From Bacilli bacterium (GTDB taxonomy: Bacteria > Bacillota_I > Bacilli_A > RF39 > UBA660): a stretch of DNA of 42,234 nt. Below, piece after piece: positions 1-42,234 of the stretch. Within the stretch, counting starts at the first letter, position 1, and every line of letters starts with the position of its first letter. A program made the translations under genes and the position numbers. The DNA lies in NCBI GenBank assembly GCA_017478105.1, contig JAFVEF010000007.1, positions 1 through 42,234 on the forward strand, read 5' to 3'. The notes under the pieces were generated by a model. That model saw only the letters and a program-made list of their open reading frames with translations. It ran no database searches and was not told the DNA's origin.

Positions 1-205
1 ATTATGAATTATATGATTCATCACAAGTATTTAACTTCTTATATAGAGATAATTACATTAAAATCACATAAAAAAAGAAAATCAAACTTATTATAAAATT
101 CAATTTCCTTAATTATCTCCCCCAAAACTCTTTACACTAACAATTATTTGTATTGTATATAGAATATACGTTTGATATAATAAAGTTAAAACATTGTAAC
201 ATAAA
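1..205. other. AT-rich left edge, no gene seen
   Basis: I see no convincing reading frame with a ribosome binding site, no RNA gene and no repeat here. It lies beyond the terminator of the toxin locus. Confidence 0.5.
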
Positions 206-229
206 AGAGAACTTTTTTTCAAGTTCTCT
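206..229 (-). terminator. Terminator of the toxin locus
   Basis: A 9-bp perfect hairpin (AGAGAACTT / AAGTTCTCT) with a short loop, followed on the minus strand by a T-run. It closes the transcript that holds the toxin and the third RNA repeat. Because of symmetry it could also work on the plus strand. Confidence 0.7.
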
Positions 230-242
230 TAATTTCATATTT

Positions 243-267
243 AAAGCTAGGCATTTAACCTAACTTT
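243..267 (-). other. Hairpin in the toxin 3' region
   Basis: On the minus strand AAAGTTAGG and CCTAGCTTT can pair over nine positions with one G-U pair around a 7-nt loop. It lies between the third RNA repeat and the terminator, so the 3' part of this locus is more structured than an ordinary untranslated region. No function is known to me. Confidence 0.35.
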
Positions 268-281
268 GTCATATATGACTT

Positions 282-328
282 TAGATAGACTTATATATCC
301 CTCGATTAATTCTTCATAACGCTATCTA
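282..328 (-). repeat. Third copy of the antitoxin RNA repeat
   Basis: It has the same layout as the two repeats upstream of the toxin: a 7-bp closing stem (TAGATAG/CTATCTA), GCGTTATGA after the 5' arm, and CGAGGGATATA before the 3' arm. Relative to the other copies the closing stem has changed on both sides, and an internal TTGT/GACA pair has become TTAT/GATA. These are compensatory changes, which argues for a conserved RNA structure. It begins about 20 nt after the toxin stop codon. Confidence 0.65.
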
Positions 329-333
329 CTATT

Positions 334-364
334 ATTATACTGTTTTTATCTATTTTTTATACAA
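334..364 (-). promoter_or_regulatory. Possible promoter for the third repeat
   Basis: On the minus strand there is a perfect TATAAT (334-339) and a TTGTAT (359-364) with a 19-nt spacer, both inside the 3' end of the toxin gene. A start about 7 nt downstream of the -10 would fall almost exactly on the first base of the third repeat. The long spacer makes this tentative. Confidence 0.35.
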
Positions 365-763
365 TATTTTCTTAAAATATGAGATTAGTTTTTCTCTTAA
401 TAAATTTTGTGTGTATTCATCTAAAACAACTATTTTTTTATCTTGATTTTCATAAAAATTCTTAATTCTCATACTTGATATTATTTTAACCTGCTCTAAT
501 AAAGCAATCGAATCAGTTTGTTTTATGTATTGCCAGCTAAAATGTTTGGTTTCATGATAGTTTCTATTATTATAATCTTCTTTTGTTTTAAAATGTTTTT
601 CTTTTGGACTTGTTAATGGAATGCAAAGTGCTAAATTATCAATCTTTGGTAAATTATATAAAACTCCTAAATGTACACTGTTTATTTCCGAACCAACATT
701 TCCTCTAAAATCTATGTGACATAAAGTACCATCAACAAAATTTATTTCTTTATTTTTTTTCAT
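350..763 (-). CDS. Probable type III toxin (PemK/ToxN-like endoribonuclease)
   Basis: A 137-residue protein. Its pattern fits the MazF/PemK/ToxN fold: DFRGNVGSEI near residue 15-25, a beta-strand region ending in IPLTSPK (the PLTSPK motif is typical of ToxN/AbiQ-type toxins), and SIALLEQVKIISSMRI near residue 85-100, like the S.xLxQ....S..R block of PemK. Members are RNases that cleave mRNA and are neutralised by the RNA repeats encoded just upstream. The start at 763 follows GGAGGCGG at good spacing. An upstream in-frame ATG at 817 falls inside a terminator hairpin and was not used. The order promoter, repeats, terminator, toxin is that of type III systems. It could instead be a lone PemK-like toxin. 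The family call is from motifs by eye. Confidence 0.72.
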   Translation of the reverse strand: MKKNKEINFVDGTLCHIDFRGNVGSEINSVHLGVLYNLPKIDNLALCIPLTSPKEKHFKTKEDYNNRNYHETKHFSWQYIKQTDSIALLEQVKIISSMRIKNFYENQDKKIVVLDEYTQNLLREKLISYFKKILYKK

Positions 764-792
764 AATATCAACCGCCTCCAAAAGTAAAATAA

Positions 793-814
793 GAAAGAGG
801 CAATAGCCTCTTTC
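793..814 (-). terminator. Terminator between antitoxin RNA and toxin
   Basis: An 8-9 bp GC-containing hairpin (GAAAGAGGC / GCCTCTTTC) followed by a loose T-rich stretch. It separates the RNA repeats from the toxin ribosome binding site. In known type III systems such a leaky terminator sets the ratio of antitoxin RNA to toxin mRNA; that role here is inferred from position. Confidence 0.75.
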
Positions 815-822
815 CATTCAAA

Positions 823-867
823 GAGTAGACTAACATGTCCCTAGCCAATGGCGTCACAATGCTACCC
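823..867 (-). repeat. Antitoxin RNA repeat 2
   Basis: Closing stem GGGTAG/CTACTC (one G-U pair). An internal GCC/GGC pair may form a small extra hairpin that repeat 1 lacks. It is the copy nearest the toxin. Confidence 0.7.
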
Positions 868-882
868 ATAGATGAATATAAT

Positions 883-928
883 TTGGTTGACTAATATGTC
901 CCTCGATTTCTCTTCACAATGCAACCAA
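883..928 (-). repeat. Antitoxin RNA repeat 1
   Basis: Closing stem TTGGTTG/CAACCAA. The shared core has TTGT near the 5' arm and GACA near the 3' arm, which can pair as an inner helix or pseudoknot. Confidence 0.7.
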
Positions 929-953
929 TTACATAATCACTTATGTGCCACAT

Positions 954-982
954 ATTATAACACAATATATATAAAAAGTCAA
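954..982 (-). promoter_or_regulatory. Strong sigma-A promoter of the toxin-antitoxin locus
   Basis: TTGACT (977-982), a 17-nt spacer and TATAAT (954-959), with TG near the extended -10 position. Near-consensus strength suits a locus in which the RNA antitoxin must be in excess. Confidence 0.85.
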
Positions 983-1154
983 AACATCAATAATTTCAAC
1001 TTTTTACATTTTTATTATATACAATTTTTTTTATAGTTTCAATAGTCTATTTTGAGATAATATAATGTATAACTCGAATTTAAACATTTGATGATGTTTA
1101 TCTAATTATTTCAAATAAAATAAAAACGTTGATTTCTCAACGTTAAATTCATAA

Positions 1155-1230
1155 TGGTGGAGCATAGCGGGATCGAACCGCTGACCTCCACGGTGCAAAC
1201 GTGGCGCTCTCCCAGCTGAGCTAATGCCCC
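1155..1230 (-). tRNA. tRNA-Ala (UGC)
   Basis: A 76-nt cloverleaf. The acceptor starts GGGGCAT and the 3' end ATGCTCCACCA encodes CCA. The D arm is AGCTCAGCTGGGAGAGC, the anticodon loop TTTGCAC contains TGC, and the T arm contains GGTTCGATCCC. The anticodon reads GCA and GCG alanine codons. Confidence 0.97.
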
Positions 1231-1262
1231 ATTACTTGGTTTTAATCACAACCAGTAATAGA

Positions 1263-1291
1263 ATTATAGCAAAGCTTTCCTTTAAAGTCAA
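1263..1291 (-). promoter_or_regulatory. Promoter of tRNA-Ala
   Basis: TTGACT (1286-1291), a 17-nt spacer and TATAAT (1263-1268) on the minus strand, about 33 nt before the tRNA. The -35 overlaps the stop codon of the upstream protease gene. Confidence 0.85.
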
Positions 1292-2025
1292 CTCTTTTGC
1301 ATTATTTTTTCTAGATATTCCTTTTCATAATAATATATATCATTATCTTTTACTAAATGTTTTCTATCTTTATAAAAATCATTTTTAGTACTTATTATTT
1401 TAGTTTTTTTAAAGTTATAGTTATTTAGATATCTTTCTAATAGAAATCTATTATATTTATAATTAATTAGTTTATTTTCTTTAATTATTAACACTACTAA
1501 TAATATAGTCATTACTATTATATTTATCTTTTTTTCTTTTATTAAAAAAATAGTTATCGTTGTATAAAAACTTATTTGTATTACAAGTTTTAGACTTTTC
1601 TTTAGAGGTAATATTTTTTCTAATACTATATTTAATAATTTTCCTCCATCTAATGGATATATAGGCATTAAATTAAAACTTAAAATACTTAAGTGATATA
1701 TATTAATCATTTTTATATCATTTTTAAAAATAGTAACTAATAATAATCTAGCTAATACTTGAAATATAGGACCCATTATTAGTATAAAGAATTCTTTAAA
1801 ACTATTAGTATTTATAGGCATATTTAATTTTGTTATTCCACCTAGTGGATATATTATTATTTTTTCTACTTCAACATTTACTATTTTAGCACCTATCGCA
1901 TGACCTAGTTCATGGATTATAATTAAAACACTTATAATTATAAATTCTTTAAATGCCCCTACTATTATAAATATTAAAGCAGATATATATGTTAATAAAT
2001 TTATTTTAAATATATTCTTTATAAT
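1288..2025 (-). CDS. spoIVFB: SpoIVFB-like intramembrane M50 metalloprotease
   Basis: A site-2-protease family membrane enzyme of about 245 residues. The frame carries HELGH (codons at about 1900-1914) for zinc binding and, near the middle, YPLDGGKLLN, the second M50 motif with its zinc-ligand Asp. Several hydrophobic segments surround both. SpoIVFB cleaves pro-sigma-K in the mother cell during sporulation. The gene follows spoIVFA and overlaps its end by 20 nt, as in Bacillus synteny. Start problem: the first ATG (1821) would lose HELGH. Upstream there is an in-frame TAG at 2026-2028 and no ATG, GTG or TTG before HELGH. The ATT at 2023-2025, preceded by GGGAAG, is the best candidate. The family call is firm; the start is uncertain. 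Confidence 0.75.
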   Translation of the reverse strand: MIKNIFKINLLTYISALIFIIVGAFKEFIIISVLIIIHELGHAIGAKIVNVEVEKIIIYPLGGITKLNMPINTNSFKEFFILIMGPIFQVLARLLLVTIFKNDIKMINIYHLSILSFNLMPIYPLDGGKLLNIVLEKILPLKKSLKLVIQISFYTTITIFLIKEKKINIIVMTILLVVLIIKENKLINYKYNRFLLERYLNNYNFKKTKIISTKNDFYKDRKHLVKDNDIYYYEKEYLEKIMQKS

Positions 2026-2566
2026 CTAGATACTTCCCATCTTTTTGAAATACTAAATATAACTTTTCATTAGTATCCCCTATTATTTCATCTTTTTCTA
2101 TATAATCATATAGTTTTATATCTCCTACATTAATATTTCCATACAATGTATCTATTCCATTTACTTGTTCTATAATTATAACTTGATTATAATCATCTTT
2201 TTTTCCTATATATATTACTACTCCACTTTCTAATGCTTTTACTAAAGTATTCTTACTTACAGTTAATTCTACTCCGTCTTTATATTTAGTTTCTTTTTTA
2301 TAAGCTATTTTTTCTGTTGATACCGGAATAGTTTTATCAGTCTTATTTATAGATAATAAATTACCAAAATACTTTTCATAGTTTTTTTTCATATTCATGT
2401 AATGAATACTTTTTTCATAAATATTTTCTTTAATTACTTTTTTTATATTACTATTTTTTTTAATAAGTATTAATCCTATTAAAAGAATTATTATTGAGAT
2501 AAGTGTTTTACTTAAAAATATTTTTACTTTTCTTTTTAGTACAAGTTTTTCTTTAATCATTTTCAT
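2006..2566 (-). CDS. spoIVFA: SpoIVFA-like membrane regulator with degenerate LytM domain
   Basis: 186 residues. A basic N-terminus and one membrane segment (about residues 19-37), then a linker and a C-terminal M23/LytM-like domain (about 95-186, with VKALESGVVIYIGKK and VIIIEQVNGIDTLYGN). The usual HxxxD and HxH zinc residues are not seen, so it should be non-enzymatic, as SpoIVFA is. In Bacillus SpoIVFA anchors and restrains SpoIVFB in the outer forespore membrane. It sits directly before the SpoIVFB gene. The start at 2566 follows GGAGATAT. Confidence 0.75.
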   Translation of the reverse strand: MKMIKEKLVLKRKVKIFLSKTLISIIILLIGLILIKKNSNIKKVIKENIYEKSIHYMNMKKNYEKYFGNLLSINKTDKTIPVSTEKIAYKKETKYKDGVELTVSKNTLVKALESGVVIYIGKKDDYNQVIIIEQVNGIDTLYGNINVGDIKLYDYIEKDEIIGDTNEKLYLVFQKDGKYLDYKEYI

Positions 2567-2609
2567 ATATCTCCTTCAATTAAATATATGAAAAATAAAA
2601 ATAAGTATG

Positions 2610-3116
2610 TTAATTTATACTTATTTTTTTATATTTTTTAGGAATTATTTTTATTATTAAATAAACTAATTCTATATAAATAATATTAGTTAATAGACTA
2701 TGAGTAATTTTATAAAATACTCTATTAAAAGTAATAGATACTATATTAAATGAGAATAGTATTATTCCTGTTAGAGATTCATATATACTTATAATTAGTA
2801 TAATATATAAAATTATTTTTACTAAAGAAAGTCCATAATTTTTATAAATATATTTTGAAATAATACCTATTATTACAAATAGTATTCCATTAAAAAATAA
2901 TAAATTTGTATAGAATAAATCATAAATCATTCCAAAGATAAATAATAATAGATAATACTTATTTTCTTTTTTTCTATAAAATGGATAAATAATTATAATT
3001 GAAGATACTGTAAGTAATGGAGTTAAAAGTGATAAATCATTTATTAAAAATGGTAGATAGTTTGTTAGTAAACCATCTAATAATAGAGATATTATAAGAA
3101 TAACTATGGGGATCAT
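2610..3116 (-). CDS. mreD: Rod-shape protein MreD
   Basis: A 168-residue, very hydrophobic protein with about five to six membrane segments and a short basic tail, the size of MreD. MreD partners MreC in the elongation complex that guides lateral wall synthesis. The ATG overlaps the mreC stop by 4 nt, so the two are translationally coupled. Identification rests on topology and position more than on sequence motifs. It normally follows mreB and mreC; mreB is not in this window. Confidence 0.75.
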   Translation of the reverse strand: MIPIVILIISLLLDGLLTNYLPFLINDLSLLTPLLTVSSIIIIYPFYRKKENKYYLLLFIFGMIYDLFYTNLLFFNGILFVIIGIISKYIYKNYGLSLVKIILYIILIISIYESLTGIILFSFNIVSITFNRVFYKITHSLLTNIIYIELVYLIIKIIPKKYKKISIN

Positions 3117-3910
3117 TTTTTCTCCTTTAGTACTGTTACATAATGAATATCATTAAAGTTTTGATATGTTTTAATATAGATTGTTTTACTTAAATTATAT
3201 TTATCACTTTCTATTTTTTCTACAGTACCTATGTATATTCCTTGAGGAAACATTGAACCTAATCCACTTGTTAGGACTTCATCTCCTACATTTACAGCAG
3301 TTGTTTTATCGATACCTGTTGCCTTAATAAGACCTGTTTCTTTATCATATCCATTTAGTATAGCAAAATTATCAGTATTATTTGTTTTTATAGAAATACT
3401 TACTTTAAAATTAATATCTTCAGTAGTAATTAGTTTTACTTCACTTGAATGATTAGATACTTTTTCTATTTTTCCTATCAATCCATATTTAGTAATAACT
3501 GCCATTTCATTTTTTATACCATCTTTTTTACCCTTATCTATTGTTATGGTATTAAACCAATAACTTTTATTTCTAGATAAGATAGTAGCATTTTCTGGAG
3601 TATATTCAGTTATAGTTTTATTTAATTCTAATTGAGCTTTTAAATCTTGTATTTCTTTTTCTAAAGATTCATTAACATTCTTTTGAATAATATAACTCTC
3701 AGATTGATCTTTATTCTTTTCTTTATTAAATGGTTTAGTACTAGGGATTAATAATACTTTTTGAATAAAAGTAGTAGTATCTTTTAAGATACTTTCTACA
3801 CTACTAACATATCTATTTTTATTTAAAGACATAAATAGTAAAATAATTACTAATACAGGTATTAGTATAAATAATAAAATTTTGTTTTTATCTTTTTTCT
3901 TTTTATACAT
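3113..3910 (-). CDS. mreC: Rod-shape protein MreC
   Basis: 265 residues. A short cytoplasmic start, one membrane helix (about 11-28), a coiled-coil region (about 75-100, NESLEKEIQDLKAQLELNK) and the beta-rich MreC domain (about 105-262) with the typical WFNTITIDKG.KDGIK..M and GDEVLTSGLGSMFPQGIYIG blocks. It lies outside the membrane and bridges wall synthases to the cytoskeleton. Operon with mreD downstream and radC upstream. Confidence 0.9.
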   Translation of the reverse strand: MYKKKKDKNKILLFILIPVLVIILLFMSLNKNRYVSSVESILKDTTTFIQKVLLIPSTKPFNKEKNKDQSESYIIQKNVNESLEKEIQDLKAQLELNKTITEYTPENATILSRNKSYWFNTITIDKGKKDGIKNEMAVITKYGLIGKIEKVSNHSSEVKLITTEDINFKVSISIKTNNTDNFAILNGYDKETGLIKATGIDKTTAVNVGDEVLTSGLGSMFPQGIYIGTVEKIESDKYNLSKTIYIKTYQNFNDIHYVTVLKEKK

Positions 3911-3957
3911 ATTATCATCTCACTTTTAATTATAGTATAAATTTTATTTCCTTACAA

Positions 3958-4641
3958 TTAAATATTTAATTCATTTTTATGTTCATAAAAACTATAAAAA
4001 GTATCATTTCCTACTATGATATGATCTATTACTGGTATACCTTGTATTTCTCCTGTTTGAAATAGTTTTATTGTAAAGTAAATATCTTGTTTAGATGGTG
4101 TAATATCTCCTGTTGGATGATTATGAAGACATACTATAGATGAAGCACTTAATAGATAGGCTTCTTTAAATATTTCTCTTGGATGGGTTATTGATTGATT
4201 GATAGTTCCAATAAATATAAGTTTTCTTTTTATTAGTTCTTGTTTTGTATTAAAGTAATAACAGTAAAAGTATTCTTGTTTTAAATTATAAAATAAATAT
4301 TTAGAATCTTCATAAATATCTTTAGGATTATCTAATTTAATTAGTTTTTCTTCTTTTTTTAAAAATATTCTTTTACCTAATTCTATGGAAGATAAAATCT
4401 CCATAGCTTTTACTTCACCTATTCCTTTGATTTTCATTAAATCATATAATGATATATCTTTTAAATCTTTTAATTTATATTTATTTAATATATCAATAGA
4501 TAAATCAGTTACTGATTTATCTTTAGTACCTGTTTTTAGAATAATTGAGAGTAATTCTTTATCGGAGAGATTAGTAATACCATGTTCTTTTAATCTTTCT
4601 CTAGGTCTTTCATTCTTTGGAATGTTTTTTATTGTATATAT
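3958..4641 (-). CDS. radC: RadC family JAB/MPN-domain protein
   Basis: About 227 residues, the usual RadC length, if read from the non-standard start. The N-terminal part has ERPRERL and LSDKELLSIILKTGT, typical of RadC. A helix-hairpin-helix (KIKGIGEVKAMEI) follows, then a C-terminal JAMM metal-binding domain with SIVCLHNHPTGDITPSKQD. Its cellular role is unsettled; despite the name, a DNA-repair function is not established. Oddity: the first ATG in frame (4437) would discard the conserved first 68 residues. Upstream, three TAA stops end just before codons that include no ATG, GTG or TTG. ATA at 4639-4641, behind GGGGTG, lines up with the start of homologues. Confidence 0.75.
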   Translation of the reverse strand: MYTIKNIPKNERPRERLKEHGITNLSDKELLSIILKTGTKDKSVTDLSIDILNKYKLKDLKDISLYDLMKIKGIGEVKAMEILSSIELGKRIFLKKEEKLIKLDNPKDIYEDSKYLFYNLKQEYFYCYYFNTKQELIKRKLIFIGTINQSITHPREIFKEAYLLSASSIVCLHNHPTGDITPSKQDIYFTIKLFQTGEIQGIPVIDHIIVGNDTFYSFYEHKNELNI

Positions 4642-4673
4642 AGTTACACCCCATTATTATTATTCACAATTAT

Positions 4674-5126
4674 TTAATTTTTAATAGTCTTTTTTGTTAT
4701 TTCTTCATAATTTGATAATATTACTTCTTCTATTGTTAAGATTTCATCTTCTTCAGTAGTTTCTTTAATTAGAAAATCAAATTGAGATACATTTTCAAAG
4801 AATTCTTTTGAGTTTACTTCTTTTTCTTTTATTGATAGAGAAATTCCTCTACTATTATAAATATCTTTTAGTTTTTCTATTACTTCTTTATCTTTAGTAA
4901 TACCTACATAGACATAATATTTTTTATTATCTTTTTCTACTAGTCTTTTAGAAACATAGTTTTTATTTAAATCTTTTTTATCTATATAAACTCCTTCTTC
5001 TAAAAAATAATATGTATCTTTAGAATTAAAGTTTTTAAAGATATCTTTTTTACTTCCAAATATTAATTCACCAGAAAAGAATCCTAATCCAATAAAAAAA
5101 ATACTTGAGATTATTATTTTTTTCAT
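4674..5126 (-). CDS. SpoIIB/SPOR-like membrane protein
   Basis: 150 residues. One N-terminal membrane segment (about 5-22), then a domain in which KYYVYVGITKDKEVIEKLKD followed by a hydrophobic strand resembles a SPOR peptidoglycan-binding repeat. In Bacillus spoIIB lies between the valS region and maf-radC-mreBCD, and this gene occupies that slot. SpoIIB helps target the septal engulfment machinery. The sequence match is weak and the call leans on synteny. Start follows GGTGATTAT. Confidence 0.5.
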   Translation of the reverse strand: MKKIIISSIFFIGLGFFSGELIFGSKKDIFKNFNSKDTYYFLEEGVYIDKKDLNKNYVSKRLVEKDNKKYYVYVGITKDKEVIEKLKDIYNSRGISLSIKEKEVNSKEFFENVSQFDFLIKETTEEDEILTIEEVILSNYEEITKKTIKN

Positions 5127-5196
5127 ATAATCACCAAGTATATTTTAATTTATAATATACAAATTATTTGTCGAAATAAATATCAAGAATAGATTT

Positions 5197-6465
5197 TTAG
5201 CCTATACGGAAAGCCGGTGATACACCGTAAGCACCATAAGAACTGCGAGAGTTGCAATCGCCTGTAGAATTGCCATAGTAGAAATAGCTCGTATTATTAG
5301 AATAAGCCGAGCGCAACCACCAAGATTTATTAGAATTGTTAGATTTTTTTATTGCTCCTGCATAACTTGATGTTGTTACCCCTATTGATTCATAATAATC
5401 TAATTGTCTCGTTTGCCCTTGCGCTGTGTCATAAATTCCTGTATAGTTCCACACTTCTCTTGCTGATAATAAGTATAGTTTATCGGGTGTCGTGAAGTTT
5501 GTCTCGCCTGATGTACTACCATGTCCTGATACTACGGTTGTTTCTATTATTCCATCTTTTAATTCTTGAGGTAGTGCATTATAAATATCAGCATTTACAT
5601 ATGTTCTCATTTCACTTGCGGGCCATCCACCTATATTTCCATTTCCTATTGAAGTACTGCTTGAATCATAGGGGTTCATCCTATGACTTGTAACAATATC
5701 TGTAAACTCTATGACAAAACCGCAGGCAGTTTGTGAAAATCCTTCTGTCGAACATTCTGCAGGAGTTGATTTGTTCGCAATTCTTAAAGTTTGTGTTCCA
5801 AATGTTCCCATATCTATTGTTTTAGTATCTCCGACATTATAAGCACTTGTATTTCCTGTTTTTACGACACTAATAATTGTTTCCCAAGAATCTGTTTCAA
5901 ATGATTCTGGATGAACTGGTTTAACGGCATTATCATCTGCTTGAACGTAAGTTACCGAAAATGATAAATTTAGTGTTTGTTCTGTACTTGGTAAATCATC
6001 TTTAGTTATATCTTTTTTATATCCAACTCTTACTTTATATGTTTCTGTTTTTCCAGCTTCTAATAGATGATTATTCTGAATTGTTACTCCATCAAAATAA
6101 GAAACACTATATTCTAAATAGTTAGGTAAAGTATTTATTTCTGTTCCATTTAGTTTATTTGAAATTGCTGATATCATTCCATCGATAGTTCCGGCATTTT
6201 TCGCATCAACTGTGAATTCAAAATAATCTCCTGGTAAGTTTAAATTTACACTATATGATACTGTAGTTTTAGCAGTATCTATTGCCGGAGTTGAAGCTGT
6301 CACACTACCAGACTTTACTTGAACATTATCAAAATAAATATCCCATTTATTATCTTTTACAACTGTTGTACCTACTATGTTTAAATTAGTACTTAATAAA
6401 GCATAACCTAAACTTATGCTTAATAATAAAATTATAAGTACCATAAATAAATATCTTCTTTGCAT
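5197..6465 (-). CDS. Surface protein A, DUF6273/C-lectin-like end with probable variable region
   Basis: 422 residues from the ATG at 6465, which follows AGGTGAGAAG; an in-frame ATG at 6513 overlaps the promoter. An N-terminal membrane segment (LLLSISLGYALLSTNLNIVG) is followed by a beta-rich domain of about 150 residues shared with proteins B and C. Next comes a domain typical of DUF6273: DSWETI, VGDTKT, GGWPASEMRTYVN, KLYLLS.REVW, SWWLRSA and a C-terminal GVSPAFRI. Between WWLRSA and GVSPAFRI lie 26 residues that differ from protein C at 16 positions, while the preceding domain is much more alike. In that block 24 of 26 codons end in T or C, as in a DGR variable region. Likely membrane-anchored with the variable tip outside. 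The ligand is unknown. Confidence 0.7.
   Translation of the reverse strand: MQRRYLFMVLIILLLSISLGYALLSTNLNIVGTTVVKDNKWDIYFDNVQVKSGSVTASTPAIDTAKTTVSYSVNLNLPGDYFEFTVDAKNAGTIDGMISAISNKLNGTEINTLPNYLEYSVSYFDGVTIQNNHLLEAGKTETYKVRVGYKKDITKDDLPSTEQTLNLSFSVTYVQADDNAVKPVHPESFETDSWETIISVVKTGNTSAYNVGDTKTIDMGTFGTQTLRIANKSTPAECSTEGFSQTACGFVIEFTDIVTSHRMNPYDSSSTSIGNGNIGGWPASEMRTYVNADIYNALPQELKDGIIETTVVSGHGSTSGETNFTTPDKLYLLSAREVWNYTGIYDTAQGQTRQLDYYESIGVTTSSYAGAIKKSNNSNKSWWLRSAYSNNTSYFYYGNSTGDCNSRSSYGAYGVSPAFRIG
5200..5325 (-). other. Candidate DGR variable region of protein A
   Basis: The segment from the WWLRSA codons to the stop. Its GC is visibly higher than the rest of the gene (CGC, TCG, GGC, CCG codons) and it carries almost only NNY codons between the two conserved anchors. 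No template repeat or reverse transcriptase was found in the window. Confidence 0.5.
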
Positions 6466-6477
6466 ATACTTCTCACC

Positions 6478-6513
6478 TATTATAATTTTATAATAATTAT
6501 TGTTTTTATTCAA
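6478..6513 (-). promoter_or_regulatory. Promoter of surface gene A with AT inverted repeat
   Basis: TTGAAT (6508-6513), 17 nt, TAAAAT (6485-6490). An inverted repeat TATTATA-AAAT-TATAATA (6478-6495) overlaps the -10 and runs up to the ribosome binding site. Nearly the same sequence precedes gene B. Confidence 0.65.
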
Positions 6514-6515
6514 TA

Positions 6516-6542
6516 TAAAAAGAGAATAATAATCCTCTTTTA
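6516..6542 (-). terminator. Terminator after the GNAT gene
   Basis: Hairpin AAAAAGAGGAT / ATTCTCTTTTT with a short loop, just after the GNAT stop codon. Confidence 0.75.
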
Positions 6543-7196
6543 GACAAAGTTTTTATATTCTGATGGAAGATATTCATCTTTTTTTCTTTTCATTGAAACT
6601 ACACTTAATTTTCCATCAAAACCAGTAGTTTCTTCCATTTCATTAAAATCTAAATCCTGAAATAAGTTTTTAGCCCTCAAGTTATCTATTAAACAATCGA
6701 CAAAGAACTCTTCAAAACCAGCTTCTTCCATTTGATTTATAAAATATTTTAAGAAATTAGTTCCTATATGTAGACCTCTATAATTACCATCTATACAAAT
6801 ATTAGATATATATAAATAATCATTATCTTTAACTTTATTAATTATTACTTTTAAATAATTATTAATAGTATTATTAAAGTTTTCATTTATACTTTCTAAT
6901 TCGGAATAATCATAATCTAAGTTATTAGAATTATCTAATGAATTAATTATACCTATTATTTTATTTGTAGTTTCATTATAAGCTACATATAAATTATTAT
7001 AGTTAAAGAAAAAGTTTTCTTCTTTTAGTTTTTCTTTAAAAAAACTAATTGCTTCTTCTTCATCATTTTTAAACCAATATGGGTAGATATATGGATCAGT
7101 ATCATAAATTAGTTTAGATATTTCTTCCATATTATCATCTTCTCTTGCTTTTCTAAATGTAATTAATTCATTTTGAACAGTGAAATTATTATTCAT
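6540..7196 (-). CDS. GNAT family N-acetyltransferase
   Basis: 218 residues. An N-terminal acidic region (REDDNMEEISKLIYDTDPYIYPYWF), then a GNAT core: YISNICIDGNYRGLHIGTNFLKYFI (about 130-155) holds the acetyl-CoA loop in the form R-G-x-x-I-G, followed by FFVDCLIDNLRAKNLFQDLDF, the usual beta-alpha end. Such enzymes move an acetyl group from acetyl-CoA to an amine; the substrate cannot be told. It starts 8 nt after valS, behind AGGAGG, so it belongs to the T-box controlled valS operon. Confidence 0.8.
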   Translation of the reverse strand: MNNNFTVQNELITFRKAREDDNMEEISKLIYDTDPYIYPYWFKNDEEEAISFFKEKLKEENFFFNYNNLYVAYNETTNKIIGIINSLDNSNNLDYDYSELESINENFNNTINNYLKVIINKVKDNDYLYISNICIDGNYRGLHIGTNFLKYFINQMEEAGFEEFFVDCLIDNLRAKNLFQDLDFNEMEETTGFDGKLSVVSMKRKKDEYLPSEYKNFV

Positions 7197-7204
7197 AAAT
7201 CCTC

Positions 7205-9742
7205 CTATTTTAATAATTCTTCTAATTTATGTTTTTCTTCTTCTAGTCTCTTTCTATCTAATTCTACTATATTTTTAGGAGCTTTGTTTACATAATTTTC
7301 ATTAGATAATAATTTTTCTCTTCTTTCAATTGATGACTTTAATTGATTAATTTGAATTTCTTTTAAAGCTTTATCTGCTTCACTTTCTATTTTTTCAAAG
7401 AATATTTGAGCTTTAGTTCTAGCAGAAAATACTTTATATGCTTTCATTCCTAATGGTTTCTTTATAATATTATCTTTTATCTTTAACATTTTTATAACTA
7501 AGTCATTATCATCTTCTGTATCAAACATTACTTTCATATCTTTAGTTATATTATTTTCTTGTTTAATATTACGGAATTTCTTTATAAATTCTACTTGATC
7601 ATCTACTGCTTTTTCTTCATTTTCAAAGATATATTTTTTAGAGTATTTAGGATATTCACAAATCATTAAATTCTCTTCTTCTTTTACTGGTAATTTAGAA
7701 TATATTTCATCTGTTACATATGGCATAAATGGTTGAAGTAATTTCAAAATATTAGTTAATACAAAACATAATGTTGACTTTGTACTAATTTCATCTATTG
7801 AATATTTAGCCATTTCAATATAATAATCGCAGAAATAATTCCAAGTAAATTCATAAATAATAGATCCGGCATTATTAAATTGATATTTATCCATGAACTT
7901 TTTAGTATCATGAATTGTTTTTTCTAATTTAGTTAATATCCATTTATCTTCTGGTTTTAAGTTATCTAATTTTATTTCTTTTAAATCACTGATATTTGAT
8001 AATACGAAACGAGAAGCATTCCATACTTTATTAATATAATTCCAAGTAGATTTTATTTTTTCTTCATCAAAACGCATATCAGTACCAGGAGCAACATCAG
8101 TAGCAAGATAATAACGTAGTGAGTCTGCTCCATATAGTTTTACCATATCAAATGGATCTATACCATTTCCTAGAGATTTTGAGAATTTTCTTCCTTCTTT
8201 ATCACGAATTAGACCATGGATTAGACAATCTTCAAACGGTCTTTGTCCAAGCAATTTTTCTCCTTGGAAAGTCATTCTATTAACCCAGAATGGAATAATA
8301 TCATATCCTGTTACTAAGCATTGGTTTGGATAGTATTTCTTTAATAGTTCGGTATTTTCTGGCCAACCTAGTGTTGCGAAAGGCCATAAGGCACTTGAAA
8401 ACCATGTATCTAATACATCTTCATCTTGAATCCATCCTTTTTCTTTTGGAGCTTCCATTCCTACGTATACTTCATCACCTTTATACCAAGCTGGTATTCT
8501 ATGACCCCACCATAACTGACGTGATATACACCAGTCATAAGTAATTTCCATCCAGTGATTCATAGTTTTTTCATATCTAGATGGAATGAAATTAACTTTT
8601 TCATCTTTCTTGTTTTGCGTTTCTAATACGTGATCAGCAAGTGGTCTCATTTTTACAAACCATTGTTTTTTAATCATTGGTTCAATCATTACACCTGTTC
8701 TTTCAGAATGACCTACTTCATGTACTAATGGTTCTACTTTTAAAAGTAATCCTTCTTCTTCTAAATCTTTTAAAACTTCTTCACGACATTTTTCTCTAGT
8801 TAATCCTTGATATTTTTTAGGAACATTTTCATTCATAGTAGCATCATCATTCATAATTACTATTCTTTCTAAATTATGACGATTTCCTACTTCAAAATCG
8901 TTAGGATCATGAGCAGGTGTTATCTTAACGGCACCAGTTCCTTTTGTCATATCAGCATGTTCATCAGTAATAACTGGTATTTTTTTATTTACTATTGGTA
9001 GAATTACATTTTTTCCAACATACTTTTTGTATCTTTCATCTTCTTCATTTACCGCAACAGCAGTATCTCCAAATAATGTTTCTGGACGAGTTGTCGCAAC
9101 ATCAATGTAATCTTCACTATCTTCTAATTTATATTTTAAATGATAGAAAGCTCCCTTTTCTTCTTTGTAGATAACTTCTTCATTAGATAAAGCTGTTTGA
9201 GCTTCTGGATCCCAGTTAATGATTTTTTCTCCACGGTATATTAATCCTTCATTATAATAATCAACAAATACTTTTCTTACTGCTTTAGATAACCCTTCAT
9301 CAAGAGTAAATCTTTCTTTAGAATAATCTAGTGATACTCCTAATTTGGCCCATTGTTGTCTAATAATATCCCCATGTTCATGAGTCCAATCCCAACAAGC
9401 ATTTAAGAATTTTTCTCTTCCGTATTCGTATTTATTTATTCCTTGATCTTTTAATCTCTTAACTACTTTAGCTTCTGTTGCGATAGCAGCATGATCCATA
9501 CCAGGTAACCATAATGTATCATAACCTTCCATCTTCTTATAACGAATTATAATATCTTGTAGTGTTACATCCCAGGCATGTCCTAAGTGTAATACTCCTG
9601 TAACATTTGGAGGTGGTAACACAATACCGTATGACTTTTTATTACTTTTTTCATCACATTTAAAATAATCTTTCTTTAGCCATTTTTCATATTTATCTTT
9701 TTCTATACTTTCATGGTCATATTTCTTATTTAATTCTTCCAT
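7205..9742 (-). CDS. valS: Valyl-tRNA synthetase
   Basis: 845 residues, a normal class I ValRS. HIGH motif as HLGH in PPPNVTGVLHLGHAWD (about residue 50). CP1 editing region with TTRPETLFGDTAVAV. KFSKS as GRKFSKSLGNGIDP (about 525). Anticodon-binding region with WNASRF, and a C-terminal coiled coil (last about 65 residues). It charges tRNA-Val and hydrolyses mischarged Thr. The ATG follows GAGGAAG and overlaps the end of the HD-domain gene by 17 nt. Expression is expected to follow the T-box leader at about 10523-10750. Confidence 0.98.
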   Translation of the reverse strand: MEELNKKYDHESIEKDKYEKWLKKDYFKCDEKSNKKSYGIVLPPPNVTGVLHLGHAWDVTLQDIIIRYKKMEGYDTLWLPGMDHAAIATEAKVVKRLKDQGINKYEYGREKFLNACWDWTHEHGDIIRQQWAKLGVSLDYSKERFTLDEGLSKAVRKVFVDYYNEGLIYRGEKIINWDPEAQTALSNEEVIYKEEKGAFYHLKYKLEDSEDYIDVATTRPETLFGDTAVAVNEEDERYKKYVGKNVILPIVNKKIPVITDEHADMTKGTGAVKITPAHDPNDFEVGNRHNLERIVIMNDDATMNENVPKKYQGLTREKCREEVLKDLEEEGLLLKVEPLVHEVGHSERTGVMIEPMIKKQWFVKMRPLADHVLETQNKKDEKVNFIPSRYEKTMNHWMEITYDWCISRQLWWGHRIPAWYKGDEVYVGMEAPKEKGWIQDEDVLDTWFSSALWPFATLGWPENTELLKKYYPNQCLVTGYDIIPFWVNRMTFQGEKLLGQRPFEDCLIHGLIRDKEGRKFSKSLGNGIDPFDMVKLYGADSLRYYLATDVAPGTDMRFDEEKIKSTWNYINKVWNASRFVLSNISDLKEIKLDNLKPEDKWILTKLEKTIHDTKKFMDKYQFNNAGSIIYEFTWNYFCDYYIEMAKYSIDEISTKSTLCFVLTNILKLLQPFMPYVTDEIYSKLPVKEEENLMICEYPKYSKKYIFENEEKAVDDQVEFIKKFRNIKQENNITKDMKVMFDTEDDNDLVIKMLKIKDNIIKKPLGMKAYKVFSARTKAQIFFEKIESEADKALKEIQINQLKSSIERREKLLSNENYVNKAPKNIVELDRKRLEEEKHKLEELLK

Positions 9743-10520
9743 AATCTTCCTCTTTTCTTAATAGTTTTATTTTTTCTTTATCATTTCTATATTCAATTAT
9801 TTTTTTAGCATCATTTTGTAGTACATTAAAAATTGGTCCCCATTTTGTAACTTTTATAGAATCAGTATATTCATTAAAATTATTTGTTTCTTCTAAGATA
9901 TCAAATGATTCTTTAAAATTAATATCATTTAAGAATGAAAAGTAGACGAGTACATGATCACTATTATTTTTTAAAATATCTTTAGGTACACTTTCACCTT
10001 TATAAAAACATTCCACTACTTTTTCACTTGGTATAAAATCAAATTTATGAGATAAGTGACTCGCTACTTGATGATAGATATCTACTTTATCCATATCTCT
10101 TATCATTTTTGCATAAAATAATTCTTCTTCTGTTAAATTATCTTCAATCTTTAATTTATTATGATTCTTAATGGCTTTTTCTATTATTGAATCATAATAA
10201 TTATTATCTAGAAAATCTCTAATATGCTTTTCTTTGAATAAATAATCTGTTGCATACTCAGCATGATCTAATAATGCATCTGAAAATGAATTGTTTTGTT
10301 TTAATTGTTCAAATCTACCTAAATCGTGTAGTAATCCTATTATTTTTGATAAGTATATATGTTCTTCATCTAAATTTAATCTTTTTCCTAACTCTTCCAT
10401 TAGATTATCTACTTTATATGAATGATCATATTTTAAGCTAATCATTTCAGAAAAGTCTTTATAGTTATCATAATACTTATCAAATTGTTTAACTACTTTT
10501 TTATATTCATCTTTCAACAT
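9726..10520 (-). CDS. HD-domain phosphohydrolase-like protein
   Basis: 264 residues from the ATG at 10520, chosen because AAAGGATGAG is correctly spaced to it; the in-frame ATG at 10532 lies inside that sequence. The HD signature is visible: H in MEELGKRLNLDEEH region, HDLGRFEQ (about 90), DHAEYATDYLF and MIRDMDKVDIYH. HD proteins use metals to hydrolyse phosphoesters, often nucleotides; the substrate is unknown. It is the first gene behind the valine T-box and overlaps valS, so its output is tied to Val-tRNA charging. Confidence 0.75.
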   Translation of the reverse strand: MLKDEYKKVVKQFDKYYDNYKDFSEMISLKYDHSYKVDNLMEELGKRLNLDEEHIYLSKIIGLLHDLGRFEQLKQNNSFSDALLDHAEYATDYLFKEKHIRDFLDNNYYDSIIEKAIKNHNKLKIEDNLTEEELFYAKMIRDMDKVDIYHQVASHLSHKFDFIPSEKVVECFYKGESVPKDILKNNSDHVLVYFSFLNDINFKESFDILEETNNFNEYTDSIKVTKWGPIFNVLQNDAKKIIEYRNDKEKIKLLRKEEDYGRIK

Positions 10521-10522
10521 AA

Positions 10523-10750
10523 AAAAACTCATCCTTTCTTAAAGGACGAGTTTTACCCGCGGTACCACCTTAATTTATAGATTAATCTATACACTTAATT
10601 ATCATTAACGCTGATTAACGAAAAATCCTATTTACTTAGATTTCTTGCTACCACTGCTACCTTCTTATATCAATTTATTAGTTTACACCAACCACTAACT
10701 CTCTTAAAAATATAATATAATACTCCTCAGGGTTATCACATCTGTAAAGT
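10523..10750 (-). promoter_or_regulatory. T-box riboswitch, probably tRNA-Val
   Basis: The leader has the Stem I start AGAGAG (10699-10704) and GTGGTTGGTGTAAAC, a candidate specifier GTA (10658-10660) in GAAGGTAGCAG, the T-box AAGGTGGTACCGCGGGT (10554-10571) and a terminator. Uncharged tRNA-Val binding would favour the antiterminator and turn on the HD gene, valS and GNAT. The specifier choice agrees with the downstream valS. Confidence 0.92.
10525..10553 (-). terminator. T-box terminator that carries the ribosome binding site
   Basis: Hairpin AAACTCGTCCTTT / AAAGGATGAGTTT (with one G-U) and a T-run. The 3' arm AAAGGATGAG is also the Shine-Dalgarno sequence of the HD gene, so when the hairpin forms on a read-through RNA it would hide the start site too. 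Confidence 0.8.
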
Positions 10751-10779
10751 ATTATACTATTATTATTTAACTTTTTCAA
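10751..10779 (-). promoter_or_regulatory. Promoter of the valS T-box operon
   Basis: TTGAAA (10774-10779), 17-nt spacer, TATAAT (10751-10756). Confidence 0.85.
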
Positions 10780-10786
10780 CAAAAAA

Positions 10787-10803
10787 AGAAGTTTATCACT
10801 TCT
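10787..10803 (-). terminator. Terminator after the WXG100-like pair
   Basis: Hairpin AGAAGT / ACTTCT followed by a run of T on the minus strand, immediately downstream of the second gene's stop. Confidence 0.7.
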
Positions 10804-11103
10804 TTATTTTGCACCCATTTGACTGTATTCAACGATTTTTCTATTAGCAGCTTCAATGTTATCAGCTTGTTGCTTTACTGTTCCGATTGCTTCTTCTAAA
10901 CCGTTAGCACGTAAATCTTCTATTTCATTCAACATTTTAATATGAGCTTCTGTAACAGCACCATTTTCTTGAGCTTTTTTTATAGTATCAACCATTTTAT
11001 TCATTGCATCTGTTAGTTTATCAGCATTGGCTTTAATTTTTTGTGCAGTTTCCATTGCTTCAGCAGGTGATAGTTTTACATTTCCATCTTGCATTACTTG
11101 CAT
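10804..11103 (-). CDS. Small helical protein, WXG100-like, second of a pair
   Basis: 99 residues, almost entirely helical by composition, with a likely turn around RANGLEEA (about 70) between two long helices. Size, helix-turn-helix layout and pairing with the neighbouring about 100-residue protein recall WXG100/ESAT-6 substrates of type VII secretion, but there is no W-x-G and no clear C-terminal YxxxD/E. No signal peptide or membrane segment. Start follows AGGAGTG. No secretion ATPase or other type VII component is in the window. Function unknown. Confidence 0.45.
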   Translation of the reverse strand: MQVMQDGNVKLSPAEAMETAQKIKANADKLTDAMNKMVDTIKKAQENGAVTEAHIKMLNEIEDLRANGLEEAIGTVKQQADNIEAANRKIVEYSQMGAK

Positions 11104-11119
11104 CTAAATCACTCCTTTA

Positions 11120-11413
11120 TTAACGTATAATTCTTTTTGTCTCATCAAGCATTTGATGAAAACCTCTAGTTTTTGATTTTGAAAAATCTTTAATTTCTTC
11201 AGCATGCTTTCCAATTTTTTCTAAAGCTGGTTTTTTATCTTCAAATTTATTTAATAGGTCAGTTGCTAAAGTACCTTCTAGCCCTCCACTAGTAAGTTTT
11301 GTAATATCAGCTTCTAATTCTTTTTGAGCTTGTCTATAATTTTCACATGCTTCAAGTAATTCCTTATCAATAAGCTCTAAATCTTCTGCATTAACTTTAA
11401 TGTTTGGTAACAT
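11120..11413 (-). CDS. Small helical protein, WXG100-like, first of a pair
   Basis: 97 residues: two helices separated by a Gly-rich turn (TSGGLEGTL, about 41-49) near the middle, where WXG100 proteins carry W-x-G. The second helix (NKFEDKKPALEKIGKHAEEI) has the spacing seen in that family. It lies 16 nt upstream of its partner, in one transcript closed by the terminator at 10787-10803. Start follows AGGAGGTG. A helical-hairpin heterodimer is the natural guess; export by type VII secretion is only an inference. Confidence 0.5.
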   Translation of the reverse strand: MLPNIKVNAEDLELIDKELLEACENYRQAQKELEADITKLTSGGLEGTLATDLLNKFEDKKPALEKIGKHAEEIKDFSKSKTRGFHQMLDETKRIIR

Positions 11414-11650
11414 TATTTCACCTCCTATAGTTAGAATATTCCCATATTCTTTAATTTAATTTTAATTTTTTTATTTGTAATATGCAACTTTTTTTTAGTT
11501 ATTATACATTTATTTACATAATAATTATCTTATTTCATATATTTATTGTAGGTATTTATAAACACATCTTTTTAAATACTACATATTTTATATTAGAAAT
11601 GGATTTTACTATTTCTTATCTTCTTAATTATACTAGAAAGGAGGTAAATA
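11414..11650. other. Divergent AT-rich intergenic region
   Basis: It should hold the promoters of the WXG100-like pair (minus) and of the coat gene (plus). I see ACATATTTTATA around 11582-11593, vaguely like a sporulation sigma-E/K -10, but no convincing -35. No other gene is seen. Confidence 0.35.
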
Positions 11651-12055
11651 ATGAATTGTAGTGAAAATAATTGTTCTTCATGTATTTTTGATATTCTAAA
11701 GAAAATATTAGTTTTACAAAAACAAGATTTTTCATGTGAAAACTATGTTGGTTGTGATAAACCTTTTTTAGGACCTAGTCTTAATACTGTTTGTTATAAC
11801 ACTAGACCAATACAATTATATATTTGTTCTACTGGAACTAGATGGACATTTGATTATACTTTAGAAGATGGAACTACTGGTACTAGTAGTGTTTTAAGAG
11901 TAGAAGCTTTAGATGATTGTTGCTGTACATGTAGAATTTTATATTTAGATGATACTACAAATCAATATTTAAGTACTAATCAATTTGTTACTATTGATTT
12001 AAAATGCTGTGGAGCTATACGTTGTTTAAATGATATTAATGTTGATTTATGCTAA
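11651..12055 (+). CDS. CotY/CotZ-like cysteine-rich spore coat protein
   Basis: 134 residues with about 16 cysteines and no signal peptide. The layout matches the CotY/CotZ coat or exosporium family: Cys-rich N-terminus with CSSCIFDILKKILVLQ, a central part with IQLYICSTGTRWTFDY, then DDCCCTCRILYL and near the end FVTIDLKCCGAIRCL, corresponding to the conserved V-D-L-x-C-x-C-A-I-x-C-L block. These proteins crosslink by disulfides to form the spore outer layers. One of only two long plus-strand genes here, transcribed alone behind AGGAGGT, with a shared terminator at 12056-12085. The family call is from remembered motifs. Confidence 0.7.
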   Translation: MNCSENNCSSCIFDILKKILVLQKQDFSCENYVGCDKPFLGPSLNTVCYNTRPIQLYICSTGTRWTFDYTLEDGTTGTSSVLRVEALDDCCCTCRILYLDDTTNQYLSTNQFVTIDLKCCGAIRCLNDINVDLC

Positions 12056-12085
12056 AAAAAGATTGACTCGATAGTCAATTTTTTC
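12056..12085. terminator. Bidirectional terminator between convergent genes
   Basis: TTGACT-CGAT-AGTCAA hairpin flanked by A-run on the left and T-run on the right, serving the coat gene (plus) and the small gene at 12075 (minus). Confidence 0.8.
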
Positions 12086-12344
12086 TTTTTATACTAGTTA
12101 TTTCATTTATATTTATAATTGTATTATCCATAAGTAGAATAGATTCTTTATTTCTTCCAATTATGTATGTATCATAAGTTTTATTCTTAGTAGTAATAAT
12201 TACTCTTATGTTATAGAAATTTTCTTTATCATTAAAAATAGTATCTAAATTATTTTCTTCTTGTTCTTTTATATAACAGATATTTCTATTATTATTTATT
12301 TTTTTATTAATTGAATTTTGATATATTTTAGGTATTTTTTTCAT
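12075..12344 (-). CDS. Small protein with possible Sm-like C-terminal fold
   Basis: 89 residues, unrecognised. The N-terminal half is basic and Asn-rich and probably disordered. The C-terminal half (NIRVIITTKNKTYDTYIIG, then SILLMDNTIININEITSI) reads as five short beta strands, like an Sm/Hfq or YlxR-size barrel. No membrane segment. Monocistronic, start behind GAGGAG, convergent with the coat gene. A link to sporulation would be guesswork. Confidence 0.5.
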   Translation of the reverse strand: MKKIPKIYQNSINKKINNNRNICYIKEQEENNLDTIFNDKENFYNIRVIITTKNKTYDTYIIGRNKESILLMDNTIININEITSIKRKN

Positions 12345-12425
12345 TGTAATCTCCTCTATATATTTTATGAAATAATATAATAAAAAGACTTAGTTTTTGA
12401 TATAATATAAATGAAGGTGATTTAT

Positions 12426-13550
12426 ATGAGTCAAAAGATTAATTATAAAATACTAATACCAATTGTTTTATTAGCCTTTATTAGTATTATTACAATTAAT
12501 AGTGCTTTAACTTATACTTCTAGTAGTTTAGGTAATTTAGCTATTAAACAGACTATTTGGTATGTGATTGGTTTTTTATTAGTTTGGGTTGTAGTTATTT
12601 ATAAAAATGAATACTTGTATAGATTATCTTGGTACTTATATGGTATTGGTAATATATTACTAGTTTTATTATTGTTTTTTGGTACACCTATAAATAATAG
12701 TAGATGTTGGTTTACTATACCTGGTATTGGAACATTTCAACCTAGTGAGTTTATGAAGATATTTTTAATGTTGGTACTTGCTAGTATGATACATAAATTT
12801 AGAGGGGAATATAAAGAACCTACTTTAAAGGATGAACTTATTTTTATTCTTAAAACATTTTTAATAGTATTAATTCCTTCTATTCTTACTTTTTTACAAC
12901 CTGATACTGGGGCTGTATTAATATATATGATTATCTATATTAGTATGATGTTTGTTAGTGGTATTAGAATTAGATGGTTTATTTCATTCTTTTTAGTTTT
13001 TCTTTTATTGATAGGATTAATACTTTGGTTATATTTTTACAAAGAAAATATATTTATTAAAATATTTGGGACTTCTATTTATTATCGATTAGAGAGAATA
13101 TTTAATTGGAGTAATGGAAGTGGATTACAGTTAGAAAACTCGATGGCGGCTATTGGATCTAGTGGATTATTTGGACATGGTTATAATCAGACACCTATTT
13201 ATTTTCCTGAATCTTCTACTGACTTTATATTTGCGGTATATGCCTCTAATTTTGGTTTTATTGGAGTTATTGTTTTAATTGGAATTATAATTTATTTAGA
13301 TGTAAATATTATTTTATTAACTCGTAAAAATATAGAAGATACTGATAAATATATAGTTGCGGGTATACTTGGAATGTTACTCTTCCAACAAGTACAAAAT
13401 ATTGGAATGACTGTGGGATTATTTCCTATTACAGGAATTACTCTTCCATTTGTTTCCTATGGAGGAAGTAGTCTTTTATCGTATATGTTATTAGTTGGAA
13501 TACTTCTTAATATCTCAGTTAAGAAAAATAGAACTTATAAATACAAATAA
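12426..13550 (+). CDS. RodA/FtsW/SpoVE (SEDS) peptidoglycan polymerase
   Basis: 374 residues with about ten membrane segments. SEDS signatures: GTPINNSRCWFTIPGIGTFQPSEFMK (split around residue 90), FLQPDTGAVLIYM (about 155) with the catalytic-region Asp, a long loop with NSMAAIGSSGLFGHG, and GITLPFVSYGGSSLLSYML at the end. These enzymes polymerise lipid II into glycan strands. Which of RodA, FtsW or SpoVE it is cannot be settled: it stands alone without a class B PBP neighbour. The ATG at 12426 follows AAGGTGA; an in-frame ATG at 12411 precedes that site and was rejected. Confidence 0.9.
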   Translation: MSQKINYKILIPIVLLAFISIITINSALTYTSSSLGNLAIKQTIWYVIGFLLVWVVVIYKNEYLYRLSWYLYGIGNILLVLLLFFGTPINNSRCWFTIPGIGTFQPSEFMKIFLMLVLASMIHKFRGEYKEPTLKDELIFILKTFLIVLIPSILTFLQPDTGAVLIYMIIYISMMFVSGIRIRWFISFFLVFLLLIGLILWLYFYKENIFIKIFGTSIYYRLERIFNWSNGSGLQLENSMAAIGSSGLFGHGYNQTPIYFPESSTDFIFAVYASNFGFIGVIVLIGIIIYLDVNIILLTRKNIEDTDKYIVAGILGMLLFQQVQNIGMTVGLFPITGITLPFVSYGGSSLLSYMLLVGILLNISVKKNRTYKYK

Positions 13551-13552
13551 AA

Positions 13553-13583
13553 AAACTCTTAGTAAAAATTACTTAGAGTTTTT
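13553..13583 (+). terminator. Terminator after the SEDS gene
   Basis: Hairpin AACTCTTAGTAA / TTACTTAGAGTT followed by a T-run. Confidence 0.8.
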
Positions 13584-13605
13584 TATTATTCGTCTATTAC
13601 TAACA

Positions 13606-14715
13606 TTAACAATATGATGCTCCAAAACTATAAACCCCACAATCTAAGCCATTACCATTAGCACTTACAGCACCTTCAGAATCAGCATAAACTTCTAGGT
13701 TTGAAACAGAACAATAATATTCAAAATTATTAGGTTCATATTCATTGCAGTATGATGTACCAAAAGCATTTTGTAATACATTTTTATTATATTCATAGTA
13801 TATACTATTACATTTATCATTTAATTCATCATAATATTCAGATTTACAACGATTATTCACATCATCCCATGTATCTAGACCCCTTATTGCATATGTTCCA
13901 GCTGTTAGTCCCGGATTATTATTGGCCATCACTTCTGTAATTACAAATTCTATATAGCTTTCCGTTACTACATTATCTATTAATTTATGTTTTAGATAAA
14001 ATGGTTTGTTACCATTTGCTGCCATTACATCTTGTGCACTACTATATTGAGTTATAGATTCAGGTATTACTTGATTAAACCTAATATAGTTTTTATCTGG
14101 TCTACTTGTATCCTTTAAATTCACCGTATAAACCGTTTGTGGATGTGGTACAGGTGCTACGTTTGTATCACTTTGGACATATGTTACTGAAAATGATAGG
14201 TTTAGTGTTTGTGGAGTTGCAGGTATATCAGAAACATTTATATCTTTTTTATAACTTACATGTACTTTATATTTTTCTGAAGTTCCTGAAGCTAGTAGAT
14301 GGTTTGGTCCTATATCTATATCATCTACATAAGATACTTTGTATTCTAAATAATTTGGTAGTGTTGTAATTTCTGTTCCATTTAATTTATTTGATACTAC
14401 TGATACCATTCCATCTATTGTACCTGCGTTTACCGCATCAACTGTAAACTCATAGTATTCTCCTGGAATAGTTAATGTTACTGAGTAATTTACAGTAGTT
14501 TTTGCTGTATCGATTGTTGGAGTTGATGCAGATACACTACCTGTCTTAACTTGGACATTCTCCCAGTGAATATTCCATGTCGGATTATTAATTGTTCCTG
14601 TTCCAACTATATTTAGATTAGTATTTAATACGGCATATCCTATTGATATTACTAATATCATTATAATTAGAATCATATAATTTAGTTTTTTCTTATTTTT
14701 ATTATAACTATACAT
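13606..14715 (-). CDS. Surface protein B, shared anchor domain with a different tail
   Basis: 369 residues from the ATG at 14715, which follows AGGTGAAG. The N-terminus (LVISIGYAVLNTNLNIVG membrane segment) and the following beta-rich domain are close to protein A over about 180 residues, including DTAKTT, NAGTIDGM, NGTEI.TLPNYLEY and LNLSFSVTYVQ. The tail is different: RPDKNYIRFNQVIPESI, then a Cys-rich region with repeated C-x(n)-YY features and a final CGVYSFGASYC. It lacks WWLRS and the GC-rich variable end, so it is not a DGR target candidate. Anchored outside the membrane; partner unknown. Confidence 0.65.
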   Translation of the reverse strand: MYSYNKNKKKLNYMILIIMILVISIGYAVLNTNLNIVGTGTINNPTWNIHWENVQVKTGSVSASTPTIDTAKTTVNYSVTLTIPGEYYEFTVDAVNAGTIDGMVSVVSNKLNGTEITTLPNYLEYKVSYVDDIDIGPNHLLASGTSEKYKVHVSYKKDINVSDIPATPQTLNLSFSVTYVQSDTNVAPVPHPQTVYTVNLKDTSRPDKNYIRFNQVIPESITQYSSAQDVMAANGNKPFYLKHKLIDNVVTESYIEFVITEVMANNNPGLTAGTYAIRGLDTWDDVNNRCKSEYYDELNDKCNSIYYEYNKNVLQNAFGTSYCNEYEPNNFEYYCSVSNLEVYADSEGAVSANGNGLDCGVYSFGASYC

Positions 14716-14726
14716 ATACTTCACCT

Positions 14727-14762
14727 TATTATAATTTTATAATAACTAGTTTTTTTATTCAA
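14727..14762 (-). promoter_or_regulatory. Promoter of surface gene B with AT inverted repeat
   Basis: TTGAAT (14757-14762), 17 nt, TAAAAT (14734-14739), and the inverted repeat TATTATA-AAAT-TATAATA (14727-14744), almost identical to the gene A promoter although the genes are 8 kb apart. Confidence 0.65.
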
Positions 14763-14768
14763 TAAAAA

Positions 14769-14796
14769 AAGTATTAAACTTATTTATTTAATACTT
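14769..14796 (-). terminator. Terminator after the CpoA-like gene
   Basis: AAGTATTAAAT / GTTTAATACTT hairpin (one mismatch) with a T-run, overlapping the end of the glycosyltransferase gene. Confidence 0.7.
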
Positions 14797-15781
14797 CTTC
14801 ATATACTTCTTTTAGTTGTTTTCCAACATTTTTAATATCTCTATCTAGTGCTACTTTATAAGCTTCTTCTCCTAGATATGGTAATTCTTTGTTTAGTATC
14901 TTTTTTATTTTTACATAGAATTCATCTATATCTTTGGCTTTATAGACATTTTTACCATCTACTAACCATTCATCAAATACTGGGATATCTCTTATTAGGG
15001 CATTAGCTTTACAAGCACTTGCTTCCATTATTGGAATTCCTTCTGTTTCCTCAAGAGTTGGGAATAAATATAAATCACAACCATTCATGGCATCTATTAT
15101 TTCACTTTGAGGAACATATCCCGCAAATACTAAATTATCTAATTTTGTATTAACTGCATCACGTACATTTTTAGTGGCAGCAGATAAAGGACTATATCCA
15201 AACCAAATAAATTTATATTCAGGTAGTTTTTTAGCTAATTCTACAAAATCAACTATTCCTTTTCTTTCAATATAAAGACCTACTCCAATGATTGCTTTAT
15301 CGTTTTCTTTTAAATTATATTTTTTTCTAAATCTTTCTTTGGCTTCTTTATCTGGCCTAAATTTATCTAATTCAATTCCATTTGAAATAGCAAATATCTT
15401 TTTCTTTATTCCATATCCTTCTAATAATCTTTTTGAATATGGAGTTGGAGTTATTATTACATCACCTTGAGAATAACATTTTATTAACCATTTTTTAAAA
15501 AGAGGAGCTAATTGTTTTGAAAAAATAAAGCCATTTCTAAAATCTTCTTCTGTTGAGTGAGCATGATATACTACTTTTTTTCCTTTCTTATGAGCTTTTT
15601 TCGCAAGTCTATATGATTTTAATCCATACCAATTAATATGAACAATATCATAATCATCTTTTAAGTCTTTTGTATATGGAACATTTACATAATCTAGGGC
15701 TCTCATTTGATGTTTTATGGCTTTTCCTAAACCACTTTTAGAGAACATTTTTTCTCCTTCGGTATATAATAAAACTTTCAT
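14780..15781 (-). CDS. GT4 glycosyltransferase, CpoA/diglycosyl-diacylglycerol synthase-like
   Basis: 333 residues from the ATG at 15781 behind GGAGATG (an in-frame ATG at 15802 has no good site). The N-terminal MKVLLYTEGEKMFSKSGLGKAIKHQ, then DYDIVHIN.YG, HSTEEDFRNGFI, SNGIELDKFRPD, GLYIERKGIVDF and the E-x7-E type block LEETEGIPIMEAS, are those of pneumococcal CpoA and the Acholeplasma DGlcDAG synthase. These enzymes add the second sugar to monoglycosyl-diacylglycerol and so balance bilayer-forming lipids at the inner membrane face. The first-step synthase is not in the window. Follows prsW with about 50 nt between. Confidence 0.8.
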   Translation of the reverse strand: MKVLLYTEGEKMFSKSGLGKAIKHQMRALDYVNVPYTKDLKDDYDIVHINWYGLKSYRLAKKAHKKGKKVVYHAHSTEEDFRNGFIFSKQLAPLFKKWLIKCYSQGDVIITPTPYSKRLLEGYGIKKKIFAISNGIELDKFRPDKEAKERFRKKYNLKENDKAIIGVGLYIERKGIVDFVELAKKLPEYKFIWFGYSPLSAATKNVRDAVNTKLDNLVFAGYVPQSEIIDAMNGCDLYLFPTLEETEGIPIMEASACKANALIRDIPVFDEWLVDGKNVYKAKDIDEFYVKIKKILNKELPYLGEEAYKVALDRDIKNVGKQLKEVYEEVLNK

Positions 15782-15830
15782 AAATTCATCTCCTACATCC
15801 ATTATATAATCATCTTATTTTGATTACAAA

Positions 15831-16607
15831 TTATTTATTTATTGTATGACATTTTTCACATATATCACTTTTTAATAGATAACCACAGTTTGTACAAAAT
15901 TTTGTTTTTCTTATATTATGATTATTTTTAATTTCTTTGTGAAGTTTTTTTAAAGATATAATATATAGTGAAATTAAAAAGATAAAGAAAGTCATTATGA
16001 ATAATTGTTTTTGTGAAATAATACAAAAATCATAAGATCCATGAATAATTGTAGGAACTAATAAACTATATATAATATTCTTTTTTTCTTCTTTTTTATT
16101 ATTATTTATAGATGCTTCTTTCGCAATAGATAAAAAATATCCCATAAATAATCCTAAAAAAGCATGGGCAGGTACAGAACTTATGGCTCTTGTGATAGCT
16201 GTTTTTAATGTCTGTTTTCCCATTACATATATAATGTTTTCAAAAAAAGCAAATCCAAGTGATGTGAATATTGAATAAACAATAATATCATATGATTCAT
16301 CAAATGCTTTATTATGATATCCTTTATTATAAACCATAATCCATTTACTAAATTCTTCTATTAATGCAATTTCTAAATAACTATATAGGAATAAATCAAA
16401 TAAATTATCTTGGTTTTGTAAGAAAGGGAATAGTGTTCTTACTATATTGGTTAGATATAGTGTTACAAAACAAGATAGTATTCCTAATAAAAATAATTGT
16501 GATAATAGTTTTGTAGGTTCTTTTTGTTTATCATTATTATAAACGTATAACAGAATTATTAGTACTGGTAATACTGCTAAAATCATTAGTATTGTTATGT
16601 TATCCAT
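15831..16607 (-). CDS. PrsW family intramembrane protease with zinc-ribbon tail
   Basis: 258 residues with about seven to eight membrane segments. PrsW motifs: ALIEEFSKW (about 82-90, the EE-x-x-K pair), GFAFFENIIYV (about 118-128, the ExxxF-type motif), PAHAFLGLFMGYF (about 146-158) and HGSYDF (about 190). PrsW enzymes cut membrane anti-sigma factors in Bacillus. The C-terminus adds a zinc ribbon with two CxxC pairs (CTNCGYLL and CEKC), so metal binding on the cytoplasmic side is likely. Substrate unknown. It precedes the CpoA-like gene. Confidence 0.8.
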   Translation of the reverse strand: MDNITILMILAVLPVLIILLYVYNNDKQKEPTKLLSQLFLLGILSCFVTLYLTNIVRTLFPFLQNQDNLFDLFLYSYLEIALIEEFSKWIMVYNKGYHNKAFDESYDIIVYSIFTSLGFAFFENIIYVMGKQTLKTAITRAISSVPAHAFLGLFMGYFLSIAKEASINNNKKEEKKNIIYSLLVPTIIHGSYDFCIISQKQLFIMTFFIFLISLYIISLKKLHKEIKNNHNIRKTKFCTNCGYLLKSDICEKCHTINK

Positions 16608-16677
16608 ATAATCACATCTCTTCTATTATAAAGTTTACCATACTTTTTTAAGAAAAAAAATAAGTTTTATGAATAGT

Positions 16678-16691
16678 ATCGCCTTCTAAGC
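16678..16691. repeat. 14-nt inverted copy of the tRNA-Arg anticodon arm
   Basis: The plus strand reads ATCGCCTTCTAAGC, identical to the anticodon arm of the adjacent tRNA-Arg, which is on the minus strand. On the tRNA's strand it is therefore antisense to the anticodon stem-loop, and lies directly after the tRNA terminator's T-run. Confidence 0.7.
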
Positions 16692-16700
16692 AAAATAAAA

Positions 16701-16721
16701 ACAACTATTATTAGTAGTTGT
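16701..16721 (-). terminator. Terminator of tRNA-Arg
   Basis: ACAACTA / TAGTTGT hairpin with a T-rich tail on the minus strand, just downstream of the tRNA. Confidence 0.75.
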
Positions 16722-16733
16722 TTATTATTTATA

Positions 16734-16810
16734 TGGTGTCCGCGAGGCGACTCGAACGCCTGACCGATCGCTTAGAAGGCGATTGCTCTATCCAGCTGAG
16801 CTACGCAGAC
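16734..16810 (-). tRNA. tRNA-Arg (UCU)
   Basis: A 77-nt cloverleaf. The acceptor GTCTGCG pairs with CGCGGAC (one G-U) and CCA is encoded. The D arm is AGCTCAGCTGGATAGAGC, the anticodon loop CTTCTAA gives TCT, and the T arm contains GTTCGAGTC. It reads AGA/AGG codons, the dominant Arg codons in this AT-rich genome. Confidence 0.97.
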
Positions 16811-16826
16811 ATAGCAGCTATATGTA

Positions 16827-16855
16827 ATTATACTATAAAAGTACTTGTTTTTCAA
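16827..16855 (-). promoter_or_regulatory. Promoter of tRNA-Arg
   Basis: TTGAAA (16850-16855), 17 nt, TATAAT (16827-16832). The -35 lies inside the terminator hairpin of the upstream gene. Confidence 0.85.
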
Positions 16856-16861
16856 GTACTT
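16839..16861 (-). terminator. Terminator after gerM
   Basis: AAGTACTTG / CAAGTACTT hairpin with a T-run on both sides. It overlaps the tRNA-Arg promoter. Confidence 0.75.
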
Positions 16862-16864
16862 TTT

Positions 16865-17758
16865 TTATCTCTTAATATTGGTTAGTTTCTTATTATTAAT
16901 TTCAAACATAACCATATTCACATCATAATTATCAAATACTGAATAAGCTATCACATTTAGGTTAGTATTTTCCACTTCTTTATTATCATCTAGTAAATAA
17001 TCATTAAAATTCAAAAATAATACATTAGCCTCTTCTCTATAATCTATTAGTTCTAATCTCTTATCAATATAACTTATAGTATCTAAGCTATTATTCTTTA
17101 ATTCCTCTATTATTACTTTCATTTTTGAATCATTATTATCTATATACTTAGTTACTGGAATATAATAAGTATTTTCATTTATTAGCTCTGTATAATAAAC
17201 TACTACCTTTTCTATATCTTTTCTATTATGAAATAAATATTCATTATTAATTCCTATACTTTTATCTAATGGTTTTTCATATCCTTTTAGATAATTATCT
17301 TCTACTAAGATATTTATATTTTTTATTTGATCTATTTCTAAAATAGAATATACTAATCCAGTTACTACTATATCTATATCATCATTTGATATATTATTAA
17401 AAGTTTTATTAAAATTTAAATTTAAAATATCGTCATTTATACTTAATTCTTTTATTTTTATTTCTTTAGGTAAATAATTATATAAACCATTTGGTATATT
17501 ATTATTACCTTTTGTTAGAAGAGATATTATTTCTTTTACTTTTTCTTCTATTTTTTTTGATTTTATACTGACTGGAGATTTTACTAATAGATTATTATCA
17601 TTTAATAAATATATATAATTATTATTTTCATAAGATACAGTTTCTATTTCTAAGTTAGTTCTAATTATATTTTTATTATCGATTGTTATAATAGTTACTA
17701 CTATAGTGAAAATAAATAACGTATAAATTGTTTTTTCTAATAGTCTTTTTTTAAGCAT
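16865..17758 (-). CDS. gerM: GerM-like protein with two GerMN domains
   Basis: 297 residues. One N-terminal membrane segment (about 9-26), no lipobox. Two GerMN copies: the first at about 45-160 (INYIYLLNDN region, then VKEIISLLTKG....IPNGLYNYLP and LNLNFNKTFNN), the second at about 185-295 (VVYYTELINENTYYIPVTKYI, ELKNN region, LFLNFNDYLL). GerM is an outer-forespore/mother-cell membrane protein needed for the SpoIIIA-SpoIIQ channel. It sits next to gerE and spoIIIAH, which fits. Start behind AGGTGACTAT. Confidence 0.8.
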   Translation of the reverse strand: MLKKRLLEKTIYTLFIFTIVVTIITIDNKNIIRTNLEIETVSYENNNYIYLLNDNNLLVKSPVSIKSKKIEEKVKEIISLLTKGNNNIPNGLYNYLPKEIKIKELSINDDILNLNFNKTFNNISNDDIDIVVTGLVYSILEIDQIKNINILVEDNYLKGYEKPLDKSIGINNEYLFHNRKDIEKVVVYYTELINENTYYIPVTKYIDNNDSKMKVIIEELKNNSLDTISYIDKRLELIDYREEANVLFLNFNDYLLDDNKEVENTNLNVIAYSVFDNYDVNMVMFEINNKKLTNIKR

Positions 17759-17782
17759 ATAGTCACCTAATTAATAGTATGA

Positions 17783-17806
17783 AAAAACGTACTATTTTAG
17801 TACGTT
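17783..17806 (-). terminator. Terminator after gerE
   Basis: AACGTACTA / TAGTACGTT hairpin followed by TTTTT, overlapping the end of the gene. Confidence 0.8.
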
Positions 17807-18008
17807 AAATAGATAATTCTTTTAATTTTATTAATTCTACTACAGCACTGGCTCTTCCTGTTACACCAAGTTTTTGCATCACATTGGATATATGATTACG
17901 AACAGTTTTTTCACTTATATTTAGGTAAGTTGCGATATCTTTAGTATTATAATTATCTATTAGTAGTTGAAATATTTCTCTCTCCCTTGGAGTTAGAATA
18001 TTACTCAT
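17805..18008 (-). CDS. gerE: GerE-like LuxR-type transcription factor
   Basis: 67 residues, only a LuxR-type helix-turn-helix: LTPREREIFQLLIDNYNTK, then IATYLNISEKTVRNHISN (recognition helix) and KLGVTGRASAVVELIK. GerE is a stand-alone domain of similar length that controls late coat genes with sigma-K. The ATG at 18008 follows AGGTGATAATT; an in-frame ATG at 18017 overlaps that site. A different small LuxR-type regulator cannot be excluded, but the spore-gene neighbours support GerE. Confidence 0.75.
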   Translation of the reverse strand: MSNILTPREREIFQLLIDNYNTKDIATYLNISEKTVRNHISNVMQKLGVTGRASAVVELIKLKELSI

Positions 18009-18066
18009 AATTATCACCTAAAGTATTGTATGATAGTCTAATAATATGTTGTATACATTTACCTAG

Positions 18067-18567
18067 TTATTTCTTTTGAAATTTTACAGTTATATTTAGA
18101 GGATCATTATAGTTTTTTTGAACACTTCTCATAAGATTATTAGCAAGTTTTTTATCATGTTCATTACTTATACAGATTATTTCTACATTAGAGTTATTCA
18201 TTTTAATAAAACAATCTAATTTATATTCTTTTTTTATTGCTTTTTCTAATTCTTCTTCTTTTGATTGAACTTCATTTAAATACTTTAATTCTTCATATAC
18301 ATTATTTTTTTCTTGAGTTGTTAGTTTATCATCAGTTAATTGTTTTTTTAATTCTTTCTTTTTGGTATCTCTTTCTTCTTCTTTGTTTACTCGCATGGCA
18401 GTTAGAGAGTTTTCTTCTATTACTTCTTTTACTTCAACATTAGTTTGTTTTGTTTTTTTTATATTACTGGCTTTTTGTAGTAAATCTTCTGGTATTGTTA
18501 CATAGTATACTCCTAATATTAATATTAAACTAAATAGTGTTAAAAACCATAAATTTTGCTTATTCAT
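18067..18567 (-). CDS. spoIIIAH: SpoIIIAH-like sporulation protein
   Basis: 166 residues from the ATG at 18567 behind GGAGGTC. N-terminal membrane helix (NLWFLTLFSLILILGVYYV), an acidic/basic helical linker with RDTKKKELKKQL....L.TQEK...YEEL, then a YscJ/FliF-like domain (DCFIKMNNSNVEIICIS, NLMRSVQKNYNDPLNITVKF). SpoIIIAH meets SpoIIQ between the membranes to form the feeding-channel ring. It lies next to gerE instead of in a spoIIIAA-AH operon, so the gene appears relocated or the last piece of a split operon. Confidence 0.8.
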   Translation of the reverse strand: MNKQNLWFLTLFSLILILGVYYVTIPEDLLQKASNIKKTKQTNVEVKEVIEENSLTAMRVNKEEERDTKKKELKKQLTDDKLTTQEKNNVYEELKYLNEVQSKEEELEKAIKKEYKLDCFIKMNNSNVEIICISNEHDKKLANNLMRSVQKNYNDPLNITVKFQKK

Positions 18568-18602
18568 TTTGACCTCCATTCAATAAAATATATGATAAAA
18601 AA

Positions 18603-18627
18603 AATAGAATATTCAAAATATTCTATT
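18603..18627 (-). terminator. Terminator after the PLP enzyme
   Basis: AATAGAATATT / AATATTCTATT hairpin with a T-run on the minus strand, overlapping the stop codon. Confidence 0.75.
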
Positions 18628-19873
18628 TATTTATTATTTTCTCTACTGCTTTCATTAATCCTAGTTTTCCATATTGATAAGTTAATGAACCTTGCATATA
18701 TGCAACATAGGGATCTCTTAATGGTCCATCACAAGATAGTTCTATTGATGATCCTTGAGTAAATGATCCACTAGCCATTATTACTTTATCAGTATAACCT
18801 GGCATTGGCCATGGTTCTACTACAGCATTAGAATCAATAGCGGATCCTTCTTGAATTCCTCTTGTGAATTCAATTAGTTTATTTGGATCTTTAAAAGTTA
18901 TAGTTTGAACAATATCAGCTCTTTCTTCATTATACTTTGGTTCAACTTCATAACCCATTTTTTCTAATACTCGGGCAGTTAAAATAGCTGTTTTTAGAGA
19001 TTGAGCAACTACACTTGGAGCCATATATAAGCCTTGAAAAATACTTTTATTTATTCCAAGAGTTGGACCTACTTCTTTTCCTTCTCCAGGAAGAGTTAAT
19101 CTTTCAGCACATAGTTTTATATACTTATATCTTCCAGCTATATAAGCACCATTTGGTGCTATTCCACCACCAAGATTTTTAATTAATGATCCAACTATGA
19201 CATCGGCCCCTACTGTTGTTGGTTCTGAAGATGTTACAAATTCACAATAACAATTATCAACCATAACTATAATTTCATTATCAATTTCTTTAATTAGTTT
19301 TATTACTTTACCTACTTTTTCTAATGATATACTTTTTCTTGTGGAATAACCTTTACTTCTTTGAATTTCTATTACTTTTACTTTGTTGTTTTCTAAGTAT
19401 TCTTTTATTTTAGGATAGTCAAAATCATCATTTACTAAGTCTATTTGATCATATTTTATACCAAAACTTTTTAGTGAACTAGGATTATCTTTTATACCAA
19501 TTACTTCATCTAAAGTATCATATGGTTTTCCACTAATACTTAATAATAAATCATTAGGTCTTAAAAGAGCAAATAAACAAACTGTTAAGGCATGAGATCC
19601 TGATATGAATTGGCTTCTAACTAAGGCATCTTCACTACCTAAAACATCTTTATAAATGTTTTCTATTGTTTCTCTTCCTAAATCATTATATCCATATCCT
19701 GTTGTGGAATTAAAACAAGATTCAGTTACTTGATTTTTATGAAAACTAGTTAATACCTTTAAACTATTGTACATACAAGCTTCATCTATTTTTTTAAATT
19801 CATCTTCACAATCTTTTTCACTTTCATTAACTAAGTTTACTACTTCGTTACTTATTCCTAAAGCATTATACAT
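18623..19873 (-). CDS. YnbB-like PLP enzyme (methionine gamma-lyase/aluminium-resistance family)
   Basis: 416 residues. Cys/Met-metabolism PLP fold: an N-terminal STTGYGYNDLGRE-type block, SQFISGSHALTVCLFALLRPND (about 88-110) for cofactor phosphate binding, VDNCYCEF (about 205) with the ring-pairing Asp, and GSLIKNLGGGIAP (about 225) with the Schiff-base Lys. This matches the Bacillus YnbB family, named for methionine gamma-lyase or aluminium resistance; the true substrate is not known. It follows the SDR gene with 17 nt between and ends the small operon. Confidence 0.85.
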   Translation of the reverse strand: MYNALGISNEVVNLVNESEKDCEDEFKKIDEACMYNSLKVLTSFHKNQVTESCFNSTTGYGYNDLGRETIENIYKDVLGSEDALVRSQFISGSHALTVCLFALLRPNDLLLSISGKPYDTLDEVIGIKDNPSSLKSFGIKYDQIDLVNDDFDYPKIKEYLENNKVKVIEIQRSKGYSTRKSISLEKVGKVIKLIKEIDNEIIVMVDNCYCEFVTSSEPTTVGADVIVGSLIKNLGGGIAPNGAYIAGRYKYIKLCAERLTLPGEGKEVGPTLGINKSIFQGLYMAPSVVAQSLKTAILTARVLEKMGYEVEPKYNEERADIVQTITFKDPNKLIEFTRGIQEGSAIDSNAVVEPWPMPGYTDKVIMASGSFTQGSSIELSCDGPLRDPYVAYMQGSLTYQYGKLGLMKAVEKIINK

Positions 19874-19890
19874 TTTATCAGATCCTTTCT

Positions 19891-20631
19891 TTAGTTATAT
19901 CTTCCACCATCTACTTTAATAACTGTATCATTTATATAACTAGCTTGATTACTAGCAAGAAAGACAACTACTTTACTTATTTCTTCTGGTGTTGCGAAAC
20001 GATTAAGTAATATTTTTTTCTTTTCTTCATTTATAAAATCTAGGCTTAAACTTTTATTCATAGGAGTTTTTACCCATCCTGGAGCTATACAATTTACTGT
20101 TATAAAAGGAGCAAATTCTTTAGCAAAATTATGTGTTAGAGAAATAACTCCTGCTTTTGAAGCATCATAATCACAACTTTCTGGATAATAAGAATCAATC
20201 GCATTAGTAGAAGAAATATTAATAATTTTTCCTTTTTTTCTTTGTAACATTACTTTTCCAACATATTTAGAACATAGATATGTACCAATTAAATTTACAT
20301 CTAATACTCTTTTAAATTCTTTTATATTTTTATCAAGTAATAGACTATCTCTTGATACTCCAGCATTATTTACTAAAATATCAATACCTCCATAAGTATC
20401 AACTATTTTATTTACCATTTGTTCTACTTCTTCACTATCTGAAACATCACATTTAATAGTCATTGCATCTACATTGTATTCTTTTTGTATTCTTTCTTTT
20501 AATTCTTCTGCTTCTTCTTTATGATGACAATAATTTATAATTACAGTAGCATTCTTTTTAGCAAATTCTTCAATACAACTAGCTCCTATTCCCCTATTAC
20601 TGCCTGTTACTAAGACAACTGTTTTTTCCAT
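19891..20631 (-). CDS. Short-chain dehydrogenase, FabG-like
   Basis: 246 residues. Rossmann motif TGSNRGIGASCIEEF (TGxxxGIG, about 10-24), NNAG (about 88), the catalytic Ser in ISSTNAIDSY, Tyr-x3-Lys as YDASKAG (about 155), and a C-terminal INDTVIKVDGG. An NAD(P)H-dependent oxidoreductase close to 3-oxoacyl-ACP reductase. No fatty-acid synthesis neighbours, so the substrate stays open. Starts behind GGAGTGG and lies 14 nt after the small membrane protein gene. Confidence 0.9.
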   Translation of the reverse strand: MEKTVVLVTGSNRGIGASCIEEFAKKNATVIINYCHHKEEAEELKERIQKEYNVDAMTIKCDVSDSEEVEQMVNKIVDTYGGIDILVNNAGVSRDSLLLDKNIKEFKRVLDVNLIGTYLCSKYVGKVMLQRKKGKIINISSTNAIDSYYPESCDYDASKAGVISLTHNFAKEFAPFITVNCIAPGWVKTPMNKSLSLDFINEEKKKILLNRFATPEEISKVVVFLASNQASYINDTVIKVDGGRYN

Positions 20632-20645
20632 ATAACCACTCCAAT

Positions 20646-21056
20646 TTATTCAGTATAATTATCTATAAATAATGATAATTCTTCATTTACTTTTATATTA
20701 TTTAAATGAGAATATAATTTACCTTCTTCTATTAATAATAAGGCAGGCTCTTTTATATCATTTTTTGATACATCTATTTTTCTTAAAATAGTATCATAAT
20801 TATAATCTGTTGAATTATTTAATTTACTATATTCAATTCTATTAGAACTAAAATACTCTTCTAATTCCTTTATATTAGTATTATTATTATAAACTAATAC
20901 AAAGAATGTTTCTTTTTTATTAACCTTTTTTAATACTTCTGTTTCAACATTAGTAAAACGATTTTTAAAGAATAAAACCATAGGAACAAATATTATTATA
21001 GATATTATTATTCCTAATAAAATTTTCTTTAATATTTCTTTTGTTTCATCATCCAT
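20646..21056 (-). CDS. Membrane-anchored protein, possible thioredoxin-like fold without cysteines
   Basis: 136 residues. One membrane helix (about 11-30) then an outside domain that alternates strands and helices: TFFVLVYNNNT, IKELEEYFSSNRIEY, EPALLLIEEGKL. This order resembles a thioredoxin fold, but there is no CxxC, so it would not be redox-active. Not recognised as a named family. First gene of a run with the SDR and PLP enzymes, after the ileS terminator. Start behind AGGAGG. Confidence 0.5.
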   Translation of the reverse strand: MDDETKEILKKILLGIIISIIIFVPMVLFFKNRFTNVETEVLKKVNKKETFFVLVYNNNTNIKELEEYFSSNRIEYSKLNNSTDYNYDTILRKIDVSKNDIKEPALLLIEEGKLYSHLNNIKVNEELSLFIDNYTE

Positions 21057-21102
21057 AAAAGCCTCCTATTATAAAATTATTTTACAATAATATAGGTTAA
21101 AA

Positions 21103-21129
21103 AGAAAGAGTTTAGATTAAACTCTTTCT
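21103..21129 (-). terminator. Terminator after ileS
   Basis: AGAAAGAGTTT / AAACTCTTTCT hairpin followed by a T-rich tail, overlapping the last codons of ileS. Confidence 0.8.
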
Positions 21130-24100
21130 ACTTTAATTCCTACTTTTTCATCATTTAAATCTGTATCTAGAGATAGTTTAGAATCTTTCTTTATTTCATT
21201 TCCTAATACTTCTCCCATTATATAATCTTTATAATTATTTAGCATTTTATCTATTGTTTCACTACCATTATAGGTAACATTAATATGATCAGTAATTACA
21301 AAGTCTTTTTCTTTACGTAGAGATTGTACTTTTCTTACAAATTCACGAGCTAATCCTTCAAGTATTAATTCTTCTGTTAATTCTGTTTCAAGTACTACTA
21401 TTGTTTTATTGTTTGAAGTTGAAGCATAACCCTCTTTTTGTTTTATAGAAATAAGAGTATTCTCACTATTTAATTCAAATTCTTCTCCATCTAGTTTTAT
21501 TTTTAGACCAGATTCAGATATTTTAGAAATTTCTTTAGATGTTAATTTTGAAATTACTTCTTGTAATTCTTTAATTTTTGGTCCTAATGTTTTACCAAGA
21601 ACTTTGAAGTTTGGTTTAACTACATATTCTAAATAATCTGTCATATCTTTTTTGAAGACTACTTCTTTTACATTTAATTCTTCTTTAATAACTGGTAATA
21701 AATCACCTATTATTAATTCATCACTTTTTGGTAAGATTAGACTTTGAATAGGTTGACGTACTTTTATATTTGCTTCTTCACGAGCAAATCTTCCTAAACT
21801 ACAGATATCTCTTACTAAGTCCATTCTCTCTTCTATTGATTCATCAATATCTTCTTCTATTTCAACTGGGAAATCAGCAAGATGAACTGATTCTTCATTA
21901 GTTAAATTTTTATATATTTCTTCTGTTAAGAATGGAGTTAATGGAGCACATAATTTACATAGTGTTGTTAGGACTTCATAGGTTGTTAAATATACGGCTT
22001 TCTTACTATCTGTTAATTTTGAATCCCAGAATCTTCTTCTGTTACTTCTAATATACCAGTTTGATAAATCATCATTTAAGAATGGTACTATTAGTTTTGT
22101 TACTCTATTTAAATCAAATTCTTGATAAGCAACATTTACATCACGAACTAATTTATTACATTTTGATAATAACCAACGATCCATTATATCTCTTTCTTTT
22201 ACAGGAATATTATATTTTCTTGGATCTACTCCATCGGCGTTAGCATACATTTCAAAGAATGAATAAGCATTCTTTAAAGTAGATGTATATTTTGAATAAA
22301 CTTCTTTTACTCCTTCAACACTAAAGCGTAATGGAGTCCATACTGGAGATACATATAACATATAGAATCTTATTGTATCAGCACCATATTTTTTCATTAT
22401 TTCTACTGGATCAATAATATTTCCTAGTGATTTAGACATCTTTTTACTATTGGCATCAAGCATCATATCATTAACGACAACATTTTTAAAACTAGATTCT
22501 CCTGAAATGATTGTAGATATAACTAGTAATACATAGAACCAACCTCTTGTTTGGTCTACTCCTTCGGCTATAAAGTCAGCAGGAAATTGATCTTCAAATA
22601 ACTCTTTATTTTCAAATGGATAATGGAATTGAGCATATGGCATAGCACCACTATCAAACCATACATCCATAACATCTGTTACTCTTGTCATTTCTTTACT
22701 ACATTTAGGACATTTTAGGTGTAAGTCATCAACGTATGGACGGTGTAGTTCAATTGTATTTACATCTACATCTTCTACTATTTTTTCTTGTAGTTCTTTT
22801 CTTGAACCAATTACTTCACGATGTCCACAACTACATTCCCAGATTGGCATTGGGCAGCCCCAATAACGGTTTCTTGATATTCCCCAATCAACCATGTTAT
22901 CTAACCAGTTAGCAAATCTTTTTTCACCAACAAAGTCTGGATACCAATTGATTTTTTCATTAGCCTTAATTATTTCATCTTTATAAGCAGTTGTTTTAAT
23001 ATACCAAGCTGGTTTTGGATAAGAAATAAGTGGACTTTTACATCTCCAACAGTGTGGATAATCATGAGTTATTTTTAATTTCTTAAATAACTTATCATTT
23101 TCTTTTAACCATTTAATAATATCTAACTCTAAGTCTTTATCAGTTACTAATCTTCCTTCCCAAGGACCTTCTGTATAGCAACCATCTGGTCCAACTGGAT
23201 TTGTAAAACCAATTCCATTTTCACGACATACTCGATTATCGTCATCACCATAGGCAGGTGCTATATGAACGATTCCAGTACCATCTTCAGCTGTTACATA
23301 ATTGTCTGCGATAACTTCAAAAGATTTTCCTTCTACTTTAACAAATGGCATAAGTTGTTCATACTTTAATCCAACTAAATCTGTTCCTTTGTATCTTTCA
23401 AGGACTTTTGCTTCTTCACCAACTACTTTATCTTTTAAGCTTTCAGCTAAGATAAATTTATATCCTTGAGATTCTACTTTTACATAATCTAAGTCTGGAT
23501 TAACACAAAGACCAACGTTTGCGATTAATGTCCATGGAGTTGTTGTCCAAACTAAGAAATATACATCTTCATCTTTCTTTTTAAATGGTAAAATTAAAGA
23601 ATTTACAGAATCTTGTTCATATCCTTGACTAACTTCATTAGCAGATAATTCTGTTCCACATCTTGGACAATACCATAACACTTTATTTCCATGATATAGT
23701 AATCCTTTTTTATCCATTTCTTTAATTATCCACCATTCAGATTCAATATAGTCGTTTTCACATGTTACATATGGATGATCACAATCTATAAATTGTCCCA
23801 TCATATCAGTAACTTTCTTTACTTCATCTATGTTAGTTGCTGTTTCATTGTTACATTCACGGCAGAAGTTTTCTATACCAAATTCTTCTATTTCATTTTT
23901 ATTTTTAATTCCTAGTTTTTTCTCTACATTTACTTCGATTGGTAGGCCATGAGTATCTAATCCTATTTTTCTTAGGACTCTATATCCTTGCATAGTTTTA
24001 TATTTACAAAAAGCATCTTTTATAGTTTTTGCAAAGACATGATGAATTCCAGGTTTAGCATTAGCATAGATTGGTCCATCATAGAAAACCCATTTTTCAT

Positions 24101-24212
24101 TATCTTTTCTAGTTTCAATACTTCTTTTAAGTATATCCATTTTTTTCCAATCTTTAACGATCTTTTCTTCTACTTTGTCAATACTTTTGTTATCTAATTT
24201 TTTAAACTTCAT
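21117..24212 (-). CDS. ileS: Isoleucyl-tRNA synthetase, type 2, with GIHH in place of HIGH
   Basis: 1031 residues, the length of the eukaryote-like IleRS2 class; bacterial IleRS1 is about 920. FYDGPIYANAKPGIHHVFAKTIKD shows the signature at residues 55-58 as G-I-H-H, with first and third positions exchanged relative to HIGH. Other marks: LDTHGLPIE, an editing domain with VWTTTPWTLIAN, KMSKS as KKMSKSLGN (about 590), and WYCPRCGTELS/CWRCKSPL zinc-like motifs. IleRS2 enzymes tolerate mupirocin, and GxHH variants have been reported as hyper-resistant. It starts 9 nt after the exchanger gene, behind the isoleucine T-box. No second ileS is visible here, so it may be the housekeeping copy. Confidence 0.95.
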   Translation of the reverse strand: MKFKKLDNKSIDKVEEKIVKDWKKMDILKRSIETRKDNEKWVFYDGPIYANAKPGIHHVFAKTIKDAFCKYKTMQGYRVLRKIGLDTHGLPIEVNVEKKLGIKNKNEIEEFGIENFCRECNNETATNIDEVKKVTDMMGQFIDCDHPYVTCENDYIESEWWIIKEMDKKGLLYHGNKVLWYCPRCGTELSANEVSQGYEQDSVNSLILPFKKKDEDVYFLVWTTTPWTLIANVGLCVNPDLDYVKVESQGYKFILAESLKDKVVGEEAKVLERYKGTDLVGLKYEQLMPFVKVEGKSFEVIADNYVTAEDGTGIVHIAPAYGDDDNRVCRENGIGFTNPVGPDGCYTEGPWEGRLVTDKDLELDIIKWLKENDKLFKKLKITHDYPHCWRCKSPLISYPKPAWYIKTTAYKDEIIKANEKINWYPDFVGEKRFANWLDNMVDWGISRNRYWGCPMPIWECSCGHREVIGSRKELQEKIVEDVDVNTIELHRPYVDDLHLKCPKCSKEMTRVTDVMDVWFDSGAMPYAQFHYPFENKELFEDQFPADFIAEGVDQTRGWFYVLLVISTIISGESSFKNVVVNDMMLDANSKKMSKSLGNIIDPVEIMKKYGADTIRFYMLYVSPVWTPLRFSVEGVKEVYSKYTSTLKNAYSFFEMYANADGVDPRKYNIPVKERDIMDRWLLSKCNKLVRDVNVAYQEFDLNRVTKLIVPFLNDDLSNWYIRSNRRRFWDSKLTDSKKAVYLTTYEVLTTLCKLCAPLTPFLTEEIYKNLTNEESVHLADFPVEIEEDIDESIEERMDLVRDICSLGRFAREEANIKVRQPIQSLILPKSDELIIGDLLPVIKEELNVKEVVFKKDMTDYLEYVVKPNFKVLGKTLGPKIKELQEVISKLTSKEISKISESGLKIKLDGEEFELNSENTLISIKQKEGYASTSNNKTIVVLETELTEELILEGLAREFVRKVQSLRKEKDFVITDHINVTYNGSETIDKMLNNYKDYIMGEVLGNEIKKDSKLSLDTDLNDEKVGIKVERV

Positions 24213-24221
24213 ATATTTCTC

Positions 24222-25172
24222 CTATCCTAGTATTACATAGCTGTAATAAGCTATAAACATTACTATAAACATTATTCCTTCTCTTTTTGATATTTTGTAA
24301 TCATTAAATGAAAACATAAATAATAAGATTGATGATGCTATCATAACTAATAAATCAATATAACTAAATGATATTATGCCAATTCCTCCAAATAAACTTA
24401 TTGGTACTCCAATAACTACTCCAATGTTAAAGATATTACTTCCTACAATATTACCTATTGCTATATCAAATTCACCTTTTTTAGTAGCAATTAGACTTGT
24501 TACTAATTCTGGTAAGCTTGTTCCTAAAGCTATAATAGTTAAGGAAATCATTCTTTCACTAACACCTAATATTTTGGCAAGGGAAATTGCTGAATCAACA
24601 ACAAAATTACTACCATAAATAATTCCTAATAAACCTGTAATGGTAAAGATACAAGACTTTTTTATTGAAAGTATATTTTTATTATCTTCATCTTCTGTTC
24701 TTTTTCTAGAAATAGATATTAAATAATAAATAAATACTAAGAAAAATAATACTAGTACTATACCATCTGATCTAGTGAAATTATTTGTTAGGTTTTTATC
24801 AAATATATTATCTGACAAAAGTGTTGCGAAAAGAATTGTTATTAACATAGTAATTGGTAATTCTTTTTTTACTGTATTGTTTTTTACTGATAATGGATGT
24901 ATTGTTGCACTTATACCTAGTATTAACAATATATTTAAGATATTACTTCCTATAACATTTCCTAGTACTATATCTCCACTATCTGAAAGAAGTGATTTTA
25001 CACTTACAGCAAATTCTGGAGCACTAGTACCAAAAGCTACTATAGTAAGACCAATAACTATTTTGGGAACTTTTAAGTTAGATGCAATTCCACTGGCACC
25101 GTCTACAAATAAATCGGCACCTTTTATTAGAATAATAAATCCTAATAGTAATAATAAAGTACTTATTAACAT
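24222..25172 (-). CDS. CaCA family Na+/Ca2+ exchanger (YrbG-like)
   Basis: 316 residues with about ten membrane segments and two inverted alpha repeats: GTSAPEFAVS...GNVIGSNILNILLILG (about 48-90) and GTSLPELVTS...GNIVGSNIFNIGVVIG (about 212-255). These hold the ion-binding Glu/Asn residues. It should swap Ca2+ for Na+ or H+ at the plasma membrane. The ATG at 25172 is six bases after GGGAG; the ATG at 25178 is too close. Odd context: it lies between the isoleucine T-box and ileS. Confidence 0.9.
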   Translation of the reverse strand: MLISTLLLLLGFIILIKGADLFVDGASGIASNLKVPKIVIGLTIVAFGTSAPEFAVSVKSLLSDSGDIVLGNVIGSNILNILLILGISATIHPLSVKNNTVKKELPITMLITILFATLLSDNIFDKNLTNNFTRSDGIVLVLFFLVFIYYLISISRKRTEDEDNKNILSIKKSCIFTITGLLGIIYGSNFVVDSAISLAKILGVSERMISLTIIALGTSLPELVTSLIATKKGEFDIAIGNIVGSNIFNIGVVIGVPISLFGGIGIISFSYIDLLVMIASSILLFMFSFNDYKISKREGIMFIVMFIAYYSYVILG

Positions 25173-25206
25173 ATTCATCTCCCTTTTTAATCTTATGATA
25201 AAGGAA

Positions 25207-25424
25207 AATAAAAAGAACTTTATCCCTAAGGACGAAGTTCTCGTGGTACCACCTTATTTTATAAGTATAGACTTATCTTAAAAACTATAACGCGTTACCG
25301 TATTTATCTTATCCATAAATCACACTTGAAAGTGATCTGAAATATTATACTTATTATTCTCTTCCACCAAATGAGAACTCTCTATAAACTTTTTAATATT
25401 TCCGTCTTTCGCATTTGTTTTACA
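25207..25424 (-). promoter_or_regulatory. T-box riboswitch, probably tRNA-Ile
   Basis: Stem I start AGAGAG (25378-25383), a candidate specifier ATC (25334-25336) in TTCAGATCACT, the T-box AAGGTGGTACCACGAG (25240-25255; CACG in place of the usual CGCG), and a terminator hairpin AGAACTT...AAGTTCT (25214-25241) with a T-run. It should raise expression of the exchanger gene and ileS when tRNA-Ile is uncharged. The specifier is the best of a few possible triplets. Confidence 0.9.
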
Positions 25425-25430
25425 AGGAAT

Positions 25431-25459
25431 AATATAACATATATTTTATTTAATTACAA
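25431..25459 (-). promoter_or_regulatory. Promoter of the ileS T-box operon
   Basis: TTGTAA (25454-25459), 17 nt, TATATT (25431-25436). Confidence 0.65.
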
Positions 25460-25491
25460 ATATTTTTGTAAAAGAATATTTAGTAATTAAA

Positions 25492-25511
25492 AAGTACTAT
25501 TTCTAGTACTT
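25492..25511 (-). terminator. Terminator after the surface gene C locus
   Basis: A perfect 8-bp stem AAGTACTA / TAGTACTT with a GAAA tetraloop on the minus strand, followed by TTTTTAATTA. Confidence 0.75.
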
Positions 25512-25589
25512 ATCTAATTGTTTATAGGTTATCTATGATTTGATTGTCCTATATTTTTTTTAATGTATATTACTATCAAGGCATCGTAT

Positions 25590-25691
25590 TCAAGGTTTGA
25601 AAGCAAGTGTCATTATCTCTTTTTGAAGTTCAAATGCATTATCTACATATTCTAGACCACTTTCTCTTCGTTTAAATTTTGGTACTGACAA
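25590..25691 (-). pseudogene. Probable remnant of a DGR accessory (Avd-like) gene
   Basis: A 33-codon frame starting TTG (25691) behind AAAGGATGG and ending in TGA. It reads SVPKFKRRESGLEYVDNAF and then a helical ELQKEIMTLAFKP. An N-terminal S-V-P-K-x-K-R followed by a helix is what I associate, from memory, with the small helical accessory proteins (about 100-130 residues) of DGR cassettes in Bacillota. Only the first quarter remains. It lies about 220 nt downstream of surface gene C, where a DGR cassette has its accessory gene. No template repeat or reverse transcriptase follows; the terminator at 25492 and the T-box promoter come next. Confidence 0.5.
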
Positions 25692-25913
25692 ATATCATCC
25701 ATCCTTTTAAAAATCATCCTAGCCATTCTCACGAATAGTTAGAATTTTTACTTGGTCCTCGCTTACACTCGGGCCCTTCCTTTTGTTTTCCATATTTTGG
25801 GACCGTCCTCACTTTCGTTCGGAGCTGGTCCAGTCCAAAATATGAAAAATCGGATTTGTTTCTACTTCTTCCTTTATATTGTTTTATCCTCGGTTTACAC
25901 TTCTTTACATTGT
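25692..25913 (-). other. GC-raised non-coding stretch with hairpin and a three-copy motif
   Basis: It lies between surface gene C and the Avd-like remnant. A long inverted repeat spans 25791-25844 (CATATTTTGG on both arms, then GGACC/GGTCC). A 16-nt motif with plus-strand form TCCTC(A/G)(C/G)TT(A/T)(A/C)(A/G)(C/T)T occurs at 25756, 25806 and 25887. Base composition differs from the surroundings (GGGCCC, GTCC). The frames on the plus strand here are antisense to the variable region and not credible genes. It may be the 3' recognition part of a former DGR target. Confidence 0.5.
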
Positions 25914-27218
25914 TCAGACGATTCGGAAAGCGGGCGAAACGCCGTCAGGATTAATAGCAGAGTAGCTACCGCAAGAACCACTGCTGCCCACATAGTAGAA
26001 AGCGGCAGTAGCACTAGAACGAGCCGAGCGCAGCCACCACCGAGCATTAGAACCATTATTTTGCTTAATTGCTCCTGAATAGCTTGATGTTGTGACATTT
26101 AAGCCTTTATAATAATCTAGTTGTCTTGTATTGGCATAGGCTGTATCATATCTATCTATTCCTTTACTTGTATTTCCATCTACATCTTCAAATACTTCAT
26201 GGGTTGATAATAAATATAGTTTATCAGTTGATGTGAAGTTTGTCTCTCCTGCAGTACTACCATGTCCTGAGACTACTGTTGTATCTGTTATTCCATTCTT
26301 TAATTCTGTTGGTAGAGCATTATAAATATCTGTATTTACATATGTCCTCATCGAACTTGCTGGCCAGCCACCTACATTTGTACCTGTAGTATTCATATTA
26401 TATAACTCAATTATATCTACAAATTCTAACACAAATCCACAAGCTGTTTGACTAAATCCGGTAGTTGAACACTCTGTTGGAGTTGATTTATTTGCTATTC
26501 TTAAAGTATGTGTTCCAAGTGTTCCCATATCTACTGTCTTAGTATCTCCAACATTATAAACACTTGTATTTCCTGTTTTTACGGCATTAACTATTGTATT
26601 CCATGAATCTGTTTCAAATGATTCTGGATGACCTGGTTTAACGGCATTATCATCTGCTTGAACATAATTTATAGTCACTGATACATTGAAAGTTGTATCT
26701 GCTTGGGGATAATTCGTTGTATCGGCATTTTCTAAATATTTAAAACTTACTTTTAAGGTTTCTGTAGAACCAGCTTCTAAAAGATGATTCTTTTCTATTT
26801 CTATACCATCACTATAGGTGACATTATAAGAAAAATATTTTGCTTGATCTGTTGTTAGTTCTGGTAAAAGTATTAAACTATCTACCATTGCATCTATTGT
26901 ACCTGAGTTTACTACATCTATATAGAATTCATATTTGTCTCCTGGATTTTCTAATTGAGCAGAAAAACTAACTGTAGTTAATTCTGATATTGATGGTTCT
27001 GCAGTAGGAGTAACACTTCCTGGTACTGGTTGAGTATTTTCAAAATGAACATTCCATTCATTATCTTTTAACTTAGTAACCCCTACTATTGCTAGATCTG
27101 TTTGTAAATAGGCATATCCTAAACCTAGGGATACACATACTAAAACTAACAATGGTAATAAGAATCTTGTTTTATAGTTATATTTAAATTTTTTAACAAA
27201 TCTTCTTTTAAATTTCAT
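25914..27218 (-). CDS. Surface protein C, DUF6273/C-lectin-like end with probable variable region
   Basis: 434 residues, paralogue of protein A. A basic start, a membrane segment (RFLLPLLVLVCVSLGLGYAYL), a beta-rich domain (about 45-205; NAGT replaced by NSGTIDAM), then the DUF6273 domain: DSWNTI, VGDTKT, RIANKSTPTECSTTGFSQTACGFV, GGWPASSMRTYVN, KLYLLSTHEVF, RWWLRSA and C-terminal GVSPAFRI. The 26 residues between WWLRSA and GVSPAFRI use codons ending in T or C at 25 of 26 positions and match protein A at only 10. This tail is GC-richer than the rest of the gene. Own promoter; start behind GGAGAATATT. Followed by a possible DGR accessory remnant. Confidence 0.7.
   Translation of the reverse strand: MKFKRRFVKKFKYNYKTRFLLPLLVLVCVSLGLGYAYLQTDLAIVGVTKLKDNEWNVHFENTQPVPGSVTPTAEPSISELTTVSFSAQLENPGDKYEFYIDVVNSGTIDAMVDSLILLPELTTDQAKYFSYNVTYSDGIEIEKNHLLEAGSTETLKVSFKYLENADTTNYPQADTTFNVSVTINYVQADDNAVKPGHPESFETDSWNTIVNAVKTGNTSVYNVGDTKTVDMGTLGTHTLRIANKSTPTECSTTGFSQTACGFVLEFVDIIELYNMNTTGTNVGGWPASSMRTYVNTDIYNALPTELKNGITDTTVVSGHGSTAGETNFTSTDKLYLLSTHEVFEDVDGNTSKGIDRYDTAYANTRQLDYYKGLNVTTSSYSGAIKQNNGSNARWWLRSARSSATAAFYYVGSSGSCGSYSAINPDGVSPAFRIV
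25917..26045 (-). other. Candidate DGR variable region of protein C
   Basis: From the WWLRSA codons to the stop: CTG CGC TCG GCT, a run of NNY codons, then GTT TCG CCC GCT TTC. Synonymous differences from gene A in the anchors (CTG/TTG, TCG/TCA, CCC/CCG) mean the two were not recently copied from a single template. Confidence 0.5.
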
Positions 27219-27243
27219 AATATTCTCCTATTATTACATAATA

Positions 27244-27272
27244 ATTATAATACTTTTTTTATTTTAAGTAAA
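27244..27272 (-). promoter_or_regulatory. Promoter of surface gene C
   Basis: TTTACT (27267-27272), 17 nt, TATAAT (27244-27249). TATTATA and TAATAATA arms flank the start region, a looser version of the inverted repeat at genes A and B. Confidence 0.6.
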
Positions 27273-27278
27273 TAAAAA

Positions 27279-27297
27279 ACATGATTAAATCATGTTA
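27279..27297 (-). terminator. Terminator after the 249-residue gene
   Basis: AACATGA / TCATGTT hairpin with a T-run, overlapping the stop codon. Confidence 0.75.
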
Positions 27298-28044
27298 ATT
27301 GTAACGTACTTTATTAAGTTTTTTATATCTACTATAAGTAGTATCTGTTTCTAAATCCAGGAGTCTTTTATCAATATTACTATATAAAGTATAATCACTA
27401 TAATAATCATCCATTATATATATACCATCAGATAATGGAAGAACTATTTTATTTTCTAAATCTTCTACTGTTAAATTACTATCTGTTTTTTCTAAAAAAT
27501 CATTTGGAAAATAAGTAAAATTACCATGGGATAAATCATATAATTCTTCATCATCTAAATCATTATCTAATAATCTTAAATTTATTAATAAATCATAAGC
27601 ATTATAATTATTATTTTGAATTAGTTTATCTACTTCTTTTCCTTTAATATTTAGTCTTACTAAGTATTCTTGAATATTATTTAGAATTACATTTTTATTT
27701 AGTACTTCTATTCTTTCTTTTAATTTATTATTCGCATTATTAAATTCTTCTAACATTAAATCATCATTTAATAGATATCCATAATAATCTAATAATTCAT
27801 AATTACTTAAATCTTCTACTTTTAATACATTATCTTCTATATCTTCTAATTTACTGTATTGAATATAATGAAAACAATCTCTATACTTACAATATACACT
27901 ATCTTTATTGTTAAATAATAAGAAATCTCCCAAAGCTTTACTATATCCATAACCTAGTTTTTTTATAAAATGACATAGAGATTTATTATTTAAATGAGAT
28001 ATAAATGAAGTAAATTCTTCTATTTTCATGTCTTTTACACGCAT
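27295..28044 (-). CDS. Unrecognised 249-residue cytoplasmic protein
   Basis: I do not recognise a family. It is soluble and acidic in the middle. The N-terminal part (about 1-75, FTSFISHLNNKSLCHFIKK and CKYRDCFHYIQYSKLE) has several Cys, followed by a mostly helical centre (about 80-185) rich in Asn, Asp and Leu, and a beta-like tail (LPLSDGIYIMDDYYSDYTLY). No membrane segment. Start behind AGGTGATATT. It lies after divIVA's terminator, between two conserved genes of the sepF-divIVA-ileS neighbourhood. Confidence 0.6.
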   Translation of the reverse strand: MRVKDMKIEEFTSFISHLNNKSLCHFIKKLGYGYSKALGDFLLFNNKDSVYCKYRDCFHYIQYSKLEDIEDNVLKVEDLSNYELLDYYGYLLNDDLMLEEFNNANNKLKERIEVLNKNVILNNIQEYLVRLNIKGKEVDKLIQNNNYNAYDLLINLRLLDNDLDDEELYDLSHGNFTYFPNDFLEKTDSNLTVEDLENKIVLPLSDGIYIMDDYYSDYTLYSNIDKRLLDLETDTTYSRYKKLNKVRYN

Positions 28045-28096
28045 AATATCACCTGGTTGGTTATTATACTTAAAAATATTTTTATTGTCAAAAAAA

Positions 28097-28124
28097 AGAA
28101 TTAGATTATTTATCTTCTAATTCT
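28097..28124 (-). terminator. Terminator after divIVA
   Basis: AGAATTAGA / TCTAATTCT hairpin with a run of T, overlapping the end of divIVA. Confidence 0.75.
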
Positions 28125-28543
28125 AATAATTCTATTTCATCTGCAACTTTTAATTGCTGTTCTATAATGAGTTTTAATTTCTTTTTAAATACTATTATAT
28201 TATTTTCTAGAATTTCACTGTTCTTTTCTATTTGTTCTGCTCTAGTTAGAGCTTCATTAACAATACGTGAGGCATTAGTTTTAGCTTTTTCAATTATAAT
28301 ATTACTCTCTTCTTCTGCTAAATCTTTTAGATTTTTACTAGTTTCTTCATAATAGTTAATCGCGTTATTTAGAGTAGATTCCATTTTTTTATAGTGTTCT
28401 AATTCTTTTTTTAACTGATCTATTTCTAGATTTTGTTTTTTTATTCTGTTAATAATTCTTTCTGTTTCTTTAATTACATCACTTATAAAATCATTTACTT
28501 CTTTACGATTATATCCATTAGTCTCTAAACTAAACTTATCCAT
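28106..28543 (-). CDS. divIVA: DivIVA family cell-division/polarity protein
   Basis: 145 residues. The N-terminal block FSLETNGYNRKEVNDFISDVIKE (about 4-26) is the membrane-binding DivIVA start, though it has S-L-E-T-N-G-Y in place of the common F...GYD. Coiled coil follows (about 30-75 and 80-140). DivIVA binds negatively curved membrane at septum and poles. It follows sepF, as in Bacillus sepF-ylmG-ylmH-divIVA-ileS, but ileS is now 4 kb further on with surface gene C in between. Start behind GAGGTGG. Confidence 0.85.
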   Translation of the reverse strand: MDKFSLETNGYNRKEVNDFISDVIKETERIINRIKKQNLEIDQLKKELEHYKKMESTLNNAINYYEETSKNLKDLAEEESNIIIEKAKTNASRIVNEALTRAEQIEKNSEILENNIIVFKKKLKLIIEQQLKVADEIELLELEDK

Positions 28544-28573
28544 ATAACCACCTCAAGTATTAACTACTAGTTT

Positions 28574-29005
28574 TTAAAAGAAATCGTCTTCCTCTTCTTT
28601 ACCTTCTTTTTTACCACGTCCAGATTTATTAGGTTGATTTTCTTCACTAATAGTTCCTTCTACATTTACATTGTTAGGTGTACATAAGAATATTCCTCCA
28701 CCTAATTTTTGTAAATCTCCACCTATAGCATAAATGGTTCCGTATAAGAAGTCAACTATTCTTTTTGCTTGATCTGGTGTTACTCTCTTTAGATTTACTA
28801 CAACAGAGTTTCTATTTTTTAAGTAGTCAGCTATTTGTTGACTTTCAGAATAAGCACGTGGTTCTAATAACATCATTTTAGATCCAGCCATTCCATTTTT
28901 TTCATGAAACTCTTCTTTTGATGTTGTATAATATGCTTCTTCTTTATTATCTGTTGGTTCAGTAGTGTCTTCACCACCAAAAAATCCTTTTAATTTATCT
29001 TTCAT
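28574..29005 (-). CDS. sepF: Cell-division protein SepF
   Basis: 143 residues. A short amphipathic start, a low-complexity linker, then the SepF domain (about 42-118): [65 protein letters not shown]. An acidic/basic tail ([15 protein letters not shown]) is longer than usual. SepF tethers FtsZ to the membrane and organises the septum. The gene lies 30 nt upstream of divIVA. Confidence 0.93.
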
Positions 29006-29102
29006 AAATATCCTCCATATAATTACTAATTATCTACTTATTATTTATTTTATCATAATTCATTTAAAAGAAAAAGTCTATTCTTTTTATCTTTACACTT
29101 TT

Positions 29103-31031
29103 TTAATTAACTTCTGCGACTGGTAGTGTTTCTACTACAGGATTTACAGGAGTTATTGTATTTACTTGTTCTCTTGCTTGATTTATTTGTCTAGACATAA
29201 TGTCTTGTACACTATTAGAATTTGTATTTACATTAACAAATTGATTTTGTGTAGCTGGTTGATTATTACCATACCAAACATTTTCTAAATCAACGTTATT
29301 GGAAAGTGGTTGTGGATCAGGCATTTCTATGTACATTACTGTTGGTACTTTAAAAGCTGATCCAAAGGCAATACAATTTCCAGGTTTAAGATTCTTTAGT
29401 TGTAACATTATTTCTTGGCTTACATTTGGAACCATTTCTTTAATATACTTTAAATCTGTTGGATGTAGAGTTCTCAATATAATAAAGTTTGAACATTGAG
29501 AAATACATGTATCAGATAATTCACTAGGTCTTTGAGTTATTAAAGCTAAGAATATTCCATATTTACGTCCTTCTTTGGCAATTCGCTCAAATATATTGTA
29601 ACCTATTAAAGATACATCATTGTCGTGTTGGACATAACGATGGGCTTCTTCAATAAATATGTGATATGCTTTAGAACCACGTGGTTTTGTAACACTGGCT
29701 TTTTGAAATATCATTCTTGATAGAATTTTTGTAATTACTTTTGCAATTCTATCATCTATATAATTTATATTAAAATTAATTATTTGAGCATGAGAAGAAG
29801 TTTTCTCATCATAAGTTAGACTTTCTAGATATTGATCTCTTGTGATGTAATTTGGATAATCAAAGTAATATCTATTGTCACCAGTTGCGAGTGTATGAAG
29901 TCTTACATTCATTACATTTGCAGTATCAAAGACTTTGTCACTTTTTAAAATTCCTTCACTAATTAGAGAGAATTCCATTGCCATTTCTAGATCTTTTAAA
30001 TTATAAAATGGATTTAATTCTGATTCTGGAATATCTTGTTGTTCTTCTAGAATAAAGGCTCTTACAAATTCAACGACTAATTCCATTTCTTGCATTTTTC
30101 CAGTTTTATCGATATATAAACATTGTTTTAATGTTCTAACATATCCTGGTTGAACTATTTTACTTTCAAGTGATAATGTTGGGGTATTAAACTTTGTTAA
30201 TACTCCTACTACTTGGTCTCTTATCTTTGTAGAATCACTTCCACTTAATAAGATATCTTGTAGGGCACGGGCTATAATATCATTTTTTCTATGTATTACA
30301 TTTTGACTACTACCAGTTAATATTGGAACTAGTTTTAGAGCTTTTTCAATTATCGGTAATTGTGTTGGTGTAGTCGCATCTAATAGTAAGGCTAAATCAT
30401 CAACATCTAATAACCATGCTGGTATTCTTAATATTTCTGTATCTGGATCAACTATATTAGTTGTGTATGTTTTATAATGAATATTAGGATTTTTTTCAGT
30501 TAATTTTGAAAAGGCTTTGGTATATTCACCATATGCATCAAAGAAAAATAGATTTGAATCTAATGGTGGATTTTGATTAGAGTATAGTTTTTGAAGGATT
30601 GATGCGACAGTACAACTTTTTCCACTACCAGAATTTCCTAAGATAGAAAAATGTGTGTTGAAGAAATCATTAATTCCTACATTAATTCTATATCCACGAT
30701 AAACATTACTAACTCCAAAGTTAGTATAACCAAACTCTAATTCTTGTTTACCATATAATAGTCCTAATTCTTGTTCGTTAACTAATCTTATTGTTGATCT
30801 AAATGATGGTTTAGCACTAGCTCCAGGAGTAAAGATATTATTGTTTATTTCACCAACGATATTGGCAATTAAATGTGTTTGATCAACATTTTCAATTTCA
30901 GCAATAACTTTTCTTGAAGTACCATCTTCAAAGACAATATGTAAGTTAACTAAATTAGGTTGTTTATTGATATCAATAGCTAATTTTATTGTTACACTAT
31001 TATCTACAATTTGTTCTATTTTTCCTAGCAT
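29103..31031 (-). CDS. HerA-like (DUF87) hexameric ATPase
   Basis: 642 residues from the ATG at 31031 behind AAGGGTGAT; a GTG three codons earlier is less likely. HAS-barrel-like start (about 1-90), then the RecA-like core: Walker A GNSGSGKS (about 131-138), LFFFDAYGEY, a helical insertion, Walker B region AYHIFIEEAHRYV and an Arg-finger region with RIAKEGRKYGIFLALITQRPSELS. The tail is Gln/Asn-rich. HerA-FtsK family enzymes translocate DNA; archaeal HerA works with NurA, but no NurA-like gene is here. Role in this bacterium unknown. Confidence 0.85.
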   Translation of the reverse strand: MLGKIEQIVDNSVTIKLAIDINKQPNLVNLHIVFEDGTSRKVIAEIENVDQTHLIANIVGEINNNIFTPGASAKPSFRSTIRLVNEQELGLLYGKQELEFGYTNFGVSNVYRGYRINVGINDFFNTHFSILGNSGSGKSCTVASILQKLYSNQNPPLDSNLFFFDAYGEYTKAFSKLTEKNPNIHYKTYTTNIVDPDTEILRIPAWLLDVDDLALLLDATTPTQLPIIEKALKLVPILTGSSQNVIHRKNDIIARALQDILLSGSDSTKIRDQVVGVLTKFNTPTLSLESKIVQPGYVRTLKQCLYIDKTGKMQEMELVVEFVRAFILEEQQDIPESELNPFYNLKDLEMAMEFSLISEGILKSDKVFDTANVMNVRLHTLATGDNRYYFDYPNYITRDQYLESLTYDEKTSSHAQIINFNINYIDDRIAKVITKILSRMIFQKASVTKPRGSKAYHIFIEEAHRYVQHDNDVSLIGYNIFERIAKEGRKYGIFLALITQRPSELSDTCISQCSNFIILRTLHPTDLKYIKEMVPNVSQEIMLQLKNLKPGNCIAFGSAFKVPTVMYIEMPDPQPLSNNVDLENVWYGNNQPATQNQFVNVNTNSNSVQDIMSRQINQAREQVNTITPVNPVVETLPVAEVN

Positions 31032-31059
31032 CCTAATCACCCTTTATTATCATTATAAG

Positions 31060-31113
31060 TATAACAAAAAAAATAATAAAAAAAAAGCCATTTATAATGA
31101 CTTTTTTATATTC
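31060..31113 (-). terminator. Terminator in the region after surface gene D
   Basis: On the minus strand AAAAGTCATT / AATGGCTTTT forms a hairpin with one G-U pair and a long T-run. The rest of 31041-31229 is AT-rich and I see no gene in it. Confidence 0.65.
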
Positions 31114-31229
31114 TTTAATTGAAAAAGTAAATTTCAGTTTATAATACTCTTCTTCAAAAACCACCAATTTAGTCTTACAATTATTTGTTTCACATAAAAA
31201 CTGATATTTAACTTTTCATTTCACTCTTT

Positions 31230-33335
31230 TTAATTATTACTAGTATCAACTACATATGGATTTATCATACTTCCATCACCAGATGTATATTCTGTGCCCG
31301 TCTTCAAAGAAACTGACGGACGAAGGCCACGTAGATTATTAATGGCATAATTACTGTTCATGCTACCAGTCGAGAGCACGATACGCCCAAATGCAACGTA
31401 GTTGTCGAAGTTGTAAGGCGAGCCCAGCCAATAATATTGATCAGTCTTTCGTGCATTTGAATTATTTAAAATATTCGCTTCAGGCGATGACATCAATCCT
31501 ACTTTATAAGTTAATTTGGCACTGTTATTACTTACACTAAATTGATCAGTTGTATTTGTACAACTTAAATCACTTGTTACATTATATTCTTTAAATCTCA
31601 TATCAGTAGAAACACTACCACTATTTGGATTCCATCCATTTGTATCTGCATTCCTTTGACTTCTGTCATTACAATATATTGTATCTTCTAGTGCATCATC
31701 ATAACTTAACATATAATGCTTATACCAGGCGTCAACTCCTGTTTTTATTATTGAATTTACCTGATTTACATCATCACTATATAACATCTCACTAACGGCA
31801 TCTTCCACACTTTTACCATCAGTTAAAGCTATATAAAAAATATGTGAAGAATTTAAAGGTGCACTTGCATAATACACATAAGATAATGTACTGCATTCAC
31901 CAGTATCATTAAAACAAGTATAATGATGCGTACTTAGATTACTTTTATCACCATCAGTCATATTCCATGTTTGTATTCTATCACTTCCAAGCGTATACAC
32001 TCCAGTTCCAGTATCATATGTAAAGTCTTTTGCATATATATAATTATTTGATGTAGATAATGCATAATAGCTATAATTATTAGTATATGTTATATATTTC
32101 ATATTTGTACATGTTGTTGTATAATCGCCACATGTATAATAATTCTTATAAGTTGCATAATTATTAAACCAATCCGCTTTTGTTATAGTTACGGTATTAT
32201 CTAATGTATAGGTACCACTGCTTTCTGTATAACTAGTTCCTAATACAATATTGGTATTATAATAACTTAACAAATTACCACCACTCATACTAAACCCATA
32301 CATATAACTGTTTGCTCCACCTGCTATATAATATACAGTAGAACATGTTGTATCTGTCGCAGATTTACAAGTATATAATTCACTTGAAGAAGAATAAGTA
32401 TTAGTCCAAGTATTCTGACTTGTTCCTGTTAAAGTGTATTTATTGGTAGTAGTGTCATATGTAACATCACTTCCATAATAATAATTTGTTCCATTTGTCA
32501 TAGATGTTCTTGTTAACACAGTCACTGCAGTTGGTTGTTTTGAATGATATGGATATACAGCATTATACATATATCCAACATATGCTGGTGAATTATAACT
32601 TGCATTAAATTGTAGTGTTCCAAATTGTGAATAATTTGAACTAGAATTTAATGGTATTACTCCAGCATAAACTGAGCTAATGTAAGATTCTACAAATAAT
32701 ATGGCAGAACAAGAACTATCAACACTAGTTTCTTTACAAGTATATTTTCCAATTAGTCCTGGTCCTGTTGTATCATTCCATGTCGCTTGTTCTGTTATAC
32801 CGCTCAATTTAAATGTTTTGTTAACGCTATCGTAAGTATAATCAGTTCCATACCAGTAGTTAGAAGATAACGCTTCACTTTGACTTCCTGCGTATCCCAC
32901 ATGTGTTCCACGAGTATTAAGACACTGATTGTTTTCTACTTCACCATTATAAATCATCTTCACTCCACCTGTATCGGTAGTACGAATCATTTGCCAACAG
33001 TGATCGGCAAATATGACATTATTTTTATCAAGTACTTGAGTACCTTGTGAATCATTTGAAGCATACCAGTGATAGATGTCTTTTGAAGGTTCTTCTGTAA
33101 ATGAATCATGATGTTCTCCTGTATATTTTTTGGCTAGCCCTCCAGTTTCTGCTTCTTTTGCTAGAACATTGTAAAGAGTTGGTTCATAATACTTCTTTAC
33201 ATTTAAATTACCATTTATATTTAAATTAGTCGAAAGAGTTGAATATCCAATAGATAGAAACATAAAAAGTACTAATATTATGTTTAGTACTAATCTTTTA
33301 TTAAATAGTTGTCTTTTCTTAACTATCTTTCTCAT
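31230..33335 (-). CDS. Large surface protein D with internal repeats and lectin-like end
   Basis: 701 residues. N-terminal membrane segment (LVLNIILVLFMFLSIGYSTLSTNLNING) of the same kind as proteins A-C, but no shared beta-rich domain after it. A region with WQMIRTTDTGGVKMIYNGEVENNQC (about 112-138), then about four degenerate repeats of 65-75 residues, each with a (Y/F)(T/V)YD...Y.L.G....TW core, a YTC and a C-x-x-(L/V/M)-x-Y(about 155-480). The end has TYKVGLMSSPEA, YYWLGSPYNFDNY, GLRPSVSLK and SGDGS...NPYVV, a C-type-lectin-like pattern. The block between LGSP and GLRPSVSL is GC-raised with 23 of 29 codons ending in T or C. Cys-rich and Tyr/Ser/Thr-rich, likely outside the cell. Start behind GAGGTAGT. 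Confidence 0.65.
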   Translation of the reverse strand: MRKIVKKRQLFNKRLVLNIILVLFMFLSIGYSTLSTNLNINGNLNVKKYYEPTLYNVLAKEAETGGLAKKYTGEHHDSFTEEPSKDIYHWYASNDSQGTQVLDKNNVIFADHCWQMIRTTDTGGVKMIYNGEVENNQCLNTRGTHVGYAGSQSEALSSNYWYGTDYTYDSVNKTFKLSGITEQATWNDTTGPGLIGKYTCKETSVDSSCSAILFVESYISSVYAGVIPLNSSSNYSQFGTLQFNASYNSPAYVGYMYNAVYPYHSKQPTAVTVLTRTSMTNGTNYYYGSDVTYDTTTNKYTLTGTSQNTWTNTYSSSSELYTCKSATDTTCSTVYYIAGGANSYMYGFSMSGGNLLSYYNTNIVLGTSYTESSGTYTLDNTVTITKADWFNNYATYKNYYTCGDYTTTCTNMKYITYTNNYSYYALSTSNNYIYAKDFTYDTGTGVYTLGSDRIQTWNMTDGDKSNLSTHHYTCFNDTGECSTLSYVYYASAPLNSSHIFYIALTDGKSVEDAVSEMLYSDDVNQVNSIIKTGVDAWYKHYMLSYDDALEDTIYCNDRSQRNADTNGWNPNSGSVSTDMRFKEYNVTSDLSCTNTTDQFSVSNNSAKLTYKVGLMSSPEANILNNSNARKTDQYYWLGSPYNFDNYVAFGRIVLSTGSMNSNYAINNLRGLRPSVSLKTGTEYTSGDGSMINPYVVDTSNN
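31306..31432 (-). other. Candidate variable region of protein D
   Basis: Consecutive codons TAC AAC TTC GAC AAC TAC after the LGSP anchor are the pattern expected when AAC template codons are varied at adenines. GC (CGT, GGC, GTG, CTC, ACG) is higher than in the rest of the gene. It is followed by a conserved SVSLK anchor and about 20 more residues. Confidence 0.45.
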
Positions 33336-33350
33336 ACTACCTCTATTATA

Positions 33351-33379
33351 ATTATAGAAGTATTTTGTGTCTTTTTCAA
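33351..33379 (-). promoter_or_regulatory. Promoter of surface gene D
   Basis: TTGAAA (33374-33379), 17 nt, TATAAT (33351-33356), then TATAATAGAGG leading into the ribosome binding site, giving a very short leader as in genes A and B. Confidence 0.75.
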
Positions 33380-33880
33380 TTATTTTTCATATAAACCATG
33401 TATTTTTTTTATTATGTTTTTATCTAAAGAATCTAGTTTCCAATTATTATCTTCTTTAATTAGAGTAAATGTTATATTATACTTTGTTTTTGTATTTACT
33501 TGTTTTAAGGCATCTAGTTTTTCTTTTTGATAAGTCTTTTCATTCTTATTTTCTCTTTTTACCTTTTCTATTGTAGTATAGTAATCTAATACTTCTATTT
33601 CTGTATCTACTATGGCTTTATTCTTTATTATTTCTTCATTTTTTATTTTATAAGATAGATTTTGATATTGTTTTTCTAATAATACTTTATATTCTTCTTT
33701 TTCTTCTTTAGACATTGTTTTATCTTTTGATACTATATTATCTAAGTCATTTAAAACATCTTTATTTAGAGTTTGATAACTACTAAAGAATTCCTCTACT
33801 TTACTTGTTGGGGTATTGTTTGTGTTTTTACAACCTATTAAGAGTAATAAAGCTATTATTACTAAAGTTATTTTTTTCAT
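33380..33880 (-). CDS. Hypothetical lipoprotein
   Basis: 166 residues. Type II signal peptide with lipobox LLIGC (Cys17), so attached to the outer face of the membrane. The mature part is helical with many Lys/Glu (about 28-110), ending in a beta-like YNITFTLIKEDNNWKLDSLD, similar to small DUF4878/NTF2-like lipoproteins, but I cannot name the family. The ribosome site AGGAGG lies inside the hairpin that ends the upstream phosphatase transcript. Confidence 0.7.
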   Translation of the reverse strand: MKKITLVIIALLLLIGCKNTNNTPTSKVEEFFSSYQTLNKDVLNDLDNIVSKDKTMSKEEKEEYKVLLEKQYQNLSYKIKNEEIIKNKAIVDTEIEVLDYYTTIEKVKRENKNEKTYQKEKLDALKQVNTKTKYNITFTLIKEDNNWKLDSLDKNIIKKIHGLYEK

Positions 33881-33884
33881 AAAA

Positions 33885-33915
33885 AAACCTCCTATATATA
33901 GTTTAGGAAGTTTTT
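33885..33915 (-). terminator. Terminator after the PP2C gene, overlapping the lipoprotein ribosome site
   Basis: AAACTTCCT / AGGAGGTTT hairpin (one G-U) followed by TTTTT. The 3' arm contains AGGAGG used by the lipoprotein gene, so read-through mRNA would have a folded start region. Confidence 0.65.
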
Positions 33916-33921
33916 TTTAAA

Positions 33922-34722
33922 TTATACTTGTTTTATATACATTGCACAAGTTGCATTATCTCTACCATGATAAGGAATTATATAATTAGACGTATATTTT
34001 CTTTTTAGATGAAATGGTATTTTTAATTTTTGATTTACATTTACTGCTTCATTTATTATTTCATCTAGTATTTTTTCTTTCTTTTTACGACGAATAATTT
34101 TTTTTATTTTTTTATCTGTTAGTACATCACTTACTCCATCAGTTACTAAGAATATAATATCATAGTCATTATCTATTATTGTTGGTGTTACAATACATAG
34201 TTCTTTACAAATACCAATACAGGCACTGATTATATTATTATTCTTAAAGTATCTTAAATCATCTTTTTTAACAAAGCCTTCTTCGTAAAATGCCCATACG
34301 TCTGAGTCATCTTCCGTTATTTGAAGGAGCTTTCTTTTTTTATAGATATAGGCTCTTGAATCACCAACATTTAAAATAAGTGTTTCTTTTTTATTTATAA
34401 GAGCTAGTGTTAGAGTTGTTCCTAGATGATCTTCTCCATATTTTTTTATTAGATTGGAATTTAATTTTTTTATATATTTTGTGAGTAAGTCTTGCGTTTT
34501 TTCTGTATCATTTAGTATTTTAGGAGATTTTTCATGAAACCATTTTTCTAATTCTGTTGCGATATATTTGGAAGCAACTTCTCCTTTGTTTCTTCCACCC
34601 ATTCCATCAGCAACTATTAGAAGTTTAATATTTTTATTCTTTGAATGTTTTGTTACTACGGCATAATCTTCATTATGTTTTCTAACTAATCCGATATCTG
34701 TTTTTGTTTGTAGTATTTCCAT
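33922..34722 (-). CDS. PP2C-type Ser/Thr protein phosphatase (PrpC/Stp-like)
   Basis: 266 residues, the size of PrpC. TDIGLVRKHNEDYAVV (N-terminal metal ligand region), VADGMGGRNKGEVASKY (about 38-54), GTTLTLALI, NVGDSRAYIYKK (about 125), FLVTDGVSDVL (about 195) and GRDNATC at the end carry the metal-binding Asp residues. It usually reverses a PASTA-domain kinase such as PrkC. No kinase gene is adjacent here. Start behind AGGAG. Confidence 0.93.
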   Translation of the reverse strand: MEILQTKTDIGLVRKHNEDYAVVTKHSKNKNIKLLIVADGMGGRNKGEVASKYIATELEKWFHEKSPKILNDTEKTQDLLTKYIKKLNSNLIKKYGEDHLGTTLTLALINKKETLILNVGDSRAYIYKKRKLLQITEDDSDVWAFYEEGFVKKDDLRYFKNNNIISACIGICKELCIVTPTIIDNDYDIIFLVTDGVSDVLTDKKIKKIIRRKKKEKILDEIINEAVNVNQKLKIPFHLKRKYTSNYIIPYHGRDNATCAMYIKQV

Positions 34723-34763
34723 AATAAAACTCCTTTATGTGTTATTATAACATAAATCAAAAA

Positions 34764-34786
34764 AAAGAAAAGATTTCTCTTTTCTT
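34764..34786 (-). terminator. Terminator after asnS
   Basis: AAGAAAAGA / TCTTTTCTT hairpin with a T-run on the minus strand. Confidence 0.75.
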
Positions 34787-36161
34787 AGTAATCACAATTT
34801 CCTGGAGTTCTTGGATACGGAATAACATCTCTGATATTATCTGCTCCTGTTAGATAAATAATTAATCTTTCAAAGCCCATTCCAAATCCTGAGTGATAGC
34901 AACCACCATATTTACGAAGGTTAATATACCAGTCAACAGCATCTGTATCTACACCTAATTCTTTAGCTCTTGCGACTAATAAGTCATAGTCATCCTCTCT
35001 TTGACTTCCTCCCATTAATTCTCCAGCACCTGGAACTTCTAAATCAACTGCTGCAACTGTTTTATTATCATCATTTACTTTCATATACCATGCTTTAATA
35101 TCTTTTGGCCAATCAGTTATAAATACTGGTCCATTAAAATATTCTGTTATATATTTTTCGTGTTCTTTAGCAATGTCATCATCATAATTTGGAGTAAACT
35201 CCCATTTTATGTCAGCTTTCTTTAAGATATCAATTACTTCTTTATGAGTAATTCTTGTGAATTTTGATGATACTAATTTTTCTAATTTTTCTCTTAATCC
35301 TTTTTCAACAAAACTATCACAGAAGTCTATTTCATCACTACATTTATCTAATACATATTTTACGATGTATTTTAACATATCTTCTTCAATATCCATTAAA
35401 CCATTTAAATCACAGAAAGCTATTTCTGGTTCAATCATCCAGAACTCATTAGCATGAGTCTTGGTATTAGAATTTTCAGTACGAAATGTTGGACCAAAAG
35501 TATATATTTTATTAAAAGCTAAAGCAAAAGTTTCTCCATGTAATTGGCCAGAACCTGTGATATAAGTTAGGTCTCCAAATAAATCTTTTGTAGTATCAAC
35601 TTTTCCATTTTCATCTTTTGGCAAGTTATTTAAATCTAGTGTTGTTACTTTAAACATTTGATCACTACCTTCACAATCAGCTGTTGTTAGTAAAGGAGTA
35701 TGGACATATAAATAACCATTAGATTGGAAATATTCATGTATAGCGAAAGCAGCAACACTTCTTATTCTAAATATTGCTTGAAATAAGTTTGTTCTTGGTC
35801 TTAGATAAGCTTGTTCTCTTAAAAATTCTTTAGTATGTCTTTTTGGTTGCATTGGATAATCTTCTGGACAATCTCCTAGTAATATTATTTTATTAGCATT
35901 TACTTCAAAATCTTGTTTTCCTTGAGATTTCACTACTTTTCCTACTACTTCAATAGCACAACCATTATGCATTTTTTGAATTTCTTCAAAATCTTTTAAT
36001 TTATTCTCATAAACAATTTGAACATGTTTAAAACAAGTTCCATCTGAAAACTCTATAAAACCAAATTCTTTTTGTTTACGATGATTTCTGATCCAACCTT
36101 TTAAAGTTATTTCTTTATCTAATAACTTTTTATAATCTTTATATAAATCTTTTACTGTCAT
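34785..36161 (-). CDS. asnS: Asparaginyl-tRNA synthetase
   Basis: 458 residues. N-terminal OB fold (ITLKGWIRNHRKQKEFGFIEFSDGT), then a class II core: motif 1 region with FRIRSVAAFAIHEYF, motif 2 with FGPTFRTENSNTKTHANEFWMIEPE and motif 3 with GFGMGFERLIIYLTG. ELMGGSQREDDYD is typical of AsnRS. It charges tRNA-Asn. No T-box is seen. It starts 16 nt after nagZ, so it shares the rluD-like/nagZ operon. Confidence 0.97.
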   Translation of the reverse strand: MTVKDLYKDYKKLLDKEITLKGWIRNHRKQKEFGFIEFSDGTCFKHVQIVYENKLKDFEEIQKMHNGCAIEVVGKVVKSQGKQDFEVNANKIILLGDCPEDYPMQPKRHTKEFLREQAYLRPRTNLFQAIFRIRSVAAFAIHEYFQSNGYLYVHTPLLTTADCEGSDQMFKVTTLDLNNLPKDENGKVDTTKDLFGDLTYITGSGQLHGETFALAFNKIYTFGPTFRTENSNTKTHANEFWMIEPEIAFCDLNGLMDIEEDMLKYIVKYVLDKCSDEIDFCDSFVEKGLREKLEKLVSSKFTRITHKEVIDILKKADIKWEFTPNYDDDIAKEHEKYITEYFNGPVFITDWPKDIKAWYMKVNDDNKTVAAVDLEVPGAGELMGGSQREDDYDLLVARAKELGVDTDAVDWYINLRKYGGCYHSGFGMGFERLIIYLTGADNIRDVIPYPRTPGNCDY

Positions 36162-36177
36162 CTTATTCCTTCTTTCT

Positions 36178-37332
36178 TTATTTAAATAGTTTTGAATAAT
36201 ACTTCCAAGCTATTATTCTAGTTACAGCTGTATCTAATGTTTCTTTAGTTATTTCATTATTATTAACAGCATTTAAAACTTCTTGATACATTTTTTCAAA
36301 ATCACTAGTTATTATCATATCATTTCCTGCATTAATTGCAAGGGTTGCAGCAACATTTTCATCTACATAGGAAGATACTGCCGACATTGCTAAATCATCA
36401 GTCATGATAATTCCTGTAAATTTTAAGGTATCTCTTAATTCTTTTATAACATTTTGACTAAGAGATGCTGGTTTAGATGAATCTAAACAATTTATAATAT
36501 TATGTGATACAAGAATTGATGGAACATTGGCATCTATTCCAGCTTTAAATGGTTTAAAGTCATTTTCAAGAAAGCTTTCATAACTTCTTTCATCTATTGC
36601 AATACCAGTATGTGTATCCTTATTATTACCATAACCAGGAAAATGTTTAAGACAAGAGTTTATTTCATTATTATTAGCAAACTCCACCATATTTTTAATA
36701 AACTCACTTGTTTCATTTGCATCTTTTCCAAATGATCTAGTATAGATAAAATCATCTTCATTTGTGGATATATCGGCAACTGGGGCTAGATTTAGATTTA
36801 GGCCTAATTCTTTCAATAAACTTAGTTTCTCATTTTCCATTTTTTCTAGTAATTCATACCCACCCTCATCATAATAAGCTCTAGGGGACTTAAATCTTTC
36901 TTCTCTAAAGTTTTTAAATCTACTTACTCTTGTAACAAATCCTCCTTCTTCATCAACTCCAAGTATTAGAGGATATTTATTATTATTTTGTAGATTTGTT
37001 AATTCTTCTTTAATAGATTCTTTGGTATGATTTTCAAAATCTTTAGCAAAGAGAATATATCCGCCAGGATAATAATCTTTATATTTATTTGTTTGAGTTT
37101 TATCATATCTTACTAAGAATAGTTGTCCTACTTTTTCTTCAACTGACATGTCTTTTACTTTTTTAGCTGATTCTTTAGAATAGAACTTGAAAAGGGAATT
37201 TTTTATAATTTTATTTTCTATTATTTCTTCTTTTTTAGAATCTTTCTTTTCAACTTTAGTATTATTAAAATAATTCATTCCAATTAGGATAGATATTACT
37301 AATAGTAATAATAGTATTAATACTTTTTTCAT
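36178..37332 (-). CDS. GH3 beta-N-acetylhexosaminidase (NagZ-like), secreted or anchored
   Basis: 384 residues. N-terminal membrane/signal segment (VLILLLLLVISILIGMNYF). GH3 catalytic domain with GQLFLVRYDKT, LILGVDEEGGFVTRV, KHFPGYGNNKDTHTGIA (NagZ-specific K-H-F-P-G-x-G...D-x-H) and the nucleophile in FTGIIMTDDLAMSAV. It cleaves terminal GlcNAc from peptidoglycan fragments. With a membrane anchor it works outside, as in Bacillus, where it serves wall turnover. It lies 1 nt after the pseudouridine synthase gene. Confidence 0.9.
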   Translation of the reverse strand: MKKVLILLLLLVISILIGMNYFNNTKVEKKDSKKEEIIENKIIKNSLFKFYSKESAKKVKDMSVEEKVGQLFLVRYDKTQTNKYKDYYPGGYILFAKDFENHTKESIKEELTNLQNNNKYPLILGVDEEGGFVTRVSRFKNFREERFKSPRAYYDEGGYELLEKMENEKLSLLKELGLNLNLAPVADISTNEDDFIYTRSFGKDANETSEFIKNMVEFANNNEINSCLKHFPGYGNNKDTHTGIAIDERSYESFLENDFKPFKAGIDANVPSILVSHNIINCLDSSKPASLSQNVIKELRDTLKFTGIIMTDDLAMSAVSSYVDENVAATLAINAGNDMIITSDFEKMYQEVLNAVNNNEITKETLDTAVTRIIAWKYYSKLFK

Positions 37333-37333
37333 A

Positions 37334-38185
37334 TTATTCTCCTTTATTCATTAGTACTTTAAATTCTTTAGGAATACTTGTTTCAAATAATACTTCTTTT
37401 TTTAAATATGGAATGTATATTTTTAATCTATTCGCATGTAAGTATAATCTTGTTTCATTGTCTTTAAGACCATATTTTTTATCTCCAACTAGAGGATGAT
37501 TTATACTTGATAAAGCAACTCTTATTTGGTTTTTTCTTCCTGTTTCTATTTCTATTTTAACAGTTGAGTATAATTTATTTTCTTTTATTACTTTATAATT
37601 TGTAATTGCTTCTTTACCATCATTCTTTTTAGATACATATACTAAGTTTGTTTTAGTTTCTTTTAAATAATTTATAATTTTATCTTCTTTTTTTTCAAGT
37701 ACTCCATGTACTATTCCAGTATATTCTCTTAGTTTTACAAATTCATTCCAGTTTTCTTGAAGAATGTTTTTTGTTTTAATATCTTTTGAGAATATTACTA
37801 TACCACTAGTATCTTTATCTAATCTATGAACTATAAATACTTTGTTATTTTTATCTTTACCAACTAAATATTCTCTTATTATATGATAAAGTGTTTTTTC
37901 TTTTTCTTTTTCAGTAGCAATTGTTAGTAAATTAGTAGGTTTATTAACAACAATAAGGTGTTCATCTTCAAATAGTATTTGTACTGGACATTCTTTTTTA
38001 TTCTTATTATTAGTATCTATAACTATTTCCATTCCTTTTACTATTTTATAATTATACTTCGTTACTTTATTATTATTTATAAATACTCCATGAGTAAGAT
38101 ATTGTTTTATTCTTTTTCTTGGCATATCTAAATTATTATATAAATAGTCTAATAATTCTCCATCTTTTTTAACTATTATCTTCAT
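37334..38185 (-). CDS. RluA/RluD family pseudouridine synthase
   Basis: 283 residues. S4 RNA-binding domain (about 12-60, LDMPRKRIKQYLTHGVFINN), then the synthase domain with FEDEHLIVVNKPTNLLT, HRLDKDTSGIVIFSKD (catalytic Asp, about 123) and GRKNQIRVALSSINHPLVGDKKYG. It converts uridine to pseudouridine in rRNA or tRNA; the exact site cannot be told. First gene of the operon with nagZ and asnS. Start behind GAGGTG. Confidence 0.92.
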   Translation of the reverse strand: MKIIVKKDGELLDYLYNNLDMPRKRIKQYLTHGVFINNNKVTKYNYKIVKGMEIVIDTNNKNKKECPVQILFEDEHLIVVNKPTNLLTIATEKEKEKTLYHIIREYLVGKDKNNKVFIVHRLDKDTSGIVIFSKDIKTKNILQENWNEFVKLREYTGIVHGVLEKKEDKIINYLKETKTNLVYVSKKNDGKEAITNYKVIKENKLYSTVKIEIETGRKNQIRVALSSINHPLVGDKKYGLKDNETRLYLHANRLKIYIPYLKKEVLFETSIPKEFKVLMNKGE

Positions 38186-38240
38186 GGAATCACCTCATAT
38201 ATAAAAATTATATAACATATTTTTCTTTTAAACAAAGAAA

Positions 38241-38258
38241 ACTTAAGATTCTTAAGCT
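38241..38258 (-). terminator. Terminator after the sortase gene
   Basis: CTTAAG / CTTAAG hairpin with flanking pairs and a T-rich tail, overlapping the last codons of the sortase. Confidence 0.6.
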
Positions 38259-38995
38259 TTCATTTCTTTTCCTATTACGAGTAAATAGGTATCTATTGGA
38301 TTAAAGTTACATACTTGAAGTACTATTATTTTATCTGTTTCCTTTATTTCTAAATTATCTATTTTATATAAAGTATCAGTTAATAATTTATTTGTATGTT
38401 CTTTAAAGTCATTATTATCTCTAAAACTAATTCTCATATGTTCATTATTGGCATCATTTATAATCTTAATTCCTATTATTTCATAATGTATCTTTTTTTG
38501 ATCTGTTGATAAATAGATGTCTCTTATATTATTAAAATTCTCTTGAGATAAGAAACTTTCTAATTTTTTAAATGGTAATACATCAAAATATTTTTGATTT
38601 TCAGTATTATGTCCATAGATATTTATTTGTTTTGCATTATTTATATCTTCTATTCGATAATCTATAAATGGTACTCCTAAATTATCTTGTTCTTTATATA
38701 AACTATTGGTTAAATAATAGGTATTATCAGTTGATTTAGTAACTAATGAATTAATACTTAATTGGGGAATTTCTAGGATAGCTTTTATATCAGTATTATT
38801 ATATGTTTCAATGAAACTAGGTAATGGATTATTATATGGTATTTCTTCTACTGTTTCTTCTTGTTCTTCTTTATTAATTATTTTTGGTTTTATTTTATTG
38901 ACTGGTTGTGGATTAAATTCAAGATAAAATCCAGTGATAATTAAAGCTATTGATATAAATGCCGTTATAACACTGATTATTCTCCATTTTTTCAT
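38252..38995 (-). CDS. Sortase (class B-like) with the catalytic Arg replaced
   Basis: 247 residues. One membrane segment (about 6-26), a Pro/Glu-rich linker (30-60), then a sortase domain. The catalytic His is in NIYGHNTEN (H129). The catalytic Cys is in IIVLQVCNFNPIDTYLLVIGKE (C229), where TLxTC has become VLQVC. Eight residues after Cys, where class B sortases have Arg followed by strand and GK, there is Tyr (Y237). The enzyme may be impaired or use another residue. No LPxTG-type sorting signal is present in any protein here. Last gene of the pgi operon, 9 nt after the HAD-like gene. Confidence 0.75.
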   Translation of the reverse strand: MKKWRIISVITAFISIALIITGFYLEFNPQPVNKIKPKIINKEEQEETVEEIPYNNPLPSFIETYNNTDIKAILEIPQLSINSLVTKSTDNTYYLTNSLYKEQDNLGVPFIDYRIEDINNAKQINIYGHNTENQKYFDVLPFKKLESFLSQENFNNIRDIYLSTDQKKIHYEIIGIKIINDANNEHMRISFRDNNDFKEHTNKLLTDTLYKIDNLEIKETDKIIVLQVCNFNPIDTYLLVIGKEMKA

Positions 38996-39004
38996 ATAAT
39001 TCCC

Positions 39005-39709
39005 CTACTTTATTTTCTTTAAAACTCTTTCAACACCTTTTTCATTATTAGAAAAAGTTACTCTTTTGGTTTCTTTTTTTAATAGATTAGAGGCATTTTT
39101 AACTATAAATGCTTTTTCAATATTTTTTACAATAGGTAAATCACTATCATTACCACATATAGAAAGAATTTTTTTTAAATCAAAATTGTTCTTTAGACTT
39201 ATTTTATCCAATCCTGTAAACATACTTGCATTATTGGAAGTCATTTCTAAAAACTCTTCATTATTTATCCTTAAAGTAGACATATTTACTTTTAGTTTAT
39301 TAGCCCTTTTTAGTAAGTCATCTAAGTCATTGTTTATTTTTATTTCTACTTTATAAATTTCGTTATTATCAAAATCTTTTAAGACACTATCCTCTGTATA
39401 ATATAATATTTCTTTATCATTATATAATTCTTTTATTTTTTTTAAATTTACAGTAGATAATTTCTTTTTAAATAAGCATTTCTCATTATTAACATCATAT
39501 ATATAGCTTCCATTTAATGATATTATGTAATCAATAAAGTTATATGATTTATTATAATCCAATACTTCTTGATAATGCCTATTTGTATTTATTGTGAAAA
39601 GTATATTTTTCTTTCTAATACGATCTATTTCAAGCATGGTAGTTTTTGGTATAGCCTCTTCATTATCTATTAGAGTATTATAAAAACTACTCGAAACCAT
39701 TTTTAACAT
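39005..39709 (-). CDS. Cof-type HAD-like protein lacking the catalytic aspartates
   Basis: 234 residues. The Cof/HAD-IIB layout is visible: an N-terminal strand, IRKKNILFTINTNRHYQEVLDY (motif II region with Thr/Asn), IISLNGSYIYD (cap), and ICGNDSDLPIVKNIEKAFIVKNAS (motif IV, normally GDxxND). The first motif, normally DxDGTL, reads SFYNTL (residues 7-12): the nucleophile Asp is Ser and the acid Asp is Tyr. It is probably not a phosphatase and may be regulatory or decaying. The ORF is intact. The start overlaps the PAP2 gene by 23 nt. Confidence 0.7.
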   Translation of the reverse strand: MLKMVSSSFYNTLIDNEEAIPKTTMLEIDRIRKKNILFTINTNRHYQEVLDYNKSYNFIDYIISLNGSYIYDVNNEKCLFKKKLSTVNLKKIKELYNDKEILYYTEDSVLKDFDNNEIYKVEIKINNDLDDLLKRANKLKVNMSTLRINNEEFLEMTSNNASMFTGLDKISLKNNFDLKKILSICGNDSDLPIVKNIEKAFIVKNASNLLKKETKRVTFSNNEKGVERVLKKIK

Positions 39710-40313
39710 TTTTTATTCCCCCTAAGAATTTTTTATAATAATTTTTAACAGTTATTATAATTGATATTGATAATAAATATCCACTTATTATGTCTGTTGG
39801 ATAGTGAACACCTAGATATACTCTACTAATTCCAACTAACAGTATTATAAATATTAGTAATGTTATCAAACTAATCTTTAAATACTTATTTTTAATTTTT
39901 TTCATAACCAAATATATTAAGAATCCATATAGTGCTATTGAAATCATTGCATGTCCTGATGGATAAGAAAATCCACCTTCTTTTATTAGTCTTATGTGAT
40001 TTGGTCGTGGCCTTCTAATCAATCTTTTAATTACTTGATTGGTAATTATTGTTAATATTGTGTTTATTCCAAAAAACATACGATTATCTTTTCTTAAAAT
40101 CAATAATAAAAGTATTGAGGAAATCGTAATAAATAATGGATTACACAACTTAGTAATATTTATAAAGAAAAAGTCTAACAGTGTACTTCTAACACTCATT
40201 ATATTATTGTATAAAAGATTATCAATACCACCCAAATTATTTGTATATAATAAAATAGTAATTATAACAAAACATGTAAATGATAAGATAGAATAGTTTT
40301 TACTTTTTTTCAT
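39687..40313 (-). CDS. PAP2 family membrane phosphatase
   Basis: 208 residues with about six membrane segments. The acid phosphatase triad motifs are clear: KRLIRRPRP (K-x6-R-P, about 90-98), SYPSGHAMIS (PSGH, about 115) and SRVYLGVHYPTDIISG (SRx5HxxxD, about 162-177). Likely substrates are undecaprenyl pyrophosphate or phosphatidylglycerol phosphate. In the operon after pgi, 7 nt downstream, start behind AGGTGA. Confidence 0.9.
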   Translation of the reverse strand: MKKSKNYSILSFTCFVIITILLYTNNLGGIDNLLYNNIMSVRSTLLDFFFINITKLCNPLFITISSILLLLILRKDNRMFFGINTILTIITNQVIKRLIRRPRPNHIRLIKEGGFSYPSGHAMISIALYGFLIYLVMKKIKNKYLKISLITLLIFIILLVGISRVYLGVHYPTDIISGYLLSISIIITVKNYYKKFLGGIKNVKNGFE

Positions 40314-40320
40314 AATTCAC

Positions 40321-41514
40321 CTAGTTATTAAATTTTTTTTTGACTTCACTCTTATAAACTTCTACTCCTGGTTGATTAAAAGGATCAACTTCAAATAATA
40401 ACGCACTAAATGCAGCGGATAGCATGAAGAAAAACATAAGTGTAGATATTGTTTCATAATCAAGATCTGTTAATTCAATTTGTAATATTGGTACTCCACC
40501 CTTATAATGAGCATTAATTACTGACTCAAGGACAATATTATTAATGGTTTGTAACTCTTTCTTCTGATATTCAACAAAATCATCAGAGTTAGCTACTTTT
40601 ATAAATGTTTCAAAAATGATTTTGTTTCCTTCTTGAATGAACTGTCCTAATGAGTGAAGATCTCTAGTGTTTATAGTAGATACTGGGAATACTCCTTTAC
40701 CATTTTTCCCTTCTGTTTCGGCAAATAGTTGTTTAAGCCATTCGGTAAATGGTCCTAAATTTTCTTCATATACACAAAAGTTTTCAATATATTTTTTTTG
40801 TTTAAAGAGCATAAAACGAGTAGTAGCATATTCAAAAGCAACATCATATAGTTTTTGTCCTTCTAAGTATCCTTCAATTATTTCATCTAAATTATAATTA
40901 AGAGATAGTGGTAAAAGATGAGCAGGAGTCATAAATGAATATCTACCACCTATATTTTTAGGAAATGTGAATGTTTTATATTTATACTTAATTGATTCAT
41001 CAAATAATTTTCCATTTGAATCATTTGTACATAGTATTATTCTATTTTTTAATTCTTCTTCTTTATATTTTCTTTTTAATTCATCTTTTAAAAACTTATA
41101 GGTAATACTAGTTTCCAATGTAGATCCACTTTTACTTATTACATATAAACAAACATTTTTATTTTGGATATATTTAGATAACTCATGTAAATATTTACTA
41201 GAAAGTGTTGTTCCAGCATATATTACTTCAAAATTATTGTTGTTAAAATAGCTTTTAAAGATACTATCAAAAGCATAACTTCCTAAATATGAGCCACCTA
41301 TTCCAACAACAATTAAGCAATTAAAATTATCTTTTATATATTTTGAAGTTATCTTTATATCAGTAATAACATCTTTATCTGGAGCTTCTAGCCACCCAGT
41401 CATAGAACATTCTTTTAATTTTTTTATATAGTCATTTTTTTTATTAAGAATATCATTATATTCATCAATATTTATAAATGATTTTGTAAATGTTTGAAAA
41501 TCAAATTTTATCAC
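40321..41514 (-). CDS. pgi: Glucose-6-phosphate isomerase
   Basis: 397 residues, somewhat shorter than the usual 445-450 of the Bacillus type. Motifs: VVGIGGSYLGSYAFD (about 75), VISKSGSTLETSITY (about 135), NIGGRYSFMTPAHLLPL (signature 1, about 200), ETEGKNGKGVFPVS (about 290) and a C-terminal FNQPGVEVYK (signature 2). It interconverts glucose 6-phosphate and fructose 6-phosphate. The GTG at 41514 follows GGGGAG; a TTG five codons earlier overlaps that site. First gene of an operon with PAP2, HAD-like and sortase genes. Confidence 0.95.
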   Translation of the reverse strand: MIKFDFQTFTKSFINIDEYNDILNKKNDYIKKLKECSMTGWLEAPDKDVITDIKITSKYIKDNFNCLIVVGIGGSYLGSYAFDSIFKSYFNNNNFEVIYAGTTLSSKYLHELSKYIQNKNVCLYVISKSGSTLETSITYKFLKDELKRKYKEEELKNRIILCTNDSNGKLFDESIKYKYKTFTFPKNIGGRYSFMTPAHLLPLSLNYNLDEIIEGYLEGQKLYDVAFEYATTRFMLFKQKKYIENFCVYEENLGPFTEWLKQLFAETEGKNGKGVFPVSTINTRDLHSLGQFIQEGNKIIFETFIKVANSDDFVEYQKKELQTINNIVLESVINAHYKGGVPILQIELTDLDYETISTLMFFFMLSAAFSALLFEVDPFNQPGVEVYKSEVKKKFNN

Positions 41515-41559
41515 ATTATCACTCCCCAATTTTCTTAATTATATCATTTTTAAGCGAAA

Positions 41560-41585
41560 ATAAAAAGAAGTTTTCTTCTTTTTAT
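41560..41585 (-). terminator. Terminator between the DnaQ-like gene and pgi
   Basis: AAAAAGAAG / CTTCTTTTT hairpin with T-rich tail, overlapping the stop codon at 41582. Confidence 0.75.
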
Positions 41586-42043
41586 TTGCTTGTTTCAAAG
41601 ATAATTGCTTCATATATTAGGTCAACTAAATGGTTAGATGGTTCTAATTTATATTTTTCCATTATTCTTTCAAAAATATCTAGACTATAATCCATATCTA
41701 AATATTTGTATACTAACTCTTTCTTATTAGATATCTCATCTAAATAATCTCTTGTATAACTCTCTTCTAATATTAAGAGTGGGTAATCTTCTACCCAATG
41801 TTTAAATTTTTCTAATATAAAATACTTATTGTCTACATAAGTAAATGATTTTTTATCATATTGAATAAATCTTTTTAAATCATCATTTTCGATGAGATTA
41901 TCTTTTAGTCGATAATCAAATCTATCTAATAATTTTAAGCTATCTATTTTCAAAGCACTTATTTGAGCAATATAACCTTTATCTTTAGTACTGTAAGTTG
42001 GAATTATTTCCACAATTATATATTTTCCTTTTTTTAAATCCAT
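41582..42043 (-). CDS. Protein with degenerate DnaQ-exonuclease-like fold
   Basis: 153 residues from the ATG at 42043 behind AGGAGTGATGG; upstream in-frame ATGs add a hydrophobic stretch with no ribosome site and overlap the promoter. The order KYIIVEIIPT, GYIAQISALKIDSLKLLDRFDYRL, a strand-helix PLLILEESYTRDYLDE, and SNHLVDLIYEAIIFE follows DEDDh exonucleases. The first DxE is E-I-I, and the last H-x4-D reads NHLVD, so metal binding is doubtful. A pseudo-exonuclease is the best guess; sure only that it is a real gene. Confidence 0.5.
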   Translation of the reverse strand: MDLKKGKYIIVEIIPTYSTKDKGYIAQISALKIDSLKLLDRFDYRLKDNLIENDDLKRFIQYDKKSFTYVDNKYFILEKFKHWVEDYPLLILEESYTRDYLDEISNKKELVYKYLDMDYSLDIFERIMEKYKLEPSNHLVDLIYEAIIFETSK

Positions 42044-42099
42044 TGCCATCACTCCTGAACATATTATAACAAAAAAGAGAAATATTTTAAAATTGAAGT

Positions 42100-42145
42100 T
42101 GTAAGATAAAAGTGGACACATAAAAAGATGTTCCACTTTTTCATT
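42100..42145. repeat. Inverted repeat at the edge of a probable insertion sequence
   Basis: AAAAGTGGA and TCCACTTTT arms flank about 14 nt. It lies just before the plus-strand transposase-like start, so it may be the left end of the element or a hairpin blocking read-through into it. Confidence 0.45.
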
Positions 42146-42176
42146 TGCTATAATTTAAATAAAGGAGTTGATAATA

Positions 42177-42234
42177 TGGCAAAAAAAGGTCAAAAACATA
42201 AAAAATGGACTGCAGAAGAAAAATATAAAATAAT
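42177..42234 (+). CDS. Start of a probable IS3-type transposase OrfA (cut by window end)
   Basis: The first 19 codons read MAKKGQKHKKWTAEEKYKII, with ATG behind AGGAG. This lysine-rich start followed by W-x-x-E-x-K-x-x-I is usual for the helix-turn-helix OrfA of IS3/IS150-like elements. The rest is beyond the window, so family and integrity cannot be checked. Confidence 0.5.

Follow-up and report, generated by a model that had tools for sequence, protein, structure and literature searches.

A target gene beside an accessory-gene stump in a Bacilli genome: a probable truncated DGR cassette

Target C, its variable repeat and the downstream hairpins

The window analysed here is a 42,234-nt stretch (contig JAFVEF010000007.1, assembly GCA_017478105.1) of a Bacilli bacterium of the RF39 lineage. 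Target C (25914..27218, minus strand) encodes a 434-aa protein of secreted or surface type, assigned from the ORF list and Pfam, with an N-terminal signal or anchor and a C-terminal DUF6273 domain (residues 271-433, E 2.8e-20); NCBIfam TIGR04090 (SipW-dependent BsaA-like) gave a weak match under the cut-off. The 3′ end of the gene carries an adenine-directed variable repeat, of which the part alignable to the template repeats of relatives spans 25932..26033 (minus) and stands out by its run of NNY codons and by its differences from paralogous repeats, which fall at columns that are adenine in the relatives’ templates. The original prediction had counted 25 of 26 codons ending in T or C in this tail, a count that is exact for codons 26015-25938, the best 26-codon stretch, against a maximum of 17/26 in the upstream part of the gene. 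T or C occupies the third position in 28 of 29 codons of the variable core, compared to 46% elsewhere in the gene (binomial p 5e-9). The repeat closes with an IMH-like GC-rich 3′ end that includes the stop codon (GGCGTTTCGCCCGCTTTCCGAATCGTCTGA, 25914..25943, minus), is the same in the paralogue on contig C44, and matches in position the point at which template/variable repeat homology ends in the intact cassette of a relative (locus L035).

Downstream of the repeat lies hairpin H1 (25792..25843, minus), with the core UCC-GA-AC-GAAA-GU-GA-GGA on a long stem (DNA fold z -4.4), followed by a second, weaker hairpin of the same architecture (GGGCCCGAGTGTAAGCGAGGACC, loop GTAA, 25754..25776, minus), picked out by eye and by RNA folding, whose piece alone has a DNA fold z of -0.7, which is not significant. 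The core recurs between target and accessory gene throughout the cassettes of relatives as UCC-GA-AC-GNAA-GU-GA-GGA, with variable outer stems. In an alignment of nine cassette sequences, nine pairs have changed on both sides; in the core of L036, an A-T pair replaces C-G. The covariation exceeds that of all 500 shuffles and drops to a fraction in slid registers. A search of 291 genomes located the 19-base core at six loci, with no occurrence at a control site. Five of these loci are cassettes or relics of target C’s family, and the sixth (in genome G121) is a solo target without an accessory gene. Rfam matches were limited to the T-box of the next operon and a GA-cis match at chance level. 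This T-box leader (25225-25423, minus; RF00230, 72.7 bits, below the gathering score) stands ahead of genes for an antiporter and ileS.

The accessory-gene remnant and the intact cassettes of relatives

The original prediction placed a 33-codon frame with its own ribosome site some 220 nt downstream of target C and compared it to DGR accessory proteins. The frame is there (25590..25691, minus; 33 codons including the TTG start, then TGA), about 222 nt from the target C stop (ending at 25914) to its start at 25691, with an AGGA ribosome-site-like stretch 5′ of it. Read from 25691 to 25590, it opens TTG SVPKFKRRESGLEY and runs as TTG plus SVPKFKRRESGLEYVDNAFELQKEIMTLAFKP to its stop, with TTG standing where relatives have ATG. 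A search of 291 same-family genomes yielded seven homologues (E 2e-13 to 4e-10), which belong to seven other genera, and a GTDB genome scan yielded eleven loci. Several of the homologues are the start of a frame of about 182 residues that has a DUF6273 target on one side and, on the other, an adenine-rich repeat followed by a reverse transcriptase gene. In intact cassettes, the accessory gene that separates target from template repeat is matched by the remnant at 74-84% over its first ~31 residues; the remnant extends through the first long helix inclusive, and its DNA homology to the intact genes stops at 25596. No model in Pfam, PHROGs or NCBIfam matched the 33-residue fragment, which is too short for such a search. 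The fragment was absent from phage records and the full-length accessory profile found nothing in viral contigs, giving no sign of a phage cassette. Sequence comparison therefore supports the identification of the 33-codon fragment as the N-terminus of a DGR accessory (Avd-like) protein of about 182 residues, and the proposed resemblance is borne out.

Intact cassettes in relatives have the order target, hairpin, Avd-like gene, template repeat and reverse transcriptase. L035 and L038 retain target, avd-like gene, template repeat and reverse transcriptase, and L036 and L042 are intact except for the target, which is cut by the contig end. In L035, all 20 mismatches between template and variable repeat over 102 aligned bases fall at template adenines (20 at A, 0 elsewhere); the corresponding counts are 19/0 in L041, 18/2 in L039, 14/1 in L040 and 16/3 in L038. 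The reverse transcriptases of the intact relatives match RVT_1 (E 1e-10), contain YMDD/FMDD, and match the BPP-1 enzyme (8ub7 chain A, E 3e-11), with retron and group II enzymes in the PDB scoring higher. In these respects they are like DGR reverse transcriptases, and they depart from them in carrying LGxEIAQ in place of the usual GxxxSQ; a survey gives the motif as (I/V/L)GxxxSQ, with an AQ variant that is rare but real (PMC3521204). With an adenine-mismatched repeat pair, a reverse transcriptase and an accessory gene, the relatives’ intact cassettes are DGRs.

The accessory protein itself is harder to place by sequence. Full-length relatives gave no match at E 1 to the Avd models PF22296, NF033474 and phrog_3206, and matched phrog_30516 (function unknown) at E 2e-19. 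A PDB sequence search with the avd profile returned nothing relevant, and PF05635 (23S IVP, S23 fold) had no match in the own genome, where its controls were silent too. An AlphaFold2 model of a full-length relative is a four-helix bundle (pLDDT 81.8). Foldseek returned no E below 0.001 for this model, and the top matches by VIA-align were 2gsc, 2rld (S23 fold), 8ub8, 8ub7 (Avd in the DGR ribonucleoprotein) and 4dwl. The alignment to 4dwl, the BPP-1 Avd, had Z 12.9 and an rmsd of 1.9 over 108 residues, that to 8ub8 had Z 13.3, and the range across 4dwl, 8ub8, 2rld and 2gsc was Z 12.9-14.9 with rmsd 1.8-2.1 over 108-113 residues. As de novo designed four-helix bundles reach Z 12.7 against the same model, the fold match is support rather than proof. 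The full-length relatives are thus predicted to fold like BPP-1 Avd, with the four-helix architecture of the S23/Avd fold; the stronger argument for their identity is the position of the gene in the cassette, between target and template repeat, and the fold match is supportive.

History of the target C locus

A nucleotide profile of the cassette gave one continuous match in the window at 25959-25596 (E 3e-39), spanning the end of the variable repeat, the IMH, the hairpin, the ribosome site and 32 accessory codons; its only other match was the variable repeat of target A (5321-5203, E 3e-12). Remnants of template or reverse transcriptase were sought in the stretch separating the fragment from the T-box by local alignment, tblastn and nhmmer, with only chance-level AT-rich matches. 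There is no template repeat and no DGR-type reverse transcriptase near the locus, and the assembly contains no template repeat, no reverse transcriptase of the cassette clade and no further copies of the accessory gene; as the assembly is 86% complete, these absences are provisional. The reverse transcriptases that the genome does contain are on contigs C25, C21 and C27, and only that on C25 matches the clade enzyme, at 28%. The order target, spacer, accessory, with template and reverse transcriptase missing, is therefore what the original prediction described, both at the locus and in the assembly as a whole.

Seven targets of the same family occur in the genome: A and C in the window, one each on contigs C9, C44 and C50, and two on C55. 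Target A (5197..6513, minus) encodes 438 aa with DUF6273 (E 2.5e-20) and has its variable repeat at about 5203-5321. Between the variable repeats of C and C44, 26 of the 37 columns with adenine in relatives’ templates are changed, compared to 2 of 65 others (p 2e-13). In the 60 codons upstream of the 12 repeat-adjacent codons, the two genes differ at 4 of 180 nucleotides, with zero synonymous changes among 58 identical residues, and past the repeat they have in common a 3′ flank (25849..25916, minus; ~92% identity over 68 nt by local alignment). Their N-terminal parts are about 69% identical and the last ~70 codons before the repeat nearly identical, a contrast along the gene that points to gene conversion among targets. 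The near-identical flanks together with the scrambled adenine columns show that the shared 3′ block is recent and that adenine-directed rewriting came later, so that the lineage had a template and a reverse transcriptase at its disposal until a short time ago, or has them still in sequence missing from the assembly. On these comparisons, diversification of the orphan repeats was recent.

Other DGR-related loci are found in the same genome. The 42 kb contain four DGR-target-like surface proteins of three types, all on the minus strand (5197-6513, 13606-14724, 25914-27218 and 31230-33335); the proteins at 13606-14724 and 31230-33335 resemble the targets of the DGRs on C21 and C25 in protein sequence, but in the adenine test the C21 and C25 templates do not match their repeats. 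The C21 DGR (L005, 4560-6808) comprises a target, a template repeat, an Avd gene with weak matches to known Avd models (bAvd, E 1e-8), and a reverse transcriptase split into two frames; its template and variable repeat are mismatched at 17 adenines and a single other base, and it is perhaps inactive, or the split is perhaps a consensus error. The C25 DGR (L006, 11522-15716) comprises a target, an adenine-rich template, an accessory gene recognised by no Avd model, and a reverse transcriptase running off the contig end. Service of target C or A by either template was rejected on far too many mismatches at non-adenine positions. In addition, the target on C9 (L031) has an in-frame TAA just upstream of its variable repeat where its paralogues have CAA.

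Besides the window, ten related loci are damaged. The accessory gene has nonsense codons in L037 and L039, the latter also with a broken reverse transcriptase frame; the reverse transcriptases of L040 and L041 stop after about 230-240 codons. The accessory gene is cut at codon 113 in L043, which has no reverse transcriptase, near codon 32 in L030, and at codon 87 in L044, where it is joined to a variable-repeat-like end. In this last case (CACWWC010000002.1, 723-1030), the truncated gene is fused, in an in-frame region, to STGGFPAFRVG and a stop, which suggests recombination between cassette and target. L029 and L045 are riddled with indels, with stretches of avd flanking internal deletions and frameshifts, and L083 consists of target and hairpin only. 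Because the N-terminus served as bait, loci lacking it are under-sampled and the search favours loci that retain it, which weakens any reading of the recurrent truncations near codons 30-45 as a meaningful breakpoint; some of the damage may also be assembly error.

None of 12 genomes of the same genus has the target or the cassette between divIVA and the antiporter; what separates divIVA from the antiporter and ileS there is either no gene at all or unrelated genes. Of the 39 genomes examined in the genus, G296 is alone in having an intact accessory gene, and its intact cassette is accompanied by a truncated second copy. The insertion is therefore particular to the source species or to a small number of its relatives.

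We consider the target C locus most likely to be a truncated DGR cassette with target C as its cis target, deleted from about codon 32 of the accessory gene onward. Under this reading, target C would formerly have been followed by the hairpin, the avd-like gene, the template repeat and the reverse transcriptase, and we infer that the whole cassette once stood at exactly this site and was then truncated in situ. The deletion would have removed the avd-like gene from codon ~32 on together with template and reverse transcriptase, leaving the target with its IMH and docking hairpin, and the opening codons of the accessory gene. Judging by the intact relatives and the BPP-1 literature, the reverse transcriptase would have copied template RNA, placing random bases opposite adenines; the cDNA would have replaced the variable repeat, with IMH and hairpin marking the integration site and Avd assisting the reverse transcriptase. 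The original claim of a DGR formerly present at this site and since deleted stands as the best explanation and falls short of proof, the original insertion being unseen in the 12 same-genus genomes. Also weighing against the preferred reading are the provisional nature of the absences in an 86% complete assembly and the fact that the one intact cassette known from the genus (L042 in G296) has a different N-terminus and is not obviously the nearest relative of the relic. An unlikely alternative history is that the full cassette was never here and that target C was copied or transferred as a trans target together with its 3′ flank, including the hairpin and the first accessory codons. The empty site in the 12 genomes fits such a transfer, as do the intact and truncated copies side by side in G296 and the recent, near-identical 3′ block of C and C44, including 68 nt past the stop, which implies that target 3′ ends move between loci in this genome. 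Yet the remote targets A, C9, C44, C50 and C55 have no hairpin or accessory fragment within ~400 nt, relics elsewhere are decaying full genes (L029, L045) and not clean copies, and the relic-bearing genomes except G296 show no intact avd.

Two further readings have very little in their favour. A single metagenome assembly, with DGR repeats that are hard to assemble, could have collapsed or deleted the cassette, but the unique intergenic DNA downstream runs into the genus-conserved order of T-box, antiporter and ileS, and similar truncations occur in separate assemblies; such an artefact is highly improbable. It is barely conceivable that the 33-codon frame is an independent conserved small protein with its own gene, the outcome that the original prediction had named as its refutation: it does have a ribosome-site-like sequence and a start codon, but the sequences homologous to it form the N-terminal part of ~182-residue proteins, truncations or frameshifts end the short versions at differing points, and no small-protein family matches. 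A different matter, compatible with truncation and concerning present activity only, is whether target C is now fixed or may be rewritten in trans by a cassette outside the assembly. The latter is a tentative possibility, somewhat short of an even chance, in which an intact cassette in the unassembled ~14% would rewrite target C and its paralogues. The recent adenine-directed differences between C and C44, the identical IMH kept in both, and the tendency of MAG contigs to break at such cassettes (the C25 reverse transcriptase, L036, L037, L040 and L042 all end in or beside one) are consistent with continued rewriting; the assembly without template repeat, avd and clade reverse transcriptase argues against it, as does the nonsense codon already present before the variable repeat of the orphan target on C9. 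Of the suggestion that target C is served by another cassette or frozen, then, the C21 and C25 templates do not fit the first part, and the recent diversification of the repeat leaves room for a donor elsewhere. More speculative, and in our view doubtful, is a general extension in which hairpin-bearing solo targets would be live trans targets of a split DGR, the template and reverse transcriptase half having been repeatedly shed in the lineage while targets and docking hairpins were kept, with scattered targets sharing one donor that may be transient or horizontally supplied.

Relation to known DGRs

The proposed former cassette resembles the BPP-1 DGR in having a target with a 3′ variable repeat, an IMH, a downstream hairpin, a four-helix Avd, a template repeat and a reverse transcriptase, and the locus differs from it in that template and reverse transcriptase are missing. 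In BPP-1, target recognition requires such a hairpin; in the BPP-1 type, the stem is GC-rich and uninterrupted, measures 7-10 bp and follows the repeat at a distance of 4-34 bp (Guo et al. 2011, PMC3240598). The GAAA loop of H1 fits the GRNA tetraloop of the BPP-1 type, as does the GGAA found in relatives; the GTAA also found in relatives does not fit. Its stem, in contrast, is split by a tandem G-A (GA/GA) interruption and continues into a long AT-rich outer stem, and it lies ~70 nt past the target C stop codon, so that neither stem nor distance follows the BPP-1 type. The covarying hairpin family is new, and in target C’s family its motif is specific enough to find solo targets that surveys based on reverse transcriptases overlook.

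The Avd-like relatives share their cassette role and predicted fold with the bAvd/DivGenRetAVD proteins (PF22296, NF033474, phrog_3206), and the gene family of the window fragment is unlike them in lacking any match at E 1; at ~182 residues, they are also longer than BPP-1 Avd (~125 residues), with no sequence-model match. They represent a new Avd branch that current models do not recognise, and DGRs carrying it are consequently under-annotated.

A decayed DGR with orphan targets is a situation already known from Treponema denticola, in which isolates without reverse transcriptase and template keep target genes, read as core DGR remnants, and one leftover repeat has 21 mutations, 19 of them at template adenines (Nimkulrat et al. 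2016, PMC4891356). Target C likewise stands in an assembly that lacks its template and reverse transcriptase. The accessory gene in T. denticola is of HRDC type, unlike the one here, and the passages drawn on here make no mention of an accessory-gene fragment or hairpin relic beside an orphan target (PMC4891356). What is new at the target C locus is a dissected relic that retains both an accessory-gene stump and a hairpin. It is a dated relic, in that the contrast between flanks and adenine columns of C and C44 makes it possible to ask for how long a diversified surface protein persists after the loss of the machine that made it, and the cassette family to which it belongs provides a series of decay stages within one bacterial family.
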